Below, one piece after another: positions 1-64,000 of a DNA stretch of 64,000 nucleotides. The stretch comes from Bordetella ansorpii (GTDB lineage: Bacteria > Pseudomonadota > Gammaproteobacteria > Burkholderiales > Burkholderiaceae_B): assembly GCF_900078705.1 (NCBI RefSeq), contig NZ_FKIF01000009.1, forward strand, positions 124,001 to 188,000, in the 5' to 3' direction. The notes below the pieces were generated by a model. The model was not told the origin of the DNA. It did not search any database and saw only the letters and a list, made by a program, of their open reading frames with translations. A program made the translations under genes and the position numbers. Numbering within the stretch: the stretch's first letter is position 1; the number at the start of each line of letters is the position of its first letter.

Positions 1-1011
1 AACGCGCATGGTTATCTGAGCCACGGCGCGTGCCGTGCGTTCCAGCAGTTTACTTGCCACGGCCTCGCGCGCGCGCTGCAGGGCAAAGCCGTATGCATAC
101 ACGTCCGCGGAACCATGGCTCTTGATGACGACGCCGCGCAGGCCAAGCAGCGCGGCGCCGTTGTAGCGCCGGTTATCGACGCGCTGGCGCAGCCGGTTGA
201 GCACCGGCGTGGCGAAGACGCCGGCCAGCAGCGTGATGACATTGCGCTTGAATTCTTCGCGGATGACGCTGGACAGCATCTTCGCGAGACCTTCGACCGA
301 CTTCAGGACCACGTTGCCGACGAAGCCGTCGCAGACCACGACGTCGACGCTGCCCTTGAAGATGTCGTTGCCTTCGACGTTGCCGTAGAAGTTCAACGGA
401 CTGGCGCGCAGCAGCTCGGCCGCCTCTTTGACGACCTCGTTGCCCTTGATGACTTCCTCGCCGATGTTCAGCAGGCCCACCGAAGGACTCTCGCGGTGAT
501 CCAGCGTCTGCGCCAGCGCGGTCCCCATGATGGCGAACTGCAGCAGGTGCTCGGCGGTACAGTCGACGTTGGCCCCCAGGTCGAGCATCGTGGTGGCACG
601 GCCCGTCTGGTTGGGGATCGACGTGGCGATCGCCGGACGATCGATGCCGTCCAGCGTCTTGAGCACATAGCGCGATATCGCCATCCATGCGCCGGTGTTG
701 CCCGCGGAGATGCAGGCGTCGGCCCGCCCGTCCTTGACCGCCTGGGCGGCCAGGCGCATGGACGAATCGCGCTTGCGGCGCAAGGCGACCTCGACCGGGT
801 CGTCCATTTCGACGACCTCGGAAGCAGGCACGATTTCCAGGCGTTCGCGCGGGGCGTTGCGATGCTGCGCCAGCGCAGCCTCGATGGCATCGGGCAAGCC
901 CACCAGCAGCAACCGGGTATCCGGAAACTGCTGAGCGAATTCGACCGCGGCCGGGATGGTGACGGGCAAGCCGGCGTCGCCGCCCATGCAGTCTATGGCG
1001 ATGCGTATCAC
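1..1011 (-). CDS. plsX: Phosphate acyltransferase PlsX (3' end outside window)
   Basis: PlsX makes acyl-phosphate from acyl-ACP, the first step of phosphatidic acid synthesis by the PlsX/PlsY route, as a peripheral membrane enzyme. Seen here: the GTG start at 1011 opens with [20 protein letters not shown], which is the family's N-terminal signature with its CMGGD phosphate-binding loop. 337 codons are present before the window edge; the family is about 340-350 residues, so only the last few are missing. It lies 52 bases downstream of rpmF in the yceD-rpmF-plsX order typical of proteobacteria, normally continuing into fabH and other fatty acid genes. Identity is secure; the exact C terminus is not visible. 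Confidence 0.95.
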
Positions 1012-1063
1012 GGGTGAGGGGTCAGCACTCGTCAGCGGGCGCAGGGCGAACGCGTCCAGGACT

Positions 1064-1246
1064 TTATTCGTCAGCCTTGGTCTTCAGAACCTTGCGGCCG
1101 CGGTAGAAGCCGTTGGGGCTGATGTGGTGACGCAGGTGCGTTTCGCCCGTGTTCGGCTCGATGGCGGTCGGGGGATTGACCAGGAAATCGTGCGAGCGGT
1201 GCATGCCGCGCTTGGACGGGGACTTCTTGTTTTGTTGAACAGCCAT
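1064..1246 (-). CDS. rpmF: 50S ribosomal protein L32
   Basis: Small basic protein of the large ribosomal subunit. The 60-residue product begins [20 protein letters not shown], the characteristic L32 N terminus, and has the usual family length. Like other betaproteobacterial L32 proteins it lacks an obvious four-cysteine zinc ribbon. It lies between yceD and plsX on the same strand, so ribosome and membrane lipid synthesis genes are co-transcribed. A purine-rich AGGAG-like site (reading tctAGGAGTcat on the minus strand) sits directly before the ATG. Confidence 0.97.
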
Positions 1247-1303
1247 GATGACTCCTAGAAACGGGGCGCATTGTACGCGATGCGGCCCGATGTTGATCTA
1301 ACG

Positions 1304-1885
1304 CTACGGTTTGCGCTTGAGCTGCTCGAGCACCGCGAACGGTGAAGGGCGCTCGATGGCGGGCTCTTGCGAAGCGTCGCCGGCTCCGGCCTGGCCCGGG
1401 CACACATCATGCCTGGGCACATAGGGGACGTTCAAAATCAGCTCGTCCTCGACCTGGGCCAACAGGTCGAAATGCCGCGAACCCACCACCTTGTCGGGAT
1501 AGTCCTCGGCAAAATTCTCATCGTCTTCTTGCGGGGCGCCCAGCTCGTCGTCCAGGTCATCCTCGGATTCGACCAGCTGCAGCGTGCATTGCGCATCGAC
1601 GGGATGCGTGAACGGCGCGCCACAGCGCTGGCATTCCAGCACCAGGCCGGCACGCACGTGCACATGCAGCAGCGGCTGGCCGGAAACGACGCCCGTCTTG
1701 GCGGTGCCCAGGCCGGTCGCGCCCCGCACTTCCCAGTGCGCCAGGCCGGCTTCACCCGTCGCCTGTTCTGGCAGGCCATCCACCAGGCGCGACAGGCGCA
1801 CCAGCGCAATGCTACCCTGCAATGCTTTACCTTGGCTGACCAGGGCGTAGACATCGACACGACGGGGATCGAAATCGTCTTTCAT
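1304..1885 (-). CDS. yceD: YceD/DUF177 family protein
   Basis: DUF177 protein of 193 residues, conserved immediately upstream of rpmF. In other bacteria and plants the family is linked to 23S rRNA accumulation and large-subunit assembly. Visible features are a CQRCGAPF metal-binding-like pair near the middle, a long acidic stretch (ESEDDLDDELGAPQEDDENF) and the C-terminal motif DLLAQVEDELILNVPYVPRH with a further Cys. The reading frame extends upstream to 2002, but I chose the ATG at 1885 because MKDDFDPRRVDVY is the natural start and has a GGGAGAGCGGGA purine tract before it. The upstream extension runs into a tandem repeat and looks non-coding. Confidence 0.9.
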   Translation of the reverse strand: MKDDFDPRRVDVYALVSQGKALQGSIALVRLSRLVDGLPEQATGEAGLAHWEVRGATGLGTAKTGVVSGQPLLHVHVRAGLVLECQRCGAPFTHPVDAQCTLQLVESEDDLDDELGAPQEDDENFAEDYPDKVVGSRHFDLLAQVEDELILNVPYVPRHDVCPGQAGAGDASQEPAIERPSPFAVLEQLKRKP

Positions 1886-1972
1886 TCCCGCTCTCCCTGT
1901 CCTATTCAGATCACTACCGCCCACGGACGCACAACGCCACACAGCCGCCTTGCGCAACAACATGCCCGAACG

Positions 1973-2029
1973 CATCACGCCCGCATCACGAGCCCGTATC
2001 ACGAGCCCGCCTCACGAGCCCGCCTCACG
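1973..2029. repeat. 13-bp tandem repeat between yceD and maf
   Basis: About 4.4 consecutive copies of a 13-base unit, consensus YMTCACGAGCCCG. The full units start at 1984, 1997 and 2010, with a copy lacking AG before them and a seven-base partial copy after. The array lies in the divergent promoter region of yceD-rpmF-plsX and maf. It is not in a plausible coding frame. Copy number may vary between strains; the effect, if any, would be on spacing in the yceD leader. Confidence 0.85.
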
Positions 2030-2121
2030 CTTCATCCAGCGCCGCGCAAAGACACAAAGCGAAAACGTCGCAAAACGTTAGATAATACTGTGACTTACGC
2101 ATCAACGTCAATTATCACCGC

Positions 2122-2718
2122 ATGCCTATTCCCAGCCTGATCCTGGCGTCCAGTTCGCCGTACCGCCGCGAACTGCTGTCGCGCCTGCGCCTGCCCTTCT
2201 CGGCCATTTCGCCCGACATCGACGAGACGCCCCGCCCGGGCGAGACGCCGACCGACCTGGCGCTGCGGCTGTCCGTGGAAAAGGCCCAGGCCGTGGCGGC
2301 GCGCCATCCCGGCGCGCTGGTGATCGGCTCGGATCAGGTCGCCACCATGGACGGCACGCCGATCGGCAAGCCCGGCGATTTCGAGCGCGCCCGCGCCCAG
2401 CTGGAAAGCCTGTCGGGCCGCGCCGTCGAGTTCCACAGCGCGCTGGCGCTGACCGATGGCAGCCGCGTCCTGCGCCAGGACGTCGTCACCCGCTGCCGTT
2501 TCCGCACGCTGTCGCCGGCGGCGATCGACGCCTACCTGCGCGCCGAACAGCCGTACGATACCGCCGGCAGCGCCAAGGCCGAGAGCCTGGGCATCGCCCT
2601 GATGGAAGCGATCGAAAGCGATGACCCCACCGCCATCATCGGCCTGCCTCTGATCGCCCTGACCCGGATGCTGCTGGCGTTCGGCATCGATCCGTTGCTG
2701 GAAGGAGACAAAGCATGA
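2122..2718 (+). CDS. maf: Maf/YceF family nucleotide pyrophosphatase
   Basis: Cytoplasmic house-cleaning enzyme that hydrolyses modified nucleotides; the YceF branch prefers 7-methyl-GTP. The 198-residue protein starts PSLILASSSPYRRELLSRL, the Maf N-terminal signature (SxxPxRxxLL). It has the conserved GSDQV with acidic active-site residue around 73-77, KP in IGKPGDF, and DTAGSAKAES near 150. The last codons overlap the first codons of the next gene by four bases (ATGA), so the two are probably translationally coupled. Placement beside rpmF-plsX is normal for yceF. Choice of YceF over YhdE is inferred from context. Confidence 0.92.
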   Translation: MPIPSLILASSSPYRRELLSRLRLPFSAISPDIDETPRPGETPTDLALRLSVEKAQAVAARHPGALVIGSDQVATMDGTPIGKPGDFERARAQLESLSGRAVEFHSALALTDGSRVLRQDVVTRCRFRTLSPAAIDAYLRAEQPYDTAGSAKAESLGIALMEAIESDDPTAIIGLPLIALTRMLLAFGIDPLLEGDKA

Positions 2719-3488
2719 GCGCCACCCCCTTCGACGACGCCCAGGACCAGGATCAGGACGAACGCACGCCGCGCCAGCACCCGCCCGCCCTGCACCTGAT
2801 TCCCGTTGGCCTGGGCGACGCCCCGCCCGAGCGCTGGCTGCCCGCCGAGGTGCGCGCGCTGGCCGGCCGGCTGGATCGCTACATCGCCGAGAACGCCAAG
2901 ACCGCACGCGCCTTTCTCAAGCTGATGGGCACCGCGCGGCCCTTGCAGGAAATCACCATCCACGCGCTGTCGCCCGACACCAAGATCGAACAGATCAAGC
3001 AATGGCTGGCCCCGCTGCGCGACGGCCAGGACATCGGCCTGGTCTCGGAGGCCGGCTGCCCCGCCGTGGCCGACCCCGGCGCCAAGGTGGTGGCCGAGGC
3101 GCATCGCCAGGGCCTGGCCGTGCGCCCATGGGTGGGACCGTCGTCGCTGCTGCTGGGCCTGATGGCCAGCGGCCTGGATGGCCAGCGTTTTGCATTCCAC
3201 GGTTATGCGTCCGTCGATCCGGCCGAGCGCATCCGCCAGTTGAAGGGCTGGGAGCAGCACTCCGCCAAGCAGAACCAGACGCAGATGCTGATCGAGACGC
3301 CCTACCGCAATGCCGCGATGTTCAAGGCGCTGCTGGGCGCGTTGCGTCCCGACACGCGCCTGTGCGTGGCGAAATCGCTGACCACCGACGACGAATGGGT
3401 CCGCACGCTCACCATCGCGCAATGGCAGCGCCAGCCCGCCCCCGACCTGGACAGGAAGCCGACGCTGTTCCTGTTCCTGGCGCACTGA
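2715..3488 (+). CDS. RsmI-like SAM-dependent methyltransferase
   Basis: Member of the tetrapyrrole methylase fold that includes RsmI (16S rRNA 2'-O-methylation at C1402). The 257-residue protein keeps the fold's early LHLIPVGLG strand, the LVSEAGCPAVADPGAKVV cofactor loop near 100-118, VGPSSLLLGLMASGL, and a late RKPTLFLFLAH strand. It lacks the usual extended RsmI C terminus and has an acidic N-terminal extension (DDAQDQDQDERT), so it is probably a paralogue rather than RsmI itself. It follows maf with a four-base overlap. The true substrate is not evident from sequence. Confidence 0.85.
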   Translation: MSATPFDDAQDQDQDERTPRQHPPALHLIPVGLGDAPPERWLPAEVRALAGRLDRYIAENAKTARAFLKLMGTARPLQEITIHALSPDTKIEQIKQWLAPLRDGQDIGLVSEAGCPAVADPGAKVVAEAHRQGLAVRPWVGPSSLLLGLMASGLDGQRFAFHGYASVDPAERIRQLKGWEQHSAKQNQTQMLIETPYRNAAMFKALLGALRPDTRLCVAKSLTTDDEWVRTLTIAQWQRQPAPDLDRKPTLFLFLAH

Positions 3489-3491
3489 TCG

Positions 3492-4301
3492 ATGGCCCCC
3501 CCGCGCCTTCACCCCCTGCTGTCGTGCTGCCCGACGTTGCTGCTGCTGGCCGGCTGCGCCACGCAAGCCCCGTCGCCGCCCGGCCTGGACATCGACACGT
3601 CGATCCAGGCCGTCAGCCACGGCAGCCGCGTGCGGCACGTGGTGCTGCATTACACCTCGACCACGCGCGAGCACTCGCTGCAACTGCTGTCCCGGGGCGG
3701 CGTCAGCTCGCACTACCTGATCACCGACGACAGCAAGCCGCACATCTACCGCCTGGTGCCGGAGGACCGCAGCGCTTGGCATGCCGGCCCCAGCGGGTGG
3801 TATGGCCAGCCCTCGATCAATGCCACCTCGATCGGCATCGAGATCGTCAACGCCGGCTGGACCGATGGCCCGGGCGGGCGCCAGTGGCAGCCCTATGCTC
3901 CGGCGCAGGTGCGGTCGCTGATCACGCTGCTGCAGGACATCGTGAAACGCCACGGCATCGAGCCCCGGAACGTGGTGGGCCACAGCGACGTGACGCCGCA
4001 GCGCAAGGTGGACCCGGGCCCGCTGTTCCCGTGGCGCGAACTGGCGCAGGCAGGCATCGGGCGCTGGTATGACGACGGCGGCAAGGCCGCGCACCTGGCG
4101 CGCCTGCAGACGCAACCCCTGCCCGACGTGCTGTGGTTCCAGCAGCAATTGAAACGGCTGGGCTACGATTGCCCGCAGGATGGCCGCCTGGAGCAGCCCA
4201 CGCGCAACGTGCTGGCCGCCTTCCAGATGCACTACCGGCCGGCCGTGCACGACGGCACGCCGGACACCGAGACAGCGGCGATCATGCTGGCGATGCTGTA
4301 G
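3492..4301 (+). CDS. N-acetylmuramoyl-L-alanine amidase, AmiD-like lipoprotein
   Basis: Cuts the bond between N-acetylmuramic acid and the stem peptide, probably for peptidoglycan recycling at the outer membrane. The 269-residue protein has a lipoprotein signal ending LLLLAGC with lipidated Cys22. It then has an Amidase_2 domain with HYTST and SSHYLI motifs and the zinc/catalytic segment VVGHSDVTPQRKVDPG. A C-terminal PG_binding_1 repeat follows (QQQLKRLGYDC...TRNVLAAFQ). This order matches E. coli AmiD. It starts three bases after the methylase gene, so the maf-methylase-amidase trio is likely one transcript. Confidence 0.92.
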   Translation: MAPPRLHPLLSCCPTLLLLAGCATQAPSPPGLDIDTSIQAVSHGSRVRHVVLHYTSTTREHSLQLLSRGGVSSHYLITDDSKPHIYRLVPEDRSAWHAGPSGWYGQPSINATSIGIEIVNAGWTDGPGGRQWQPYAPAQVRSLITLLQDIVKRHGIEPRNVVGHSDVTPQRKVDPGPLFPWRELAQAGIGRWYDDGGKAAHLARLQTQPLPDVLWFQQQLKRLGYDCPQDGRLEQPTRNVLAAFQMHYRPAVHDGTPDTETAAIMLAML

Positions 4302-4400
4302 CGTTCTCGCGATCCGGCGCGGACGGTCCTCCGCGCCCCGCACGAACCGCGCCCCGGGCCATGCGCGGCCACCCGACGGCGCCACGCAGGCCGAGGATCA

Positions 4401-5054
4401 TCAACCCGCCCCGCCCCGCCGCAGCCGCGCCACCACGCGCCATCCCAGCAGCACGGCCAGGACCGCGCCGTAGATCAGCGGCTGCTCGAAATCGTTCTTG
4501 CCGGCCTTGTGCCACCAATAGTGCAGGATGGCCAGCAGGCCGATCAGGTAGACCGCGCGGTGCAGCAGTTGCCAGCGGCGGCCGAGCTTGCGCATGGCCC
4601 ACTGGGTGGACGTGGCGGCCAGCGCCGCCATCAGCACGAAGGCCGCGAACCCCACGGTGATGAAGGGCCGCTCGACCACGTCCTGCAGCATGTAGGCCGG
4701 ATCCAGTCCGCGATCCCACCACACCCAGGCCAGGAAGTGCAGGAAGCCATAGAAGAACGCGAACAGCCCGCACATGCGGCGCAGCCGTACCAGCGCGGGC
4801 TGGTTCAACAGCCGCCGCAACGGCGTGATGGCCAGGGTGACCAGCAGGCAAACCAACGTCCAGGTGCCGGAGGAACGGGTCAGGAATTCGAGGGGATTGG
4901 CGGTCAGGCCGTCGCTCAGGCCCAGCCAGAACCAGCGCGCGAACGGCAGCAAGCCCAGGACGAACAGCACCGGCTTGAAACGGCCCACCGCGCGGGCGTC
5001 CCATCGGGCGCCCGCGGCCGGGGCCGGCTTGGCGGAATCGCGCATGGAGGGCAT
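4401..5054 (-). CDS. msrQ: MsrQ, heme-binding membrane subunit of MsrPQ
   Basis: Inner-membrane cytochrome that passes electrons from the quinone pool or flavin to MsrP for repair of oxidised periplasmic methionines. The 217-residue protein shows about six hydrophobic helices and candidate heme-ligand histidines in FYGFLHFLAWVWWD and LLHRAVYLIGLLAILHYWW. The ATG at 5054 overlaps the msrP stop (ATGA), which fixes the start; a second ATG at 5045 is possible. A conserved SSGTWTL loop is also visible. The pairing with msrP settles the function. Confidence 0.93.
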   Translation of the reverse strand: MPSMRDSAKPAPAAGARWDARAVGRFKPVLFVLGLLPFARWFWLGLSDGLTANPLEFLTRSSGTWTLVCLLVTLAITPLRRLLNQPALVRLRRMCGLFAFFYGFLHFLAWVWWDRGLDPAYMLQDVVERPFITVGFAAFVLMAALAATSTQWAMRKLGRRWQLLHRAVYLIGLLAILHYWWHKAGKNDFEQPLIYGAVLAVLLGWRVVARLRRGGAG

Positions 5055-6031
5055 CAGTAATTGGCGCGCAGATCCAGCCCCGTGTACAGGGACGCGACCT
5101 GGCTGCCGTAGCCGTTGAACATCTCGGTCTTGCGCTTGGGGGCGAAGAACCCGCCTTCGCCGATGCGGCGTTCGGTGGCCTGGCTCCAGCGCGGATGCGA
5201 GACCTCGGGGTTCACGTTGGCGTAGAAGCCGTACTCCTGCGGCGCCGAGTTCATCCAGGAACTGGTCGGCCGCTTCTCGACTAGGCGGATGGCCACCAGC
5301 GACTTCGCCGACTTGAAACCGTATTTCCACGGCACGGCCAGGCGCAGCGGCGCGCCGTTCTGGTTGGGCAGCACGCGGCCATACAGGCCGAACACCAGCA
5401 TGGTCAGCGGATGCATGGCCTCGTCCAGCCGCAAGGCCTCGACATAGGGCCAGTCCAGCACGCGGGAGCGCACGCCCGGCATGTTGTCGCGCTGCACGAC
5501 CGTGACGAACTCGACGAACTTGGCATTGCCGGTGGGTTCGACCTGCTTGAGCAGGCTGGACAGCGAATATCCCACCCACGGGATCACCATGGACCAGGCC
5601 TCGACGCAGCGCAGGCGATAGATGCGCTCTTCCATGGGCGCGAGCTTGAGCAGTTCGTCGATGCCGAAGGTGCGCGGACGGGCCACGGCGCCCTCGACGC
5701 TGACGGTCCAGGGCCGGGTGACCAGCTTGTGGGCGTATTCGGCCGGATCAGACTTGTCCAGGCCGAACTCGTAGTAATTGTTGTAGGTGGTGATGTCCTT
5801 GAACGAGGTCTGCTTGTCCATGACCGCGTAATCGGGATTGGCGCGGCCGGGCAGCGGCGCGCCCTGCGCATCATCGGCGGCCCAGGCCTCGCGGGAGGAC
5901 AGCCCGGCCACGCCCATGCCGGCCGCGGCGGCCATCGCGCCCGCCCGCGCCATCCACTGGCGGCGCGACCGGTATACGGTTTCGGAGGTGATCTCGGAGG
6001 GAACGATATCGGCAGGTTTGCGTATCAGCAT
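5054..6031 (-). CDS. msrP: MsrP, periplasmic molybdopterin methionine sulfoxide reductase
   Basis: Tat-exported molybdoenzyme (formerly YedY) that reduces methionine sulfoxide in envelope proteins. The 325-residue precursor has RR at 23-24 in RSRRQWM, followed by an alanine-rich hydrophobic stretch and a likely cleavage near AWA|ADD. The Mo-ligand cysteine is in [14 protein letters not shown], and the fold's [17 protein letters not shown] and [14 protein letters not shown] motifs are intact. The reading frame extends to 6061, but MLIRKPADI is the conserved start. It is the first gene of msrP-msrQ. Confidence 0.95.
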
Positions 6032-6088
6032 GGCGGATCCCGAAAGACGAGGTGGCGACAAGGCGCCGATATGGATGAGACGCCGGCG

Positions 6089-6109
6089 GGCCGGGATCTA
6101 TTCCCGGCC
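6089..6109. promoter_or_regulatory. 8-bp inverted repeat in the msrPQ leader
   Basis: GGCCGGGA and TCCCGGCC separated by five bases, 58 bases upstream of the msrP start. On the minus strand it lies just downstream of an A/T-rich TATATATA segment (6117-6124) that could be a -10 region, so it may be an operator or an early leader hairpin. Function is inferred from position only. Confidence 0.4.
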
Positions 6110-6227
6110 GGACAACCTATATATACGTTCCGGGGCGCCAGCCGGATGCAATGCAAGGCCCCGGCGCCAGGCCAAAGCCGACCTGGGGTCTGACCGCGCA
6201 GCCGCTGCCGCGTTCCCCGCCCCGCGG

Positions 6228-6956
6228 TCAGGCCGGCAAGCCCGTGCGAGGCAGCAGCCACTGCCGCAGCTCGGCCACGTTGCCGACGATGGCCTGCGGC
6301 CCGCAATCCTGCAACTCGGCCAGCGTGTGGGCCCCATAGGTGACGCCCACGCTGTGCACGCCGGCGTTGGCGGCCATGCGCAGGTCGTGCGAGGTGTCCC
6401 CGATCATGACGACATGCTCGGGCGCCACGTCGAGCTCTTCCATCAACTCGTTCAGCATGGCCGGGTGCGGCTTGCTGAAGGTTTCATCGGCGGTACGGGT
6501 GGCGGCGAACACGCCGCGGGTGGCCGACGCGGCCAGGGCGCGATCCAGCCCCACCCGGCTCTTGCCGGTGGCCACGGCCATCAGCGCCTGCTGCCGCGCC
6601 AGGGCAGCCAGCAGATCGGACACGCCGTCAAACAGGCGCAACTCGGGGTCGCGCAACAGGTAATGCGTGCGGTAGCGCTCCAGGAAGCGCGGCACCATGG
6701 ACTGGGTCAGAGCGGGCACCGCGCGGCGCAGCGCGCTTTCCAGCGACAGGCCGATCACCCAACTGGCCTCGGAGGCCGACGGCACGGGCAGATCGAGATC
6801 ACGGCAGGCCCCCTGGATGGCCGCCACGATGCTGTGGGTGGAATCCATCAGCGTGCCGTCCCAATCGAACACCACCAGCCTATAAGGGTCGCGCATCGGA
6901 GAACCGTCGTGCTCCGCACTCCTGTATTCGCCATTGAAGCGGCTCGGCGAGTTCAT
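6228..6956 (-). CDS. HAD-IA family hydrolase, phosphoglycolate phosphatase-like
   Basis: Cytoplasmic phosphatase with all four HAD motifs: DWDGTL with the nucleophile Asp (motif I), VATGKS (motif II), KPHP (motif III) and IGDTSHDLRMA (motif IV). At 242 residues it resembles Gph, and the cap between motifs I and II is helical as in subclass IA. The frame extends to 6992, but the ATG at 6956 overlaps the rluC stop (ATGA), which argues for translational coupling and sets the start. The pairing of rluC with a HAD phosphatase is common in betaproteobacteria. The substrate is not determinable here. Confidence 0.9.
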   Translation of the reverse strand: MNSPSRFNGEYRSAEHDGSPMRDPYRLVVFDWDGTLMDSTHSIVAAIQGACRDLDLPVPSASEASWVIGLSLESALRRAVPALTQSMVPRFLERYRTHYLLRDPELRLFDGVSDLLAALARQQALMAVATGKSRVGLDRALAASATRGVFAATRTADETFSKPHPAMLNELMEELDVAPEHVVMIGDTSHDLRMAANAGVHSVGVTYGAHTLAELQDCGPQAIVGNVAELRQWLLPRTGLPA

Positions 6957-7924
6957 GCCTTCGTCTCCAGTTGCTGCAATATCTGCACGCATGCCTTGGG
7001 CAGCGGCGCGCTCAGTTCCAGGGTTTCCCCCGTGAGCGGATGCGGCAGGGTCAGGCTGTGCGCATGCAGGAACATGCGGCCGAACCCGCGCCGGGCGAAC
7101 TCGGCGCGCACCTCATCCGTCCCGTATTTGTCATCCCCGACGATGGGAAACCCGCTGGACGCCAGGTGCACGCGGATCTGGTGCGTCCGGCCGGTGCGCA
7201 ACTCGGCGTCGACCAGACTGTACTGGCCGAACCGCTGTTTCATTGTGACGATGGTATGGGCCGTCTGCCCATTCTGGGCATCGACTTTCACCCGGCGCTC
7301 GCCGCTGGCGGTGGTCCACTTGGTCAGGGGCAGGCGGATGTGCTGGCGGTCGTTGACCCAGTCGCCCTGCACCAGCGCGTAGTAATGCTTCTGGGCGCCG
7401 CCGTCGCGCAGCATGGCATGCAGCGCCAGCAGCGCATTGCGCTTCTTGCCCACCATGAGCAGGCCGGAGGTGTCGCGGTCGAGGCGATGCACCAGTTCTA
7501 GGAAGCGCGCCTCGGGCCGCGCGGCGCGCAGTTGCTCGATGACGCCGAACGACACGCCGCTGCCGCCGTGCACGGCCACGCCAGCCGGCTTGTCGATGAC
7601 CAGCATGGCATCGTCTTCATAGACCACGGGGAATTCGGCGGCCGGCACGGGACGCGGCGCGCCAGGATCAGGCAGGCGCAGCGGAGGCACGCGCACCACA
7701 TCGCTGATCGCCAGGCGATAGTCGGCGCCGATGCGTCCCTTGTTGACGCGCACCTGGCCATCGCGAATGGCCTTGTAGATGTGGCTCTTGGGAACGCCTT
7801 TGCACAGGCGAAGCAGGAAGTTATCGATGCGCTGGCCATCGTGCTCGGGTCCTACCTCGACCATGCGGACGGCCGGTTGTTGAGCGGCGGTGGAAGTTTC
7901 TTTGCGCATTGCGGAAAGCGACAT
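6953..7924 (-). CDS. rluC: 23S rRNA pseudouridine synthase RluC
   Basis: Makes pseudouridine at positions 955, 2504 and 2580 (E. coli numbering) of 23S rRNA. The 323-residue protein has an N-terminal S4 RNA-binding domain (DGQRIDNFLLRLCKGVPKS to about residue 80). The RluA/RluC catalytic domain follows, with the active Asp in HRLDRDTSGLLMVGKK and later RTGRTHQIRVHLA. An alternative ATG five codons in (7909) has equal support. It is divergent from rne, a conserved arrangement also known from enterobacteria. Confidence 0.94.
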   Translation of the reverse strand: MSLSAMRKETSTAAQQPAVRMVEVGPEHDGQRIDNFLLRLCKGVPKSHIYKAIRDGQVRVNKGRIGADYRLAISDVVRVPPLRLPDPGAPRPVPAAEFPVVYEDDAMLVIDKPAGVAVHGGSGVSFGVIEQLRAARPEARFLELVHRLDRDTSGLLMVGKKRNALLALHAMLRDGGAQKHYYALVQGDWVNDRQHIRLPLTKWTTASGERRVKVDAQNGQTAHTIVTMKQRFGQYSLVDAELRTGRTHQIRVHLASSGFPIVGDDKYGTDEVRAEFARRGFGRMFLHAHSLTLPHPLTGETLELSAPLPKACVQILQQLETKA

Positions 7925-7929
7925 ATAAT
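7902..7929 (+). promoter_or_regulatory. Candidate sigma-70 promoter of rne
   Basis: TTGCGC at 7902-7907, a 16-base spacer and a perfect TATAAT at 7924-7929, pointing toward rne. It overlaps the 5' end of rluC on the opposite strand. If used, transcription would start near 7936 and give an untranslated leader of about 637 bases. The -35 matches four of six consensus positions. Confidence 0.55.
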
Positions 7930-8572
7930 CGGGACAGCCTTAAGGGGCTGAACCAGCCGCTTGGCGTAGAGATGCTGTGACTAGGGGTGTGTCCGCTAGG
8001 GGTCGATATTTGAATGGACCACTACCGGCAAGTAAACCACTGCTGAGGTGTAAAACCCACTGAAGTGGATGTAAGACACCAAGATAAGACTAGTTGCGCG
8101 TCTCCGTCGAGCACGCAGGCCATCATTGTACTTTGTACTGCCTGCCGTACGTTACGTACTCGCGCTCGCTCAGCTCTGGGGTCTCTCGGTCGCCGGCGCA
8201 AGCGCGCCTTGCCGGATGGTGGTGTGGCACGCAATGCCCGCCTTCCTGGCAGGAAGCGCTGCAGCCGCAAGCGGCTCTGAAGCACAGCAAGAATCGTCAA
8301 TATCAATAAAGCACCAGATGCGCGCGAGCGTCACAAACCTTGCCGCATCTGACGTTCCCAGCAACTCTTCCGTCAACCACGCTCAGTGAACCTGACCCCC
8401 CTGCTGATAGAACCCCGCGCCGTTCGGCGCGTCGTGCCCGCCTGACCCGCCGCGGATACGCCCGGGCCACAGCCCGGGTACGGTCCGCCCTCTTGCAAGC
8501 TTCAGTCCGCAGCCCGAGCGATCCGAGGTCACGCGCCGATATCGGCGTGTCATGCCTAGGAGAATCGCACTC
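7930..8572 (+). promoter_or_regulatory. Long 5' leader of rne
   Basis: No gene is supported in this 643-base stretch; the open frames in it are short and have no recognisable motifs. It holds several hairpin-forming segments. A small one at 8057-8068 reads CCACT, GA, AGTGG. Three stronger ones lie close to the start codon (see the 8416-8550 entry). In E. coli and Pseudomonas the rne leader is long and structured and lets RNase E control its own mRNA; by analogy this leader is a good candidate for autoregulation. The sequence itself does not resemble the enterobacterial element by eye. Confidence 0.6.
8416..8550 (+). promoter_or_regulatory. Three hairpins in the proximal rne leader
   Basis: 8416-8431 is CGCGCCG facing CGGCGCG around TT. 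8461-8478 is CCCGGGC, loop CACA, GCCCGGG. 8531-8550 is a 20-base near-perfect palindrome centred on GATATC with one G-U pair. The third ends eight bases before the AGGAG (8558-8562) that serves the rne start at 8573, so it could influence ribosome access. The stems are seen in the sequence; the regulatory role is inferred. Confidence 0.5.
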
Positions 8573-11500
8573 ATGAAGCGTATGTTGTTCAACGCAACGC
8601 ACCAGGAAGAACTGCGCGTTGCCATCGTCGATGGGCAAAAACTCATCGATCTCGACATTGAAATTGCCGGCCGCGAGCAGCGCAAAGGCAACATCTACAA
8701 GGGCGTCATCACCCGCATCGAACCCGGCCTGGAAGCCTGCTTCGTCAATTACGGCGAAGAGCGCCACGGCTTCCTGCCGTTCAAGGAAGTCGCCCGCAGC
8801 TACTTCAAGGAAGGCGTCGACGTGCGCAGCGCGCGCATCCAGGACGCGCTGAAGGAAGGCCAGGAACTCATCGTCCAGGTCGAAAAGGAAGAACGCGGCA
8901 ACAAGGGCGCCGCCCTGACCACGTTCATCTCGCTGGCTGGCCGCTACCTGGTCCTGATGCCCAACAACCCCCGTGGCGGTGGCGTTTCGCGCCGCGTCGA
9001 GGGCGAGGACCGCCAGGAACTGCGCGACACGATGGAACAGCTCGACGTGCCCCAGGGCATGAGCATCATCGCGCGCACGGCCGGCATCGGCCGCAGCGTG
9101 GAAGAACTGCAATGGGACATGGCGTACCTGATGCAGTTGTGGACGGCCATCGACGGCGCCGCCCGCGACAACGCCGCTCCCATCCTGATCTACCTCGAGT
9201 CCAGCCTGGTCATCCGGGCCATCCGCGACTACTTCTCGCCTGAAATCGGCGAGATCCTGATCGATACCGACGAGATCGCCGACCAGGCCACCGCCTTCAT
9301 GAGCGTGGTGATGCCGGACAACGTGCAGCGCGTCAAGCGCTACCGCGACGATATCCCGCTGTTCTCGCGCTTCCAGATCGAACACCAGATCGAAACCGCC
9401 TACTCGCGCACCGTGCAGTTGCCCTCGGGCGGCGCCGTGGTCATCGACCACACCGAAGCGCTGGTGGCCGTCGACGTCAACTCCGCGCGCTCGACGCGCG
9501 GCGCCGACATCGAGGAAACCGCGCTGCGCACCAACCTGGAAGCCGCCGACGAAGTGGCCCGCCAGTTGCGCCTGCGCGACCTGGGCGGTCTGATCGTGAT
9601 CGACTTCATCGACATGGAAGAGGGCAAGAACCAGCGCGCCGTCGAACAGCGCCTGCGCGACGCCCTCCATTTCGACCGTGCCCGCGTGCAAATGGGCAAG
9701 ATCTCCCGCTTCGGGCTGATGGAACTGTCGCGCCAGCGCCTGCGTCCGGCCCTGAACGAGGGCTCGCACATCACCTGCCCGCGCTGCATGGGCACCGGCG
9801 TGATCCGCGATGCGGAATCCAGCGCCCTGCATGTCCTGCGCCTGCTGCAGGAAGAGGCCATGAAGGAAAACACCGCGGCGGTCCACGCCCAGGTGCCGGT
9901 CGAAGTGGCCACCTTCCTGCTGAACGAAAAGCGCGCCGACATCGCCAAGATGGAAGCCCGCCTGAAGGTCAACCTGGTGCTGATCCCCAACAAGCACCTG
10001 GAAACCCCGCATCACCACATCGAGCGCCTGCGCCACGACGATCCGCGCCTGGAAGAGCCCAGGACCAGCTTCGAGCTGGCCGAGGCCCCGGCCACCGACG
10101 TGGTCTGGTCGCCGCGCGAACAGGAAACCAAGGCCAAGCCCGAGGCGCTGGTCAAGGGCATCACGCCCTCGCAGCCCGCCCCGATCTCGACGCCGGCTCC
10201 GGCCGCGGCCCCCGCGCCGGCTCCGCAGGCCGCTCCGGCCGCCATCGGCGGCCTGGGTGGCCTGTTCAAGCGCCTGGCCAATTGGCTGGGTGGCGCAAGC
10301 ACGCCGGCCGCCGCTCCCGCGCCCGTGACCGAGCAGCAGGAAGAAGCCCGCCGCAACAACAGTGGCTCCGGTCGTGGCCGCCGCTCGCATGATGGCCAGG
10401 AACGCCGCGGCGAACGCCACGGCTCCGACCGCAACCGCGGCCGCCGCAACGACGGTCAGGGCCGCGGCGACGCCGCCGACGCCGACGTGAACGCCGGCAA
10501 CCGCCGGGGTGGCCGCCGTCCTGAAGAGCAGCAGCGCGCCGACCGCCCGCAGCGCCCCGAGCGCGGCGAACGTGATCGCGACGCCGCCGGTGCGGCAACC
10601 GCCTCGGCCCGTCCCGAACGCGCCCCGGCCCCCTTGGCCGAAGGCGAGGATGCCGGCAGTGGCGGTCGCCGTGGCCGTGGCCGCCGCGGCCGCGGCCGCC
10701 GTGAAGACGGCCCGCAAGGCGCGATGAGCGAGCAGGAAACCATGGTCGCCGCATTGGCCGAGACCGTGGCCTCCGCCCTGCCCGAGCACCGTCCCGCCGC
10801 TGAAGCCGCGCCTGCCGAAGCCCGCAGGCTGGCCGATGCCGAGGACCTGGACGATACGCAAGCCGACGGCCTGACCGCCGAAGGCGCGGAAGGCGCCGAA
10901 GCCGGCGCCGATCCCGAGCGCAAGCGCCGCCGCCGCCGCAGCCGCCGTGGCCGCCGTGTCAACGAGGACGGCACGCCCGTCGTCGAAGGCCAGGAAGGCG
11001 AAGGTCAAGAGGCCGACAGCCTGGCGCGGGATGCCCAGGAAGCCCTGCGCGACGTCGCCAGCGAAACGGCCCCGGCCGCTCCGGTGCCGGCCCAAGCTGC
11101 CGCGCCGGTCGCTGCGGTCCAGGTTGCCGTCGAACCCGTGGCTGCCGGGCAGGCCCCGGTCCAGGTTGCCGATGCTGAGTCGGCGCCGGTCCAGGCCGTT
11201 GCCGAACCCGTCCAGCAACCCGTCGCCGCGGCCGTTCCGGCCGAGCCGGTCGCCTCGCCCGTGGTCGAAGCTTCCGAGTCGACGCCCGCCGTGTCCGTGA
11301 CGGAGCAGACCCCCGCCCCGGCCGCCGTGCAGACGGGCGCCGTGCAAACGGAGGCTGCGGAAACTGCCGCAACCGAACCGGTCCAAGTGTCGCCGGCCCC
11401 GTCCGTGGAAACGGCTCCGGCAGTCGAGACGGCCGCGGTGGAGACCGCCGCCGCCGAGGCCCCGGCTCCGGCCGCCGAACCGGCTCCGGTCGTGGCGCCT

Positions 11501-11830
11501 GTCGTGGCCCCCGTGGCCGCGGAACCGGCCCCGCTGCCCGTGGCCGCCCCGGTCGAGACCGTCCCGGCCGCCGCGCCGCAGCCGCCGGTTGCCGCCGCGC
11601 CCATCGCCGTGACGCCTGCCCCTGCGGCACCGGACGTGGTCAGCAAGCAAGGCCTGCACGCCATCGTCAACGCCGCTGGCCTGACCTGGGTCGAGACCGA
11701 CCCGTCCCGCCACGCACAGACGCAAGCGCGCATCGCCGCCACGGCCACGCCCGTGCGCCTCGGCCGCGAGCGCAAGCCCGTGCAACCGGTGTCCACCGCC
11801 CCGCTGCAGCAGGTCGAAACGCTGCGCTGA
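8573..11830 (+). CDS. rne: Ribonuclease E
   Basis: Essential single-strand endoribonuclease and scaffold of the RNA degradosome, acting at the inner membrane face. The 1085-residue product begins [20 protein letters not shown] and has an S1 domain at about 35-120. The catalytic Mg-binding aspartates are in [13 protein letters not shown] and VIDFIDMEE, and the zinc-link CPRCMGTG follows. After about residue 530 it becomes low complexity: an Arg/Gly-rich RNA-binding region ([12 protein letters not shown]) and a long Ala/Pro/Val/Glu tail, ending in a conserved-looking block ([18 protein letters not shown]). An earlier ATG at 8552 is possible, but the AGGAG at 8558-8562 fits 8573. Confidence 0.97.
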
Positions 11831-11870
11831 TGCGTGAACGGCGTCCCTGAAAAGGGACATGCCCGCCAAG

Positions 11871-11902
11871 AGCCCGTCGAAATCACTTCGACGGGCTTTT
11901 TT
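11871..11902 (+). terminator. Rho-independent terminator of rne
   Basis: AGCCCGTCGAA, a five-base loop, TTCGACGGGCT and a run of six T. The stem is a perfect 11 bp. It starts 41 bases after the rne stop. The opposite strand has a less T-rich flank, so it mainly serves rne. Confidence 0.93.
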
Positions 11903-12293
11903 ATGCACTGGTCCTTGCCGCTGCGGATGGGCGCCTGGGGGCGCTCAGGCCGATGTCCCCCGGGCACACCTTGCCCGCCGCTCGCGCACGGCGCGCGGGC
12001 GAAAACACCAGATAGCTTGCCCCCGCCAGCAGGAAGGCGCTGACCGCCCCGTACGCCATCACCCAGCCGAAGCCGGACACCAGCGCGGCGTGGGCGGCCT
12101 GGGCAGGATCGGCGACATGCGCCAGCAGATCGTGGCCCGGCGCCTGCGCCGGCGCGCTGCGCGCCGCGATGCGCTCGGCGTACAGACGCAAGGACAGGCC
12201 ATCGGCCACGCCATGCCTGCCGCGCAGATAAGCCATGACGCCCTCCACCAGCACGTGGCCCATCAACGCGATGTTGAACGCCAGGGAAATCAT
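11901..12293 (-). pseudogene. Small membrane protein, possibly the C-terminal remnant of an EmrB/QacA-type transporter
   Basis: A 130-codon frame with two hydrophobic segments: residues 1-22 (SLAFNIALMGHVLVEGVMAYL) and a second near 85-108 (GWVMAYGAVSAFLLAGASYL). A polar, alanine-rich stretch lies between them. That pattern, followed by a basic tail, looks like the last two helices of a DHA2 (EmrB/QacA) exporter. Third-position GC is high up to about 11960, consistent with coding. No upstream part of such a transporter remains, because the regulator gene begins 190 bases away. The frame can be extended upstream to 12347 or beyond without gaining motifs. It may be a decayed fragment or a genuine small protein; I cannot decide, and the start is arbitrary. 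Confidence 0.35.
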
Positions 12294-12483
12294 CCGGGCG
12301 GTCAGCCGGCAGCTTGGACTGCCCGAACTGCCGGCCTCGCGCATCATGATGCATTCGACGCTGACCGACTCGCGTTCGCGCGATGCCCTGCGCACCTTGG
12401 CGGCCGCCTTCCGCGAACATCGCCAGCCCAGGCAGGCGCAGGCTGCCTGAGCCGCCGCACCCGCGGTTTCCGGAAGCGGCGCA

Positions 12484-13824
12484 CTAGACCGGAAACCGCT
12501 CGATCGTCTCGCGCACCTGTTGCAGCACCGGCTGCAGTTCCGCCAACGGCACCGAACTGAGGCCCAGCCGCAAGGCATGCGGCGCATGCCGTGTCGCCGC
12601 GTAGGCCTCGGCCTTGGAGACCGCGATGTTGCGTGCCGCCAGCGCCGCGGCGATGCGATCCATGCGCAGCTCGGCGGGCAGCGTCAGCCAGACGAACAGC
12701 GCGGCCGGATTCGCCGCCATCTCCATCCCGCCGAACACGTCGCGCGCGATCGCCTGCCTGCGCCTGGCGTCGCGCCGGTGCGCGGCCTCCAGGCGCGCCA
12801 CCGTGCCGTCCTCGATCCAGCGCGTGGCCATCGCGGTGACCACGCTGGGCAGGCTCCAGTGGCTGGCGCGGATGTGCGCCTTCACCTTCATGGCGCAAGC
12901 CTCGGGCACGGCGATGAAACCGAAGCGCAGGCCGGTCGCCAGGCTCTTGGAAAGACTGGACACGTACAGGGTGCGCTCGGGCGCCATGGCCGCCAGCGCG
13001 GGCGGCGCCTTGGCCGCCAGGAACGCATAGGCGGCATCCTCGATCAGGAAGCAGTCGTGCCGCCGCGCGATGTCGACCAGGCGCTGGCGCCGCGAACCGT
13101 CCAGCACCCATCCCAATGGATTGTGCAGCGTGGGCATCGCATAGATGGCGCGGATGCGCCCCCGGCGGCACAGCGCGTCCAGCGCATCCAGATCGGGCCC
13201 GTCGGCCGCGCAGGGCACGGCTTGCAAGGACAGGCCCTGCGCCTGGGCCAGCATCTTGAAACCCGGATACGTCAGCGCATCGACCGCCACGGCATCGCCC
13301 GGTTGCAGCACGGCGCGCGCGGCGACGTCCAGGCCCTGCTGCGCGCCATTCACCAGGAACACCTGCTCGGCCGGCGCCGTGATGCCGCGCGTGCGCGCCA
13401 GGAAGCCGGCCACGATGCGGCGTTCATGCGCCCGCCCTCCGGGCGGCTGCTGCTGCATCAGCGCGGACAGGTCGCCCGACGCGGCCAGCTTGCGCAGCAT
13501 GGCGCGCAGCAGTTCCGCCTGGCCGGGCAGCGTGGGATGGTTGAAGGACAGGTCGATCGTGCTGGCGTTCAGCCGGGCCTCGTCGGCGCCGTCCCAATGC
13601 GGTTGCGGCGGCCGGTCGCGCACGAAGGTTCCCCGGCCGGTTTCTCCCACCACCAGGCCCTGCGCCTTCAGGCGCGCGTAGACCTTGGTGGCCGAAGCCA
13701 GGGCCACGCCGTGCCGGGCCGCGAGTTCGCGGTGCGTGGGCAGCATGGCGCCAGGCGCGAGCCTGCCGGCGTGGATGTCGGCCGCCAAGGCATCGGCCAG
13801 CGCGTGCACGGGAGAAATCGTCAT
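12484..13824 (-). CDS. MocR/PdxR-family regulator (GntR HTH fused to aminotransferase-like domain)
   Basis: Transcription factor of 446 residues. Residues 1-72 form a GntR winged helix (LPTHRELAARHGVALASATK, then GETGRGTFV). The rest is a fold-type I aminotransferase domain with the PLP lysine at about 293 in SSLSKSLATGLRFGF and the NPLGW and DAAYAF motifs. Such proteins sense PLP or an amino-compound and usually control the divergent gene. Here that is the thioesterase-EamA exporter pair, with a strong palindrome between (13834-13859). PdxR itself sits beside pdxST, which is absent, so the regulon is more likely export of an amino acid-like compound. Confidence 0.9.
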   Translation of the reverse strand: MTISPVHALADALAADIHAGRLAPGAMLPTHRELAARHGVALASATKVYARLKAQGLVVGETGRGTFVRDRPPQPHWDGADEARLNASTIDLSFNHPTLPGQAELLRAMLRKLAASGDLSALMQQQPPGGRAHERRIVAGFLARTRGITAPAEQVFLVNGAQQGLDVAARAVLQPGDAVAVDALTYPGFKMLAQAQGLSLQAVPCAADGPDLDALDALCRRGRIRAIYAMPTLHNPLGWVLDGSRRQRLVDIARRHDCFLIEDAAYAFLAAKAPPALAAMAPERTLYVSSLSKSLATGLRFGFIAVPEACAMKVKAHIRASHWSLPSVVTAMATRWIEDGTVARLEAAHRRDARRRQAIARDVFGGMEMAANPAALFVWLTLPAELRMDRIAAALAARNIAVSKAEAYAATRHAPHALRLGLSSVPLAELQPVLQQVRETIERFPV

Positions 13825-13833
13825 GGCATGTAT

Positions 13834-13859
13834 CTAGGACAATTTTTTGATTGTCCTAG
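13834..13859. promoter_or_regulatory. Palindromic operator between the MocR-type regulator and thioesterase genes
   Basis: CTAGGACAAT and ATTGTCCTAG, perfect 10-base arms around TTTTTG. It starts ten bases upstream of the regulator's ATG and lies 61 bases upstream of the thioesterase start. Its position is right for autoregulation and control of the divergent operon by the MocR-type protein. The TTGTCC half-site resembles -35 sequence on the plus strand. Binding is inferred. Confidence 0.7.
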
Positions 13860-13919
13860 TGTATGGAATTACGCTGGCGCACGTAAGCCCGGATCGTCCC
13901 TACCGCCAAAGGCCATGCC

Positions 13920-14411
13920 ATGACGACGTCGCTGTCCCCCAACGCCCTGCCCGTACTCGACTACCTGCGCCGCCAGTTGGACGGCACGCTGCGGCCCGAA
14001 GATACCACCCACATGCGCTATCCCACGGCGATCTCGCAATTGCTGGGTTTTCGCATCGTCGAGATCGGCGAGGCGATGGCGGTGATCGAACTCGATGCCG
14101 ACGCCCTGCGGCATGGCAACCAGCAAGGCACGGTGCACGGCGGCCTGCTGTGCGAACTGGCCGACGCGGCCATCGGCACGGCGCACTCCACCTTGATGGA
14201 CAGGGGCGAGAGCTTCACCAGCATCGACCTGCGCGCCACGTTCCTGCGGCCCGTGTGGCAATCGCGGCTGCTTGCACGGGCCTGGGCCACGCATCGGGGC
14301 CGCACCATCAGCCACTATCTGTGCGAGATATCGCGCGACGATGGGAAGCAGGTCGCCAGCGTGACCAGCGCCGTGATGACCCTGCGGGGCGATCATGCAC
14401 AGGGCCGTTGA
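13920..14411 (+). CDS. PaaI-family hotdog thioesterase
   Basis: 163-residue protein with the 4HBT hotdog fold. The HGGLLCELADAAIGTA helix carries the active-site HGG and acidic residue, followed by SIDLRATFLRP and late strands ending VASVTSAVMTLRG. Family members hydrolyse aryl- or acyl-CoA thioesters in the cytoplasm. It is the first gene of a two-gene unit with an EamA exporter, overlapping or abutting it, and is divergent from the MocR-type regulator. The substrate is unknown; the regulator and exporter suggest an amino acid-related context, which is inference only. Confidence 0.85.
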   Translation: MTTSLSPNALPVLDYLRRQLDGTLRPEDTTHMRYPTAISQLLGFRIVEIGEAMAVIELDADALRHGNQQGTVHGGLLCELADAAIGTAHSTLMDRGESFTSIDLRATFLRPVWQSRLLARAWATHRGRTISHYLCEISRDDGKQVASVTSAVMTLRGDHAQGR

Positions 14412-15306
14412 GCCGATGGCGTTGCCGTCACGGGACCGCGCGCGTGGCATGCTCTGCGCGATGGCCGCGGTCCTGCTGTTCTCGGGATTCACGCTGGTCT
14501 CGCGGATGGGGCTGACCACGACGGCGCTGACGCTGCCCGACCTTGCGATCCTGCGCTTCGCCGTGGCGGGCCTGTTGCTGCTGCCCTTGCTGATGCGCTA
14601 TCGCTTGAGCGGCCTGGGCCTGCGGCAGGCCGCGTTGCTGGCATTCAGCGGCGGGCTGGGATTCGCGCTGTTCGCCTACCTGGGTTTCCGGCTGGCGCCG
14701 GCCAGCCACGGCGGTGTACTGCTGCACGGCACGATTCCGCTGTTCACCTTCCTGCTGCTGCGCGCGGCCATGGGGCTGCGCGCCGGCCGCCAGCGTCTTG
14801 CCGGCCTGGCGCTGATCGTGGCCGGCATCGTCGCCATCAGTTGGGACAGCTTCACCGGCGCCGAGCCGCGCCAGTACCTGGGCGACGTCGCCTTGCTGCT
14901 GGCCGCCCTGTGCTGGGCCGCCTACGGCCTGCTGGCGCAGCGCTTTTGCATCCCCCCGCTGCGCGCCGCCGCCATCGTGGCGCCCGGCTCGCTGGCCTGC
15001 TTCCTGCCGCTGTACCTGATGCTGCCCGGCACGCAGATGGCGCAGGCCGCCTGGCCCGACATCGTGTTCCAGGCGCTGTTCCAGGGCGTGCTGGTGGGCG
15101 TGGTGGCGCTGCTGGTCTATACGCGCGCCGTAGCCGTGCTGGGGGCGCAGACCACGGCGCTTTTCACCGCCGCGGTGCCGTGCATGACCACCCTCGGGGC
15201 GCTCGCGCTGCTGGGAGAGATGCCGTCGGCGGCGGCCTGGGCGGGGGTGGCCGTGGTCACGGCGGGGATGGCGGTTGCGTTGAACGCGGCGCGCCCTCAA
15301 TCCTGA
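14395..15306 (+). CDS. EamA/DMT-family exporter
   Basis: 303-residue inner-membrane protein with about ten hydrophobic helices forming two EamA halves (first half about 16-150, second about 160-298). Typical features are LPDLAILRFAVAGLLLLPLL in helix 2 and LFTAAVPCMTTLGALALLGE near the end. The family exports amino acids and other small metabolites. The start at 14395 overlaps the thioesterase stop by 17 bases; an ATG at 14416 would instead give a four-base gap. Its last ten bases overlap the convergent LysR gene. Confidence 0.88.
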   Translation: MHRAVEPMALPSRDRARGMLCAMAAVLLFSGFTLVSRMGLTTTALTLPDLAILRFAVAGLLLLPLLMRYRLSGLGLRQAALLAFSGGLGFALFAYLGFRLAPASHGGVLLHGTIPLFTFLLLRAAMGLRAGRQRLAGLALIVAGIVAISWDSFTGAEPRQYLGDVALLLAALCWAAYGLLAQRFCIPPLRAAAIVAPGSLACFLPLYLMLPGTQMAQAAWPDIVFQALFQGVLVGVVALLVYTRAVAVLGAQTTALFTAAVPCMTTLGALALLGEMPSAAAWAGVAVVTAGMAVALNAARPQS

Positions 15307-16244
15307 TCCCGGTCCGCAAGCGTCCTCACACGCTTGCGCGCCCCCCGCCGCGCGCCCTCATCGGGGAAGACCCGCGCGCACAGGAAATCCACCAGCGCCC
15401 GCACCTTCGGCGATGGATGCTTGCTGGCGGGCCACAGCACATTGAACACGCCCGAGCGGCGGGCCTGCCCAGGCAGCACGCGGCGCAGGCTGCCGTCCGC
15501 CAGCTGTTTGCGGATGGAGAAATCCGGCAGGCAGGCAATGCCGCGCCCCTGCAGGGCAAAACACACGCGGGTCTCGATGTTGTTGCAGATCATCGATACG
15601 GGCAACTCCAGCTCCGGTCCCCCCGTGGCCTGGTCCAGCGGCCAGGCCTCGAGCTTGCCCGTGGTGGAGTACCGGTAGTGCATGCAGGTGTGCCGCAGAA
15701 GATCGGCCGGCGTCCTGGGCGTGCCGCGCCGCTTCAGATAATCGGGCGAGGCCACCAGCAGCAACTCGAACGTGCCCAGCTTGCGCGCATGCAGGCAGGA
15801 ATCCACCGGCGCCCCGGTACGGACCACCACATCGAAACCCTCGTCGATCACATCGACCAGGCGGTCGGTGAAATCCAGGTCCAGCTCGACCTCGGGATAC
15901 TGGCCCATGAAATCGGCCAGTACCGGCAGCACCAGCGAACTGACCAGCGGCAGGCTGACGCGCAGGCGTCCGCGCGGCGCCCGCGCGGCCTGGGACAGTT
16001 CGAGTTCGGCCGCCTCGATCTCGGCGAGGATACGGCGGCTGCGCTCCAGGAACAGCTCGCCCTCGGACGTAAGCGCGATGCTGCGCGTGCTGCGATGGAA
16101 CAGCCGCACGCCCAGCTTCTCTTCCAGCCGGGCCACGCTCTTGCCCACCGCCGAGGCCGACACGCCCAGCAACCTGCCGGCCGCCACGAAACTGCGCGTT
16201 TCGGCGACCTGCACGAAGACCGTAAAGCTGCTGAGACTGTCCAT
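15297..16244 (-). CDS. LysR-family transcriptional regulator
   Basis: 315-residue regulator with an N-terminal HTH (SLSSFTVFVQVAETRSFVAAG, then GVSASAVGKSVARLEEKLGV) and a periplasmic-binding-like effector domain. It resembles the CrgA/DmlR-like group (FHRSTRSIALTSEGELFLERS). I place the start at the ATG of MDSLSS, five bases after AGGAG, rather than the GTG two codons upstream. It diverges from the serine hydrolase remnant and MFS exporter at 16360-18029, which are its probable targets. Effector unknown. Confidence 0.9.
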   Translation of the reverse strand: MDSLSSFTVFVQVAETRSFVAAGRLLGVSASAVGKSVARLEEKLGVRLFHRSTRSIALTSEGELFLERSRRILAEIEAAELELSQAARAPRGRLRVSLPLVSSLVLPVLADFMGQYPEVELDLDFTDRLVDVIDEGFDVVVRTGAPVDSCLHARKLGTFELLLVASPDYLKRRGTPRTPADLLRHTCMHYRYSTTGKLEAWPLDQATGGPELELPVSMICNNIETRVCFALQGRGIACLPDFSIRKQLADGSLRRVLPGQARRSGVFNVLWPASKHPSPKVRALVDFLCARVFPDEGARRGARKRVRTLADRDQD

Positions 16245-16359
16245 CGCCACTCCTGATTACGGACAGAAAAATCCGCTTAGCCAGGAAATGTAGCCTACTT
16301 TTTCTTTAATCTCCGGGTACCTATCTTGATGGAACCTTGTCGTAGAAAGGATTTTCGTC

Positions 16360-16860
16360 TTGTCCGCCGCTGCTCTGCGCTCTCATGGCGCCCCCGCGCC
16401 CTCGATCATTTCCCCCCGCCGCCACGCCGCCGTCCAGCAAGCCCTGGACGACCGCCGCCTGGTCGGCGCCGTCGTACTGGCCGGAATCTCGGACGGCATG
16501 GCTGCCAGCGGCATCTCCTTGCAGGAAAACCTGCGGCGCCTGGCTGGCGCACCGCCGCTTTACGCACCGGGTTCATCGTGGGGATATTCGCTGGCCGAAG
16601 GCCAGACCGTGCCCGCGCTGGACAACACCGCGGGCTTCGGCCTGGGCTTTTCCGTAGTGCGCGATCCGGCCCAGGCCGCCTCTCCGGAATCGGCCGGCGC
16701 ATGGCGCTGGGGCGGCGCCCATGGCCATTCCTGGTTCGTCGACCGCGCGCGCGGCCTGAGCGTCGTCGCCTTCACCAACACCCTGTGCGAAGGCATGTCG
16801 GGAGGACTCGTCACGGACCTGCGGGACGCCGTCTACGCCGAACGGGAGGACGCGCAATGA
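16360..16860 (+). pseudogene. Internally deleted serine hydrolase / class C beta-lactamase-like gene
   Basis: The open frame is uninterrupted (TTG start at 16360 after AGAAAGGA) but only 166 codons, against roughly 380-400 for the EstB-like beta-lactamase fold. Three pieces of the family can be read in order. Residues 15-42 give the N terminus (RHAAVQQALDDRRLVGAVVL). A middle part follows (ISLQENLRRLAG, then YAPGSSWGYSL with the YSx motif), then a C-terminal part (GFGLGFSVVRDP and WGGAHGHSWFVDRARG). The roughly 100 residues with the nucleophile SxxK motif are missing between the first two pieces, and a second segment is missing after YSL. Both losses keep the frame. It cannot be an active serine hydrolase. 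It overlaps the MFS start (ATGA). Confidence 0.75.
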
Positions 16861-18029
16861 CGGCCTCGAACCGCTTGCCACTGGCCTCGCTGCTGGCGCT
16901 GGCCACGGCGGCTTTCATCACGATCCTGACCGAGGCCCTGCCCGCCGGCCTGCTGCCGCAGATGGCGCACAGCCTGGATGTCTCCGAGGCCTGGGCCGGC
17001 CAGACGATCACGGCCTACGCGCTGGGCTCGCTGCTGACCGCCATTCCCCTGACCGCCGCCACGCAGGGCGTGCGCCGCCGCCCGCTGCTGCTGGCGGGCC
17101 TGGCCGGCTTCGCGCTGGCCAACACGGTCACCACGCTGTCCAGCGATTTCACGCTGACGCTTGCCGCGCGTTTCGTGGCCGGCGTGTCGGCGGGGCTGGT
17201 CTGGGCGCTGCTGGCCGGCTACGCGGCCCGCATGGCGCCCGAGCACCTGAAAGGACGCGCCATCGCGATCGCGATGGTCGGCACGCCATTGGCCTTGTCG
17301 CTGGGCATCCCGGCCGGCACCTACCTCGGCACGCTGGTGGGGTGGCGCGCCTGCTTCGCCGGCATGAGCGTGATGGCGCTGGCATTGATGGTCTGGGTAC
17401 GCCTGCGGGTACCCGACTTCCCTGGCCAGGCACAAGGCGGACGCATCCCGCTGGCGCAGGTCTTCGCCCTGGCCGGCGTGCAATCCGTGCTGTTCACGGT
17501 GCTGACGTTCGTGCTGGCGCACAACCTGCTCTACACCTATATCGCCCCCTTCCTGGCCACGCTCGGCATGGCCGGGCGGACCGACCTGATATTGCTGGTG
17601 TTCGGCATCGCCTCCCTGGCCAGCATATGGATCGTCGGCCTGCTGGTGGACGGGCATCTGCGCAGCCTGACCCTGGCCAGCACGGTGTTGTTCGCCACGG
17701 GCGTGCTGATGCTGGGCGCGGCCGGCCATTCGCAGGCGCTGGTCTACGCCGCCGTGGCCGTCTGGGGCCTGGCCTTCGGCGGCTCGGCCACCTTGTTCCA
17801 GACCGCGCTGGCCAAGACGGCCGGCCCCGCGGCCGACGTGGCGCAATCCATGCTGGTCACGGCCTGGAACCTGGCCATCGCGGGCGGCGGCCTGCTGGGC
17901 GGCGTGCTGCTGCAACGGCTGGGCGCCCATGCCTTCGCGCCCGCCTTGCTGGCGCTGCTGGCCGCCGCGCTTATCGTGGTCTGGACATCGAGGCGGCAGG
18001 GATTTCCGCTTTGCCGGCCAGACCGCTGA
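16857..18029 (+). CDS. MFS transporter, DHA1-type efflux family
   Basis: 390-residue inner-membrane protein with 12 hydrophobic helices. It opens LLALATAAFITILTEALPAG, the sugar efflux/AraJ-like start of the DHA1 group, and has the helix 2-3 loop GVRRRPLLLAG and RFVAGVSAGLVWALLAGY in helix 4. Members export drugs or small metabolites by proton antiport. It starts within the stop codon of the serine hydrolase remnant, so it may be expressed by coupling to that remnant. It is divergent from a LysR gene, the likely regulator. Substrate unknown. Confidence 0.88.
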   Translation: MTASNRLPLASLLALATAAFITILTEALPAGLLPQMAHSLDVSEAWAGQTITAYALGSLLTAIPLTAATQGVRRRPLLLAGLAGFALANTVTTLSSDFTLTLAARFVAGVSAGLVWALLAGYAARMAPEHLKGRAIAIAMVGTPLALSLGIPAGTYLGTLVGWRACFAGMSVMALALMVWVRLRVPDFPGQAQGGRIPLAQVFALAGVQSVLFTVLTFVLAHNLLYTYIAPFLATLGMAGRTDLILLVFGIASLASIWIVGLLVDGHLRSLTLASTVLFATGVLMLGAAGHSQALVYAAVAVWGLAFGGSATLFQTALAKTAGPAADVAQSMLVTAWNLAIAGGGLLGGVLLQRLGAHAFAPALLALLAAALIVVWTSRRQGFPLCRPDR

Positions 18030-18050
18030 AAAACGGCCATCCGCGGGCGT

Positions 18051-18078
18051 AAAAAACCCGCCTGGAAACAGGCGGGTT
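18051..18078 (-). terminator. Rho-independent terminator of pagL
   Basis: On the minus strand: AACCCGCCTG, loop TTTC, CAGGCGGGTT, then a run of T (the A run at 18051-18056). The stem is 10 bp with a tetraloop. It lies 37 bases beyond the pagL stop and also separates it from the convergent MFS gene. Confidence 0.88.
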
Positions 18079-18114
18079 CGATGCAATGCCGTTGCCGCCC
18101 TGGGGCGGCCATCA

Positions 18115-18669
18115 TCAGAACTGGTACAGGTACGTCAGCTGCAGCACGTTCAGGCCGGGATTGGGGCGCTTGATGCTGGCGTTGGAGAAGTGCGAGTAGC
18201 GCACGCCGATACGGCTGTTGTCGTTCAGCAGGAAGCCCGCGCCGACGTGATCGCCGAACTGGAAGGCGGTGCTGATGGTCTTGTCGGCGAAGGTGGTGTG
18301 GCTGAACACCGTGGCGCCCACGCCGGCTTCGAGGAAGAAGCGGTCGCTGGTCCACCAGCGGAACATCGGGATGGCGTTGGCCTGCCAGACGTGGTCGGGG
18401 GAACGGTCGCCCTGGGCCCACCAGTAGGACACGCCGAACTCGGGCGTCAGGTCCAGACGGCCCCAGTTGCCACCGAAGTTGACCGTCCAGATGGAAGGGG
18501 TTTCGTATTGCAGCGTGACGCGCTGGTAATGGTCGCCCACGCCGTAGTGGATGCCGAGGCCGCCATTCGTGCCCTCCTGGGACTGCGCATGCGCCACCGA
18601 CGCGCCGAACGCCAGAGCCAATCCGGCGACCAGCCCCGTGAGGGTTCTTTTCTTGTTGATGCTGTGCAT
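18115..18669 (-). CDS. pagL: Lipid A 3-O-deacylase PagL
   Basis: Outer-membrane beta-barrel esterase that removes the 3-position acyl chain of lipid A, altering endotoxin activity. The 184-residue precursor has a signal peptide cleaved near AHA|QSQ (28/29), amphipathic strands, the active-site His and Ser in GVRYSHFSNASI, and a C-terminal aromatic (TYLYQF) as required for barrel assembly. PagL is known from Bordetella bronchiseptica and Pseudomonas, so this fits the host group. It is monocistronic with its own terminator. Confidence 0.92.
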   Translation of the reverse strand: MHSINKKRTLTGLVAGLALAFGASVAHAQSQEGTNGGLGIHYGVGDHYQRVTLQYETPSIWTVNFGGNWGRLDLTPEFGVSYWWAQGDRSPDHVWQANAIPMFRWWTSDRFFLEAGVGATVFSHTTFADKTISTAFQFGDHVGAGFLLNDNSRIGVRYSHFSNASIKRPNPGLNVLQLTYLYQF

Positions 18670-18737
18670 GGAAGCTCCAAAATCGATTTGTAACGACAGC
18701 GGCTAACATATCAGAAAACCGCCCCTGTAATGAGGGT

Positions 18738-18753
18738 CGATTGTCTTCAATCG
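18738..18753. promoter_or_regulatory. Inverted repeat upstream of pagL
   Basis: CGATTG, TCTT, CAATCG about 70 bases upstream of the pagL start. A related AAAATCGA word occurs on either side (18680 and 18769 areas). It could be an operator for regulated lipid A modification, or chance. I recognise no known regulator's box. Confidence 0.3.
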
Positions 18754-18794
18754 GCAACATGTGTATTCAAAATCGACCTGCCCCGGGTCAATAG

Positions 18795-18828
18795 CCGGCC
18801 ATTAACCCATGAGTGGGAAAATGGCCGG
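18795..18828 (-). terminator. Stem-loop downstream of accD
   Basis: CCGGCCATT and AATGGCCGG with an inner CCCA/TGGG stem, 26 bases past the accD stop. There is no T run on either side, so it may stabilise the 3' end or assist factor-dependent termination rather than act as an intrinsic terminator. Confidence 0.45.
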
Positions 18829-18853
18829 GCCAGGGGCCGCGAGCGCGCCGGGA

Positions 18854-19732
18854 TCAGGCGGTGACGGCGTCCGCCGGCTGGCGGGTCAACAGGGCCAGGA
18901 GACGGGCGATTTCCTCACGCAGCTGACGGCGGTCCACCACCATGTCGATGGCGCCCTTCTGCAGCAGGAACTCGGAACGCTGGAATCCTTCGGGCAGCTT
19001 CTCGCGCACGGTCTGCTCGATGACGCGGGGACCGGCGAAGCCGATCAGCGCCTTCGGTTCGGCGATGACCACGTCGCCCATGAAGGCGAAGCTGGCCGAC
19101 ACGCCGCCCATGGTGGGATCGGTCAGCACGCTGATGAACGGCAGGCCCGCCGCCGACAGGCGCGTCAGCATGGCGTTGGTCTTGGCCATCTGCATCAGCG
19201 ACAGCAGGCTTTCCTGCATGCGCGCGCCACCCGAGGCGGCCACGCAGATGAAGGGCGTGCGGTTGTCGATGGCGGCCTGCACGCCGCGGGCAAAACGCTC
19301 GCCCACCACGGAACCCATCGAGCCGCCCATGAATTCGAATTCGAAGCAGGCCAGCACGGTGGGAATACCGCGCACCGAACCGCTGACCACGACCAGCGCG
19401 TCGGTTTCACCGGTCTGCTTGACGGCTTCGGACAGGCGGTCGGGATACTTGCGCGAATCCTTGAACTTCAGCGGGTCCATCGAGCGCGTGTTGCCGCCGA
19501 TCTCGACGCGGCCTTCCAGGTCGAGCAGCGAGTCGATGCGCGTGCGCGAACCGATGCGCATGTGATGGTCGCACTTGGGGCACACGTGCAGGTTGGCCGC
19601 CAGGTCTTCGTTGTACAGCACCGATTCGCACGAGGGGCACTTGACCCACAGCCCTTCGGGCACGCGGCTCTTGACGCTGTCGGCGGTGGGTTTGTTGATG
19701 CGAGGCGGCAGGAGTTTTTCGATCCAGCTCAT
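18854..19732 (-). CDS. accD: Acetyl-CoA carboxylase carboxyltransferase subunit beta
   Basis: Transfers the carboxyl group from biotin to acetyl-CoA, giving malonyl-CoA for fatty acid synthesis, as part of the AccA2D2 tetramer. The 292-residue protein carries the N-terminal zinc ribbon Cys32, Cys35, Cys51, Cys54 (CPSC...CPKC). Crotonase-fold motifs follow, such as [17 protein letters not shown] and [16 protein letters not shown]. It follows trpA by 42 bases on the same strand, so it is the third gene of trpB-trpA-accD. In many beta- and gammaproteobacteria folC comes next; here pagL does. Confidence 0.97.
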
Positions 19733-19774
19733 ATTGTGTCGAGGTCCCGTAGGGCAAATCGGGCGCGGCGCCGC

Positions 19775-20632
19775 TCAGGCGGCCGCGTCGTGTCGTTGGG
19801 TCTGGTCCAGGGCGGCGCGGATGGTGCGCAGCCATTGTCCGGCGGCGGCCACCGCGGCCTGGGTCTGCTGATCGGGCGCGGCATCGGCCACGGCCTCTTC
19901 GATGGTCTGGATGAGCTTGGTGCCGATGACCACGGCATCGGCATGGCGCGCCACGCGCGCCGCGCTGTCGGCATCGCGGATGCCGAAGCCCACGCCCACC
20001 GGAATGCCGACGTGGCGGCGGATCAGTTCCAGGCGCCGGGCCACGTCGTCGGTGTTCAGGCTGGCCGCGCCGGTGACGCCCTTGAGCGACACGTAGTAGA
20101 CGTAGCCGCGCGCCACGCGCGCCACCGACCGGATGCGCGCCTCGGTGGAGGTGGGCGCCAGCAGGAAGATCGGGCAGATGCCGGCCTGGCCGAGATCGGC
20201 CGCGAAGGCGTCGACCTCTTCCGGCGGATAGTCGACCACCAGCACGCCGTCGACGCCGGCTTGCGCCGCGCGCTGCGCGAAGGCCTGCTGGCCCATGCGC
20301 TCGATGGGGTTGGCGTAGCCCATCAGCACCACGGGAGTGACGGCGTCGTCGCGGCGGAACTCGGCCACCAGTTCGAGCACGCGGACCAGGCCCACGCCCT
20401 GGGCGATGGCGCGCTCGGCGGCGCGCTGGATCACCGGACCGTCCGCCATGGGATCGGAGAACGGAACGCCCAGCTCGATGATGTCGGCGCCGGCGCGCAC
20501 CAGTTCGTGCATCAGCGGCACGGTGGCGGCGGGCGACGGATCGCCCGCGGCGATGTACGGCACGAGCGCGGCGCCGCCGGCCTGGGCTCGGCGGGCGAAC
20601 GCGGCGTCGATGCGGTTGGAAGTGTTGGTCAT
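19775..20632 (-). CDS. trpA: Tryptophan synthase alpha chain
   Basis: Cleaves indole-3-glycerol phosphate to indole and glyceraldehyde 3-phosphate; indole is channelled to TrpB. The 285-residue TIM barrel has the catalytic Glu in [30 protein letters not shown], and the phosphate loop [11 protein letters not shown]. It follows trpB by six bases. A slightly long C-terminal tail ([12 protein letters not shown]...) is present. Confidence 0.97.
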
Positions 20633-20638
20633 GTCAGG

Positions 20639-21838
<1,200 letters not shown>

Positions 21839-21878
21839 CAGGGTTCTCCGGGGTGGCTGCCCAAAAGGGAGGCAGCAC

Positions 21879-21894
21879 CGGTTTTGCAACCGGA
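21879..21894. promoter_or_regulatory. Small hairpin upstream of trpB
   Basis: CCGGTT, TTGC, AACCGG, 41 bases before the trpB start on the leader side. There is no Trp-rich leader peptide, so classical trp attenuation is not indicated. It is possibly an operator or leader hairpin. Confidence 0.25.
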
Positions 21895-22065
21895 CATTTT
21901 AGCGTAGCCGGGCGAAGCTGGCGGGCGCCCGCCTCGACGCCCTGCGGCCAAGGCTTGCCGCCCGCCTTCTGTCACGCGTCACGGACGGTGACGAGGCTTA
22001 CCGCCGGTGGCTTGCCAGCCACGATCCAGTGCCCGCCGCAACGGCCCCGGCCGGCAGGGGACGGG

Positions 22066-23217
22066 CTACAGCGAATGGCCCAGTTGGCGCAGGAAACGGT
22101 CGCAGGCGTCCAGTTGATCCAGGGCCACGAACTCGTCGGGCTTGTGCGCCTGCTCGATGGAGCCGGGGCCGCAAACCACGGCGGGAATGCCCACGCCCTG
22201 GAACAGGCCCGCCTCGGTGCCGTAGGCCACCTTGCGGGTGGCGCGGTCCTGGGTCAGGCCGCGCACCAGCTCGGTGATGGCGGCCAGTTCCGAGGCCTCC
22301 AGCGCCGGCGCCGCGGCGCCGGTCTCGATCTCGATGCGCGCGTCCGCGTATTCGGCCTGCATGCGCGGCAGCAGTTCCTCGCGCACATAGCGCTCGACGT
22401 CCACCTGGATGCTGTCGGACGACACGCCCGGCAGGTTGCGGAATTCGTACATGAACTCGCACAGCTCGGGGATGGTGTTGACCGCGATGCCGCCGCGGAT
22501 CTGGTTGGTGGTCATGGTGGAGAACGGCACGTCGAAGAATTCGTCGTACGGACCCTTGGCCTTCATGGCATCGGCCAGTTCGCGTATGCGGCAGATCAGC
22601 AGGGCGGCGTACTCGATGGCGTTGCAGCCGCGCGGCGTCAGCGACGAGTGCGCGGCCTTGCCATGCACGCGGCAGCGGAACAGATTGATGCCCTTGTGCG
22701 CCACCACCACCTTCATGCTGGTGGGCTCGCCCACCACGCACCCCTCGGGGCGGATGCCGCGATCCTTCAGCTCGGCCAGCATGAGGGGCGCGCCGGCGCA
22801 GCCGACTTCCTCGTCGTACGAAAAGGCCAGATGGATGGGTTTCTTGCGCGGCATGGCCAGGAATTCGGGCACCAGCGCCAGCGAAGAAGCGATGAACCCC
22901 TTCATGTCGCACGCCCCGCGCCCCTGCAGAGCGCCGTTCTTCTCGACCAGCTTGAAGGGATCGGACGACCAGTCCTGTCCATCGACCGGCACCACGTCGG
23001 TGTGGCCGGACAGCACGACACCGCCATCGGTATTGCCATCGGCCGCCGGCAAGGTGGCGAACAGATTGGCCTTGGTCTTCTCGGGATTGTGCGCCAGCCA
23101 GGCGGCCGCGCCCTGCCCCTTGAGATAGTCACGCGCGGTCTCGATCAGGGCCAGATTCGAATTGCGGCTGGTGGTGTCGAAAGCAACCAGCTCTTCAAGC
23201 CAGGTACGGGTGTTCAT
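22066..23217 (-). CDS. argE: Acetylornithine deacetylase
   Basis: Removes the acetyl group of N-acetylornithine in arginine synthesis. M20 metallopeptidase fold of 383 residues from MNTRTW. The metal ligands and catalytic residues are in LSGHTDVVPVDG, GRGACDMKGF and SYDEEVGCAG, with a dimerisation lid and a late CGPGSIEQAHKPDEFV. The frame extends to 23241 but the ATG at 23217 is preferred. It is monocistronic on the minus strand, 227 bases upstream of trpB. The closest alternative within M20 would be DapE, but the motifs and lid favour ArgE. Confidence 0.93.
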   Translation of the reverse strand: MNTRTWLEELVAFDTTSRNSNLALIETARDYLKGQGAAAWLAHNPEKTKANLFATLPAADGNTDGGVVLSGHTDVVPVDGQDWSSDPFKLVEKNGALQGRGACDMKGFIASSLALVPEFLAMPRKKPIHLAFSYDEEVGCAGAPLMLAELKDRGIRPEGCVVGEPTSMKVVVAHKGINLFRCRVHGKAAHSSLTPRGCNAIEYAALLICRIRELADAMKAKGPYDEFFDVPFSTMTTNQIRGGIAVNTIPELCEFMYEFRNLPGVSSDSIQVDVERYVREELLPRMQAEYADARIEIETGAAAPALEASELAAITELVRGLTQDRATRKVAYGTEAGLFQGVGIPAVVCGPGSIEQAHKPDEFVALDQLDACDRFLRQLGHSL

Positions 23218-23760
23218 GATGCTGGGCGTGGATAGAGGCAAAGTGGCAGTTTATGGGAAGGATGCTGGCATCTGGGGGGTTGGCCGGGTTTGTCCTATGT
23301 GCCCAGGTCAGGCGTGGATTTTCCATGCGTGAAAGGTTTGAGTTCTTGAGCGCCGGGGGCATCGCTGCGAAGCACGGCGGGCCACGCGGGAATCAGCCCA
23401 GCCTTAGCCCCGACTACGATTGCACCCAACGAAGCACGGCGACACGCCATCGCATGTTTTCCGATCCCCCAAGGCGCTGACGACAGACACTGCCCATGAC
23501 CGCCAGCCCCCGGATGGATCACTGCTTTCACCCGCCCTGACGCACTAAAAAGAACGTGTTTTGCAAGTCGGCCGCATTGCTCGGATGTGAGCCGCGGGCG
23601 TGCCGGAGAAGTCACGCCCGGAGCGCGAAAGCGCGAGGACGGGACTTCGCAGGCACGCCCGCGGCGCCATAAAGAACAAGATACCCCCGCCATACCCCAG
23701 CCGTCTTTACCCCATCGGAAAGAAAACCCGCTTGCCGACACCGTCACTAAAAAACCCAGT
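23218..23760. other. 543-base intergenic region upstream of argE
   Basis: No gene is supported. Several open frames cross it, but none shows family motifs or consistent third-position bias. It holds the argE promoter region near its left end, which I cannot define with confidence, and a complete copy of the dispersed stem-loop element at 23591-23665. The remainder, between about 23290 and 23580, shows nothing I recognise. Confidence 0.6.
23591..23665 (+). repeat. Dispersed stem-loop element, copy 1
   Basis: Perfect 14-bp outer stem GCCGCGGGCGTGCC / GGCACGCCCGCGGC. Inside it lies GAAGTC pairing with GACTTC, and an apical GCGC-GAAA-GCGC tetraloop hairpin. The inner 46-odd bases are almost identical to copy 3 (29471-29555) and closely related to copy 2 (29270-29344, inverted). 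Just beyond the outer stem comes AAGAAC, as in the other copies. It lies between relA and argE, antisense to both. Confidence 0.85.
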
Positions 23761-25998
23761 TCAGCGCCGGTCCGCCCCCGACACGCCGGGAACGGCCCGC
23801 AGCGCATCCAGCGCACGGCCGAGCGCCTCGCCGTCCCGCACCTCGACCGTGAAGACCATGTGCGCCAACGACTGCCGGCTCTGGGTATTGACGCCGACCA
23901 CGTTCAGGCGCAGCCGCGCAAAGACTTCGGAGAGGTCGCGCAGCAGGCCGGGGCGGTCGTGGGCGCGCACGCTGATGTCCACCGGATAGACCGTGTCGGC
24001 CGTCTGGCCCCAGGCCACGTCGATCACCCGCTCGGCCTCGCGGGCGGCCAGGGCGAGGTAGCTCGGGCAGTCGGCGCGGTGGATGGAAACGCCGCGGCCA
24101 CGCGTGACGAAGCCGGCGATCGCGTCCGGCGGCGCGGGGCGGCAGCAGCGGGCCAACTGGGTCATCAGCGAGCCCACGCCCACCACCAGCACCCCGCTCT
24201 TGCCGCCCGCCGTGACGCTGCCCGCGCCCGGCGCGTTGGCATGGCGCAGCGCGTGCGGCTGGGGTTCCACGACCGGCGCCGGCTGCTGGAACACGGCGTC
24301 GATCTGGCGCAGGCTGAACTCTTCCTTGGCGGCGGCCACATACAGGTCGTCGGCGCGGGCGAAGCCCAGCGTCTGCGCAAGCTGTTCCAGGTTGACCGCG
24401 GTCTTGCCCAGCCGCTGCAGTTCCTTTTCGACCAGCGCCTGGCCTTGCGTGATGCGCTGCTGCAGCTCGATGGCATTGAACCAGGCGCGCACCTTGGCGC
24501 GCGAGCGCGGCGCGGCCAGGTAGCCCAGTTGCGGGTTGAGCCAGTCGCGCGACGGGCCGCCCGCCTTGGCGGAAATGATCTCGACCGTCTGGCCCGTGGC
24601 CAGCCGCGTATGCAACGGCACCATCTGGCCATCGACCCGCGCGCCGCGGCAACGGTGGCCCAGGTCGGTATGCAGGTGATAGGCGAAGTCGACCGCCGTG
24701 GCGCCCTCGGGCAGCTCGATCACGCGCGCCTGCGGCGTCATCACGTAGATGCGGCCATCGCCGGTGTGCGTGGCGGCATCGGGCGCATCGTGGCCTTCCG
24801 CGGCCCCGACGTCGGCGCCCCAGGCCAGCAGTTGCCGCATCCACGCCAGTTGGCGGTCGTAGTCGCTGGAGGCCGCCACCTGGCCGCCGCGCGCGCCGGC
24901 TTCCTTGTAGCGCCAGTGCGCGGCCATGCCGTACTCGGCGAACTGGTGCATCTCGCGCGTGCGGATCTGCACCTCGAACGGCCGGCCGTCGTCATCGCTG
25001 ACCACCGTGTGCAGCGAGCGGTAGCCATTGGGCTTGGGCCGCGAGATGTAGTCGTCGAAGGCCTCGGGAATGGGCGCCCACATTTCGTGCACCAGGCCCA
25101 GCACGGCGTAGCAATCGCGCACGTCCTCGACGATGACGCGCAGCGCGCGCAGATCGAACAGTTTCGAGAAATCCAGCGTCTTCACGCGCATCTTGTTCCA
25201 GATGCTGTAGATGTGCTTGGGCCGCCCGCTGACCTCGGCGGTGATGCCCGCGCCCTCCAGGGCGGCGCGCAGGCGGTCGATGGCGGCCGCGATGAAGGCC
25301 TCGCGCTCGGCGCGCTTCTCTTCCAGCAGCCTGGCGATTTCCTTGTAGCGCATGGGTTCGAGGAAACGAAACGCCAGGTCTTCCATCTCCCATTTCAGTT
25401 GCCAGATGCCCAGCCGGTTGGCCAGCGGCGTGTACAGGTCGAGGGTCTCGCGGGCGAAGGCCGGATCGCACGGCGCCTTGGTCTCGGCATGCCAGCGCAG
25501 GGTCTGCAGGCGCGAGGCCAGGCGCATCAGCACGATGCGCAGGTCGGCCGCCATGGCCAGCAGCATCTTGCGCTGCATCTCTTTCTGGCTGCCGGTATCG
25601 GCCGAGGCATCGCTGGCCTGCCGCGCCACCGCGCCCAGGCGCAGCAGCGCGCGGGCGCCATGCACCAGGCGCGCCACTTCGGGCCCGAACTCGGCCGCGA
25701 TGGGATCATTGCGCGGCGGCGGCACGGGCGCCATCGGGTCGTGCGGCAGCGAGACCAGCAAGGCGGCGGCGCGCGTCGCGGCGTCGGTCTGCAGGCGAGC
25801 CAAGAGGCGCGTCACGCCCACGGCATGCGTGCGCAGGGGCTCGCCCGTCAGCGCCACCTGGCCGTCGAAGCGCGGCTCGGCCCAGGCGGCGGCCCGTTCG
25901 ACCAGGCGCGCGCCGTCTTCGTCGAGCCCCTGCACGGCGGCCTGGCGCCAGGCGGCGTCGAACGGACCGGGCAGAACGGGATCGGTGGAGGCGGACAT
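23761..25998 (-). CDS. relA: GTP pyrophosphokinase RelA
   Basis: Makes (p)ppGpp when ribosomes stall with uncharged tRNA. The 745-residue protein has an N-terminal pseudo-hydrolase domain in which the HD pair is degenerate (LLVSLPHDPMAP). The synthetase domain is intact (GRPKHIYSIWNKM, FDLRALRVIV, KPNGYRSLHTVV). Next come a TGS domain (VMTPQARVIELPEGATAVDF), a conserved ARCCRP cysteine motif with GFVTRGRGVSIHRADCPSYL, and a C-terminal ACT domain. The loss of HD residues marks it as RelA rather than bifunctional SpoT. The start at 25998 (MSASTDP) is an ATG; the TTG at 26028 is less likely. Confidence 0.93.
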   Translation of the reverse strand: MSASTDPVLPGPFDAAWRQAAVQGLDEDGARLVERAAAWAEPRFDGQVALTGEPLRTHAVGVTRLLARLQTDAATRAAALLVSLPHDPMAPVPPPRNDPIAAEFGPEVARLVHGARALLRLGAVARQASDASADTGSQKEMQRKMLLAMAADLRIVLMRLASRLQTLRWHAETKAPCDPAFARETLDLYTPLANRLGIWQLKWEMEDLAFRFLEPMRYKEIARLLEEKRAEREAFIAAAIDRLRAALEGAGITAEVSGRPKHIYSIWNKMRVKTLDFSKLFDLRALRVIVEDVRDCYAVLGLVHEMWAPIPEAFDDYISRPKPNGYRSLHTVVSDDDGRPFEVQIRTREMHQFAEYGMAAHWRYKEAGARGGQVAASSDYDRQLAWMRQLLAWGADVGAAEGHDAPDAATHTGDGRIYVMTPQARVIELPEGATAVDFAYHLHTDLGHRCRGARVDGQMVPLHTRLATGQTVEIISAKAGGPSRDWLNPQLGYLAAPRSRAKVRAWFNAIELQQRITQGQALVEKELQRLGKTAVNLEQLAQTLGFARADDLYVAAAKEEFSLRQIDAVFQQPAPVVEPQPHALRHANAPGAGSVTAGGKSGVLVVGVGSLMTQLARCCRPAPPDAIAGFVTRGRGVSIHRADCPSYLALAAREAERVIDVAWGQTADTVYPVDISVRAHDRPGLLRDLSEVFARLRLNVVGVNTQSRQSLAHMVFTVEVRDGEALGRALDALRAVPGVSGADRR

Positions 25999-26076
25999 TG
26001 CGCGCGGCGTAGACGGACTGAGGGACAATTTTCTAACTCTACACTAGAGGTCCGAAGCAACCCCAGGAATCCCATC

Positions 26077-26910
26077 ATGTTCCGATGGCTGCGCGGCCGA
26101 GGAGCCGCCGCCCCCGACGTGGCCGAGATGCAGGCCCGCATTCCCGACGACCTCTGGCAGCGGGTGCTGTCGGCCTATCCGTTCCTGGCCCCGCTCGCGG
26201 CGCCCGAGCGCGAGCAGTTGCGGGCGCGCTGCGCCTGGCTGCTGGCCAGCAAGAACCTGAACGGCGCGCGCGGCCTGGATCCCACGGATTTCATGCGCCT
26301 GGCGATCGCCGCGCAGGCCGCCCTGCCCATCCTGCACCTGTCGCCGTCGCTGTACGAGGGCTGGGACGAGATCATCCTCTACCCCGAAGGCTTCTCCATC
26401 CCGCGCCGCCAGATGGACGAGGACGGCGTGGTGCACGAATACGTGGAAGAGGCGGCCGGCGAGGCCTGGGACGGCGGGCCGGTCGTGCTGTCCTGGAGCG
26501 ACCCCGATCCCGAGGCCGGCGCCTTCAACGCGGTCATCCACGAATTCGCCCACAAGCTCGACCTGCACGCGGGCCAGGCCGACGGCATGCCGTCGCTGGC
26601 GGCCCATCCCGACATCAAGCCGCGCGTGTGGCGGCAGGTGCTGGCGGACAGCTACGACCGCTACGTGGCCGCGCTGGAGGCGGTGGAAGCCGCCATTGCG
26701 CCCGACGTCGACCCCGAAAGCGAAGACGCCGACGCCTGGTACGCCAGCCTGCCGCTGGACCCGTACGCCGCCACGGACGAGGCCGAGTTCTTCGCGGTCA
26801 GCTCCGAGCATTTCTTCATCGATCCGCTGCCGCTGGCGCAGGCGCTGCCCGACTGGCATGCCCTGCTGCGGGCCTACTACCGGCAGGACACCCTGGCGCG
26901 GCTGGCGTGA
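26077..26910 (+). CDS. mtfA: MtfA zinc peptidase (Mlc titration factor family)
   Basis: 277-residue M90 metallopeptidase. The HEFAH zinc motif is at 156-160 (VIHEFAHKLDLHAG), with the downstream glutamate in DEAEFFAVSSEHFF. In E. coli MtfA binds and titrates the repressor Mlc; in other bacteria its partner is unknown. It is divergent from relA with only 78 bases between starts. Its stop overlaps the start of the following gene (GTGA). Confidence 0.92.
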   Translation: MFRWLRGRGAAAPDVAEMQARIPDDLWQRVLSAYPFLAPLAAPEREQLRARCAWLLASKNLNGARGLDPTDFMRLAIAAQAALPILHLSPSLYEGWDEIILYPEGFSIPRRQMDEDGVVHEYVEEAAGEAWDGGPVVLSWSDPDPEAGAFNAVIHEFAHKLDLHAGQADGMPSLAAHPDIKPRVWRQVLADSYDRYVAALEAVEAAIAPDVDPESEDADAWYASLPLDPYAATDEAEFFAVSSEHFFIDPLPLAQALPDWHALLRAYYRQDTLARLA

Positions 26911-27416
26911 AGACGCTGCTGATCGTCTGGCATTCGCGCACCGGCGCGGCGCGCGCCATGGCCGCCGCGCTGGAGCGCGGCGCCCGCCATGCCGCCCGTG
27001 AACTGGACGCCGCGCCGCACCTGGCGGTGGTGCGCCGGCGCGCGGGCCGAGCCCAGCCCGGCGACGTGCTGAAAGCCGATGGCTACCTGTTCTGCGCGCC
27101 CGAGAACCTGGGCACGCTCAGCGGCGAGATGAAGGAATTCTTCGACCGCGCTTATTACCCGGCGCTGGACCGCATCGCGGGCCGGCCGTATGGCCTGGCG
27201 ATCAGCGCGGGCACCGACGGCTCGGGCGCGGCGCGCCAGGCCGAGCGCATCTGCACCGGCTGGCGCCTGCGCGCAGTGGCGCCGGCGCTGGTGGCGCGCA
27301 ATGGCGCGCAGACACCCGAAGCGATCATGGCCGCCAAGACAGTGCCGGCGGCCGTCCTCGCGCAATGCGAGGAGCTGGGCGGCCTGCTGGCCGCCACCCT
27401 GCTGGCGGGCCTCTGA
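26907..27416 (+). CDS. Flavodoxin-fold NAD(P)H-dependent oxidoreductase-like protein
   Basis: 169-residue protein beginning KTLLIVWHSRTGAARAMAAAL, a flavodoxin-like first strand and phosphate-binding loop. It has FCAPENLGTLSGEMKEFFDRAYY in the middle, typical of the NADPH-dependent FMN reductase/flavodoxin group that includes WrbA-like proteins. The GTG start is inside the mtfA stop codon, so the two are coupled. Function beyond likely FMN binding is unknown. Confidence 0.8.
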   Translation: MKTLLIVWHSRTGAARAMAAALERGARHAARELDAAPHLAVVRRRAGRAQPGDVLKADGYLFCAPENLGTLSGEMKEFFDRAYYPALDRIAGRPYGLAISAGTDGSGAARQAERICTGWRLRAVAPALVARNGAQTPEAIMAAKTVPAAVLAQCEELGGLLAATLLAGL

Positions 27417-27553
27417 CGCGGCTGCGTGCGGGCGCCGGCCGGTTTTCGCCATGCCGCCGCCGGGGATCCCGTGGCGTCCGGGCGGTATCGCCGACACCCG
27501 GCCCTGCGGCGCAGCCAGCCCAGGCGCCCCGAGGAGCGCCTCGTATTTCCTGC

Positions 27554-27907
27554 TCAGGCGATGGCCGCCGTGACGACGATCTCGACCTTGTAGTCGGGAT
27601 TGGCCAGGCGCGCCTCGACGGTGGCGCGCGGGGGCGAGTTGCCGTCGGCCACCCAGGCGTCCCAGGCCTTGTTCATGCCGTCGAACTCCTTCATGTTGGT
27701 CACGAAGATCTGGGCCATCAGGATCTTGGTCTTGTCGGTACCGGCTTCGGCCAGCAGGCGGTCGATGGTGGCCAGTACCTGGGCCGTCTGGCCGGTGATG
27801 TCCAGCGTCGCGTCGTCCGGCACCTGGCCGGCCAGATAGGCCACGCCGTTGTACACGGCCATGTCGGACAGGCGCTTGGCGACGTTGAAACGCTTGATGC
27901 TGCTCAT
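27554..27907 (-). CDS. RidA family protein (YjgF/YER057c/UK114)
   Basis: 117-residue trimeric fold protein; RidA proteins hydrolyse reactive enamine/imine intermediates. Visible are AVYNGVAYLAGQVPDD, ITGQTAQVLATIDRLLAEAG and a C-terminal SPPRATVEARLANPDYKVEI. The arginine of PRATVEARL is the expected carboxylate-binding residue. The start at 27907 gives MSSIKRF. It lies 52 bases downstream of pncB on the same strand, so the two may be co-transcribed. It is one of several RidA subfamilies, so I give no symbol. Confidence 0.9.
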   Translation of the reverse strand: MSSIKRFNVAKRLSDMAVYNGVAYLAGQVPDDATLDITGQTAQVLATIDRLLAEAGTDKTKILMAQIFVTNMKEFDGMNKAWDAWVADGNSPPRATVEARLANPDYKVEIVVTAAIA

Positions 27908-27959
27908 GAAGACTTCCCCTTGCGGAAGAGAGTTTGCGGAAAAAGGACTGCGCGCCGCC

Positions 27960-29138
27960 TTACGCGGGCGCCAACTGGAAGACCTGGCGCAGATAGGCCA
28001 GATAGGCCGGATCGTCGCACATGGTCTTTTCGGGCGCATCGGACACCTTGGCCACCGGCTGGCCATTGCAGCGGACCATCTTCATGACGATCTGCAGCGG
28101 CTCGTGGCCCAGGTCGTTGGTCAGGTTGGTGCCGATGCCGAACGATACCTTGCAGCGCCCGGCGAAGCGGCGCGCCAGTTCGATGGCGCGCGGGAAGGTC
28201 AGGCCGTCGGAGAACACCAGGGTCTTGGCGCGCGGATCGGTGCGGTTGGCGCGGTAGTGTTCGAGCATGCGCTCGCCCCACGTGAAGGGATCGCCCGAAT
28301 CGTGGCGCGCGCCGTCGAACAGCTTGCAGAAATACATGTCGAAGTCGCGCAGGAACGCATCCATGCCGTAGACATCGGACAGCGCGATGCCCAGGTCGCC
28401 GCGGTATTCCTTGGCCCACACCTCGAACGCGAACACCTGCGAATCGCGCAGCCGTGGCCCCAGCGCCTGGCAGGCCTGCAAGTACTCGTGGCCCATGGTG
28501 CCCAGCGGCAGCACGCCGTGGCGCATGGCCAGCAGCACGTTGCTGGTGCCGGCGAAATGCCTGCCCATCTGCGTCTTCATGGTGGTCACGACTTCCTCGT
28601 GCCACATCCTGGAATAGCGCCTGCGCGTGCCGTAGTCGGCCACGCGGAAGTCGGCCAGCTCCGGATCGTCCAGCACCAGGTGCATCTTGGACTGCAGCCG
28701 GCTGCGCCCTTCTTCCCAGTCCGCATCCTTGCTGGTGTTGCGGAAGTAGACCTCGTTGACGATGGCCAGCACCGGGATCTCGAACAGGATCGTGTGCAGC
28801 CAGGGCCCCTCGACCGAGATGAAGATCTCGCCCGGATGATCGGGGTCGGGACTGACGGTGATGCAGCGTTCGGGCAGGTGGAACAGCCCCAGGAAATCGA
28901 CGAAGTCGCTCTTGATGAACCGCAGGTTGCGCAGGTACTCGAGCTCGGCCTCGGTGAACCGCAGTTGGCACAGATGCCGGATTTCCGCGCGGATCTCTTC
29001 CAGGTACGGACGCAGATCGATGCCGGGCGTGCGGCACTTGTAGCGGTACTGGACCTGGGCAGCGGGGAAATGGTGCAGCACGACCTGCATCATGCTGAAT
29101 TTGTACAGGTCGGTGTCGAGCAGCGAAGTGATTATCAT
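27960..29138 (-). CDS. pncB: Nicotinate phosphoribosyltransferase
   Basis: Converts nicotinate and PRPP to nicotinate mononucleotide in NAD salvage. The 392-residue protein starts [18 protein letters not shown], the family signature. It has the [23 protein letters not shown] segment with the catalytic histidine, [20 protein letters not shown] and [12 protein letters not shown]. The ATG at 29138 is chosen; the frame continues upstream through a copy of the stem-loop repeat and is non-coding there. Confidence 0.96.
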
Positions 29139-29269
29139 GATCGCGCGATTCGTTTCGGCAACCATATCACAGGAGGGGGCTTGCGAGGGCGGGGCCCTCG
29201 CGCTCCCCTGGGGTATTGTTTCTTGCCGTGGTTTGCGTGGTGATGCGGCGGCGTAATCGTTCTTCTGCC

Positions 29270-29344
29270 GCAGCAATCGCCCCTGCGTAGTCACGTCCTC
29301 GCGCTTTCGCGCTGCGGGCGCGACTACTCCGGAGCGCTTGCTGC
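29270..29344 (-). repeat. Dispersed stem-loop element, copy 2 (inverted)
   Basis: Read on the minus strand, the outer stem is GCAGCAAGCGC / GCGATTGCTGC with one mismatch. The inner stem is GTAGTC / GACTAC and the apex is GCGC-GAAA-GCGC. Compared with copies 1 and 3 (GAAGTC / GACTTC), both sides of the inner stem have changed together, keeping the pair. AAGAAC follows the stem. It lies 132 bases upstream of pncB in the sense direction. Confidence 0.85.
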
Positions 29345-29470
29345 TCCCGACGGAGTACGGTGTCGCGCTGCTTTTCACGACCTCCAAGGTTCGTGATGCA
29401 TATCTCCATGGGTACGAACTGTGGCCAAAGAAATGTGTTTGTGCGGCGCCTGGAATTTAGACGGCTTGAG

Positions 29471-29555
29471 CCGGGAGCATTGCGGAGAAGTCACGCCCGG
29501 AGCGCGAATGCTGCGCTCGCAGCGCGAGGACGAGACTTCGCAGTTGTGCTCCCGG
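29471..29555 (+). repeat. Dispersed stem-loop element, copy 3
   Basis: The outer stem is CCGGGAGCA / TGCTCCCGG and the inner stem GAAGTC / GACTTC. The apical hairpin is longer than in the other copies (CTGCG-CT-CGCAG insert). The left core half (29484-29508) is identical over 25 bases to copy 1 and the right half differs at one base in 21. AAGAAC follows. It lies 172 bases upstream of fdxA in the sense direction. Confidence 0.85.
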
Positions 29556-29727
29556 TGCGCAAGAACTCGAATCGAGGCACAAAAGAAACCCCTATATCGT
29601 TGTCAAGTTCGCAACAATGCATCCCACGACATCGACACACCCATTGTTGGGGCGGGGTTATGATCGTGCCGCCTTGGCGCATTAGGTAAAATCTTTCAAT
29701 TACGCGCCGCCTGTCCGGAGTTCCTGA

Positions 29728-30051
29728 ATGACCCACGTAGTCACCGAAAACTGTATCAAGTGCAAATACACGGATTGTGTGGACGTTTGCCCGGTTGACT
29801 GTTTTCGCGAGGGGCCGAACTTCCTGGTGATCGACCCCGACGAGTGCATCGACTGCGCCGTCTGCATCCCGGAGTGCCCGGCCAACGCCATCTATGCCGA
29901 AGAAGACGTGCCGCAGGACCAGATGAAGTTCATCGCCCTGAACGCCGAACTGTCCGCCGATTTCCCCAGCATCAGCCGCGCCAAGAAGCCGCTGGCCGAC
30001 GCCGACGCGTGGAACGGCAAGGAAGACAAGCTGCAGTACCTCGAACGCTGA
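29728..30051 (+). CDS. fdxA: 7Fe ferredoxin FdxA
   Basis: Small soluble electron carrier with one [3Fe-4S] and one [4Fe-4S] cluster. The 107-residue protein has [17 protein letters not shown] and [17 protein letters not shown], plus the long C-terminal tail typical of Azotobacter-type FdxA. It is followed 44 bases later by a ferredoxin-NADP reductase gene, its natural partner. Confidence 0.96.
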
Positions 30052-30095
30052 AGCGCGCCGGCGGAACGACCTTTGCGCGACCGCCCGAATTGCCG

Positions 30096-30869
30096 ATGAC
30101 AGACAGCAAGTACACCCGCCAGACCGTCACCCAGGTACACACCTGGGTGCCCGGCAAACTCTTCTCGGTACGCGTCACGCGCGACCCGGCCTATGCGTTC
30201 CAGCCCGGCCAGTTCGCACGCGTCGGCCTGCCCGCCGACCCCACCGACCCCCACGCCGAACCCACCGTGTGGCGCGCGTACTCGATGGTGTCCGCGCCCT
30301 CGGAAGACTGGCTCGAGTTCTATTCCATCGTGGTGCCCGGCGGCGAGTTCAGCCCGCGCATGGCGCAACTGCGGCCCGGCGACGCGCTGTACGTGGACAA
30401 GACGCCCTTCGGCTTCCTCACGCTCGACCGCTTTCCCACCGGCGACCACCTGTGGCTGCTGGCCACGGGCACCGGCCTGTCGGCCTATCTGTCCATGCTG
30501 GACGATCCGGCCGTCTGGCAACGCTTCGACCGCATCGTGCTGGCGCACGGCGTGCGCACGGCCGACGAACTGGCCTACCGCGACGAGATCGCCGCCTGGC
30601 AGGCCGCGGCGCCCGGCAAGCTCGTCTATCTGCCCATCGCCACGCGTGAACCCCTGCCCGGCATGCCGCAGGAACGCCTGACCACGCTGATCGCCGACGG
30701 CCGCCTCGAAGAACTGGCCGGCCTGCCGCTGGATCCGGCCCCTGCGCGCGTCATGCTGTGCGGCAATCCCGACATGCTGGCCGATGCCCGCAAGCTGCTG
30801 GGCGAACGCGGTTTCGCGCCCGGCCGGCGCGGCATTCCCGGCACCCTGGCGGCCGAAAACTATTGGTAG
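30096..30869 (+). CDS. fpr: Ferredoxin-NADP(+) reductase
   Basis: FAD enzyme moving electrons between NADPH and ferredoxin or flavodoxin. The 257-residue protein has the FAD motif WRAYSMVSAP near 62-71, YSIVVPGGEFSPRMAQL, the NADP-binding GTGTGLSAYLSML, CGNPDML and an aromatic C terminus (AENYW). It matches the bacterial subclass I FPR family in length. It is downstream of fdxA on the same strand. Confidence 0.95.
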   Translation: MTDSKYTRQTVTQVHTWVPGKLFSVRVTRDPAYAFQPGQFARVGLPADPTDPHAEPTVWRAYSMVSAPSEDWLEFYSIVVPGGEFSPRMAQLRPGDALYVDKTPFGFLTLDRFPTGDHLWLLATGTGLSAYLSMLDDPAVWQRFDRIVLAHGVRTADELAYRDEIAAWQAAAPGKLVYLPIATREPLPGMPQERLTTLIADGRLEELAGLPLDPAPARVMLCGNPDMLADARKLLGERGFAPGRRGIPGTLAAENYW

Positions 30870-31053
30870 GCCGCCGTCCGGCGGCCCTGCCCACCGCCCT
30901 TCATCCGGTCCCGACGCCCTTGCCTGCGACGCCGAATGACGCCTTCCGAGTCGTTTTTTCGCAACGCAACAAGGGTTTTCGGCCACCCGTAACAGACTGT
31001 TTGGAAATATCCTTATTTCCCCAGCACGTAGGCAAGCAAGGAACAACCTCTCC

Positions 31054-32289
31054 ATGCTGTATCAATTGCACGAAATGCAGCGGGCTTTCCTGCGCCCGCT
31101 GGCCGAGTTCACCGACGCCGGCTCCCAGTGGTTCTCCAGTCCGTATAACCCTTTGTCCTACACGCCCATCGCGCGCCAGATGGCGGCCAGCCTGGCGCTG
31201 GTGCATCGCATCGGCAAGGACTACCACAAGCCCGAATGGCAACTGCACAGCACCGAGATCAACGGCAAGACCGTGGCGGTGCGCGAGACCTGTGCGCTGG
31301 ACAAGCCCTTCTGCCGCCTGATCCATTTCGAGCGTGAACTGCCGCGCAACGCCGCCGCGCGCAAGGACCCGCGCGTGCTGCTGGTGGCGCCGCTGTCGGG
31401 CCACCACGCCACGCTGCTGCGCGACACGGTGCGCGCGCTCCTGCCCGCGCACGACGTGTACGTCACCGATTGGGTCGACGCGCGCATGGTGCCGCTGGCC
31501 GCCGGCCCGTTCCACCTCGACGACTACGTGCGCTACGTGCAGGCGTTCATCCGCATGCTGGGCGCGGACACCGACGTGCACGTCATCTCGGTATGCCAGC
31601 CCACGGTGCCGGTGCTGGCCGCCATCTCGCTGATGGCCAGCGCCGATGAGCCCGTCCAGGCCCGCACCATGACGATGATGGGCGGCCCCATCGATCCGCG
31701 CCAGTCGCCCACGCAGGTCAACGGCCTGGCCACCACCAAGCCGTACGAGTGGTTCGAGACGCAGCTGATCCACCTGGTGCCGGGCAACTACCGCGGCGCC
31801 GGCCGGCGCGTCTATCCGGGCTTCCTGCAGCACGCCGGCTTCATCGCGATGAACCCCGACCGCCATCTGAAGTCGCACTACGACTTCTACCTCGACCTGC
31901 TGCGCGGCGACGACGGCGACGCCGAGGCGCACGTGCGCTTCTATGACGAGTACAACGCCGTGCTGGACATGCCGGCCGAGTTCTACCTGGACACGATCCG
32001 CACGGTTTTCCAGGAGTTCCGCCTGCCCAGCGGCACCTGGGTCGTGGACGGCCAGCCGGTGCGGCCCGCCGACATCCGCAAGACGGCCCTGCTGACCATC
32101 GAGGGCGAACTGGACGACATCTCGGGCCAGGGCCAGACCCGCGCGGCCATCGACCTGTGCCGCGGCATCCCGGCCGCCCGCAAGCAGCATTACCTGGCGC
32201 AGGGCGCGGGCCACTACGGCATCTTCGCCGGCCGCCGGTGGCGCGAGACGATCTGCCCTAAAATCGCGGCATTCATACGCCAATCCTGA
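31054..32289 (+). CDS. phaZ: Intracellular polyhydroxyalkanoate depolymerase
   Basis: Mobilises stored poly(3-hydroxybutyrate) granules. The 411-residue protein belongs to the Ralstonia PhaZ1-type family in which a cysteine, not serine, is the nucleophile: the lipase-like box reads [10 protein letters not shown]. Other family blocks include [46 protein letters not shown] and the late histidine in [10 protein letters not shown]. It is preceded by a 184-base gap with no clear promoter. It implies the host makes PHB. Confidence 0.93.
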
Positions 32290-32377
32290 GCGGGCCAGCG
32301 CATCGGGGCCTGCCACGCCGCATCGCGCGTACAGGCCCCACGCCCCAGGCCATGCGCCCCGCTCTTTCTCACCGCCC

Positions 32378-33070
32378 ATGCCTTTCCTTCCGACGCTCGC
32401 CGAGCGCATCGACGGCCTGCTGCCGCAAACGCAATGCACCAAGTGCGGCTATGACGGCTGCCGTCCGTACGCCGAGGCCATCGCCGCCGGCGACGCCGCC
32501 ATCAACCGCTGCCCCCCGGGCGGCGACGCGGGCATCGCCGCGCTGGCCCGATTGCTGGACACCCCCGAGCTGCCGCTGGACACGGGACGCGGCCAGCCCG
32601 GCCCGTTGACGGCCGCCGTCATCGACGAGGCCCACTGCATCGGCTGTACGCTGTGCATCCAGGCCTGTCCGGTGGACGCCATCGTGGGCGCGGCCAAGCG
32701 CATGCATACCGTGCTGCCCGAACTCTGTACCGGGTGCGACCTGTGCCTGCCTCCCTGTCCGGTCGATTGCATCGCCATGCTGCCCGCCGGCCGAGCGTGG
32801 ACGCCAGCCGATGCGCAGGCGGCGCGCTCGCGCCACGTCGCGCGCCGCGAACGGCTTGCGCGCGCGCCGGCCGAGCAGCAGCGCCTGATGGCCGAAACGC
32901 CGGAAGCGCTCGCGCCGCAAGCGGACACTTCCGTTGCTCAGGCCGTTTCCGCGGACGCCGCGACGGCCGGACTGGACGCCGCGCCGCACGCCGCGCCCGA
33001 GGCCGAGCGCCGTCGCACCGCCATCGAATCCGCCCTGGCGCGCGCCCGCGCCCGGCGACAGGCCCGCTGA
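32378..33070 (+). CDS. rnfB: RnfB-like ferredoxin (electron transport complex subunit B)
   Basis: Iron-sulfur protein with the RnfB Fe4 domain ([21 protein letters not shown]) followed by two [4Fe-4S] ferredoxin motifs ([16 protein letters not shown] and [16 protein letters not shown]). An Ala-rich basic tail with [10 protein letters not shown] at the C terminus completes the 230 residues. It lacks the N-terminal membrane helix of full RnfB, as is usual for the betaproteobacterial form, and there are no other rnf genes nearby. It is followed two bases later by nth, an order often seen at the end of rnf operons. Its redox partner is unknown. Confidence 0.88.
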
Positions 33071-33072
33071 CC

Positions 33073-33708
33073 ATGAACGCCGCCAAACGCCGCGAGATCT
33101 TCGCTCGCCTGCAAGCCGCCAATCCCACGCCCACCACCGAACTGGAATACGAGACTCCGTTCCAGTTGCTGATCGCGGTGCTGCTGTCCGCGCAGGCCAC
33201 CGACAAATCGGTGAACCTGGCCACGCGCAAGTTCTTCCCCACCTACGGCACGCCGCAGGCCCTGCTGGACCTGGGCGAGGAAGGCCTGGCCGACTACATC
33301 AAGACCATCGGCCTGTTCCGCACCAAGGCCAAGAACACGATCGCCACCTGCAGGATGCTGCTGGAGCGGCATGGCGGCGAGGTGCCGCGCAGCCGCGAGG
33401 CGCTGGAAGCCCTGCCCGGCGTCGGCCGCAAGACCGCCAACGTGGTGCTGAACACGGCATTCGGCGAGCCCACCATCGCCGTGGACACGCACATCTTCCG
33501 CGTGTCCAACCGCACCGGCATCGCGCCGGGCAAGAACGTGCTCGACGTGGAGTTGAAGCTGGAGAAGGTGATTCCGCCGGAATACCGGCTGGACGCGCAC
33601 CACTGGCTGATCCTGCACGGCCGCTACGTCTGCGTGGCGCGCAAGCCGAAATGCCCGCAATGCGGCATTTCCGACCTCTGCGAATTCAAACAGAAATCTG
33701 CCGCGTGA
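33073..33708 (+). CDS. nth: Endonuclease III
   Basis: DNA glycosylase/AP lyase for oxidised pyrimidines. The 211-residue protein has the helix-hairpin-helix LPGVGRKTANVVLN with catalytic Lys, the catalytic Asp in AVDTHIFRVSNR, and the C-terminal [4Fe-4S] set C-x6-C-x2-C-x5-C (CVARKPKCPQCGISDLC). Directly downstream of rnfB. Confidence 0.97.
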   Translation: MNAAKRREIFARLQAANPTPTTELEYETPFQLLIAVLLSAQATDKSVNLATRKFFPTYGTPQALLDLGEEGLADYIKTIGLFRTKAKNTIATCRMLLERHGGEVPRSREALEALPGVGRKTANVVLNTAFGEPTIAVDTHIFRVSNRTGIAPGKNVLDVELKLEKVIPPEYRLDAHHWLILHGRYVCVARKPKCPQCGISDLCEFKQKSAA

Positions 33709-33913
33709 CAGTGGGCGGCGGGGCCGCTTGCCCACCGGCTCGCGCCCCCGGGGCGGCGCCCCGGCCCCGAGGCAGCCCGGCGTCCTGTCATAAATCTTCC
33801 ATATCGGCCGGGCCACGCTGCACGGCAACATACTATGAAAAACCCTCATGGATATTTGCCATGGGGGTCCGCATACTCGCCGCAACTACATAAAACGATG
33901 TTGGTATGCCGAT

Positions 33914-34687
33914 ATGGACGATGCCATCCTGGAGACAAGAAAACTGACCAAGGAGTTTCGCGGCTTCGTGGCCGTGAACGAGGTCGACCTGCGCGTCAAG
34001 CGCGGCCAGATCCATGCCTTGATCGGTCCCAACGGGGCAGGCAAGACCACCTGCTTCAACCTGCTCACCAAGTTCCTGTCGCCCACCTCGGGCAGCATCG
34101 TCTTCAACGGGGTGGACATCACGCGTGAACGTCCCGCGCAGATCGCGCGCCGCGGCGTCATCCGCTCGTTCCAGATCTCGGCGGTGTTCCCGCACCTGAC
34201 CGTGCTGGAGAACGTGCGCATCGGCCTGCAGCGCAAGACCGGCATGTCGTTCCACTTCTGGAAAAGCGAATCGCGGCTGCACAGCCTGGACCGCACCGCG
34301 CTGCAATTGCTGGAGCAGGTCGACCTGGGCGCCTTCGCCGACGAGACCACCGCCAATCTGCCCTACGGCCGCAAGCGCGCGCTCGAAATCGCCACCACGC
34401 TGGCGATGGAACCCGAACTGATGCTGCTGGACGAGCCCACGCAGGGCATGGGCCACGAAGACGTCGACCGCGTCACGCACCTGATCAAGCGCGTCAGCGA
34501 AGGCCGCACCATTCTCATGGTCGAGCACAACATGAACGTCGTGTCCTCGATTGCCGACACCATCACCGTGCTGGCGCGCGGCGCGGTGCTGGCCGAGGGC
34601 CCCTACGGCGTCGTATCCAAGCATCCGGCGGTGATGCAGGCGTACATGGGCACCACCGATGGTGAACTTCAAGGAGCGCATGCATGA
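33914..34687 (+). CDS. Liv-type ABC transporter ATPase, LivG subfamily (system 1)
   Basis: 257-residue ATPase of the branched-chain amino acid/amide (HAAT) importer family. Walker A is GPNGAGKTT, the Q-loop is in RSFQISAVFP, the signature is LPYGRKRALEIA (the relaxed form common in LivG), Walker B is LMLLDEPTQG, and the H-switch is in VEHNMNVV. The start is placed at MDDAILETRK; the frame runs upstream to 33848 without conserved sequence. It is the first gene of livG-livF-SBP-livH-livM. Substrate not determinable. Confidence 0.92.
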   Translation: MDDAILETRKLTKEFRGFVAVNEVDLRVKRGQIHALIGPNGAGKTTCFNLLTKFLSPTSGSIVFNGVDITRERPAQIARRGVIRSFQISAVFPHLTVLENVRIGLQRKTGMSFHFWKSESRLHSLDRTALQLLEQVDLGAFADETTANLPYGRKRALEIATTLAMEPELMLLDEPTQGMGHEDVDRVTHLIKRVSEGRTILMVEHNMNVVSSIADTITVLARGAVLAEGPYGVVSKHPAVMQAYMGTTDGELQGAHA

Positions 34688-34828
34688 GCCTGCACGGCCG
34701 CCCGAAAGGCGAAATTCCCCCTTGGGGGGACGGCGCGCAGCGCCAAGGGGGCAACATCCTTAGCCTGCACGGCCGCCCGAAAGGCGAAACTCCCCCTTGG
34801 GGGGACGGCGCGCAGCGCCAAGGGGGCA
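34687..34828 (+). repeat. Tandem pair of 67-base hairpin units between livG and livF
   Basis: Two units, 34687-34753 and 34762-34828, identical except for one T/C difference, separated by eight bases. Each contains CCCCCTTGG facing CCAAGGGGG (34717-34725 with 34743-34751 in unit 1) and a GGCGCGC core. They fill the whole livG-livF gap, starting in the livG stop codon. The second ends in AAGGGGGCA, six bases before the livF ATG, so the repeat itself appears to supply the ribosome binding site. Similar CCCCTTGG-type hairpins are, to my recollection, frequent in Burkholderiales intergenic regions. Confidence 0.9.
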
Positions 34829-34832
34829 CCCT

Positions 34833-35612
34833 ATGAGCACGACTACGTACGCCATGCCGCATGAAGAACGCGCGGCGGAAAAAATCCAGCCTCGCGCCGC
34901 TGCCGGCACCCCTGCCCTGCAGATCTCCGGCCTGCACGCCTGGTACGGCGAATCGCACATCCTGCACGGCGTGGACATCGAGGTCGCGCGCGGCGAGGTC
35001 GTCACGCTGCTGGGCCGCAACGGCGCCGGCCGCACCACCACGCTGCGCGCCATCCTGGGCCTGACCGGTTCGCGCAAGGGCTCTGTGCGCCTCAACGGCA
35101 CCGAGTCGATCGACCTGCCCACCTATCGTGTCGCCCACCTGGGCGTGGGCTACTGCCCCGAAGAGCGCGGCATCTTCGCCAGCCTGTCCTGCGAGGAGAA
35201 CCTGCTGCTGCCGCCCCCCGTGGGCGCGCTGGGCGGCGGCATGTCGCTGGCCGAAATCTACGAGATGTTCCCCAACCTGCACGAACGCCGCAACTCGCCG
35301 GGTACGCGCCTGTCGGGCGGCGAGCAGCAGATGCTGGCGGTGGCGCGCATCCTGCGCACCGGCGCCAACCTGCTGCTGCTCGACGAGATCTCGGAGGGCC
35401 TGGCTCCCGTCATCGTGCAGGCGCTGGCCCGCATGATCACCACGCTGAAGGCGCGCGGCTACACCATCGTCATGGTGGAGCAGAACTTCCGTTTCGCCGC
35501 GCCGCTGGCCGACCGCTTCTACGTCATGGAGCACGGCCAGATCGTCGAGCACTTCGCCGCCTCGCAGCTCGCGCAGAAGCAGGACACGCTCAACGAACTG
35601 TTGGGCGTCTAG
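34833..35612 (+). CDS. Liv-type ABC transporter ATPase, LivF subfamily (system 1)
   Basis: 259-residue ATPase. Walker A reads GRNGAGRTTT, with arginine where lysine is expected. The signature LSGGEQQMLAVAR, Walker B LLLLDEISEGLAP and H-switch region VEQNFRF are otherwise normal. An extra N-terminal segment (about 25 residues, EERAAEKIQPRAAAG) precedes the domain. The ATG at 34833 follows a GGGGG tract from the upstream repeat. Whether the K-to-R change reduces ATP hydrolysis is unknown; the rest of the protein looks under selection. Confidence 0.9.
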   Translation: MSTTTYAMPHEERAAEKIQPRAAAGTPALQISGLHAWYGESHILHGVDIEVARGEVVTLLGRNGAGRTTTLRAILGLTGSRKGSVRLNGTESIDLPTYRVAHLGVGYCPEERGIFASLSCEENLLLPPPVGALGGGMSLAEIYEMFPNLHERRNSPGTRLSGGEQQMLAVARILRTGANLLLLDEISEGLAPVIVQALARMITTLKARGYTIVMVEQNFRFAAPLADRFYVMEHGQIVEHFAASQLAQKQDTLNELLGV

Positions 35613-35693
35613 GGCCTGTCTACAACAAGAAAGCCTGTCACCCGCCGGCGCAGTGCCGGCACCCCAAAACACAGGAACGAGAGGAGTCATCCC

Positions 35694-36908
35694 ATGAAGT
35701 TGCACACCATCACTGCCGCACTGGCCTTGGCCGGCCTGGGATTCGCCGGGCTACCCGCCCAGGCCCAGGGCATTTCGGACGATGTGATCCGCATCGGCTT
35801 CATCACCGACATGTCGGGCGTGTATTCCGACATCGACGGCAAGGCCGGCCTGACGGCCATCCAGATGGCGATCGAGGACGCGGGCGGTTCGATCAACGGC
35901 AAGAAGATCGAGGTGCTGTCCGCCGACCACCAGAACAAGGCCGACGTCGCCTCGGCCCGCGCGCGCGAATGGTTCGACCAGCAGAAGGTCGACCTGCTGA
36001 TCGGCGGCACCAACTCCGCCACCAACCTGGCCATGGCCGCCGTGGCCGCCGAGAAGAAGCGCCCCTTCATCTCCATCGGCGCGGGCGCCTCCGACCTGAC
36101 CAACGCGCAGTGCACCCCCTACACCGTGCACTATGCGTACGACACCGTGGCGCTGGCGCGTGGCACGGGCTCCGCCGTGGTGAAGAATGGCGGCAAGAGC
36201 TGGTTCTTCCTGACCGCCGACTACGCCTTCGGCCACGCGCTGGAACGCGACACCACGGCCGTCATCAAGGCCAACGGCGGCGAGATCAAGGGCAGCGTCC
36301 GCGCGCCGCTGGCCACCACCGACTTCTCGTCCTTCCTGCTGCAGGCCCAGTCCTCGGGCGCGCAGATCCTGGGACTGGCCAACGCCGGCGGCGACACGGT
36401 GAACTCGATCAAGGCCGCCAACGAGTTCGGCGTCACCTCGACCATGAAAATGGCCGGCCTGCTGGTGTTCATCAACGACATCCACTCGCTGGGCCTGAAA
36501 GCCACCCAGAACATGTACCTGACCGACAGCTGGTACTGGGACCAGGACGACGCCTCGCGCGCCTGGACCAAGAGGTTCGAGGAAAAGGTCAAGCGCAAGC
36601 CCTCGTCGCTGCAGGCGGCCGATTACTCTTCGGTGGCGTTCTACCTGAGCGGCGTCAAGGCCACCGGCACCGACGATGCCGACGCGCTGATGAAATGGAT
36701 GAAGTCGAACAAGGTCAACGACTTCTACGCCAAGAACGGCGTGGTCCGGGAGGACGGCCGCATGGTGCACGACATGTACCTGATGCAGGTGAAGACGCCC
36801 AAGGAATCCAAGGGCCCGTGGGACTACTACAAGGTCGTCGCCACCCTGCCGGGCGATGACGTCTACACCAAGCTGTCGGAATCGACCTGCAAGCTGGTCA
36901 AGAAGTAA
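35694..36908 (+). CDS. Liv-type ABC transporter substrate-binding protein (system 1)
   Basis: Periplasmic receptor of 404 residues with a signal peptide cleaved near AQA|QGI (25/26) and the type I periplasmic-binding fold (VIRIGFITDMSGVYSDIDG, LIGGTNSATNLAMAAVA). The QCTPYTVHYAYDT segment and a late CKLVKK are visible. It belongs to the Peripla_BP_6 group, whose ligands range from branched-chain amino acids to aromatic acids and amides; the ligand cannot be told here. The gap before it has a GCCGGC-GCAGT-GCCGGC hairpin (35644-35660). RBS AGGAG-like (gagaggag) just upstream. Confidence 0.9.
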   Translation: MKLHTITAALALAGLGFAGLPAQAQGISDDVIRIGFITDMSGVYSDIDGKAGLTAIQMAIEDAGGSINGKKIEVLSADHQNKADVASARAREWFDQQKVDLLIGGTNSATNLAMAAVAAEKKRPFISIGAGASDLTNAQCTPYTVHYAYDTVALARGTGSAVVKNGGKSWFFLTADYAFGHALERDTTAVIKANGGEIKGSVRAPLATTDFSSFLLQAQSSGAQILGLANAGGDTVNSIKAANEFGVTSTMKMAGLLVFINDIHSLGLKATQNMYLTDSWYWDQDDASRAWTKRFEEKVKRKPSSLQAADYSSVAFYLSGVKATGTDDADALMKWMKSNKVNDFYAKNGVVREDGRMVHDMYLMQVKTPKESKGPWDYYKVVATLPGDDVYTKLSESTCKLVKK

Positions 36909-37006
36909 TTCTTCGGCGCCGTACCGGCGCGGCCTCGCATCATCCGCCAGGCCGCGCCGCGAACTGAATACGCTGTAATCCGCACGCGCGCAGGAATATC
37001 CACAAG

Positions 37007-37894
37007 ATGATTTCAGTATTCGGCATACCCATACAGGCGCTGCTGGGACAACTGCTGCTGGGCCTGGTGAACGGCTCGTTCTACGCCATGTTGTCGCTGG
37101 GGCTCGCGGTCATTTTCGGCCTGCTCAACGTCATCAACTTCGCCCATGGCGCCCTGTACATGCTGGGCGCCTTCGTCGCCTGGATGGGCCTGACCTATCT
37201 GGGCCTGAACTACTGGGCCATGCTGATCCTGGCGCCGATCGTGGTGGGCCTGTTCGGCATCGTGGTCGAACGCCTGCTGCTGCGGCACCTCTACAAGCTG
37301 GATCACTTGTACGGGCTGCTGCTGACCTTCGGACTGACACTGCTGATCGAAGGCCTGTTCCGCAGCATCTACGGCGTGTCGGGCCAGCCCTACCCCACGC
37401 CCGAGGCGCTGCGCGGCGCCACCAACCTGGGCTTCATGGTGCTGCCCAACTACCGCGCCTGGGTCGTGGTGGCCTCCATCGCGGTGTGCCTGACGACCTG
37501 GTTCGTGATCGAGCGCACCCGGCTGGGCGCGCTGCTGCGGGCAGGCACCGAGAACCCGCGCCTGGTCGAGGCCTTCGGCGTGAACGTGCCCCGCATGATC
37601 ATGCTCACCTACGGCTTCGGCGTGGCGCTGGCGGGCTTCGCCGGCGTGCTGGCGGCGCCCGTGCTGCAGGTGTCCCCGCTGATGGGAACCAACCTGATCA
37701 TCGTGGTGTTCGCCGTGGTCGTGATCGGCGGCATGGGGTCCATCATGGGCGCCATCGTCACCGGCCTGGGCCTGGGCGTCATCGAAGGCCTGACCAAGGT
37801 GTTCTGGCCCGAGGCGTCGAGCACCGTCGTCTTCATCATCATGGCCGTCGTGCTGCTGCTGCGCCCCGCCGGGCTGTTCGGAAGGGAAAAATGA
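37007..37894 (+). CDS. Liv-type ABC transporter permease, LivH subfamily (system 1)
   Basis: 295-residue inner-membrane permease. It has LVNGSFYAMLSLGLAVIFGL and NVINFAHGALYMLGAF, the LivH N-terminal signature, and the cytoplasmic EAA-like loop VEAFGVNVPRMIMLTYGFGVALAG; about eight helices. It overlaps the livM start by four bases (ATGA). Confidence 0.93.
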   Translation: MISVFGIPIQALLGQLLLGLVNGSFYAMLSLGLAVIFGLLNVINFAHGALYMLGAFVAWMGLTYLGLNYWAMLILAPIVVGLFGIVVERLLLRHLYKLDHLYGLLLTFGLTLLIEGLFRSIYGVSGQPYPTPEALRGATNLGFMVLPNYRAWVVVASIAVCLTTWFVIERTRLGALLRAGTENPRLVEAFGVNVPRMIMLTYGFGVALAGFAGVLAAPVLQVSPLMGTNLIIVVFAVVVIGGMGSIMGAIVTGLGLGVIEGLTKVFWPEASSTVVFIIMAVVLLLRPAGLFGREK

Positions 37895-38886
37895 ACCGTC
37901 AACTGCTGGGCTACGTCTTGGCGGCCGTCATCGTGGCGGCGCTGCCCTTCATGGGCGTCTATCCGATCTTCGTCATGAAGGTCCTGTGCTATGCGCTGTT
38001 CGCCTGCGCCTTCAACCTGCTGCTGGGCTACACCGGCCTCTTGTCCTTCGGCCACGCGGCCTTCCTGGGCAGCGCGGCCTACGCGGCCGGCCACGCCATC
38101 AAGATCTGGGGCCTGCCCACCGAGCTGGGCGTGCTGTTCGGCGTGGCCGTGGCGGCCTTGCTGGGGCTGGTGATGGGCCTGATCGCCATCCGCCGCAGCG
38201 GCATCTACTTCGCCATGATCACGCTGGCGCTGGCGCAGATGGTGTTCTTCTTCTTCCTGCAGGCGGGCTTCACGGGCGGCGAGGATGGCTTGCAGAGCAT
38301 CCCGCGCGGCACGCTGCTGGGCATGATCGACCTGTCGCACGACCTGAACCTGTACTACGTGGTGATGGCCGTGTTCGCCATCGGCTACTTCATCATCTGG
38401 CGCACCGTGCACTCGCCCTTCGGGCAGGTGCTCAAGGCGCTGCGCGAGAACGAACCGCGCACGCTCTCGCTGGGTTACGACGTGGACCGCTTCAAGCTGC
38501 TGGCCTTCGTGCTGTCGGCCGCGCTGGCTGGCCTGGCGGGCGCCACCAAGTCGCTGGTGTTCGTGTCGGCCACGCTGTCCGACGCCACCTGGCAGATGTC
38601 CGGCCTGGTGATCCTGATGACGCTGATCGGCGGCCTGGGCACGCTGACCGGCCCGGTCGTCGGCGCCTTCATCGTGGTCATGCTGGAGAACAAGGTCGGC
38701 GACTTCGGCCGCGGCCTGGCCGGCCTGACCGGCATCGACTGGTTCAATCAGCTGGGCGAATCGGTCACCATCGTCATCGGCCTGATCTTCGTGGTGTGCG
38801 TGATGGCGTTCCGGCGCGGCCTGGTCGGAGAAGCGGCCGCGCTGTACGCCCGGCGACGGTCGGCGTCGGCGGCGGCGAAGGCCTGA
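37891..38886 (+). CDS. Liv-type ABC transporter permease, LivM subfamily (system 1)
   Basis: 331-residue permease with NLLLGYTGLLSFGHAAFLG, the LivM signature, a coupling loop LRENEPRTLSLGYDVDRFKL and about ten helices, ending in an Arg/Ala tail. AAGGGAAAA precedes the ATG, which overlaps the livH stop. Last gene of the five-gene import operon. Confidence 0.93.
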   Translation: MNRQLLGYVLAAVIVAALPFMGVYPIFVMKVLCYALFACAFNLLLGYTGLLSFGHAAFLGSAAYAAGHAIKIWGLPTELGVLFGVAVAALLGLVMGLIAIRRSGIYFAMITLALAQMVFFFFLQAGFTGGEDGLQSIPRGTLLGMIDLSHDLNLYYVVMAVFAIGYFIIWRTVHSPFGQVLKALRENEPRTLSLGYDVDRFKLLAFVLSAALAGLAGATKSLVFVSATLSDATWQMSGLVILMTLIGGLGTLTGPVVGAFIVVMLENKVGDFGRGLAGLTGIDWFNQLGESVTIVIGLIFVVCVMAFRRGLVGEAAALYARRRSASAAAKA

Positions 38887-39096
38887 GGCGCCCGGCGGCG
38901 GAATCGTCATCCCGCCGCGGATCCCGATGCCGCATGAGCCATGCGCGCATGGCCTGGCGCCTGCCCCTCGCTCACAGCTGCTTACCAAGCGCCGCGCGGC
39001 GGGGGCGCGGCCCCTGCCCACGGCTCGTAGAATGAGCGGCCGACCACCCCACAGCCGCCCGCAGCTTGCGGCGGCGCCTGCCCAGGAGCCCTGCCG

Positions 39097-40110
39097 ATGC
39101 GCCTCTCCCCCCTTTCCAAACTGGCGCTGGCCGCCTGCCTCACCCTGGCGGCGGCGCTGCCCGCCGCGGCCTCGGCCGCCTCCGCGGGTCCGCAGTGCGA
39201 GGTGCAGCGCCCCGTGCGCTTCACCGGCCTGAACTGGGAATCCAACCTGGTGCTGGCAGGCATCGAGCGCTTCATCCTGGAGAAGGGCTACGGCTGCAAG
39301 ACCCAGGTCGAACCCGGCGAGACCCTGGCCATGCTGACCGCGCTGCAGCGCGGCGACGTGGACGTCACGCCCGAGGTGTGGCCCGGCCAGATCGAAGGGG
39401 CCTGGAACAAGGCCCTTGCCTCGAAGAAGGTGATCGGCGTGGGCCAGGTCTACGAGGCCGGCGAAGGCTGGTACATCCCGCGCTACACCGCCGAGCGCCA
39501 TCCCGACCTGAAGCGCGCCGCCGACCTGGCGCGCTTCAAGGACACCTTCGCCGATCCCGAGGAACCCGGCAAGGGCCGCATCTACGGCTGCCCCGCCGGC
39601 TGGGCCTGCGGCACGCTGAACGACAACCTGATCCGCGCGCTGAAGCTGGACCAGAGCTACACCATGTTCGCACCCGGCTCGGGCGCCGCGCAGAAGGCCG
39701 CCATCGTCTCCGCCTACAAGCGCAAGCGGGACATCGTCTTCTACTACTGGACGCCGACGGCGCTGGTGGGCGCGCTGGACCTCGTGAAGCTGGAACTGCC
39801 GCCGTTCGACCCGCAGGCCTACCGCTGCATCACCGATCCCAAGTGCGGGAATCCCGTGGCCACCGAGTTCAAGGCCCAGCCGGTCGTCACCGGCCTGAAC
39901 GCGGATTTCGCCCGGCAGGCGCCGCAGTTGCAGGCCTTCTTCTCGTCCATCAAGATCTCCAGCAAGGCGATCGACGGCACGCTGGGCTGGCTGGAGAACG
40001 AAGGCGCCGAGCCCGAGGACGCCGCCAGGTATTTCCTGAAGACCCACGGCGACGAATGGAAGACGTGGGTGCCCGCCGAGGTCGCGCAGCGGGTGCAAGC
40101 CGCGCTTTAG
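39097..40110 (+). CDS. Glycine betaine/choline-type ABC substrate-binding protein (orphan)
   Basis: 337-residue periplasmic protein with a signal peptide (LALAACLTLAAALPAAASA) and an OpuAC domain. Visible blocks are VRFTGLNWESNLVLAGIERF, LAMLTALQRGDVDVTPEVWP and a WTPTAL segment in which the aromatic residues would form the cage for a quaternary ammonium. Cys pairs (CEVQ, GCKT, CPAGWACG) could form disulfides. No matching permease or ATPase gene is adjacent, so it must share components encoded elsewhere or act alone. Confidence 0.85.
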   Translation: MRLSPLSKLALAACLTLAAALPAAASAASAGPQCEVQRPVRFTGLNWESNLVLAGIERFILEKGYGCKTQVEPGETLAMLTALQRGDVDVTPEVWPGQIEGAWNKALASKKVIGVGQVYEAGEGWYIPRYTAERHPDLKRAADLARFKDTFADPEEPGKGRIYGCPAGWACGTLNDNLIRALKLDQSYTMFAPGSGAAQKAAIVSAYKRKRDIVFYYWTPTALVGALDLVKLELPPFDPQAYRCITDPKCGNPVATEFKAQPVVTGLNADFARQAPQLQAFFSSIKISSKAIDGTLGWLENEGAEPEDAARYFLKTHGDEWKTWVPAEVAQRVQAAL

Positions 40111-40269
40111 CGCGGCCACCGCCCGCGCCAGGCCGGCTGCCCGCCGGTTCGCCGGCGGCGAGGCGCTTTTCAGCGTTGACAGGCACGGCCCCCTGATGGG
40201 CGCTTGCGTGCCTTGTTGGCGGCGGGTTGTCAGGCTATCCTTGCTGCCTTCCAAACACTTTTTGTAACA

Positions 40270-41310
40270 ATGCTGACCGGCGCTGGCCTTTCCCCCTTCT
40301 TCTGGCGCGTGCAGCCCATCGGCTGGCTGGCACTGGGCGCCCTCGGCTTCTGGATCCGCAGCGCGGCCTTCGGCAACCCGACGCTGGCGCTGGCGTTGAC
40401 CACCACGCTCGACACGCTGGGCTTCATCGGCACCAGCGCGGCGGCCGTGCTGCACGTGCGCCATGCCGGCCAGGCCCGCCGCCTGCACGTCCTGGCCGCC
40501 GCCATCACGGCCTGCATAGTGGGTGCCTTCCTGCTGGGGTTGCTGGGCACCGCGATACGAGAGCTGTTTCCGATGGGCGCCTCCGCCGTCATGCCGCGCG
40601 GCACTTTCTCGCTGGGGTTCGTCTACTACCTGGGCGTGCTGTGCATCTGGGCACTGGCCTATTACGGCTTCAGCGCCGAACTGGAGGTGCGCACCGAACG
40701 CCTGTCCGAGGCCCAGGCGCGGCAGAAGGAACTCGAACACCTGCAACGCCAGGTCGAGCCGCATCTGGTCCTGAACACGCTGCACGCCATCCAGGCCGAG
40801 ATCGCCACACGGCCCGCGCATGCACAGGAACTGGCGCGGCAACTGGCCGATTACCTGGAGTACGCGCTGGACAGGAACGGCAATACGCTGCGCAGCGTGC
40901 AGGAGGAAGTGGCGGCGGTGCGGGATCTGGTCGGCATCCAGACGCAGCGCCTGGGCGAGCGATTCTCATGCCACTTTGCCGTCGACGGCGCCACGCTGGG
41001 CAAGCGCCTGCCCCACATGACCTTGCCCGCCCTGGTCGAACATGCCGTACGGCAAGGCCAGCGCGCGGGCGGCGCGCCATTCCGCGTGCAGGTCCAGGTA
41101 TGGATGCGGGACTCGGTGCTGGAGATCGAAGTGGACAACCCGGGCCATCTGTCGGGCACGTTCGACCCGTCGCGGGCCGGGCCGGTGCTGGACAATCTGA
41201 ATCAGCGGCTGGCGCAGTGCTATCCGGAACGCTACAGCCTGACGATGGACCAGCAGGCCGACCGCAGCGTGATTCGGCTGTCGGTGCACGGCGAGCCGAG
41301 TTTCGCCTGA
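40270..41310 (+). CDS. LytS/YehU-like membrane sensor kinase with degenerate ATP-binding motifs
   Basis: 346 residues with about five N-terminal helices (to about 150), a coiled linker (ERLSEAQARQKELEHLQ), a His_kinase phosphoacceptor region and an HATPase region. The phosphoacceptor block QVEPHLVLNTLHAIQ keeps the His of the family's NPHFLFN motif. The N-box reads LVEHAVRQG instead of VENAxxHG. The G1 region is VDNPGHLSG, and the G2 region GPVLDNLNQRL has lost the usual GxGL. It may be a pseudokinase or a divergent enzyme. No LytTR response regulator is adjacent. The start could be the TTG at 40204 instead of this ATG. Confidence 0.75.
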   Translation: MLTGAGLSPFFWRVQPIGWLALGALGFWIRSAAFGNPTLALALTTTLDTLGFIGTSAAAVLHVRHAGQARRLHVLAAAITACIVGAFLLGLLGTAIRELFPMGASAVMPRGTFSLGFVYYLGVLCIWALAYYGFSAELEVRTERLSEAQARQKELEHLQRQVEPHLVLNTLHAIQAEIATRPAHAQELARQLADYLEYALDRNGNTLRSVQEEVAAVRDLVGIQTQRLGERFSCHFAVDGATLGKRLPHMTLPALVEHAVRQGQRAGGAPFRVQVQVWMRDSVLEIEVDNPGHLSGTFDPSRAGPVLDNLNQRLAQCYPERYSLTMDQQADRSVIRLSVHGEPSFA

Positions 41311-41396
41311 GCGCCCACGGCAACCCGCCGAGAAGGCGCGATATCCCGATGCCGGAAGTGGACACGCCGGCATCCAGCGGGATGCCGGCAGCCGCC

Positions 41397-42149
41397 CTAC
41401 TCTTTCTTGCCCAGCCCCAGATAGCTCTCGATCACGCGCGGATTGCCCGCCAGTTCGCGAGCGGGGCCGTGCAGCACGATCTCGCCGGTTTCCAGCACAT
41501 AGCCATAGTCGGCCACCTGCAACGCGGCACGCGCGTTCTGCTCGACCAGCAGGATCGCCACGCCCGTCTCGCGCAGGCGCGCGATGATGTGGAAGATCTC
41601 GCGCACGATGCGCGGCGCCAGGCCGAGACTGGGCTCGTCCAGCATCAGCAGCCGCGGCTTGGCCATCAGCGCGCGGCCCACGGCCAGCATCTGGCGTTCG
41701 CCGCCGGACAGCGTGCCGGCCTGCTGGCCGCGCCGTTCACGCAGGCGCGGGAACAGCATGAACACCTCTTCCAGCGTGTCCTGCCAGCCGCGCTCCCGCG
41801 CACGATAGCGGCGGAAGCCGCCCAGCAGCAGGTTGTCTTCCACCGACATGCTGCCGAACAGTTCGCGGCGCTCGGGCACCAGCGACATGCCGGCCGACAC
41901 GCGGCGCTCGACCTGCCAGCCCGACACGTCGGCGCCGGCGTACTGCACCTGGCCCGTGGCGTGGCCGGTCTGCGGCAAGGCGCCCATCACGGCGTTCAGC
42001 ATGGTCGACTTGCCGGCGCCGTTGGCGCCGATCACGGTGACGATGCTGCCGGCGGGCACGCTGATCACGGCATTGGACAGCGCGCCGACCTTGCCGTAGC
42101 GGGCCGACAGGTCGCGCACTTCCAGGATGGATTGCTGTTGATCGCTCAT
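41397..42149 (-). CDS. livF: Branched-chain amino acid ABC transporter ATPase LivF (system 2)
   Basis: 250-residue ATPase with a normal Walker A (GANGAGKST), signature [15 protein letters not shown], Walker [14 protein letters not shown] and VEQNARAAL. Contrast system 1, whose Walker A lysine is arginine. Its ATG overlaps the stop of the permease-ATPase fusion (ATGA). Last gene of SBP-livH-livMG-livF on the minus strand. Confidence 0.93.
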
Positions 42150-43978
42150 CGCGTGCCTCCTGCCACGGCGGGAGCCGCCTGCACCGACTCGGGCAGGTCG
42201 TCGTCGATACCGCCCAGGTAGGCCTCGAGAACGGCGGGATTCTGCTGCACCTCGGCCGGCACGCCTTCGGCCAGCTTGGTGCCGAAATCCATCACCACCA
42301 GGTGATTGGTCAGGCGCATGACGAAATCCATATCGTGTTCCACCAGCAGGATGCTCATGCCCTCGGCGCGGAGTTGCTCCAGCACCTGGGCCAGTTCCTG
42401 CTTCTCCTTGTAGCGCAGGCCCGCCGCCGGCTCATCCAGCAGCAGCAGCAAGGGATCGCCGGCCAGCGCACGGGCGATCTCCAGGATGCGTTGCTGGCCC
42501 AGGGCCAGGTTGCCGGCCTGTTCGTACAGGTAGTCGCCCAGGCCCACGCGCTGCAACTGGCGCGCGGCCTCGTGCAGCAGGCGCGCCTCGCGCGCCCGGT
42601 CGGTGTGCAGGGCGCCGGCCATCACGCCCACGTCGGAACGCAGGTGCGCGCCCAGCGCCACGTTCTCCAGCACCGACATGGCCGGCAGCAGTTGCACGTG
42701 CTGGAAGGTGCGGCCCACGCCGGATTGCGAGATGACGCGCGCCGACTTGCCGTCGATGCGTGCGCCCAGGAAGCGCACCTGGCCGCTGGTGGCCGGCAGC
42801 ACGCCGCTGATCAGGTTGAAGGTGGTGCTCTTGCCCGCGCCGTTCGGGCCGATCAGCCCCATGATCTCGCCCGCGCGCACCTTGAACGAGATGTTGTTCA
42901 CCGCGACCAGGCCGCCGAACTGCTTGCGGATGTTGTCGACCTCGAGCACCAGCGCCCCGCCCTGCGGACGCTCGCGCTGCGGCAGCACCGGCGCCTCGGG
43001 CGGCGCGGGACGGCTGCGGCGCGAAACGCCGCCGACGCGCTCCCACCAGCCCGACAGGATGGGCCACAGGCCGTTGCTGGCGTACTGCAGTACCAGGATC
43101 ATCAGCACGCCGAACACGATCAGCTCGAAGTTGGCGTCGCTGCCCAGCAGCGAGGGCAGCCAATTCTGCAACTGGTCTTTCAGCGACAGGATCAGCGCCG
43201 AGCCCAGCAGCGCGCCCCACACGTGGCCCGCGCCGCCCACCACCGCCATGAACAGATACTCGATGCCGTAGTTCAGGCCGAACGGGCTGGGGCTGACGGC
43301 GCGCTGCATGTGCGCGTACAGCCAGCCCGACACGCACGCCAGCAGCGCGGCCCACACGAAGATGACGATCTTGTACGAGGCCGTGTTCACGCCCATCGAC
43401 TCGGCCATGCCGGCGCCGCCTTTCAGCGCACGGATGGCGCGGCCGGGCCGCGAGTCCAGCAGGTTGCGCGTGCCCCACAGGGCCAGCAGCACGCAGACCC
43501 AGATCAGGAAGTAGATGTTGCGGCCGCTGGCCAAAGAGATGCCGAAGAACTCCAGCGGCTGGATGCCCGCGATGCCGTCATGCTTGCCCAGCGCGTCCAG
43601 GTTGCCGAACAGGTAATACAGCGACAGCGCCCAGGCAATGGTGCCCAGCGGCAGGAAGTGGCCCGACAGGCGCAGCGTGATCTGGCCCAGCAGGAAGGCC
43701 ACCAGCGCCGTCAGCACCAGGCCGATCGGCAGCGCCAGCCACGGCGACACGCCGTAGTGCGTGGACAGCAGCGCGGTCGTGTAGGCGCCCAGGCCCACGA
43801 AGGCCGCCTGGCCGAACGAGGTCAGGCCGCCCACGCCCGTCAGCAGCACCAGGCCCAGCGCCACCAGGCTGGCCAGCCCGATGTAGTTGAGCTGCGTGAT
43901 CCAGAACTCGGGGGTGAAGGGCAGCAGCGGCAGCGCCGCCAGCACGACGAGAAAGACGGTCGTCAGGATACGGTTCAT
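42146..43978 (-). CDS. Fused LivM permease-LivG ATPase (system 2)
   Basis: 610 residues. Residues about 1-320 are a LivM permease ([20 protein letters not shown], the coupling loop with [19 protein letters not shown], then [18 protein letters not shown]). After a short linker ([20 protein letters not shown]) comes a LivG ATPase ([42 protein letters not shown]). The start is MNRILTTVF. The fusion is continuous with no stop or frame change. LivM-LivG fusions are known in Burkholderiales, and one chain then supplies both subunits. It lies between livH and livF. Confidence 0.92.
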
Positions 43979-43983
43979 GATGC

Positions 43984-45021
43984 TTATTCCTCGTCGTCCA
44001 CGTGATGGCTGCCGAACGAGCGCCAGATCAGCACCGGGATGATCAGCGTGAAGACGATGACTTCCTTGTAGGCGCTGGCCCAGAAAGATGAATAGGATTC
44101 GAGCAGGCCCACCAGCACCGAACCGGCGGCGGCCACCGGATAGCTGGCCAGGCCGCCGATGATGGCGCCGACGAAGCCTTTCAGGCCGATCAGGAAGCCG
44201 GTGTCGTAGTACACCGTGGTGATGGGCGCGATCAGCATGCCGGACATGGCGCCGATGGCCACGGCCAGGGTGAAGGTCAGGCTGCCCGACATCGACGTGC
44301 TGATGCCCACCAGGCGGGCGCCGCGGCGGTTGACCGCGGTGGCGCGCAGCGCGCGGCCGTACAGCGTCTTGCCGAAGAACAGCCACAGCGCGACGATCAG
44401 CAGCGCGCAGGTCGCCACCACGAACAGGCTCTGCGCCGACCAGGTGCCCAGGCCCAGGTCGACCTGGCCCGACACGAAGGCCGGGGTGCGCCAGCCCTCG
44501 GCGCCGAAGAACACCAGCGCCAGGCCCATCAGCGCGAAGTGCAGCGCCACCGAGACGATCAGCAGCACCAGCACCGTGGCCTCGGCCAGCGGCTGGTAGA
44601 CGATGCGGTAGACCATGGGCCCCATGGGAACGACCAGCGCCAGCGTCAGCAGCATGTTCAGCCACAGCGAGGTGCCGGGGCCGACGTAGGCCGAGGTCAG
44701 CGCCAGCAAGGCCAGCGGCAGCGCCACACAGCCCAGCAGCACCTTGGGCAGGCCCGCCCAGCTGCCCGTGCGCGCGGCGCGGACCAGTTCGAGCAGGGTG
44801 ACCACGCCGCCCAGCAGGGGCAGCAGGTACACGGTACCGGGCATCTTGCCGTCGACCAGCATGGCCAGCGTCAGCGCGCCGAACGCGACGAACTCGCCCT
44901 GGGGAATGAAGATGACGCGCGTGACGGCGAACACCAGCACCAGCGCCATGCCCAGAAGGGCATAGATCGCGCCATTGACGATGCCGTCCTGCAGCAGGAT
45001 CAGCGCAATTGTGGAATCCAT
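43984..45021 (-). CDS. livH: Branched-chain amino acid ABC transporter permease LivH (system 2)
   Basis: 345-residue permease. It has [20 protein letters not shown] and [20 protein letters not shown], the LivH signature region with N/IPQGE in place of NFAHG, a coupling loop [20 protein letters not shown] and about eight or nine helices. It is somewhat longer than system 1 LivH because of an insert around residues 70-100. It lies five bases upstream of the LivMG fusion. Confidence 0.92.
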
Positions 45022-45082
45022 CTATACGACCTGTTGATTTTCCTGGCGCTCCGACCCCGACCGGAGCACTGCGAATACGACA

Positions 45083-45152
45083 CACCGGCCTAGGGCCTGC
45101 TGGACACCAAAAGGAGCCTCCTTTTGACGTCGACAGGCTCTGGGGGCCGGTG
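45083..45152. promoter_or_regulatory. Three-tier stem-loop between livK and livH (system 2)
   Basis: Nested pairs: CACCGGCC with GGCCGGTG (outer), GCCTG with CAGGC (middle), AAAAGGA with TCCTTTT (inner) around loop GCC. It lies inside the operon, between the binding-protein gene and the first permease gene. It may be a partial terminator or mRNA-stabilising structure that keeps the receptor in excess over the membrane parts, as is known for other binding-protein operons. Role inferred. Confidence 0.6.
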
Positions 45153-45242
45153 CGAGGTGCTGCGGGGAAGCCCGTCGCTGCGCCTTTGCGGCGCCGCCGC
45201 GCGACGCGCCTCCCGGATGATGCCAGACCTGGCTGGATCAGA

Positions 45243-46406
45243 TCAGAGGCCGGGCTGGTACGTCCACTTGCCGTTCTCGACCTTGACCATGACGCGCGAA
45301 CGCTGGTCGAAACCCGCGTGGTCGGTGGGGCTCATGTTGAACACGCCTTGCGACACCGCCAGGTTCTTCACGCCTTCGATGGCGTCGCGCATGGCGGCGC
45401 GGAACTCGGGCGTGCCGGGCTTGGCGCCCGTCTTCAGGGCCTCGGGCAAGGCGGCCACGATCAGTTGGCCGGCATCCCACATGTGGCCACCGAAGGTGTT
45501 GACCGACCCCTCGCCGTAGGCCTTCTCGTAGGTCTGCACGTAGTTCAGGGCCGACTTCTTGACGGGATTGTCGTCGGGCAGTTGCGCGGCCACCAGCAGC
45601 GGGCCGGCGGGCAGCAGCATGCCTTCGCAATCCTTGCCGCAGACACGCAGCACGTCGTTGTTGGCGGCGCCGTGGGTCTGATAGATCAGGCCGCCGAAAC
45701 CGCGCGCCTTCAGTTCCTTCTGCGGCAGGGCCGAGGGCGTGCCGGCGCCGGCGATCAGGATCGCATCCGGCTTGGCGGCCACCAGCTTGAGCACCTGGCC
45801 CGTGACGCTGGTGTCGGTGCGGCTGTACTTCTCGATGGCGGTGACGCTGATGCCCTTGGCCTTGGCGGCCGCCTGCATCACGTCCAGCCAGCCGTCGCCG
45901 TAGGCGTCGGCAAAGCCGATGAAGCCCAGGTTCTTGACCTTGGCCTTGACCATGGCGTCGGCCAGCGCACTGGCCATCAGGGCGTCGTTCTGCGGAGTCT
46001 TGAAGACCCAGCGGCGCTTTTCGTCCACGGGCTCGACGATCTTGGCGCTGGCGGCCACGCTGATCATGGGCACCTTGGCTTCGGCGGCCACGTCGACCAT
46101 GGCCAGCGACCCCGGGGTGATGGACGTGCCGACCAGCACGTCGACCTTGTCCTCGGTGACCAGCTTGCGCGAGTTGCGCACCGCGGCGGTGGTGTCGGTG
46201 GCGTCGTCCAGCACGATCCATTCGATCTTCTGGCCGGCCACTTCCTTGGGCAGCAGCGTGGCGGTATTGCGCTCGGGGATGCCCAGCGAGGCGGCGGGGC
46301 CGGTGGCGGCCAGCGTGACGCCGACCTTGACCTGGGCGCCGGCCACCATGGGCAGGCTGAGCGCCACGGCGGCGGCGAGCGCGGACAAGCCAAAATGCTT
46401 GGGCAT
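45243..46406 (-). CDS. livK: Branched-chain amino acid-type ABC substrate-binding protein (system 2)
   Basis: 387-residue periplasmic receptor with a signal peptide cleaved near AGA|QVK (24/25) and a Peripla_BP_6 fold ([52 protein letters not shown]). A Cys pair (CGKDCEG) is visible. It heads the second Liv-type operon. The symbol reflects family resemblance; the ligand is not proven to be leucine. Confidence 0.88.
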
Positions 46407-46734
46407 TTTTTGTCTCCTGTGTGCCCGGCAATCCCTGGAGCGGGTCGCGGGCTGGTTTAAAGTTATACAGAAAAACGGATTATAGGATTAAATCCGTATC
46501 AAATGCGACGCACGCAAGGGGCGTATCAACCCTTAGACACCTGGGGTGAAATGCGCCGATCCGCCCTTTCAGCAAACGCATTTGATAATGGCGAACCCTA
46601 CTTGAGCGGGGTTCGCACCGTCAGCTAGGGGATACCCGCATTGTTCAGGCAAACCGGTCACATGGGCCGCGTCAAAGTCGTTTAACATCGCGGGTTACTC
46701 CGAACCTTTCGTCCGATCGGAGGTCGAAGATTCC
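46407..46734. other. 328-base divergent region between livK and msrB
   Basis: No gene is supported. For livK (minus strand) a TATAAT sits at 46479-46484 and is a plausible -10; it is flanked by a GGATTTAATCC palindromic word that could bind a regulator. For msrB the region nearest the start carries GGAGG (46720 area), eleven bases before the ATG, a longer than usual spacing. I see nothing else in between. Confidence 0.5.
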
Positions 46735-47133
46735 ATGGAAAAAGTACGCAAGAGCGACACCGAATGGCGCGCCATCCTCACTCCGCAAGAGTTCTCGGTC
46801 GTCCGTGAAAAAGGCACCGAGCGCGCCTTCACCGGCCGTTACTGGGACACCTTCCAGCACGGCATCTACCGCTGCGTGGCCTGTGGCACCCCGCTGTTCG
46901 CGTCGGACACCAAGTTCGACGCCGGCTGCGGCTGGCCCAGCTACTTCGAGCCCATCGATCCCGAACGCGTGCGCGAAGAGCGCGACACCACGCACGGCAT
47001 GGTCCGCACCGAAGTGCTGTGCAACATCTGCGACGCGCACCTGGGCCACGTCTTCCCCGACGGTCCCGAGCCCACCGGGCTGCGCTACTGCATCAACTCG
47101 CTGTCGCTCAAGTTCGAGCCCGAAGCAAAATAA
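46735..47133 (+). CDS. msrB: Peptide methionine (R)-S-oxide reductase MsrB
   Basis: Cytoplasmic reductase for methionine-R-sulfoxide. The 132-residue protein has two zinc CxxC pairs (CVACGTPLF and [12 protein letters not shown]), GCGWPSYF and the active Cys in [11 protein letters not shown]. It complements the periplasmic MsrPQ at 4.4-6.0 kb. It is the first gene of msrB-yciB-bolA-ppiC. Confidence 0.97.
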
Positions 47134-47148
47134 AGGGCCACCGCCGCG

Positions 47149-47718
47149 ATGAAGAAGTTCCTGTTCGACCTGTTCCCGCTGATCCTGTTCTTCGCGGCCT
47201 ACAAGTTCGCCGACCTGTACGTGGCCACGGGCGTCGCCATGGCGGCCTCGCTGGCGCAGGTCGCCTGGCTGCGCATCCGCGGCAAGGCCATCGAGGCCAC
47301 CCACTGGATCGGCCTGGCCGTCATCATGGTCTTCGGCGGCGCCACGCTGTGGCTGCACAGCGACGTGTTCATCAAGTGGAAGCCCACCGTGCTGTACTGG
47401 CTCTTCGCCGTCGTGCTGCTGGGCGCGCGCCTGCTGATGGGCCGCAACCTGATGCGCAGCCTCATGGGCCGCCAGATCGACCTGCCCGGGGCCATCTGGG
47501 ACAAGCTCAACATCACCTGGATCCTGTTCTTCCTGGCGTGCGGCGTCCTCAACCTGTACGTGGCCTTCTCCGGGCAGTTCACCGAAGAGCAATGGGTCAG
47601 CTTCAAGGCCTTCGGCCAGACCGGCCTGATGATCGTCTTCGTCATCGCGCAGTCGATCTGGCTGGGCCGGCACATCCGCCCCGCGGAAGCGGCCGGCGAC
47701 GACAAGGCCAAGGACTGA
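47149..47718 (+). CDS. yciB: YciB/IspZ family inner-membrane septation protein A
   Basis: 189-residue protein with five or six helices and the family's KKFLFDLFPLILFFAAYKFA start and WKPTVLYWLFAVVLL, LNITWILFFLACGVLNLYVAF blocks. YciB is linked to cell envelope and septum synthesis. It lies 15 bases after msrB. Confidence 0.95.
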   Translation: MKKFLFDLFPLILFFAAYKFADLYVATGVAMAASLAQVAWLRIRGKAIEATHWIGLAVIMVFGGATLWLHSDVFIKWKPTVLYWLFAVVLLGARLLMGRNLMRSLMGRQIDLPGAIWDKLNITWILFFLACGVLNLYVAFSGQFTEEQWVSFKAFGQTGLMIVFVIAQSIWLGRHIRPAEAAGDDKAKD

Positions 47719-47731
47719 CCCGGCTTTCATC

Positions 47732-48007
47732 ATGACCGACGAGACCGACCGCATCGGCCTGATCCGTGGCCGCCTGGCCGCCCTGCAGCCGCTTGAACTG
47801 GACATCCGCGACGACTCGCACCTGCATGCCGGACACGCCGGCGCACAGGGCGGCGCGGGCCATTACCACGTGCGCATCGTGGCGGCCTGCTTCACCGGCC
47901 TGTCGCACGTGGCCCGCCACAGGCTGGTGTATCATCATTTGCAAGACCTCATCCCCCATCCCATCCATGCGCTTGCGCTCGACGCACAGCCGCCTTCTTC
48001 CCAGTAA
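47732..48007 (+). CDS. BolA family protein
   Basis: 91 residues with the BolA class II-like motifs LDIRDDSHLHAGHAG and HYHVRIVAACFTGLSHVARHRLVY. The histidine is placed for [2Fe-2S] sharing with a glutaredoxin. It begins 13 bases after yciB. No monothiol glutaredoxin gene is adjacent. Confidence 0.93.
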   Translation: MTDETDRIGLIRGRLAALQPLELDIRDDSHLHAGHAGAQGGAGHYHVRIVAACFTGLSHVARHRLVYHHLQDLIPHPIHALALDAQPPSSQ

Positions 48008-48025
48008 ATCCCACAAAGGACAACC

Positions 48026-48802
48026 ATGAAACGCATCATCATGCTGGCTGCGGCATGCGCTATCGCCGCGCCTGCCTTCGCGCAGAACGTGGCTACCGTC
48101 AACGGCAAGGCCATCACGCAGAAGAGCCTGGACGAGTTCGTCAAGCTGCTGGTTTCGCAGGGCGCCACCGACTCGCCGCAGCTGCGCGAGCAGGTCAAGC
48201 AAGAAATGATCAACCGCCAGGTGTTCGTGCAGGCCGCCGAGAAGCAAGGCATCGCCAAGCAGTCCGACGTGCAGACCGAGCTGGAACTGGCTCGCCAGGG
48301 CATCCTGGTGCGCTCGCTGATGGCCGGCTACCTGGAAAAGCACCCCGTCACCGACGCCCAGATCCAGGCCCAGTACGACAAGCTGAAGAAGGAACAGGCT
48401 GGCAAGCAGGAATTCAAGGTCCGCCACATCCTGGTCAAGGATGAGAAGACCGCCAACGACCTGCTGGCCCAGATCAAGTCGGACAAGACCAAGTTCGACG
48501 AACTGGCCAAGAAAAACTCGCAAGACCCCGGCAGCGCCGAGCGCGGCGGCGACCTGGGCTGGGCGCCCCCCACCAACTACGTGCCCCCGTTCGCCGAGGC
48601 CGTGCAGAAGCTGAAGAAGGGCGAACTGGCCGACAAGCCGGTGCAGACCCAGTTCGGCTGGCACATCATCCAGGTCGACGACACCCGCCCGGTGGAATTC
48701 CCGCCGCTGGACCAGGTCCGTCCGCAACTGGAAGAAATGCTGCGCCAGCAAACGCTCAGCGCCTTCCAGAAGGACCTGCGCGACAAGGCCAAGATCCAGT
48801 AA
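48026..48802 (+). CDS. Periplasmic parvulin-type peptidyl-prolyl isomerase
   Basis: 258 residues with a signal peptide (MKRIIMLAAACAIAAPAFA|QN), a SurA-N-like helical segment (about 25-120) and one rotamase domain (about 130-225: FKVRHILVKDE, DPGSAERGGDLGW, VQTQFGWHIIQVDD). Likely an outer-membrane protein or secretion chaperone; one-domain members in Bordetella include Par27. Whether this is that protein I cannot say for certain. It is followed by a strong terminator. Confidence 0.9.
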   Translation: MKRIIMLAAACAIAAPAFAQNVATVNGKAITQKSLDEFVKLLVSQGATDSPQLREQVKQEMINRQVFVQAAEKQGIAKQSDVQTELELARQGILVRSLMAGYLEKHPVTDAQIQAQYDKLKKEQAGKQEFKVRHILVKDEKTANDLLAQIKSDKTKFDELAKKNSQDPGSAERGGDLGWAPPTNYVPPFAEAVQKLKKGELADKPVQTQFGWHIIQVDDTRPVEFPPLDQVRPQLEEMLRQQTLSAFQKDLRDKAKIQ

Positions 48803-48824
48803 GACGGGTCTTCCGGCCTCAGTT

Positions 48825-48854
48825 AAAAAGCCTGCTTCTTCAAGCAGGCTTTTT
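48825..48854. terminator. Bidirectional terminator between ppiC-like gene and ligA
   Basis: AAAAAGCCTGCTT, loop CTTC, AAGCAGGCTTTTT: a perfect 13-bp stem ending in T5 on both strands. It separates the msrB operon from the convergent ligA gene. Confidence 0.95.
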
Positions 48855-48891
48855 CGTTCGGGCAGCCTGGATCGGATACGGCGAGACGTCC

Positions 48892-51024
<2,133 letters not shown>

Positions 51025-51056
51025 TCAACCGCGCCGCCAGGCCGCCGGATAAAAAA

Positions 51057-52115
51057 TCAAGAAAAGACCCGCAGCGCGCGCTCGCCGCCGGCCGGCAGCC
51101 CGGCCTGCTCGAGCTGCTGGAACAGGACCTGCAGGCGCTCGTCGATGACAGCGTCGGCGCCCTGCCCCAGCGGCTTGCCCTGGTCATCGACCAGATCGGC
51201 GCCCAGGCGTTCGGCCAGATCCCGGCCCACGTCGACCATGCGGCCGAAGGCGCGCGTGTCGGCCGGCGTGCACGGCACGTCCAGCAGCAGGTACAGGCGG
51301 TCGGCGGGCGCGCCGCCCGCTTCCAGCGGCGCGCCGTCGGCGCGCGACAGCGTGAATCGCGTCACGCCGGTGTCGGCCAGCCAGGCCAGGCGCGGCCCGT
51401 CGATCGAGAAGCCCTGCGCCAGGGCGGCGGACAGCACGTCGGAGGCCGGCAGCGGCGCCTGCATCACCAGCGTCAGGCCCACCTGCGTGTCCAGGGCCGC
51501 GCAGGTGTCGTCCAGGCGGGCGGCCTGTTCGAGCGCGGCCTGCTGGTCGGGACTTTCGATGTTGCCGTCGAAACGGTCGGCCAGGTCCTGCGCGCGCGCC
51601 CAGGCCTGCGACCATTCGATGGCGGTCAGCGCACCGCTGCGGTTGGCCAGCAGTACGGCCAGTTGCAGCGATACATAGGCTTCCTGCAGATGCACGCGGG
51701 CGCGGTGGCGATGCCCATCGGTCTGGGCGAAGAGGCGCAGGGGCTTGCGGCCCACGCTGCGCAGGCCTTGCAGATATGGCGCCAGGTCGGCGCCGCGCAC
51801 CGGCTCGCTGAACCGCACCTCGATGACAACCTCGCAGGCGGGATCCGGCTCCTGGGGATCATCGGCCTCGTGCGACGGAGCCTCGGCAGACACGGCGGCG
51901 TTGCTGTGGCCGATGCCGGGCTCACGGCGCGAGGGGCCCACCGGCGCGGCGCCCGCGCGCATGTCGCCGGCTCCCAGCAGCGGATCCTGTTCGGAACCGG
52001 GAAACTGCGCCTGCATCTTGCGGCGTACCCGGCGGTCTTGCCACCAGTTGAATCCCAGCACCAACAGGATGAACAGCACACCCAGGGCAATCAGCCCCAT
52101 CTGCAAATCGCTCAT
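51057..52115 (-). CDS. zipA: Cell division protein ZipA
   Basis: Anchors FtsZ to the inner membrane during septation. The 352-residue protein has an N-terminal membrane helix (GLIALGVLFILLVLGFNWW) directly followed by a basic stretch (QDRRVRRKM), a Pro/Ala/Glu-rich linker and a C-terminal FtsZ-binding domain (about 210-340). It lies between smc and ligA, a conserved order in betaproteobacteria. The divergent linker is typical. Confidence 0.92.
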   Translation of the reverse strand: MSDLQMGLIALGVLFILLVLGFNWWQDRRVRRKMQAQFPGSEQDPLLGAGDMRAGAAPVGPSRREPGIGHSNAAVSAEAPSHEADDPQEPDPACEVVIEVRFSEPVRGADLAPYLQGLRSVGRKPLRLFAQTDGHRHRARVHLQEAYVSLQLAVLLANRSGALTAIEWSQAWARAQDLADRFDGNIESPDQQAALEQAARLDDTCAALDTQVGLTLVMQAPLPASDVLSAALAQGFSIDGPRLAWLADTGVTRFTLSRADGAPLEAGGAPADRLYLLLDVPCTPADTRAFGRMVDVGRDLAERLGADLVDDQGKPLGQGADAVIDERLQVLFQQLEQAGLPAGGERALRVFS

Positions 52116-52160
52116 TTATCAGTTCCGCACCGCGCAGGGCGCGTTTATCACTCTAGGGGG

Positions 52161-55100
52161 TTATTCGGTCGCCATCTGCACGGCCGAATCTATGTCTACG
52201 GCAACGATACGCGAAACGCCCTGTTCCTGCATGGTCACGCCGACCAATTGCTTGGCCATCTGCATGGCGATCTTGTTATGAGATATGAACAGGAACTGCG
52301 TCTGCTGGCTCATGGCGCTGACAAGGTTGGCGTAGCGCTCGGTATTGGCGTCGTCCAGCGGCGCGTCCACCTCGTCGAGCAGGCAGAACGGCGCGGGGTT
52401 GAGCTTGAACAGCGCGAACACCAGCGCGGTGGCCGTCAGCGCCTTCTCACCGCCTGACAGCAAATGAATGGTGCTGTTGCGCTTGCCGGGCGGCTGCGCC
52501 ATGACCTGCACGCCGGCATCGAGGATCTCGTCGCCGGTCATGGTGAGCCTGGCTTCGCCACCGCCGAACAGGCGCGGGAACAGCTCGCCGAAATGGCCGT
52601 TGACGGTATTGAAGGTCTCTTGCAGCAGTTCGCGGGTCTCGCGGTCGATCTTGCGGATGGCGTCCTCGAGGGTCTCCATCGCGGTCATCAGGTCCTGCTG
52701 CTGTGAATCCAGGAAGGTCTTGCGCTCGCGCGAGGAGGTCAGTTCGTCCAGGGCAGCCAGGTTGACCGAGCCCAGGGCATCGATCTGGCGCGAGATGCGG
52801 CCCACCTCGGACTGCAGCCAACTGGCCCGGCGCCATTCGTCGGGCTTCTCGGCCAGTTCGCGGGCCAGCGCCTCGCGGTCGACTTCGCGCGCATTGAGCT
52901 GCTCGGTGAACTGCGCTTCGGCCAGGCGGGCGGCCTGCTCGTCCAGCTGCAATTGCGTGATGCGGTTGCGCAGCGGTTCCAGGCCACGCTCTTGCTGCAT
53001 GCGTTCCTCGTCGGCGGCGCGCAACCCGGCGGACAGGTTGTCCAGCTCCTGGCGCGCGCGCAGCAGGGCTTCCTCGCATTCGGCGCGATGCTCCAGCGCG
53101 TCCTGCAGGCCCGCCTGCGACGCCGAGGCGTCCAGTTCGGACAGATCGGCGTCGAGCTGTTCCATCTCGGTGCGGCCCCGGTGGCTCTGGTCCGCCGCCA
53201 GTTGCCGGTTGCGTTGCAGGTCGGCGATGCGGGCCTGCACGCTGCGTTCGGCGAACTCGGACTCCTGCGCGGCGCGTTCGAGCTCGCGCAGCTTGACACG
53301 GGCGGACTCCGCCTCGGCGGCCAGGTCTTCGCCGGCGATTTCGGCATCGGCAAACCGCGACTGATGCTCGCCCAGCTCGGCGTCGAGGGTCTCGAAGCGG
53401 GCCTCGGCTTCCTCGCGGGTGGCGCGCAGGTCTTCCTCGTGCGCGGCCAGTTCGTCCAGGTCCTGGCGCAGGCGCGAGGCCCGCTCGCCCGATTGCTCGG
53501 CCTGCTGTTGCAGGCGCGAGTGTTCGAGTTGGATGTCATGCACGCGGCGCGTGACTTCGGCCACGCGCTGGCGCGCCGGCGCGACGGCCTGCGAGACCTG
53601 CTGCCAGTCCGCTTCGGCGCGCGCCACTGCGCTGCGGGCCTGGTCGGTGATCAGTTGCTGCGCCTTGATCTCGCGCTGCAGGTTCTCGATTTCCTGCTGG
53701 CGGCCCAGCATGCCGGCCTGCTCGGAGTCGGGCGCGTAGAAACGCACGCTGTGGCCGTCGACCACATGGCCGGCCTGGACCACGCAGATGGCGCCCTCGG
53801 GCAGCGAGGCCCGGCCGGCCAGGGCCTGCGCCAGATCGGGTGCGGTGTAGACGTTGCGCAGCCAGTCGTTCAGCAGCGCCTTCAGGCTGGGCTCGGTGAC
53901 GCGCAGCAGGCTGGCCAGCGGCACGAGGCCCGCGGGCGCGGCGGGAGCCGGCGCGGGCGTGGGCAACTGGTAGAAAGCCAGGCGGGCGGGCGGCGCATCC
54001 TCGGCGAAGGCGCGCGCCCAATCCAGGCTGCGCACTTCCAAGGCGGCCATGCGTTCGCGCAGCACGGACTCCAGGGCGGTTTCCCAGCCAGGCTCGACGT
54101 GCAACTTCTGCCACAGGCGGGACAGGCCGGCCAGTTCGTGGCGCGCCAGCCAGGGCTCCAGCGCCCCCTGCTTCTGCACGTCTTCCTGCAGCTTGACCAG
54201 CGCGGACAGGCGCGCCTCCAGGCGGGCCAGGCTCTGCACTTCCTGCTGGGCCGCGCCCTGGGCGCGGGTGCGCTGGGCATCGGCCTCGGGCACGCGGCCT
54301 TCGAGTTCGGCCAGTTCGGCCTGGGCCGCTTCGAGCTGGTCCTCGCCGGCGGCGCGATCGCCCGCCAGTTGCTCCAGCCGGGCGGGATCCGGGGCGTGCA
54401 GTTCGCGCAGTTCCTGCTGCAGGCGCTCGCGGCGCTGCTCGAGGGTCTGCAACTGGCGGTCGGCGTCGCGCTGGCTTTGCGCGGCCAGGGCCAGGTTCTG
54501 CTCGACGCGCGCCAGGTCGCCGCGCATGCCGTCGCGCGCGGCGGCGGCTTCACGCACGCGGGCCTCGACGTTGGGCAGCGACGCCTGGGCGTCCTCGGCA
54601 CGCGCGCGCGCCTCTTCGGTGCGCGCGGCGCCCGTGGCCAGGTCTTCCTCGGCCTGGGCGATCTGCTCGATGCAGTGTTCCTGCTGGGCGCCCCATTCGG
54701 CGATCTGCGACGCCAACTGCTGGCGGCGGGCCTGCAGGCGATTGCGCGAATCGACTACGTGGCGGATCTCGGCCTCGAGCCGGCTGACCTGGCCATTGGC
54801 CTCGTACAGTTGCCCTTGCGCGGCGTGCACCGCGTCGCCGGCGGCATAGTGGGCCTGGCGATGCGCCTCGAGCGCGGCCTCGCCCGCCCGCAGACTGGCC
54901 GTGGCGGCCTCCAGCGCGTTCTGCGCCTGGGCCATCTCCTGGTTCTTGCGCACGCGCTCGTCGCGCGCGCCGGTTTCCTTCAGCAGCCACAGGGCGTATT
55001 GCTTCAGCTCGCCGTCGGACTGCAATTCGCGATACTGGCGGGCCACTTCCGCCTGGGCCTCCAGCTTTTCCAGCTGGTTGCCCAACTCGCGCAGGATGTC

Positions 55101-55685
55101 TTCGACGCGCGTCAGGTTCTCGCGGGTATCGGACAGGCGGTTCTCGGTCTCGCGGCGGCGCTCCTTGTAGCGCGACACGCCCGCGGCCTCTTCGAGGAAC
55201 ACCCGCAGCTCTTCGGGCTTGGCCTCGATCAGGCGGTTGATCATGCCCTGCCCGATGATGGCGTAGCCACGCGCGCCCAGGCCGGTGCCCAGGAAGATGT
55301 CGTGGATGTCGCGGCGGCGGACCTGCTGGTTGTTGACGTAATAGCTGCTGGTGCCGTCACGCGTGAGCACGCGGCGCACCGCGATCTCGGCGTAGGTGCT
55401 CCATTGCCCCGCAGCGCGGCCCTCGCTGTTGTCGAACACCATCTCGACCGAGGCGCGAGCCGCCGGCTTGCGGTTGCCCGAACCGTTGAAGATCACGTCC
55501 TGCATCGACTCGCCGCGCAGCTCCGAGGCCTTGGCCTCGCCCAGCACCCAACGCACCGCGTCGATGATGTTGGATTTGCCGCAGCCGTTCGGCCCCACCA
55601 CGCCCACCAGTTGGCTGGGGACGGGAATGACGGTGGGGTCGACGAACGACTTGAATCCGGCGAGTTTGAGCTGGGTAAGACGCAC
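52161..55685 (-). CDS. smc: Chromosome segregation protein SMC
   Basis: 1174-residue condensin ATPase. Walker A GPNGCGKSNIIDAVRWVLGE lies at the N terminus, then a long coiled coil, a hinge around 520-640 with GHVVDGHSVRFYAP, and a second coiled coil. The C-terminal head carries the signature LLSGGEKALTATALVFALF and Walker B FCLLDEVDAPLDD. The start is GTG (MRLTQLKLAGFKSF). Presence of SMC rather than MukB fits a betaproteobacterium. First gene of smc-zipA-ligA. Confidence 0.97.
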   Translation of the reverse strand: MRLTQLKLAGFKSFVDPTVIPVPSQLVGVVGPNGCGKSNIIDAVRWVLGEAKASELRGESMQDVIFNGSGNRKPAARASVEMVFDNSEGRAAGQWSTYAEIAVRRVLTRDGTSSYYVNNQQVRRRDIHDIFLGTGLGARGYAIIGQGMINRLIEAKPEELRVFLEEAAGVSRYKERRRETENRLSDTRENLTRVEDILRELGNQLEKLEAQAEVARQYRELQSDGELKQYALWLLKETGARDERVRKNQEMAQAQNALEAATASLRAGEAALEAHRQAHYAAGDAVHAAQGQLYEANGQVSRLEAEIRHVVDSRNRLQARRQQLASQIAEWGAQQEHCIEQIAQAEEDLATGAARTEEARARAEDAQASLPNVEARVREAAAARDGMRGDLARVEQNLALAAQSQRDADRQLQTLEQRRERLQQELRELHAPDPARLEQLAGDRAAGEDQLEAAQAELAELEGRVPEADAQRTRAQGAAQQEVQSLARLEARLSALVKLQEDVQKQGALEPWLARHELAGLSRLWQKLHVEPGWETALESVLRERMAALEVRSLDWARAFAEDAPPARLAFYQLPTPAPAPAAPAGLVPLASLLRVTEPSLKALLNDWLRNVYTAPDLAQALAGRASLPEGAICVVQAGHVVDGHSVRFYAPDSEQAGMLGRQQEIENLQREIKAQQLITDQARSAVARAEADWQQVSQAVAPARQRVAEVTRRVHDIQLEHSRLQQQAEQSGERASRLRQDLDELAAHEEDLRATREEAEARFETLDAELGEHQSRFADAEIAGEDLAAEAESARVKLRELERAAQESEFAERSVQARIADLQRNRQLAADQSHRGRTEMEQLDADLSELDASASQAGLQDALEHRAECEEALLRARQELDNLSAGLRAADEERMQQERGLEPLRNRITQLQLDEQAARLAEAQFTEQLNAREVDREALARELAEKPDEWRRASWLQSEVGRISRQIDALGSVNLAALDELTSSRERKTFLDSQQQDLMTAMETLEDAIRKIDRETRELLQETFNTVNGHFGELFPRLFGGGEARLTMTGDEILDAGVQVMAQPPGKRNSTIHLLSGGEKALTATALVFALFKLNPAPFCLLDEVDAPLDDANTERYANLVSAMSQQTQFLFISHNKIAMQMAKQLVGVTMQEQGVSRIVAVDIDSAVQMATE

Positions 55686-55973
55686 GGTGCGGTGGCGGAG
55701 CGGTTATTCGAAAAGGAAAGAGACGCATCGACGCGGGCCGACATGCCGCGAATACGAAAGCGGCCCCTGGGGGCCGGCGGACACGGGTCGTATGATACCC
55801 CAGGCGCTCCCGCGGACGTCCGGGGGCCGACGCGGCGCCGCCCTCCGGCGCGCGCCATGCACGGGCGCATCCGGAGTCCGGCCAACGCAGCCGGACGCTA
55901 TACTCGCTGACACTTTGTCGTACAGCACAACTTTCCGCCCAAGGACATCGTCCAGGGCAGCGGGGACATCCTT

Positions 55974-57287
55974 TTGAAACGCGGGTTCTATCTGGTCATG
56001 GCCGCGCAGGCCTTCTCGTCCATGGCGGACAACGCGTTGTTCATCGCGGCCATCGCCCTGATCCAGGAATTGCGCGGTCCCGACTGGATGGCGCCGATGA
56101 TGAAATGGACCTTCGCGCTGGCCTACGTGGTGCTGGCCGCCTTCGTGGGCGCCGTCGCGGACACCTTCCCCAAGGGCCGTGTCATGTTCGTCACCAACGC
56201 CATGAAAGTCGGCGGCTGTCTGCTGATGTTCTCCTACGCCAGCGTCGGCCTGTCCCATGACCTGCAGACCGTCCTGGTCTGCCTGGCCTATGCCGTGGTG
56301 GGCATCGGCGCGGCCGCCTACTCGCCGGCCAAGTACGGCATCGTCACCGAGATGCTGCCGCCCGACAAGCTGGTGGTGGGCAACAGCTGGATCGAGGGCC
56401 TGACGGTGCTGTCCATCATCATCGGCACGGTGCTGGGCGGCGCGCTCATCTCCCCCAAGGTATCCGAGGCGCTGCTGATGCACCCGACCATCGGCACGCT
56501 GGTCCACACCCCCGCCGAGGCCGCCATCCTGGTCATCTCCGTGGTCTACCTGCTGGCCGCGCTGTGCAACCTGCTGATCCCGCCCACGCACGTGCGCTAC
56601 CCGCCGCAGCAGAAGAACCCGCTCAAGCTGGTGCGCACCTTCACGGGCTACGTCCGCGTGCTGTGGCGCGACAAGCTGGGCCAGATCTCGCTGGCGGTCA
56701 CCACCCTGTTCTGGGGCGCCGGCGCCACGCTGCAACTGATCGTCATCGAATGGGGCCGCGACCACCTGGGCTACCGCCTGGACCAGGCTTCCATCCTGAT
56801 GGGCGTGGCCGCGCTGGGCACCGTGGTGGGATCGATCCTGGCCGGCCGCATCCCGCTGCGCAAGGCGCTGTGCGTGCTGCCGGTGGGCGCCTCGATGGGC
56901 CTGGTCGTGCTGCTGATGCCGCTGGTGTATTCCCCCTGGGCGGTGTACGTGCTGCTGCTGCTGATCGGCGGCCTGGCCGGCTTCTTCGTCGTGCCCATGA
57001 ACGCCCTGCTCCAGCACCGCGGCCACGTGCTGCTGTCGGCCGGCCATTCCATCGCCGTGCAGAACTTCAACGAGCAGCTCAACATCCTGCTGATGGTGGC
57101 CATGTACTCGCTGATGCTGTGGCTGAACATGTCGATCAACACCATCATCGTGGTCTTCGGCCTGATCGTCTTCACGCTGATGACCGTGGTGATGTACTGG
57201 TGCCGCCTGAACCGCCGCGCGCATCCCGACATGCTGGAACAGATCGGCCAGGAAGGCCACGGCAAGGCGCTGGGCGACGGGCACTGA
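55974..57287 (+). CDS. lplT: Lysophospholipid transporter LplT
   Basis: 437-residue MFS-fold inner-membrane flippase that returns lysophospholipids for re-acylation. It starts KRGFYLVMAAQAFSSMADNALFIAA, the LplT signature, and keeps AAYSPAKYGIVTEMLPPDKLVVGN and VVPMNALLQHRGHVLLSAGHSIAVQNFNEQ. The start is a TTG at 55974 with GGGGA nine bases upstream; an ATG eight codons later would cut into helix 1. TATACT near 55909 is a plausible -10. In many species it is fused to or next to an acyltransferase (aas); none is seen here. Confidence 0.93.
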   Translation: MKRGFYLVMAAQAFSSMADNALFIAAIALIQELRGPDWMAPMMKWTFALAYVVLAAFVGAVADTFPKGRVMFVTNAMKVGGCLLMFSYASVGLSHDLQTVLVCLAYAVVGIGAAAYSPAKYGIVTEMLPPDKLVVGNSWIEGLTVLSIIIGTVLGGALISPKVSEALLMHPTIGTLVHTPAEAAILVISVVYLLAALCNLLIPPTHVRYPPQQKNPLKLVRTFTGYVRVLWRDKLGQISLAVTTLFWGAGATLQLIVIEWGRDHLGYRLDQASILMGVAALGTVVGSILAGRIPLRKALCVLPVGASMGLVVLLMPLVYSPWAVYVLLLLIGGLAGFFVVPMNALLQHRGHVLLSAGHSIAVQNFNEQLNILLMVAMYSLMLWLNMSINTIIVVFGLIVFTLMTVVMYWCRLNRRAHPDMLEQIGQEGHGKALGDGH

Positions 57288-57306
57288 CTCCCGTCCGGAA
57301 AAAAAC

Positions 57307-57333
57307 GGGGCCGTTCGACGGCCCCTTTTTTTT
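57307..57333 (+). terminator. Rho-independent terminator of lplT
   Basis: GGGGCCGT, TCG, ACGGCCCC and a run of eight T, 20 bases after the lplT stop. The A run on the left side lets it also serve the convergent uracil-DNA glycosylase gene. Confidence 0.95.
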
Positions 57334-57353
57334 GGATGGCGGATACGAGAACC

Positions 57354-58319
57354 CTATGACAACGTGGCCGCCAGGCGCAGGTCCTGCCAGCTGCGGGCCT
57401 TCTCGGCCGGGCTGCGCAGCAGGTAGGCCGGGTGATAGCTGACGATCACGGGAATCCGGCGGCCGTCGCTTTCCAGGTGATGGACGCGGCCGCGCAGGCT
57501 GCCGATGGTGGCGTCCGTGCCCAGCAGCGTCTGCGCCGCGAAGCGGCCCACCACCAGGATGCGCTCGGGCTTGAGCAAGGCGATCTGCCGCATCAGGTAA
57601 GGGCTGCAGGCGGCGATTTCGTCGGGCGTCGGATTGCGGTTGCCCGGCGGGCGGCACTTGATCACGTTGGCGATGAAGACATCCTGTTCGCGGCTCATGC
57701 CGACCGACGCCAGCATGGCATCCAGCAACTGGCCCGAACGTCCCACGAACGGCAGGCCCTGCCGGTCTTCCTGCTCGCCTGGCGCCTCGCCCACCACCAT
57801 CCAGCGCGGCGCGGTTGCGCCCATGCCGAAGACGGCGTTGCGCCGTCCCCGGCAAAGGCCGCAGGCCTCGCAGCCGGTGACCATGCCGCGCAGGGTCTCG
57901 ACGTCGGCCCCCCGCACCTGGCGCAGGCGCGCTTCCTTGGCTTCGGAAGTTTCCGCGACGTAGGGTGCGGGACCGCGCGGCGCGGCGGCTGCCGCGGGCG
58001 CCGGGGCCGCATTGCGGCCCGTCGCGGCCAGCGCCGCCTTGATGTGTTCGGAGGCCGTGGAAGGCGGACCGCCCGCGGGCTTGGCCGGCGAGGCATCGAC
58101 TTGCGTGCCGGGGCGCGCGGCCACCGGCCCCTGCCTCGCCATCGTTTCAGCGGCCTGCGGTGCCTTCTCCAGCGCGGCAACGGGCGCGGCAACGGGCTGC
58201 GCCGGCGCCGCCTCGCGCAGCCAGGTCTTCTCGATACCCAGCTCGCGCAACCACAGCCGCTGCAAGGGATTGACGCGCGGCGCCGATGGCGCCCCCGCCC
58301 GGACGTGCGCACCCGTCAT
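57354..58319 (-). CDS. Uracil-DNA glycosylase, family 4 (iron-sulfur type)
   Basis: Excises uracil from DNA. The 321-residue protein has a Pro/Ala-rich N-terminal extension of about 130 residues, then the family 4 core. Cluster cysteines are in CEACGLCRGR, motif A is GEAPGEQED, a further Cys is in IKCRPPGNRNPTPDEIAAC, and motif B is SYHPAYLLRSP. Its ATG overlaps the TsaB-RimI stop (ATGA), so the two are co-translated. The N-terminal extension starts with NPLQRLWLRELGI, which could be a protein-binding peptide. Confidence 0.93.
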   Translation of the reverse strand: MTGAHVRAGAPSAPRVNPLQRLWLRELGIEKTWLREAAPAQPVAAPVAALEKAPQAAETMARQGPVAARPGTQVDASPAKPAGGPPSTASEHIKAALAATGRNAAPAPAAAAAPRGPAPYVAETSEAKEARLRQVRGADVETLRGMVTGCEACGLCRGRRNAVFGMGATAPRWMVVGEAPGEQEDRQGLPFVGRSGQLLDAMLASVGMSREQDVFIANVIKCRPPGNRNPTPDEIAACSPYLMRQIALLKPERILVVGRFAAQTLLGTDATIGSLRGRVHHLESDGRRIPVIVSYHPAYLLRSPAEKARSWQDLRLAATLS

Positions 58320-59590
58320 GCGTCGCCGCTCTCGATGGTCTTCTGCATGACCAATGCATCCTCGCGTTTACCTTTACCGCTCGGATAATAGCCCCTGCGC
58401 ACACCGACCCGCAGGAAACCGGACTGCTCGTAGAAACCGACGGCCCCTTCGTTCGAGGGCCGTACCTCGAGCAACAGCCCAGGCACGCCGGCCTGCCGGG
58501 TGCGCATTTCGCACCACGCCAGCAATCTGCGCCCCAGGCCGCGGCGGTGCAACGCGCGCGGCACAGCGATCACCAGCAGGTGCGCCACGTCTGGCGCCAG
58601 CATCAGCAGGCAGAACCCCACCAGGCGGCCCTGCGCGCGCAGCACGCAGCCCGGATAGCCCGCCGCCAGGCCGTCGGCGAAATTGCCGCGCGTCCAGGGA
58701 AAAGCCTGCACCTGGGCCTCGAGGTCGGCCACGTCGTCGAGATCGGCTGGCGTCATCGGCAGCAGTTCGAGGTCATCGATGGGCGGCGGGGCATTCGGCC
58801 TGGACGGCACCGCCGGCTCGGCCAACTGGGTGCCGGCACGGGGATTGCCCCCCTGCCCGGCCAGACGCTCGGCGGTGGTGAAGGCCACCTTGTCCCGCAC
58901 GTACAGCGGCGCGGCCGCGTCGGGATCCACGGTGTCTCCACGCTGCCAGGCCTGCCATGCCAGGCGCGCCACGGCGGTGGCCCGCGGCCGGGTCGCCGCG
59001 CAGCGCCGCGTGCCGGAGCCGGCCTCGGCCATCACGGGATAGGCATCCCAGGCGTCGCCGGCACGCAGCAGCGCCAGCGGCCGGCCGGCCTGTTCCGACC
59101 AGATCGGCAGGTGATGCAGCGCCCAGGGCATGGCCTCGGCCGCCGCGATCAGCATGGGCGCCCGCAGCTCGCGCCAGCCGTCGCCATCAGGCAGGTAAGC
59201 CGCCAGGTAGACCTCTTCCATGCGCGCATCCAGCGCCACCAGGACGGCCTCTTGCGGGCCGGCGCCGCTTTCGGCCGCCACGGCCAGATGGGACACCACG
59301 GGCAGCACCGGCACGCCCAGTCCCAGCGCCATGCCCTGCGCCACGCCACAGGCCACCCGCAGGCCGGTAAAGGCCCCGGGGCCCTGGCCGAACGCCACGG
59401 CTCCCACGTCGGCGGGCACCCGCCCGGCGCGCGTCAGCAACTCCCGCGCCATGGGCAGCAGGCGTTCGGCGTGTTCCTGGGCGCCTTCGTGTTCGAGCAG
59501 ATCGAGGCGAGGTGTTCCCTCCCCATCGCACAAAAGCGCCACGCCGCAGCGCGTGGACGAGGTTTCAAAGGCCAGCAGAGTCAAGTTCAT
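58316..59590 (-). CDS. Fused TsaB-RimI protein
   Basis: 424 residues. Residues 1 to about 245 are TsaB, an ASKHA-fold subunit of the t6A37 tRNA modification complex: LLAFETSSTRCGVAL, FGQGPGAFTGLRVACGVAQG, ending PLYVRDKVAFTTAERLAG. After a 30-residue Pro-rich linker the rest is a GNAT acetyltransferase like RimI, which acetylates ribosomal protein S18: LLPMTPADLDDVADLEA, FPWTRGNF, RRGLGRRLLAWCE and LEVRPSNEGAVGFYEQSGF. The frame is continuous. tsaB and rimI are neighbours in many bacteria, so a fusion is an easy step. The start is MNLTLLAFETS at 59590. Confidence 0.9.
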   Translation of the reverse strand: MNLTLLAFETSSTRCGVALLCDGEGTPRLDLLEHEGAQEHAERLLPMARELLTRAGRVPADVGAVAFGQGPGAFTGLRVACGVAQGMALGLGVPVLPVVSHLAVAAESGAGPQEAVLVALDARMEEVYLAAYLPDGDGWRELRAPMLIAAAEAMPWALHHLPIWSEQAGRPLALLRAGDAWDAYPVMAEAGSGTRRCAATRPRATAVARLAWQAWQRGDTVDPDAAAPLYVRDKVAFTTAERLAGQGGNPRAGTQLAEPAVPSRPNAPPPIDDLELLPMTPADLDDVADLEAQVQAFPWTRGNFADGLAAGYPGCVLRAQGRLVGFCLLMLAPDVAHLLVIAVPRALHRRGLGRRLLAWCEMRTRQAGVPGLLLEVRPSNEGAVGFYEQSGFLRVGVRRGYYPSGKGKREDALVMQKTIESGDA

Positions 59591-59657
59591 GGTGCGGAAT
59601 TGTACGAAATTGGAGCAACCCTTCGAGAAAAAACCGAGAGTTTTCAACCGTTATGCG

Positions 59658-59674
59658 CAATGTGTAATACATTG
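59658..59674. promoter_or_regulatory. Inverted repeat in the risA promoter region
   Basis: CAATGT, GTAAT, ACATTG between the divergent tsaB-rimI and risA starts. It contains TAATAC (59665-59670), a possible -10 with TTTTCA 18 bases upstream. A GTTACATTTCC word follows at 59706. These may be autoregulatory OmpR-family binding sites, but the match is by eye. Confidence 0.35.
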
Positions 59675-59721
59675 TGAAATGCCGATTGCCCGCGGTTCTC
59701 GTCACTGTTACATTTCCGGCC

Positions 59722-60456
59722 ATGAATACTCAAAACACCACCCCCATCCGCAAGATCCTCGTCGTCGACGATGACCCCCGTCTTCGCGATCTGCTGCGGC
59801 GCTACCTGTCTGAACAAGGGTTCAACGTGTTCGTCGCCGAGGATGCCAAGGAAATGGGCAAGCTCTGGCAGCGCGAGCACTTCGACCTGCTCGTCCTCGA
59901 CCTGATGCTGCCAGGCGAAGACGGCTTGTCGATCTGCCGCCGCCTGCGGGGCGGACACGACAATACGCCGATCATCATGCTGACCGCCAAGGCAGAAGAG
60001 ATCGACCGTATCGTCGGCCTGGAAATGGGCGCGGACGACTACCTGTCCAAGCCCTTCAACCCGCGCGAACTGCTGGCCCGCATCAACGCGATCCTGCGCC
60101 GCCGCGGCACCGAGGAGCACCCCGGCGCGCCCAGCCAGGAAAACGAGTCGATCGCCTTCGGCCCGTACGTGCTCAACCTCTCCACGCGCACCCTCACCCG
60201 CAACAGCGAACAGGTGCCGATCACCACCGGCGAATTCTCGGTGCTGAAGGTGTTTGCCCGTCACCCCAAGATTCCCCTGTCGCGCGACAAACTGATGGAA
60301 CTTGCGCGCGGCCGCGAGTACGAAGCCTTCGACCGCAGCCTGGATGTGCAGATTTCGCGTCTGCGCAAGCTGATCGAGCCGAACCCGTCCAAACCGGTCT
60401 TCATCCAGACCGTCTGGGGCCTGGGCTACGTTTTCGTGCCGGATGGCGGAAGCTGA
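59722..60456 (+). CDS. risA: RisA-type OmpR-family response regulator
   Basis: 244-residue regulator. The receiver domain has VVDDDP, phospho-Asp in LLVLDLMLPGEDG, conserved Thr/Lys (MLTAKAEE, YLSKPFNPRELLARI), and a winged-helix DNA-binding domain follows (SVLKVFARHPKIPLSRDKLM, VQISRLRKLIEPN). Starts at MNTQNTTPIRK. In Bordetella the RisAS system affects intracellular survival and virulence-repressed genes. The naming rests on the very close resemblance of the N terminus and the downstream sensor and ahpC genes, as I recall them from Bordetella. Confidence 0.88.
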   Translation: MNTQNTTPIRKILVVDDDPRLRDLLRRYLSEQGFNVFVAEDAKEMGKLWQREHFDLLVLDLMLPGEDGLSICRRLRGGHDNTPIIMLTAKAEEIDRIVGLEMGADDYLSKPFNPRELLARINAILRRRGTEEHPGAPSQENESIAFGPYVLNLSTRTLTRNSEQVPITTGEFSVLKVFARHPKIPLSRDKLMELARGREYEAFDRSLDVQISRLRKLIEPNPSKPVFIQTVWGLGYVFVPDGGS

Positions 60457-61888
60457 TAAAACAGCCCGTATCACCGGGCAGGAGCGTGCTCCTGTGCCCC
60501 GCTTACGCAGACTTCTCCGCAACCTGACTTCCCGTCTGCGCCTGGGTCTCTTCGGGCGCACGTTCCTTTTGCTGGCCGCGCTCATGCTGGTCAGCCTTGG
60601 AGCGTGGTTGCAGGTCTTCTTCAGCATGGAGCTGGGACCGCGCGCCAACCAGATGGCCCAGCGGGTGATCACTGCCGTGAACATCACCCGGACGGCGCTC
60701 GTCTATTCGCATGCGGAGGAGCGCAGCAAGTTGCTGCTCGACCTGGCGACCAACGAAGGTATCCAGGTCTATCCGCGCGAAGTCACCGATTTCACCGAAG
60801 GACTGCCCGACGACGACTACTGGCAGCGCGTGGCGCAGCAGATCCGCGCCCGGTTCGGCGCGGATACCCAGATCGCGTGGGGGGTCAATCAGGTACCCGG
60901 CTTCTGGGTCAGCTTCCAGATCGACCAGGATCTCTACTGGCTGGTGTTCGAGCGCGAGCAGATCGGGCTGACCGGCGGCATAGAGTGGCTGGGCTGGGGC
61001 GCGACCGCGCTGCTGCTGTCGCTGGTGGGCGCCGCGGTCAGCGTGGGCTTCGTCAACCGGCCGCTGTCACGGCTGGCGCGCGCGGCCCAGGTGCTGTCGC
61101 GCGGCGAAACCCCTGCATCGCTGCCCGAGCAGGGGCCGCTGGAGATCCGCGACCTCAATGCCTCGTTCAACCGCATGTCGAAAGACCTGCGCCAGGCCGA
61201 GGCCGACCGGGAATTGATGCTGGCGGGCATCTCGCACGACCTGCGCACGCCGCTGGCGCGCATGCGCCTGGAAATCGAGATGAGCGGCGTGTCGGAAGAC
61301 GCCCGCCAGGCCATCGACGACGACCTGGCCCAGATCGACCACAGTATCGGCCAGTTGATGGAATACGCCCGCCCGGCGGGCACCCTGCCCCAGTTGGCCA
61401 CCGACATCTCCCTGGTGCTGCACGAGCTGTTCGAGCGCGAGCGCAGCCATACCGCGTCGCTGGGCGGCGAGCTCGAGGCCAACATCGAGCCCGGCCTGCG
61501 CGCGCGGATCACCGCGCTGGACCTCAAGCGCATCGTCGGCAACCTGATCGAGAACGCGCGCCGCTATGGCCGCTCCACCGATGGACTGGCCCACCTGGTC
61601 ATGACCGTGCAATCCGAGGGCAGTACGGTGGCCATCGAAGTCTGCGACCGCGGTCCCGGCATCGCCCCCGAGGAAGTCGAACGTCTCCTGCGCCCCTTCT
61701 CGCGCGGCGAAGCAGCCCGCACCGGCGTCAGCGGCGCGGGCCTGGGCCTGGCCATCGTCGAACGCCTGCTCAAGCACGTCGGCGGGTCGCTGAAAATGCA
61801 GCCCCGGCCGGGCGGCGGCCTGAAGGCACGCATAGAGCTGCCCAAAGCCAAATTTAGAAATTATCAATTAGACATCGAAAATCAATAG
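60443..61888 (+). CDS. risS: RisS-type sensor histidine kinase (EnvZ family)
   Basis: 481-residue inner-membrane kinase. Helix 1 is near 40-60 (FGRTFLLLAALMLVSLGAWL), then a periplasmic domain of about 120 residues, helix 2 near 180-200, and HAMP (NRPLSRLARAAQVLSRGE). The H-box is LAGISHDLRTPLARMRLEIE, and the ATPase motifs are NLIENARRYG, DRGPGIAPEE and GAGLGLAIVERLL. The reading frame is complete; B. pertussis is known for a disrupted risS. It overlaps risA by 14 bases. Its last codons are A/T-rich and hold the likely ahpC promoter. Confidence 0.9.
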   Translation: MAEADKTARITGQERAPVPRLRRLLRNLTSRLRLGLFGRTFLLLAALMLVSLGAWLQVFFSMELGPRANQMAQRVITAVNITRTALVYSHAEERSKLLLDLATNEGIQVYPREVTDFTEGLPDDDYWQRVAQQIRARFGADTQIAWGVNQVPGFWVSFQIDQDLYWLVFEREQIGLTGGIEWLGWGATALLLSLVGAAVSVGFVNRPLSRLARAAQVLSRGETPASLPEQGPLEIRDLNASFNRMSKDLRQAEADRELMLAGISHDLRTPLARMRLEIEMSGVSEDARQAIDDDLAQIDHSIGQLMEYARPAGTLPQLATDISLVLHELFERERSHTASLGGELEANIEPGLRARITALDLKRIVGNLIENARRYGRSTDGLAHLVMTVQSEGSTVAIEVCDRGPGIAPEEVERLLRPFSRGEAARTGVSGAGLGLAIVERLLKHVGGSLKMQPRPGGGLKARIELPKAKFRNYQLDIENQ

Positions 61889-61896
61889 CGTAAAAT
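61868..61896 (+). promoter_or_regulatory. Candidate promoter of ahpC within the 3' end of risS
   Basis: TTAGAC at 61868-61873, a 17-base spacer and TAAAAT at 61891-61896, 57 bases before the ahpC start. It lies in an A/T-rich patch unusual for this genome, which would also suit an OxyR-type site, but I cannot make out a full OxyR motif. Confidence 0.6.
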
Positions 61897-61952
61897 TAGA
61901 TGTCTCGGCTCCACGCGAGCCCCTTTCCACCCAACACCTAATGGGAGCACAC

Positions 61953-62501
61953 ATGAAAACTGTTGGCGATAAACTCGAGTCCTTCAAGGTCACCGGCGTC
62001 AAGCCCGGCTTCAACCAGCACGAAGAAAACGGCGTCTCGGCCTTCGAAGACATCACCGAAAGCTCGTTCCCCGGCAAGTGGAAGGTCATCTACTTCTACC
62101 CGAAGGACTTCACCTTCGTGTGCCCGACCGAAATCGTCGGCTTCGACAAGCTGGCCAAGGATTTCGAAGACCGCGACGCCGTCCTGCTGGGCGGTTCGTC
62201 GGACAACGAATTCGTCAAGCTGGCATGGCGCCGTGAGCACCCGGACCTCAACAAGCTGGGCCACTACCAATTCGGCGACACCACCGGCTCGCTGATCGAC
62301 CAACTGGGCGTGCGCGAGAAGGGCGCTGGCGTGGCGCTGCGCGCCACCTTCATCGTCGATCCGGACAACACGATCCAGCACGTTTCGGTGAACAACCTGA
62401 ACGTCGGCCGTAACCCCGAGGAAGTCCTGCGTCTGCTGGACGGCCTGCAAACCGACGAGCTGTGCCCGTGCAACCGCACGGTCGGCGGCGACACGCTGTA
62501 A
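61953..62501 (+). CDS. ahpC: Alkyl hydroperoxide reductase AhpC (peroxiredoxin)
   Basis: 182-residue typical two-cysteine peroxiredoxin. The peroxidatic Cys is in FTFVCPTEIVGF and the resolving Cys in ELCPCNRTVG. GGGAG lies five bases before the ATG at 61953. The AhpC form paired with AhpD, rather than AhpF, receives electrons from a dihydrolipoamide-linked chain. Followed 58 bases later by ahpD. Confidence 0.95.
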   Translation: MKTVGDKLESFKVTGVKPGFNQHEENGVSAFEDITESSFPGKWKVIYFYPKDFTFVCPTEIVGFDKLAKDFEDRDAVLLGGSSDNEFVKLAWRREHPDLNKLGHYQFGDTTGSLIDQLGVREKGAGVALRATFIVDPDNTIQHVSVNNLNVGRNPEEVLRLLDGLQTDELCPCNRTVGGDTL

Positions 62502-62559
62502 GCAATACGCTGGCCCGGTTCGTCCGGGCTTTTCTTGCTCCAGAATATAGGTAAAAGCT

Positions 62560-63078
62560 ATGGAATTCCTCTCTACCATCAAGGAACAACTGCCGGATTG
62601 GGCGAAGGACATCCGCCTGAATCTGGATTCCGTCATCGCCCGCTCCACGCTGGCGCCGGAGGATGCGCTGGGCGCTGCCCTGGCCGCCGCCTTCGCCGCG
62701 CGCAGCCCGTTCCTGGTCGACGCCTTCAAGGGCGCGCTGTCCGAGACCGACGCGAACGCCGCGCTGACCGCCGCGACGCTGATGGGCATGAACAACGTCT
62801 GGTATCCGTACGTCGAGATGTCGGGCGACGCCCAGTTGAAGACGCTGCCGGCCCAGTTGCGCATGAACGCCTACGCCACCCATGGCGGCGTGGACAAGAA
62901 GCGCTTCGAACTGTTCGCCCTGGTGGCGTCGATCATCGGCAAGTGCCACTTCTGCATCCAGTCGCACTTCGAGAACCTGCGCAAGGACGGCTTCAGCTCC
63001 GAGCAATTGCGTGACGCCGGCCGCATCGCGGCGGTGGTCAACGCTGCTGCCCAGGCGCTGGCGGCGCAAGGCAAGTAA
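62560..63078 (+). CDS. ahpD: Alkylhydroperoxidase AhpD
   Basis: 172-residue carboxymuconolactone decarboxylase-fold protein with the redox CxxC in GKCHFCIQSHFENLRK. It reduces AhpC. The N-terminal half (LSTIKEQLPDWAKDIRLNLD) is the AhpD-specific extension. Together with ahpC it forms the peroxide-defence unit downstream of risAS. Confidence 0.95.
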   Translation: MEFLSTIKEQLPDWAKDIRLNLDSVIARSTLAPEDALGAALAAAFAARSPFLVDAFKGALSETDANAALTAATLMGMNNVWYPYVEMSGDAQLKTLPAQLRMNAYATHGGVDKKRFELFALVASIIGKCHFCIQSHFENLRKDGFSSEQLRDAGRIAAVVNAAAQALAAQGK

Positions 63079-63128
63079 GAAGCCGCGGGCCACGCCCGTT
63101 CGGCCCGCCGCCTCGCATTGCACGGCTT

Positions 63129-63163
63129 CGGTCCCTTGGACATGGCGCATGTCCAAGGGACCG
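63129..63163. repeat. Perfect 16-bp inverted repeat downstream of ahpD
   Basis: CGGTCCCTTGGACATG and its exact complement separated by GCG. The right arm's GCGCATGTCCA word is repeated directly just after (63163-63173). It has no T run, so it is not a standard intrinsic terminator, although it stands 50 bases past the ahpD stop and could block or stabilise the transcript. The rest of the 220-base gap shows nothing recognisable. Confidence 0.85.
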
Positions 63164-63298
63164 CGCATGTCCAGGCTGATCAAGTCTTGCGAAGGCGTGC
63201 CGCCGCACGACCTCGAACCGCACGGCCACGGCGGCATGTACGGCATCCGATCCGGCGCAGGCCGTGGCGAGGATGACCACCGGCATGGCAGGCAAGCC

Positions 63299-63442
63299 TC
63301 AGCGGCACAGCCATGCGCCATCCGCCAGGGCCAGGGCGAGACCGGGGTCGAGCCAGGCAAGAAACACCACGGCCAGCAGCAGCGCCCCCGCCGTGGCCAG
63401 CGCGCCGCGCGTCCCCCAGGTCACGATGCGGCGGTCCATCAT
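63299..63442 (-). CDS. Small single-helix membrane protein, coupled to the MFS gene
   Basis: 47 codons: MMDRRIVTWGTRGALATAGA, then one hydrophobic helix (LLLAVVFLAWL), ending ADGAWLCR. The ATG overlaps the stop of the upstream MFS gene (ATGA), which supports translation. The basic N terminus and single helix suggest an inner-membrane protein with N-in orientation. I do not recognise the family. It could be an accessory subunit of the transporter or unrelated. Confidence 0.5.
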   Translation of the reverse strand: MMDRRIVTWGTRGALATAGALLLAVVFLAWLDPGLALALADGAWLCR

Positions 63443-64000
63443 GAGGCGATCCCGGCCGTGCTCGCCTGCGGCGAAGGCCGGTCGTCGATCGGCCAATGCA
63501 CCCACGCCGCCATCAGGCCCAAGGCGATCGACGCCATCCATATCAGGTCGTAGGACCGGTACGCGTCGTACACGAGGCTGCCCAGCCATACCCCCAGGAA
63601 ACCGCCAATCTGGTGCCCCAGAAACACCAGGCCGAAGAGCGTACCGATATAGCGCACCCCGAAGATGCGGGACAGCACGCCGTTGGTCAGCGGAACGGTC
63701 CCCAGCCATAGAAAACCCATGACCGCCGAAAAGGCGTAGGCGCTGAAAGGCGTGACGGGGACGGCCACGAAGACCGCGATGGCGAGGGTCCGCGCCACGT
63801 ACAGCGCGCTGAGCACCTGGCGCGGCGGCCATCGGCCGCCCAGGCGCGCGCAGGCGTAATTGCCGAAAATGTTGGCCAGCGCGATGATGGCCAGCGTGGC
63901 GCCGGCCTGTCCCACGCTCAGGCCCCGTTCGGCCAGATAGGCGGGCATGTGGGTCGCGATGAACGCCAGTTGGAACCCGCATGCCGTGAATCCGACGTTC
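63439..64000 (-). CDS. MFS transporter, C-terminal part (5' end outside window)
   Basis: 187 codons with about six helices. GFTACGFQLAFIATHMPAYL, FGNYACARLGGRW, GFLWLGTVPLTNGVLSRIFG and FLGHQIGGFLGVWLGSLVYD identify the second half of an MFS transporter of the OFA/monocarboxylate-like group. The frame enters from the window edge. It overlaps a small membrane protein at its 3' end. Substrate unknown. Confidence 0.85.
   Translation of the reverse strand, partial: NVGFTACGFQLAFIATHMPAYLAERGLSVGQAGATLAIIALANIFGNYACARLGGRWPPRQVLSALYVARTLAIAVFVAVPVTPFSAYAFSAVMGFLWLGTVPLTNGVLSRIFGVRYIGTLFGLVFLGHQIGGFLGVWLGSLVYDAYRSYDLIWMASIALGLMAAWVHWPIDDRPSPQASTAGIAS

Follow-up and report, generated by a model that had tools for sequence, protein, structure and literature searches.

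Hairpin copies in the window

The window, i.e. the whole 64-kb stretch of DNA that was analysed, carries three full copies of a hairpin element (Table 1), the last two of which form a doublet flanked by two divergent genes (27960-29165 on the reverse strand and 29728-30051 on the forward strand, according to a codon-bias gene caller). All three copies, claimed in an earlier note, were recovered by a covariance model; the further rows of this model in the window are reverse-strand shadows of the same copies (49, 38 and 27 bits) or lie at about 15 bits or below. The core pattern matches twice in the window, whereas 100 shuffles gave 0.00 matches on average, and the fold z-scores of the three copies are -7.7, -5.2 and -3.0. 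The three-copy structured dispersed element is real and not a product of chance. Copy 1 also has a decayed partner, detected by a direct string match (23337-23372) and visible in the alignment; the covariance model gives it 15.0 bits at 23338-23418 (E 0.34), which is weak alone.

Table 1. Coordinates of the hairpin copies and associated features in the window
Feature	Position	Strand	Description
Copy 1	23587..23679	+	Full hairpin, type B; 107.6 bits, E 2.2e-22 (model bounds)
Copy 2	29256..29348	-	Full hairpin, type B, left half of -/+ doublet; 98.4 bits
Copy 3	29466..29570	+	Full hairpin, type A, with apical insert; 86.8 bits
Decayed partner of copy 1	~23337..23418	-	Type A, 3' half
Doublet spacer between copies 2 and 3	29349..29465	.	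117-nt gap; includes the 5' leader of each hairpin
Apical insert of copy 3	29509..29520	+	12 bases, from alignment; placement ambiguous by a few bases
AAGAAC tail motif, copy 1	23672..23677	+	Sequence
AAGAAC tail motif, copy 2	29259..29264	-	Sequence
AAGAAC tail motif, copy 3	29561..29566	+	Sequence

The cores of copies 1 and 3, previously given as identical at 45 of 46 bases, were found to agree at 47 of 48 once the apical insert of copy 3 (12 bases) is left aside. The inner stem reads GAAGTC/GACTTC in copies 1 and 3 and GTAGTC/GACTAC in copy 2, and AAGAAC is present behind every copy, both as described in the earlier note. The pairing of the outer stem within each copy held for copy 1 (14 perfect pairs) and copy 2 (7 and 6 pairs flanking one mismatch); in copy 3 it is possible with G.U pairs (by eye), but the minimum-energy fold differs because of the apical insert. 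The outer stems are not unrelated between copies, as had been thought, but belong to two related types (A and B) whose letters change fast.

Family size and distribution

The copies are members of a family of intergenic hairpin repeats of about 95 bases, present in Bordetella and relatives and often arranged as back-to-back pairs. Further genomic copies were found with the covariance model once shadows were removed: 18 copies at 11 loci in the host genome (G000), 20 in Bordetella ansorpii (G011) and 26 in B. genomosp. 13 (G004). A genome that is 77% complete (G012) has five, one of which entered the 65-copy counts given below (score threshold). Among 268 family genomes, the type I model matches at least 4 and the model of a divergent subfamily II (R3) at least 25, three of which are type I carriers where R3 probably cross-matches type I copies, the other matches of R3 lying in at least 22 further genomes from four genera; these counts are lower bounds, since the searches over 40 genomes scored the best 10-15 candidates per genome and weak matches could be lost. 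Subfamily II was inspected at selected loci. One of the genera, g4, is presumably Achromobacter. Models R1 and R3 gave zero matches in G008, which we take to be a representative of the B. pertussis group.

Empty sites in sister species show that the element has been gained or lost. No target-site duplication was recognised in three filled/empty comparisons, in which diverged intergenic sequence prevents the ends from being fixed. Inverted tracts rich in G and A, present at the empty-site locus L098, were considered as general terminal repeats and rejected, as elsewhere they do not occur on both sides in the tails listed. Plasmids and phages gave no match to copy 1 or to one subfamily II unit. 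No description of the repeat was found in the literature within reach, which excludes most subscription papers and all supplements.

Doublet architecture and gene context

All 22 close pairs are oriented -/+ and point apart, with gaps of 46-502 nt; 20 of them are A/B and two are A/A, these calls resting on a single base in 18 pairs and, in two orthologous pairs judged B, on the whole stem by eye. Two distinct hairpins of about 95 nt (A and B) thus make up the unit, a doublet with the 3' AAGAAC tails outward. The foot of most copies reads GAGCC ... GGCG and is followed by AAGAAC (by eye in listings), and the first 0-60 nt behind the element are rich in A and C and low in G and T. When three single hairpins were compared with an orthologous pair, a partner remnant was recognised at two (L071 and L083) and not at the third (L087). 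Arrays of alternating orientation occur at the subfamily II loci L171, L175, L180, L181, L182, L184, L194, L200, L201 and L204.

The element is shown to lean towards gene ends: 19 of 37 orthologue sets lie between tandem genes, 15 between convergent and 3 between divergent genes. These sets were clustered by flanks only, from 42 type I groups (G000, G004 and G011) and 31 subfamily II loci, excluding L173, L185, L188, L196 and the first doublet of L197, and the genes around them were called with a home-made codon-bias program rather than taken from annotation. For type I alone, 3 of 21 sets are divergent, with convergent against divergent at 7 to 3 (p 0.34). In 16 of 20 type I singles, the tail faces the 3' end of the opposing gene, whose transcript therefore bears an antisense copy.

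Covariation and strand-specific folding

An alignment of 21 copies has 97.1% of its 588 cells paired, against 83.2% in shuffles, and the covariation score is 0.404, against 0.130 in shuffles and at most 0.069 for slid structures; a weak control is the number of pairs with two-sided change (12), which was reached in 17 of 500 shuffles. When every pair of copies within each of 20 orthologue groups was compared, two-sided change with pairing kept was seen in 61 of 1116 cells and two-sided change with pairing lost in 11, where independence predicts 13.6 both-sided changes altogether; the cells and comparisons in these covariation counts and in the strand counts below are not independent. Covariation in the stems exceeds that of the shuffled and slid controls, which bears out the compensatory change and structural constraint proposed in the earlier note, and its suggestion of a REP/MITE-like dispersed element under such constraint is supported by the extra copies together with the covariation.

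On the element's own strand, counted per group and position, G.T outnumbers A.C by 62 to 9 (p 7e-11), an excess that is inflated because the pairs were picked by RNAalifold, which accepts G.U as a pair and rejects A.C; leaving out the three richest positions gives the fairer measure of G.U bias, 22 against 7 (p 0.008). In subfamily II, G.T occupies 81 cells and A.C 2, or 28 and 2 without its three richest positions. The flanks, taken from the first two members per group in alignments with 40 or more columns and an identity of 75% or higher, have unbiased transitions (C/T 66, A/G 67) and uneven transversions (A/C 62, G/T 19), the latter expected from the A/C-rich tails. The sense strand has the more stable fold in 28 of 35 groups, by a mean of 4.1 kcal/mol, and the internal loop GGA/GCA is retained in 59 of 65 copies. 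Given the own-strand G.U excess and the unbiased flanks, the fold of the element's own strand, as RNA or single-stranded DNA, seems to be under selection.

Template switching within the hairpins could be a source of some of the paired change: in three of the 65 copies the G.A loop is closed, one arm having been copied onto the other, and orthologue group g11 has five double changes and zero single changes.

Comparison with known repeats

The architecture is REPIN/BIME-like, with longer hairpins. According to Bertels and Rainey (2011, PMC3116915) and Nunvar (2010, PMC2817692), REPINs are pairs of inverted repeats with a short spacer, as are the 22 pairs described here. By these accounts they are mobilised by RAYTs, whereas each half of the present element is a hairpin of about 95 nt with nearly invariant internal loops, in tens of copies, with no GTAG foot seen and no Y1 transposase in the four carriers searched. 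Y1_Tnp (PF01797) was searched with E up to 10 in G000, G004, G011 and G012 (77% complete), genera g4, g16 and g31 being outside the search, and none was found; the same search was positive in control genomes, and a RAYT as the mover was rejected on the basis of these four carriers. At eight subfamily II loci, the N-terminal 60 residues of each predicted ORF were inspected by eye, and no transposase was recognised. At subfamily II loci, the clustering of units in alternating orientation recalls BIMEs.

GTAG/CGTC REPs are also palindromic intergenic inverted dimers, mostly at tandem or convergent genes, and CGTC repeats likewise occur without a dedicated transposase, as described in PMC3733652; there, REPs measure 20-40 bp, and CGTC repeats have stems of 8-9 bp, loops of 4-5 nt and a CCA-like tail. 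In the present element, by contrast, CGTC falls within the core, on the opposite strand, and not at the foot. Assignment to the GTAG or CGTC REPs was rejected, as the unpaired GTAG or CGTC that marks the base of their short stems is missing, the foot being GAGCC ... GGCG (by eye). The BRE, an intergenic Bordetella repeat of about 90 bp found via bprJ transcripts (Hot 2011, PMC3110155), is similar in size and setting and, as described there, is tandem and found in species such as B. pertussis and B. avium and in Polaromonas, Delftia and other bacteria. A repeat beside lexA in G008, presumably the BRE from its position, length and tandem copies, has just 9-base words in common with the element, and identity with the BRE was rejected.

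The Bor repeats (26-30 bp) and Bor-1 (models of 93 and 117 nt) are also structured intergenic Bordetella repeats; PMC1590033 and PMC2267715 report them from B. pertussis and B. bronchiseptica, and G008, which probably represents these species, has no R1 or R3 match. ERIC/IRU and hairpin MITEs share an intergenic position, a length of about 100-200 bp and a long stem-loop in transcripts, according to Delihas (2007, PMC2229807), but the present unit is a two-hairpin doublet with no target-site duplication recognised.

Proposed role and alternative explanations

The chances are about even that the copies represent a REPIN-like but larger non-coding repeat family that spreads at a low rate as DNA, keeps its sense-strand fold and has a transcript-end or RNA-protecting role. 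Spread would occur as doublets, tandem doublet arrays and occasionally single hairpins, probably by an enzyme acting in trans, and each resident hairpin would then be retained by selection on its sense-strand fold. The features under selection would be an outer stem free to vary as long as it pairs, the G.A/A.G loop CGGAG/CGCAG, an inner stem of nine positions, a mismatch across from A and, beneath the apical hairpin, an NSA/GA loop. The selected molecule may be RNA, from transcripts overrunning gene ends into a sense copy, and the stable hairpin with the A/C-rich tail behind it could form a transcript-end or RNA-protecting structure. Action in both directions is proposed because the doublet provides one sense copy per strand. 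The window doublet itself sits between divergent genes, and a transcript-end role therefore makes little sense there. Further points against this reading are the antisense copies borne by the transcripts that face most type I singles, the weak contrast of convergent and divergent sets in type I alone, the missing promoter-like excess and the fruitless search for a mover.

That the hairpins are instead recognition sites for a transposase handling single-stranded DNA, with structure selected solely for movement and no host function, is possible but rather unlikely. Doublets, arrays, the partner remnants at two of the three singles examined, the patchy presence in the 268 genomes, the empty sites and the strand-specific fold would all suit such an element, and REPINs likewise occur as inverted doublets and in tandem arrays and show compensatory changes, according to PMC3116915. 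However, orthologous resident copies still pair in place, an upkeep that pure mobility does not need, and Y1_Tnp is absent from the four carriers.

A family of trans-acting small RNAs, with two divergent promoters in the doublet spacer driving outward transcription, would agree with the better fold of the sense strand and the outward orientation of all 22 pairs, but seems very unlikely. The best upstream promoter score, obtained with crude E. coli weights, is 3.4, against 3.8 in shuffles and 3.9 on the other strand, and divergent promoters in the leaders were rejected for want of any excess over shuffles. An intrinsic-terminator U-run is absent on both strands (by eye), for which reason a terminator of this type was rejected, and a stand-alone small RNA gene, as earlier envisaged, is so far unsupported by either signal. 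Up to 26 copies per genome and diverging stems also argue against this reading, as does the zero match in Rfam: at the gathering score there was none in the window or in ten subfamily II loci, and up to E = 10 the six matches in 23500-29700 are all away from the elements. The Betaproteobacteria toxic small RNA (RF02278), which the earlier note had named for comparison, gave no match in these scans.

That the paired changes are chiefly mutational, by template switching at imperfect palindromes in functionless DNA with strong dyad symmetry, is very unlikely: the three arm-copied G.A loops and the clustered double changes of g11 fit, yet the conserved mismatches would vanish under such a process and are retained in 59 of 65 copies, and the excess of G.T over A.C is left unexplained.

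REP-like repeats are common. It is a speculative and rather unlikely proposal that the repeats form a RAYT-free, REPIN-like doublet class with a new mover, in which each half is an RNA motif selected in place and the whole acts as a two-way transcript boundary; if true, a mobile repeat would furnish each of two opposing transcripts with one sense copy. The negative search for a Y1 transposase in four carriers points to a mover still to be found. The fast stems, near-fixed loops and in-place, strand-biased paired changes in three species make it testable whether selection acts on RNA, on single-stranded DNA or on neither, and the three covariance models now built offer a means of detecting more of the family.

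Architecture of the hairpin and of the doublet

Three copies of a hairpin repeat of about 95 nt were seen by direct reading of the window sequence. A covariance model (R1) built from 21 copies (alignment A2) recovers the same three copies that the earlier note had described and, window-wide, nothing else that scores strongly; the half-copy of type A, which is decayed, reaches only 15 bits by covariance model (see table, where L-numbers denote fetched loci). From 5' to 3', the element comprises (i) a variable outer stem, in which types A and B differ, (ii) a loop CGGAG/CGCAG, in which a G-C pair is flanked by two G.A-type mismatches, (iii) a nine-position inner stem, (iv) a mismatch opposite A, two pairs and an asymmetric NSA/GA loop, (v) an apical hairpin that may carry an insert, and (vi) the AAGAAC motif followed by an A/C-rich tail.

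In the three main genomes, every one of the 22 close pairs is a -/+ doublet, and 20 are A/B, 18 of these typed from one base and two orthologous ones from the stem as a whole; the remaining two, both A/A, are mutual orthologues. Among the 21 entries scored as single, L075 has a partner just below the threshold, and three others were set against an orthologous pair, part of the absent partner being kept at L071 and L083 and none at L087. In the divergent subfamily II, doublets recur in alternating arrays whose unit measures ~272-285 bp. The AAGAAC tail is tandemly repeated at some loci of type I, the family of the window copies (L091, L100 and L101).

Coordinates of the copies in the window and of sequence features at fetched loci
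Feature	Location	Strand	Description
Copy 1	window, 23587-23679	+	
Copy 2	window, 29256-29348	-	doublet with copy 3
Copy 3	window, 29466-29570	+	doublet with copy 2
Half-copy	window, ~23337-23418	-	type A, decayed, left of copy 1
L079	2440-2583		single-hairpin copy in B. ansorpii, useful for fixing the element's ends
L091	2380-2490		three further tail units of 23 bp and one degenerate unit
L100	2400-2510		about one further tail unit of 41 bp
L101	7690-7820		six further AAGAAC-bearing units, ~18 bp each
L098 (G004)	2450-2468; 2818-2832		inverted tracts outside the doublet, filled site
L069	2462-2554		G.A loop closed
L092	2802-2894		G.A loop closed
L094	2465-2557		G.A loop closed
L108 (G008)	872-1031		GC-rich repeat of ~80 bp in tandem, directly downstream of lexA

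Distribution of type I and subfamily II

At E 1e-4, R1 gave 22 rows in the window's own genome (G000, where the window spans C9:124001-188000), 35 in Bordetella genomosp. 13 (G004), 25 in Bordetella ansorpii G011 and 3 in G012, and no match in the other 11 of the 15 genus genomes searched. After removal of the palindrome's reverse-strand shadows, 18 copies at 11 loci remain in G000, 26 in G004 and 20 in G011, further copies that support the dispersed element proposed in the earlier note; the fetched loci of G012 hold five copies at a looser threshold. The exact core pattern matched only Bordetella ansorpii and Bordetella genomosp. 13 among 84,980 named species genomes, a set that may leave out the window's own genome. 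At E 1e-6, R1 matched 4 of 268 family genomes, and a second model including divergent G012 copies (R2) matched, at E 1e-4, 2 of 399 order genomes, namely the own genome and G029, from another genus. R3, a third model, derived from seven copies of G012 and G029, matched 25 of the 268 genomes of the family, spread over 4 of 43 genera, or 22 once three type I carriers, whose matches are probably cross-hits, are set aside. Type I is therefore narrowly distributed and subfamily II, whose core differs (CCGAAGC ... CGAGCATCGG) and whose layout is alike, more broadly. Plasmid and phage records gave no match to copy 1 or to one subfamily II unit.

Evidence for mobility

G000, G011, G007 and G010 lack the L098 doublet of G004: at the corresponding intergenic site their genes are only some tens of bases apart; G005, outside the alignment, likewise has the flanks without insert. 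G000 and G004 lack the single copy of L079 at the orthologous site, which in G004 holds other sequence, and the single copy of L106 is missing in G000, G011 and G010. L079 matches the elements at L088 and L074 with 91-93% identity over 141-148 bases, so copying of a lone hairpin unit is probably possible too. No target-site duplications were recognised at the filled and empty sites compared. The tracts outside the L098 doublet, pyrimidine-rich and purine-rich, are missing from the empty sites; L100 has a similar long tract on one side.

Evidence for selection on structure and on one strand

In A2, a sequence-based alignment, 97.1% of 588 cells pair (83.2% shuffled, 29-44% in slid structures), the covariation score is 0.404 (0.130 shuffled, at most 0.069 slid), 80 cells show two-sided change (23.9 shuffled) and 12 pairs carry such changes, a number reached by 17 of 500 shuffles, these controls not being probabilities because the copies are related. 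The stem covariation reported in the earlier note holds in the larger alignment. Comparing every pair of copies within each of 20 orthologue groups gave 1116 cells: 61 with two-sided change still pair and 11 do not (13.6 two-sided expected under independence), 54 with one-sided change still pair via G.U and 48 are broken, and 937 of the unchanged cells are paired and 5 unpaired. At L069, L092 and L094, the conserved G.A loop is closed, one arm apparently having been copied onto the other, a pattern as in template switching.

A G.T mismatch is A.C on the opposite strand, so equal counts would be expected if DNA palindromy itself were kept. With one count per orthologue group and position, G.T outnumbers A.C by 62 to 9 (p 7e-11, independence assumed), and by 22 to 7 without the three richest positions (p 0.008); in subfamily II (68 distinct copies) the counts are 81 to 2 cells and 28 to 2, respectively, the reduced counts being safer because the pairs were picked by RNAalifold, which allows G.U but not A.C. 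Transitions in the flanks of these copies are unbiased between strands (C/T 66, A/G 67), and in 28 of 35 groups the sense strand, the element's own, forms a more stable fold than its complement (mean difference 4.1 kcal/mol). What is kept is therefore most likely each hairpin's sense strand, whether in the form of RNA or of single-stranded DNA. As the doublet halves are oppositely oriented, the bias is not due to one transcript or one replication strand.

Gene context and proposed mechanism

According to a home-made gene caller, copy 1 lies between two minus-strand predicted genes and the window's doublet between divergent ones; judged by their translations, the former resemble spoT/relA and argE, and the latter pncB and a ferredoxin. 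The 37 orthologue sets, 21 of type I and 16 of subfamily II, are flanked by tandem genes in 19 cases, by convergent genes in 15 and by divergent genes in 3; convergent exceeds divergent over all sets (p 0.0075), by 7 to 3 in type I (p 0.34) and by 8 to 0 in subfamily II (p 0.008). The divergent sets, one of them the window's doublet, all belong to type I. Window-wide, intergenic gaps above 100 bp are divergent in 8 cases, tandem in 11 and convergent in 2. REPs are likewise placed mostly between tandem and convergent genes (PMC3733652). Such a location would suit a function at transcript ends, and avoidance of promoters just as well.

In the favoured reading, which has two layers, the doublets, arrays and empty sites show an origin by DNA mobility of a REPIN-like doublet, presumably moved by an enzyme, the RAYT class not having been found in the four carriers searched. 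Maintenance would be by in-place selection on the sense-strand fold, as supported by covariation, G.T excess and fold stability, and the selected molecule would most likely be RNA from transcripts running past gene ends. Where a doublet separates convergent genes, a transcript from either side would run into the near copy in antisense before reaching the far copy in sense, followed by its A/C-rich tail. Such a role does not suit the window's doublet, whose neighbours are divergent genes. REPIN-like mobility combined with selection on the sense-strand fold, most likely as RNA, is proposed with moderate confidence, given this misfit.

Relation to known repeats

The element shares the architecture of REPINs and BIMEs, the known inverted-doublet repeats and their clusters. 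However, their defining link, the RAYT class of Y1 transposase, was not found in the four carrier genomes tested, and membership is therefore not claimed. Tested as identities, CGTC/GTAG REPs did not correspond to the element, and neither did the Betaproteobacteria toxic small RNA, which the earlier note had put forward for comparison. Nor did BRE: the repeat downstream of lexA at L108, probably the published BRE, is unrelated to the element.
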